NCBI GenBank assembly: GCA_020061125.1
Contig: JAGUYV010000451.1
Span: 1 to 5,193, forward strand
DNA: 5,193 nt
Direction of reading: 5' to 3'
Origin: a bacterium
GTDB taxonomy: Bacteria; UBP15; UBA6099; DSWB01
Shown: positions 1-5,193 of the stretch, piece after piece
How positions within the stretch are numbered: the stretch's first letter is position 1
Layout: every line of letters begins with the position of its first letter
The notes under the pieces: model-generated
Database searches by the model: none
What the model saw: only the letters and a program-made list of their open reading frames with translations
What the model was told of the DNA's origin: nothing
Program-made: the position numbers and the translations under genes

Positions 1-457
1 AGTGTTCGAGGCGGAAACCCAGTTCTTCGCGGGTCATGCGCAGGGCCAGTTCGCCCACCTGTGCGTCGCGCTCACGCAGCTTGCGGTTGCGGAAATGCTC
101 CAACGCGGCGCGAAGGTCCGGCGCCGGGTCTTTGGCCTGCGGCTGCCTGTGCCGCGCGCTCAATTCTTTTGACAGAGCGAACGGATCGCAATCCGCGGCG
201 CACGAACCGCGACCGGGTGCGGGAGTTGAATCCGGAAGCCGGTTTTCCGCGGCCTGCTTCTGGAGGTGTGCGCGAATGATTCCGTAGGCGCGGGTGATGT
301 TTTTGAATTCCGCGGCGGCCGCGGTTGCGCCGGGGTTGGCGTCGGGGTGATACAGCAGGGCCTTATGATGAAAGACTTTTTTTATTTGCTGCAGGCTGGC
401 GCCGGGGCTGACGCCCAGGATGCGATAGCTCTCTGCCAAGCGGTCGGTTTTTTTCAT
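1..457 (-). CDS. J-domain (DnaJ-type) co-chaperone, C-terminus beyond the window
   Basis: This gene encodes an N-terminal J domain, the module that docks on Hsp70 and stimulates its ATPase. The 152 visible residues begin MKKTDRLAESYRILGV. The J domain covers about residues 9-70, with helix II basic (IKKVFHHKALLY) and the diagnostic HPD tripeptide at 37-39, followed by a helix III ending near RAYGIIRAHLQ. A proline-rich linker (about 75-115) leads into a charged, probably helical segment (LRAALEHFRNRKLRER) that is still open at the left edge. No glycine/phenylalanine region or CxxCxGxG zinc motif is seen, so it resembles a class III J-protein rather than true DnaJ. The start is well fixed: an in-frame stop lies 15 bases upstream, with no other start between. 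GAAGGG lies 11 bases ahead. The ATG overlaps the stop of the upstream small ORF (ATGA). Being downstream of an Hsp70 gene, it is most likely that chaperone's partner (inference). Confidence 0.88.
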   Translation of the reverse strand, partial: MKKTDRLAESYRILGVSPGASLQQIKKVFHHKALLYHPDANPGATAAAAEFKNITRAYGIIRAHLQKQAAENRLPDSTPAPGRGSCAADCDPFALSKELSARHRQPQAKDPAPDLRAALEHFRNRKLRERDAQVGELALRMTREELGFRLEH

Positions 458-573
458 ACGCGGCGCGGCCCTTCAATGCGGCGGGCGGTTGTTTCTTTTG
501 CAGGATAAATAAATTTCAAACGCCATCGCTTGATGGCATCCTGCTTCGTGAATTTTGTTTTTGTCTCGATCAT
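454..573 (-). CDS. possible 39-residue basic peptide between Hsp70 and J-protein genes
   Basis: I do not recognise this product. The ORF starts at an ATG with GGAAG nine bases upstream, begins MIETKTKFTKQDAIKRW and ends EGPRRV. It is rich in Lys and Arg, has no membrane segment or cysteine, and could form one amphipathic helix. It fits tightly into the cluster: 55 bases after the Hsp70 stop, and its TGA overlaps the J-protein ATG as ATGA, the usual arrangement for translational coupling. The frame stays open up to an ATG at 660, but that longer version would run into the Hsp70 coding end and its extra residues look non-coding. It may instead be an untranslated spacer that is open by chance, since 39 codons is short. 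Its base composition is less GC-rich than its neighbours. Confidence 0.4.
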   Translation of the reverse strand: MIETKTKFTKQDAIKRWRLKFIYPAKETTARRIEGPRRV

Positions 574-628
574 GATGCCCAACTTCCGTACGAACCCATG
601 CCCTGACGCAACCTTTCGCTGCCCGCCG

Positions 629-2344
629 TCACACGCCCACGGCTTCGCCCAGGTATTCATTCATGATTTCTATGGCGTGGCGAATCTGCGCGGCGTCTCC
701 GTGGCGCAGGGTCTGGTCAATGAAGTTCACGAGTTCCACGAAATCCGGATCGTTGACATGTTCTGCGCGGCCCTGCGCGATGGCGCCGTGCACGCGGTCG
801 CGCAGCCGTCGCGCATGGCGCAGCAGGGTGTTGCGGCCGATGAACAGCTCGTCTTCAGCGCGGTGCGCGGCCGCTTGTTCGAGCATGGCGTCCACGGCTT
901 TACCGCTCATCTTTTTTGTGCAGGCGGCCTGGACTTCGCGGCATGCGCCGGTGTCGCTGTCGCGCGCGCTCACATGCACGATGCCGTCGGCGTCAATGTC
1001 GAAGAGCACCTCGATGCGTGGCGCGCCGCGCGGGCCGGGCTTGATGCCGTCGAGCTGGAACCGGCCCAGGGAGAAATTGGCGCTGGCCCGCGCGCGCTCG
1101 CCCTGCAACATGTGCACTTCGACGCTGGACTGGTTGTCGGCCACGGTGGTGAAGATGCGGCTCATGCGCGTGGGGATGCAGGAGTTGCGCTCAATGATGG
1201 GCACGAACACATCGTTTTCGGTTTCGATGCCCAGGGAGAGCGGGGCCACATCCACAAGCACGAGGCCGTGCGCGCCGCCGGTCATGATGCCTGCCTGAAT
1301 GGCCGCGCCCGCGGCCACGGATTCGTCCGGATTCACGCACTTGAGAATTTTGTCCGCGCCGAAGATCTGCGCCAGAGTGCGCTGCACCAGTGGGATGCGC
1401 GTGGAACCGCCCACGAGCACCACGGCGTCTATGTGCTCCGGCGCCGCGGAGGCATCGGCCAGGCACGCGCGCACGATGTCCGCAATGTCCTCGACGAAAT
1501 CGTAGATGAGGTCCTCGAACTGCTCGCGTGTCACATCCATTTCCAAGTGGCGCGGGCCGTCTTTGTCCGCGGAGATGAAGGGCACATTGATGTTGGTGAC
1601 GGAGGCTGCGGACAACTCCTTTTTCACGGCCTCGGCCACCTCGCGCACCTTTTGCAGAGCCATGCGGTCCTGGCGCAGGTCAATGCCGTGCGCGTGCTGG
1701 AATTCGTCCATGATGTGGTCCGCGAGGCGCGCGTCGAAATCGTCGCCGCCCAAGCGGTTGTTGCCGCGCGTGGCCACCACCTCGTACACCGTGCCGGTGA
1801 CATCGAGCAGGGACACATCGAAGGTGCCGCCGCCGAGGTCGAAGATGAGAATGCGTCCGTCTGCGCTGCGGGGCAGCCCGTAGGCCAGGGCCGCGGCGGT
1901 CGGCTCGTTGATGATGCGCAGCACCTCGAGGCCCGCGGCCTCGCCCGCGGCTTTCACGCACTTGCGCTGCATGTCGTTGAAATACGCGGGCACGGTGATC
2001 ACCGCGCTGGTCACGGGCTGGTCCAGAAACGCCTGCGCATCGTGCTTGAGTTGCCGGATGATGATGGCGGCGATGTCCTCGGGCGTGTACTCTCTGCCGT
2101 CAATGTGAAGCAGATAATCGGAACCGAATTTGCGCTTGATGGAGGTGGAAGTGCGCTCGTGGTTGATGATGCACTGGTTGCGGGCGGGCGCGCCCACCAG
2201 AATTTCGCCATCGCGCGTGAAGGACACGGCCGATGGGGTCACGCGGTCGCCGCGCGCGTTGGGAATGATGCACGGCTCACCGCCGTCGAACACGGCGATG
2301 ACCGAGTTGGTGGTTCCGAAGTCTATGCCCACGGCTTTTGCCAT
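629..2344 (-). CDS. dnaK: Hsp70/DnaK-family molecular chaperone, compact form
   Basis: An ATP-dependent cytosolic chaperone of 571 residues. Nucleotide-binding domain motifs are intact: phosphate 1 GIDFGTTNS (6-14), Lys70 in IKRKFG, VPAYFND (118-124), connect 1 INEPTAAALAYG (145-156), phosphate 2 DLGGGTFDVS (169-178), adenosine motif VVLVGGSTRIP (308-318), connect 2 NPDESVAAGAAIQ (338-350). The linker VLVDVAPLSLGIE (362-374) is followed by a substrate-binding beta domain (LQGERARA, APRIEVLFDIDADGIVHVSA) and a helical lid to the end. E. coli DnaK has about 638 residues. This protein lacks about 24 residues between Lys70 and VPAYFND and lacks the disordered acidic tail ending in EEVD-like residues. 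An upstream in-frame ATG at 2443 would add 33 atypical residues. I chose 2344 because MAKAVGIDFGTTNS is the canonical DnaK N-terminus, although the nearest GGAAAGGG is 13 bases away. A J-protein gene follows, but no grpE is visible. It may be a paralog of the housekeeping DnaK. Confidence 0.93.
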   Translation of the reverse strand: MAKAVGIDFGTTNSVIAVFDGGEPCIIPNARGDRVTPSAVSFTRDGEILVGAPARNQCIINHERTSTSIKRKFGSDYLLHIDGREYTPEDIAAIIIRQLKHDAQAFLDQPVTSAVITVPAYFNDMQRKCVKAAGEAAGLEVLRIINEPTAAALAYGLPRSADGRILIFDLGGGTFDVSLLDVTGTVYEVVATRGNNRLGGDDFDARLADHIMDEFQHAHGIDLRQDRMALQKVREVAEAVKKELSAASVTNINVPFISADKDGPRHLEMDVTREQFEDLIYDFVEDIADIVRACLADASAAPEHIDAVVLVGGSTRIPLVQRTLAQIFGADKILKCVNPDESVAAGAAIQAGIMTGGAHGLVLVDVAPLSLGIETENDVFVPIIERNSCIPTRMSRIFTTVADNQSSVEVHMLQGERARASANFSLGRFQLDGIKPGPRGAPRIEVLFDIDADGIVHVSARDSDTGACREVQAACTKKMSGKAVDAMLEQAAAHRAEDELFIGRNTLLRHARRLRDRVHGAIAQGRAEHVNDPDFVELVNFIDQTLRHGDAAQIRHAIEIMNEYLGEAVGV

Positions 2345-2382
2345 GCGGGAATCACGACCCTTTCCGCGCGAACAACGCGCCT

Positions 2383-2409
2383 GGCAAACGCAGGCAACGC
2401 AGCCAACGC
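2383..2409. repeat. three 9-bp tandem units in the Hsp70 leader
   Basis: On the plus strand three adjoining units read GGCAAACGC, AGGCAACGC and AGCCAACGC, and share the pattern RGSMAACGC with small differences. They lie 39-65 bases upstream of the Hsp70 start, inside the predicted untranslated leader. If the upstream ATG at 2443 were used, they would encode cysteine-rich residues unlike any DnaK N-terminus. They may be slippage remnants with no function. Confidence 0.4.
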
Positions 2410-2470
2410 CATGCCTGGCGCCGCGCGCTGCCGGTTCATTCATGTGTGTGTTCTGTCCAAAACTGCCGGG

Positions 2471-2486
2471 GTATAGGTAACTATAC
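2471..2486. promoter_or_regulatory. 6+6 bp palindrome, possible operator in the Hsp70 leader
   Basis: GTATAG-GTAA-CTATAC is a perfect inverted repeat with a 4-bp centre. It lies about 14-30 bases downstream of the predicted Hsp70 transcription start and in a locally AT-rich stretch. The size and position suit binding of a dimeric repressor, or a small stem in the leader RNA. No regulator gene is visible in the window, so this is inference from symmetry and position only. Confidence 0.35.
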
Positions 2487-2506
2487 TTAATATTCGTATT
2501 GCTACT

Positions 2507-2534
2507 ACTCTATCAAATTACAGGGCCATGTCAA
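2507..2534 (-). promoter_or_regulatory. predicted sigma70-type promoter of the Hsp70 cluster
   Basis: Read on the minus strand, a perfect TTGACA -35 box (2534-2529) is followed after 16 bases by TAGAGT (2512-2507), which matches 4 of 6 bases of the -10 consensus. Transcription would start near 2500, giving a leader of about 155 bases before the chosen start codon. I saw no CIRCE inverted repeat and did not recognise a heat-shock sigma-factor promoter, so classical HrcA or sigma32 control is not supported by the sequence. Confidence 0.5.
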
Positions 2535-2580
2535 GGCATGGGGACAAAAGATTAACGCGGCGAAAGGCAAAGACAATTAT

Positions 2581-2659
2581 CACCACGGAGGCCACAGTGG
2601 TGCACAGAGTGCGCTTTCAATGACCGCGCTTTTCAAACACACTCCGCGCCTCCGCGGTG
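2581..2659. repeat. degenerate long dyad of the CACCACGGAGGC type
   Basis: The left arm CACCACGGAGGC (2581-2592) pairs at 11 of 12 positions with GCCTCCGCGGTG (2648-2659). An inner arm CACAGAGTG (2603-2611) pairs at 7 of 9 with CACTCCGCG (2640-2648). The left side carries about 10 extra bases, so the two stems are not continuous. The loop holds two related words, on the minus strand TTGAAAAGCGC and TTGAAAGCGC. Similar CACCACRGAGGCACRGAG dyads recur between genes in many unrelated bacterial genomes (recalled, not searched). This copy lies between the exporter 3' end and the Hsp70 promoter, and there is no T-run to make it an intrinsic terminator. With the adjoining 2535-2722 it forms a gene-free stretch in which I see nothing else. 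Confidence 0.65.
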
Positions 2660-2722
2660 GCCTTTGAAAATGATTATCGCATTAGGCGTTATCTTTGATT
2701 ATCTGAAACACCGGAATCACGG

Positions 2723-3397
2723 TCATGCAAACAACTGGGTGAACGGGGGCCAGCCCAGGAACTGCCGGCCCGCGGCGTACAGAAACACCGAGGCGAAAAA
2801 CACCAGAAGAAACCCGCAGAAGCGGATGATGGCGCGGTACGCGGGGTCGGACATGATGCGGCGGCCGCTGCTCACAGCCAGGGACACCACGCTGTACCAG
2901 ATGAAATCCGCGGAAATGTGCCCCACGAAAAACACGGCCACGCCGGCCCAGCCCAGTTTCTGCGCGGACACCAGATAGCCCAGCCCGATTGTTGCCCACC
3001 ACAGAATCCAGTACGGGTTGGACAGACTGGCGAGCACGCCGGTGAGCACGGGGTGCGAACCCGCGCCGCCGTTCGCGCCCGAGGCGTCCAGGGACAGGCT
3101 CATGCCCGCGGCCGATCGCACCATGGACTGGCCCATCCACAGCATGATGCCCCCGCCGGCCGCGGCGATCACTCCCAGCACAACCGGCGCCTCGAGCGCG
3201 GGGCCAAGCCCCAGCAGAATGCACGCCACCAGCGCAAGCTCCAGCAGAGCATGCCCGGTCATCAGCAGCGGGCCGGAGATGAACCCGCGCCGCGCCGAGT
3301 CCGCCACAGTGAGCGTGAACAGCGGTCCCGGCATCAGCGCTCCGCTGAACGCCACCGCCAGGCTCATCCCGAATATGCCCGCAAGTTCCAGTATCAC
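2723..3397 (-). CDS. LysE/RhtB-family inner-membrane exporter
   Basis: A 224-residue polytopic membrane protein of the LysE superfamily, whose members export amino acids or related metabolites using the proton gradient. The family signature is the PGP of ALMPGPLFTLT (residues 20-30) at the end of the first helix, together with SNPYWILWW (126-134). Six hydrophobic segments can be traced at about 5-30, 41-66, 70-92, 116-143, 149-175 and 186-212. The 93-115 loop is Gly/Ser-rich. Length matches the family's usual 200-230. The start is a GTG with GGAG seven bases upstream. The next in-frame ATG (residue 11) would cut into the first helix. The substrate cannot be read from sequence. The gene is separated from dnaN by a terminator, so it is probably transcribed independently and is a metabolic neighbour rather than part of the replication or chaperone systems. 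Confidence 0.88.
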   Translation of the reverse strand: MILELAGIFGMSLAVAFSGALMPGPLFTLTVADSARRGFISGPLLMTGHALLELALVACILLGLGPALEAPVVLGVIAAAGGGIMLWMGQSMVRSAAGMSLSLDASGANGGAGSHPVLTGVLASLSNPYWILWWATIGLGYLVSAQKLGWAGVAVFFVGHISADFIWYSVVSLAVSSGRRIMSDPAYRAIIRFCGFLLVFFASVFLYAAGRQFLGWPPFTQLFA

Positions 3398-3437
3398 GCG
3401 CCCGCTCCGTGCTCCCCTGTTTGCTTCAACATATCAT

Positions 3438-3443
3438 ATTGTA
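3438..3443 (-). promoter_or_regulatory. possible -10 element for the exporter gene
   Basis: On the minus strand TACAAT lies 41 bases ahead of the GTG start, downstream of the dnaN terminator, where a promoter is expected. No good -35 box is found 16-18 bases upstream; the sequence there is T-rich. The overlapping TATGAT, a few bases further on, is an alternative -10. Weak prediction. Confidence 0.3.
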
Positions 3444-3482
3444 GTGCCTGAAATCCGGAAAAACAGGCAGACGCGCACCATG

Positions 3483-3511
3483 AAAAAACCGCCGGGGTTG
3501 CGCCCGGCGGT
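3483..3511 (-). terminator. Rho-independent terminator after dnaN
   Basis: Read on the minus strand, a perfect 9-bp stem ACCGCCGGG/CCCGGCGGT with a 6-base loop is followed at once by six T residues that begin at the last stem pair (the A-run at 3483-3488 on the plus strand). It lies 48 bases after the dnaN stop codon. A second, smaller hairpin, GCCCC/GGGGC at 3534-3549, sits right behind the stop codon but has no T-run. Confidence 0.9.
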
Positions 3512-3558
3512 CCTGTTGTCTCTTTTTGGCATTGCCCCTCTACCGGGGCGCGCCGCGA

Positions 3559-4716
3559 TCACATCTTGATGGGCATGAGCACATATTTATAGTCCGGATT
3601 GTCCGTGTGGAACAGCGTGGCCTTGAGCGGTTCCGAGTACTGAAACACAACTTCATCCTCGGGCACGGCGTTCAGAAAATCGAGCACATAGCGCGAGTTG
3701 AAGGACACCGAGATCTTGCTTCCCTTCTGCTCGATGTCCACTTCCTCGCGCGCGCTGCCCACATCCTGGGTGCTGGACGAGAGCTGGAGCACATTGTCGG
3801 CCACGCTGAACTCAATGATGTACTGGTTTTCCTTGGCGCGGGCCATGATGGCTGCGCCGCGCACGGCGTTGGCCAGGCGCCCGCGCGCCACGCGGCACTC
3901 GCCCAGTTTCTCCGACGGAATCACTTTTTCATAATTCGGGTAATCGGCCTTGACCAGGCGCGAAATCATGTAAATGCCGTCCGCGGCAAAGGAAATGGCG
4001 TCGTCCTGCACGGTGATGATCACGGCGCCGGACGCGGTTTTGGCTTCGGCGGCGCCCTCTTCGGCCTTGTCGCCCTTTTCCGGCTTGGCCGGAGCGGGCA
4101 GGATGCGCAACAGCTCGGTGAGCGTGCGCGCGGGCACAATCACACCCTTGTCGCCAAGGGGCGCGGCCTGTCCCGGCACATGGAACCATGTCAGCCGGTG
4201 CCCGTCCGTGCTCACCAGGGCCAGTCCGCCGTTCTCCACGCCGAAATACACGCCGCCCATGAACGCCCTCGGGTCGTCCGGGTTTGTCGCGAACAGCGTC
4301 CTCTTGATGCCCCTCTCGAGCACGGCCGCATCCATGCTGAACTCCTTGCCGCTGGACATCTGCGGAAACGGCGGGAAGTCGTCGGACTCGATGCACTCGA
4401 ACTTGTACGCCGACTTGCCGCACTCCAGCGCAAGGGTGTTCCCGTCCAGATTGAAGAACACCGTCTCGTCGCCCATCACGCCCAGAACCTCGAGCACCAG
4501 GGCGCACGGCACAGTCACGGAACCCGCTTCCTCCACGGCGCACGCCATGCTCGTGCGGATCCCGATCCGGTGATCGTAGCCCACCAGGTTCAGCCGGTTG
4601 TCCTCCAGATCAAAAAGCACATTGCGCAGCACCTGCACATTGCTGCGCGCATCCGTGGCCCTCTGCGCTATGGTCAGATTCTTCGCAAGCTCCTCGCGGC
4701 TGCACGAAAATTTCAT
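3559..4716 (-). CDS. dnaN: DNA polymerase III beta subunit (sliding clamp)
   Basis: DnaN forms a ring-shaped homodimer around DNA that tethers the replicative polymerase and other clamp-binding proteins. The 385-residue product starts MKFSCSREEL and has the three-domain clamp layout (about 1-120, 126-255, 257-385). Diagnostic sites are STDGHRLTWF (169-178), which forms part of the partner-binding pocket, ADYPNYEKVIP (257-267) opening domain 3, NSRYVLDFL (340-348), and the C-terminal YVLMPIKM, equivalent to YVVMPMRL of E. coli. Length is slightly above the usual 366-380 because a charged Ala/Lys/Glu-rich loop is inserted at about 208-230. The start is supported by GGAGG seven bases upstream and by alignment to the family N-terminus. 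A promoter and origin-like DNA lie upstream, and a strong terminator follows, so it looks monocistronic. This differs from the common dnaA-dnaN-recF operon: no recF or gyrB follows. Confidence 0.97.
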   Translation of the reverse strand: MKFSCSREELAKNLTIAQRATDARSNVQVLRNVLFDLEDNRLNLVGYDHRIGIRTSMACAVEEAGSVTVPCALVLEVLGVMGDETVFFNLDGNTLALECGKSAYKFECIESDDFPPFPQMSSGKEFSMDAAVLERGIKRTLFATNPDDPRAFMGGVYFGVENGGLALVSTDGHRLTWFHVPGQAAPLGDKGVIVPARTLTELLRILPAPAKPEKGDKAEEGAAEAKTASGAVIITVQDDAISFAADGIYMISRLVKADYPNYEKVIPSEKLGECRVARGRLANAVRGAAIMARAKENQYIIEFSVADNVLQLSSSTQDVGSAREEVDIEQKGSKISVSFNSRYVLDFLNAVPEDEVVFQYSEPLKATLFHTDNPDYKYVLMPIKM

Positions 4717-4723
4717 CTCTGTT

Positions 4724-4728
4724 CCTCC
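4724..4728 (-). promoter_or_regulatory. ribosome binding site of dnaN
   Basis: GGAGG on the minus strand, seven bases before the dnaN ATG. It is a near-perfect Shine-Dalgarno sequence and fixes the start at 4716. Confidence 0.85.
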
Positions 4729-4763
4729 GTCATTAATGTTTCCAATCGTTTGTTTAAATGCTT

Positions 4764-4792
4764 ATTATATATTGTTATAGCCTGTTGGAAAG
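4764..4792 (-). promoter_or_regulatory. predicted dnaN promoter
   Basis: A perfect TATAAT -10 (4769-4764 on the minus strand) stands 47 bases ahead of the dnaN start in an AT-rich stretch. At 17 bases upstream the -35 position reads CTTTCC, a poor match, so an activator or another sigma factor may be needed. The upstream TACGC repeats end directly at this promoter, which suggests that whatever binds them could also affect dnaN transcription. Confidence 0.5.
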
Positions 4793-4797
4793 TGGAT

Positions 4798-4834
4798 TAC
4801 GCCAAAAATACGCACATTGTACGCAATCTTACGC
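4798..4834. repeat. four TACGC words on 11-11-10 bp phasing
   Basis: TACGC begins at 4798, 4809, 4820 and 4830. The last two units extend to TACGCAATCT and TACGCAATCG. On the minus strand the motif reads GCGTA, mostly TTGCGTA. Spacing of one DNA turn places every copy on the same helical face, as in iteron or regulator arrays. The array sits between the dnaN promoter and the first DnaA box. The binding protein is unknown. Confidence 0.6.
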
Positions 4835-4844
4835 AATCGCCTCG

Positions 4845-4853
4845 TGTGGATAC
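4845..4853 (-). promoter_or_regulatory. DnaA box (one mismatch)
   Basis: The plus strand reads TGTGGATAC, so the minus strand reads GTATCCACA against the consensus TTATCCACA. It lies close to the TACGC array and about 130 bases before the dnaN start, where DnaA could act on both replication and dnaN expression. Confidence 0.55.
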
Positions 4854-4964
4854 TATCTGAAAAGCATGTGAAAAGCAAGACGCCGCACGAAAACCCGCTC
4901 GCAGGCCGCAACATTACAGATCATTACGACATTTTTGCCCACAGCACCGATCCCCGCTTTTTTG

Positions 4965-5033
4965 CGGAAATCCGATCAACCGCGATCCGGAATTGATCCC
5001 CATGAACAGCCGGAAAATTTGATCCGCTTTCCA
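4965..5033. repeat. three CGGAA...GATC units with 23-bp period
   Basis: CGGAA starts at 4965, 4988 and 5011, exactly 23 bp apart. Each is followed 7-10 bases later by GATC (4974, 4995, 5021). The rest of each unit is diverged, so these are degenerate iteron-like repeats or a coincidence of short words. They lie in the centre of the GATC-rich section of the putative origin. Confidence 0.45.
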
Positions 5034-5045
5034 TAATCCATGTTT

Positions 5046-5063
5046 CCGATCCGCAATGATCGG
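5046..5063. repeat. inverted repeat CCGATC-N6-GATCGG
   Basis: Perfect 6-bp arms around the 6-bp centre CGCAAT, each arm containing one GATC. It lies 11 bases before the tandem DnaA boxes. It may be a site for a dimeric origin-binding protein, or simply part of the local GATC clustering. Confidence 0.45.
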
Positions 5064-5074
5064 GTTTCTGCATT

Positions 5075-5094
5075 TGTTGATAACCTGTGGATAC
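5075..5094 (-). promoter_or_regulatory. tandem DnaA boxes beside the AT-rich segment
   Basis: The plus strand reads TGTTGATAA (5075-5083) and TGTGGATAC (5086-5094), each one mismatch from TGTGGATAA. They have the same orientation and are spaced 11 bp start to start, about one helical turn. A closely spaced pair flanking AT-rich DNA is typical of the DnaA loading site next to an unwinding element. Confidence 0.72.
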
Positions 5095-5100
5095 AGGCGA

Positions 5101-5160
5101 AAATCAGCGAAAAATCCTTTATTAAAAGGAATTTTTAGATTTATAAAATGTGATCAATAT
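5101..5160. other. AT-rich segment, possible DNA unwinding element
   Basis: By direct count 12 of 60 bases are G or C, in a window that is otherwise GC-rich. It begins 6 bases after the tandem DnaA boxes. It includes an imperfect inverted repeat, AAAAATCCTTT (5110-5120) against AAAGGAATTTTT (5125-5136) with one bulge. That hairpin is AT-rich, so it is more likely part of an easily melted region than a terminator. Confidence 0.6.
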
Positions 5161-5193
5161 GTGTGCCGTGCGTCCGGTGAGCGCCGCCGTCAG
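5161..5193. other. GC-rich edge, possible start of the next gene
   Basis: Composition returns to GC-rich here. A plus-strand ATG at 5159 opens MCAVRPVSAAV to the edge, with AAGGA about 28 bases upstream, which is too far for a normal binding site. A minus-strand frame is also open from the edge. Neither can be assigned to a gene from 33 bases. Confidence 0.2.

Follow-up and report, generated by a model that had tools for sequence, protein, structure and literature searches.

Does the dense GATC cluster upstream of dnaN in an uncultured, unclassified bacterial lineage, far from E. coli and the Gammaproteobacteria, mark a replication origin controlled by DNA methylation? Control of initiation by Dam and SeqA is usually credited to a single clade of proteobacteria, in which it is held to have arisen. 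The window analysed here is the whole stretch of 5,193 bp from a metagenome assembly (G000; 4.1 Mb, 513 contigs, 79% complete). An initial annotation had pointed to the cluster and offered two readings, a methylation-linked control of the origin or an initiator motif that contains GATC. The checks that it had named included a search for a Dam-type methyltransferase and a SeqA-like protein in the genome and a comparison of the GATC sites with those in related origins.

The GATC cluster exceeds expectation from base composition

The initial count of nine GATC in 237 bp (4919-5155), eight of them in 4919-5061, compared with 14 over the remainder of the window, proved exact (start positions 4919, 4949, 4974, 4984, 4995, 5021, 5048, 5058 and 5152). 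With 23 GATC in total and 24 expected, the window as a whole is ordinary, and the clustering alone is unusual. Dinucleotide shuffles of 4919-5155 contained a mean of 1.9 GATC and reached nine in 0 of 5000 cases, and those of the complete intergenic region (4717-5193) contained a mean of 2.2 and reached nine in 2 of 5000; these figures are somewhat optimistic because the cluster boundaries were picked after the data had been seen. The density of the cluster is not explained by base composition.

A scan of 1.02 Mb of the genome, comprising 121 contigs (120 plus the contig carrying dnaA), identified no denser cluster: eight GATC per 143 bp compare with at most five elsewhere, and nine per 237 bp with at most seven anywhere else in the scanned sequence. 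At the genome rate of 4.1 GATC per kb, a Poisson model predicts 0.04 (143 bp) or 0.13 (237 bp) such clusters in 4.1 Mb. This expectation is small but not negligible, and the cluster is kept in no relative examined, as would suit a chance cluster without function. We nevertheless consider chance quite improbable, since the cluster lies in non-coding DNA beside dnaN, is accompanied by DnaA-box-like sites and occurs in a genome that encodes a Dam-type enzyme, a triple coincidence far less likely than the scan figure.

The cluster lies in a probable replication origin

The features of the locus are listed in Table 1. The intergenic region contains three DnaA-box-like sites, each a 9-mer that differs from TTATNCACA at no more than one position. 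The GC content of this region is 44%, compared with 60% for the genome. DnaA-box-like sites, an AT-rich region and adjacency to dnaN, all features of an oriC, are present. Since the region is non-coding, lies upstream of a native dnaN and has DnaA-box-like sites on either side of the cluster and an AT-rich stretch next to it, its sequence identifies it very probably as the chromosomal oriC. A weak hairpin at about 5111-5137, within the AT-rich stretch, is not significant (fold z-score -1.27).

Table 1 Features of the dnaN-proximal region (window coordinates)
Feature	Position	Strand	Remarks
dnaN, DNA polymerase III beta clamp, 385 aa	3559..4716	-	Pfam DNA_pol3_beta domains 1-3
Four GATC in 54 bp, dnaN 5' end	4558..4611		Motif count; counted as background in the initial annotation
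Probable oriC, 477 bp of non-coding DNA upstream of dnaN	4717..5193		Contig ends at 5193, so the view is partial
Three TACGCA repeats, 10-11 bp spacing (last two TACGCAATC)	4809..4838	+	From the sequence; between dnaN and the first DnaA-box-like site
DnaA-box-like site GTATCCACA	4845..4853	-	One mismatch
Core GATC cluster	4919..5061		Eight GATC; start-to-start gaps 30, 25, 10, 11, 26, 27, 10
DnaA-box-like site TTATCAACA	5075..5083	-	Two relatives have the identical 9-mer in the dnaA-dnaN gap, oriented alike with respect to dnaN
DnaA-box-like site GTATCCACA	5086..5094	-	2 bp from the 5075..5083 box
AT-rich stretch, candidate unwinding element	5101..5165		Adjoins the paired boxes; 72-78% AT (AT profile), the same range applying to 5091-5165
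Ninth GATC	5152..5155		Within the AT-rich stretch

The origin is visible only in part, because the contig breaks off after 477 bp of the dnaN upstream region, and another contig carries dnaA. GC skew is noisy, with one side of the origin alone on the contig. On that contig (C200, positions 1-2269), the contig edge truncates dnaA, and the gene after it is unrelated and is not dnaN. In the order relatives dnaN comes directly after dnaA; thus, unlike in these genomes, the dnaA-dnaN pair is split in the G000 lineage. A direct junction between the window end and the dnaA contig was not supported, as no common end was seen and the last codons are unlike the DnaA start of relatives.

The nearest relatives available belong to the same order only and none to the same family; they are metagenome bins, such as ADurb.Bin236, that are unclassified Bacteria in NCBI. 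DnaN is 52-58% identical to the DnaN proteins of these same-order genomes, which demonstrates that dnaN is native to the lineage and that the window is no gammaproteobacterial contaminant. DnaA-box-like sites are present in the dnaA-dnaN gap in three of the four order relatives examined, and none was found in the 500 bp upstream of dnaA in the order relatives examined. The dnaA-dnaN gap of relatives also contains ACGCAA or GCGCAA repeats that loosely resemble TACGCA.

GATC as the shared element of the cluster

Relative to GATC sites of the same genome, the flanks of the clustered sites carry no excess information (reached in 81 of 150 random sets), and GGATC/GATCC is found at 5 of 9 sites against 45% genome-wide. 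Relative to flanks taken from the origin itself, they carry slightly more information than expected (reached in 4 of 150 sets). A similarity of 70% links the stretches 4971-4990 and 5045-5064, both of which contain two GATC 10 bp apart. An extended GATC motif was rejected because of the missing excess against the genome's own GATC flanks, and helical phasing of the sites was not significant (p 0.2 at 10.5 bp). To judge from these comparisons, GATC itself is the sole convincingly shared element, which is more in keeping with a methylation target than with a longer initiator site. For the initiator motif suggested initially, which we hold to be a less likely possibility, the flanks yield no convincing consensus.

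These results bear on an alternative in which GATC forms the core of a protein-binding site, for instance a low-affinity DnaA-ATP site or the site of another regulator, and methylation plays no role. Initiator sites can contain GATC, as several low-affinity DnaA sites in E. coli oriC overlap it (PMC5145175), and the slight flank information and the two similar stretches, each with its GATC pair, would suit such sites. We judge this alternative unlikely, because the flanks do not exceed those of other GATC sites in the genome, GGATC/GATCC stays near the genome rate, and separate, recognisable DnaA-box-like sites exist while only GATC is convincingly shared. Because low-affinity DnaA sites are degenerate and several of them overlap GATC in E. 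coli, the methylation-target and initiator-site readings can, by analogy, coexist.

A Dam-type methyltransferase is encoded in the genome

The Dam-type methyltransferase that was to be looked for is encoded by G000 (C38:587-1510, minus strand). The protein matches TIGR00571 with 274 bits (cut-off 115), and its best solved relative is DpnM (168 bits), followed by E. coli Dam (118 bits). DpnM is the GATC methylase of the DpnII system. In the C38 enzyme the DPPY motif is conserved, as is the NGL-R-N / FNVP-GRY stretch found in both E. coli Dam and DpnM. This recognition stretch reads NGLYRVN...FNVPHGRY in the C38 enzyme, NGLYRVN...FNVPYGRY in DpnM and NGLCRYN...FNVPFGRY in E. coli Dam. From Dam structures, we take the stretch and the lysine of LKWAGGK to include base-contacting residues, which makes GATC the predicted target, and the match to DpnM and Dam renders this specificity likely.

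The enzyme appears to stand alone. No nuclease gene lies beside it on its short 4-kb contig, where its neighbours encode a receiver/PilZ-like protein and an RmuC-like protein (names from reading the sequences), and no DpnII-type nuclease was found in the 79% complete assembly. Restriction partners of methyltransferases may lie at a distance (PMC4752239). GATC is barely depleted genome-wide (O/E 0.92), as expected without GATC restriction. A GATC restriction-modification system was rejected on these grounds, with neither the DpnII family nor GATC avoidance detected in the assembly.

One neighbour gene on the C38 contig has full-length orthologues in the order at 48-49% identity, which assigns the contig to the lineage; its depletion of ACGT (see below) agrees with this. 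Gammaproteobacterial contamination is thus ruled out by the identity of DnaN, by this orthologue on the methyltransferase contig and by ACGT depletion on both contigs. A second, divergent D12-class adenine methyltransferase gene (contig C78, 1210-2274, minus strand) lies among phage-like genes, and the locus is probably a prophage. It was rejected as the source of the presumed GATC methylation, being below the TIGR00571 cut-off, devoid of the NGLYR / FNVP stretch and placed in phage-like surroundings.

A Dam-type enzyme could also methylate the cluster to control transcription of dnaN, or of a gene past the contig end, rather than initiation. The cluster is upstream of dnaN, whose 5' end bears four more GATC, and sites that orphan methyltransferases leave unmethylated occur preferentially upstream of genes, which hints at transcriptional roles (PMC4752239). 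However, a distance of 200-345 bp separates the cluster from the dnaN start, so that it sits amid DnaA-box-like sites and the AT-rich stretch and not directly at the gene, and GATC enrichment of genes flanking oriC has been reported in Dam-positive Gammaproteobacteria (PMC4786541). We therefore regard a purely transcriptional role as very improbable.

Readers of the mark and distribution among relatives

In E. coli, GATC methylation marks are read by SeqA and MutH, and MutH is a companion gene of the Dam clade. No match to SeqA or MutH was obtained in G000 (79% complete) or in six order relatives, with models that do find the E. coli proteins. A search for a DpnI-type winged-helix reader gave no match in G000, nor in any control genome, and so carries no weight. 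The absence of SeqA, MutH and the nuclease is weakened by the incompleteness of the assembly. Since SeqA was not found, the E. coli mechanism as such is unsupported.

The cluster is likewise missing from order-level relatives, so conservation of the GATC sites in related origins was not borne out at this distance. The dnaA-dnaN gap contains no GATC in each of four order relatives, and wider stretches around dnaN in the order contain at most four per 237 bp. G003, a genome of the same phylum, encodes a Dam-type enzyme 43% identical to the C38 enzyme, yet its dnaA-dnaN gap has no GATC. The phylum genomes other than G000 and G003 are without a close enzyme and, where dnaN was found, without a cluster. 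Cluster and enzyme therefore occur together only in G000 among the 7 phylum genomes compared, which include no same-family genome. In nine more distant genomes whose Dam-type gene exceeds the curated cut-off, no GATC cluster was found near dnaN (at most six per 237 bp).

The genomes with an enzyme but without a cluster demonstrate that a Dam-type gene alone does not bring a GATC-dense origin. Origins diverge completely at such distances, and many Dam-type genes belong to restriction systems; the missing conservation is thus no refutation of function. Methylation-linked control as initially suggested is supported in part: a Dam-type gene is encoded and the cluster lies at a probable oriC, while SeqA was not found and the order relatives have no cluster.

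A proposed model for methylation-dependent control of re-initiation

Together, the sequence data lead us to propose, with about even confidence, that this origin carries a GATC cluster targeted by the cell's apparently stand-alone Dam-type enzyme, which would control re-initiation via hemimethylation. From the observed anatomy and gene content, we infer the GATC specificity of the enzyme, the methylation of the cluster, the reading of the mark and its effect on initiation. In the resting origin, the C38 enzyme would fully methylate the sites. Passage of the replication fork would leave eight or nine of them hemimethylated together, and this state would probably alter the assembly of DnaA, both in the interval from the box at 4845 to those at 5075-5094 and along the AT-rich stretch (5101-5165). 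Re-initiation would then be delayed until the C38 enzyme has restored full methylation. Because SeqA was not found, the proposed reader of the mark is DnaA itself or another protein.

It is tempting to speculate further that Dam-type initiation control has arisen independently of the Gammaproteobacteria in this deep uncultured phylum, with a DpnM-like stand-alone enzyme and a non-SeqA reader of hemimethylation. We advance this tentatively, as a possibility that we would sooner doubt than assert. If the model is true, a GATC mark can be recruited to origins without the known reader, and a direct action of hemimethylation on DnaA can then be tested against the existence of other readers.

Comparison with known systems

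By analogy, the origin may work like the Dam/SeqA system. In density, the nine GATC in 237 bp found here are similar to the 11 that occupy about 246 bp of E. coli oriC (PMC5145175). In both, the sites are interspersed with DnaA boxes (DnaA-box-like sites here) beside an AT-rich stretch, the Dam-family enzyme has no adjacent restriction gene, and the start of a flanking gene is GATC-rich. In contrast to E. coli, SeqA and MutH were not found in the present assembly, the lineage is far from the Gammaproteobacteria, the origin lies beside dnaN, and the enzyme scores higher against DpnM than against E. coli Dam. We do not class the locus as a member of the Dam/SeqA system, because SeqA was searched for and not found.

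A methylome survey reported clusters of orphan-methyltransferase motifs at origins, namely GATC in Gammaproteobacteria, TTAA in Arthrobacter, CTCGAG in Nocardia and CTAG in Haloarchaea (PMC4752239). Cluster and orphan enzyme co-occur in those groups, and the actinobacterial clusters sit between dnaA and the polymerase III gene (PMC4752239). The locus described here is similar in that the predicted target of an apparently stand-alone enzyme is clustered in non-coding origin DNA. It differs in that the motif is GATC outside the Gammaproteobacteria, the specificity of the enzyme is a prediction, and the joint occurrence is confined to one of 7 phylum genomes. On this comparison, the case fits the same kind of origin cluster, with GATC in an unrelated lineage. 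A search of the literature outside subscription papers found no GATC-dense origins outside the Gammaproteobacteria.

The CcrM/GANTC system of Alphaproteobacteria involves another motif and another methyltransferase family. It shares with the proposed model the dependence of methylation state on fork passage.

Other features of the genome and window

The tetranucleotide ACGT is nearly missing in G000, with 57 occurrences in 653 kb (O/E 0.04) and none in the window against 12 expected; its counts are normal in order relatives. CTAG is also low in G000 (0.19). The depletion of ACGT may reflect an atypical mutational bias of the lineage or a restriction or modification system that targets this tetranucleotide. 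Near dnaN, the window also encodes an Hsp70-family protein (629-2443, minus strand) and then a J-domain protein (2-457, minus strand).
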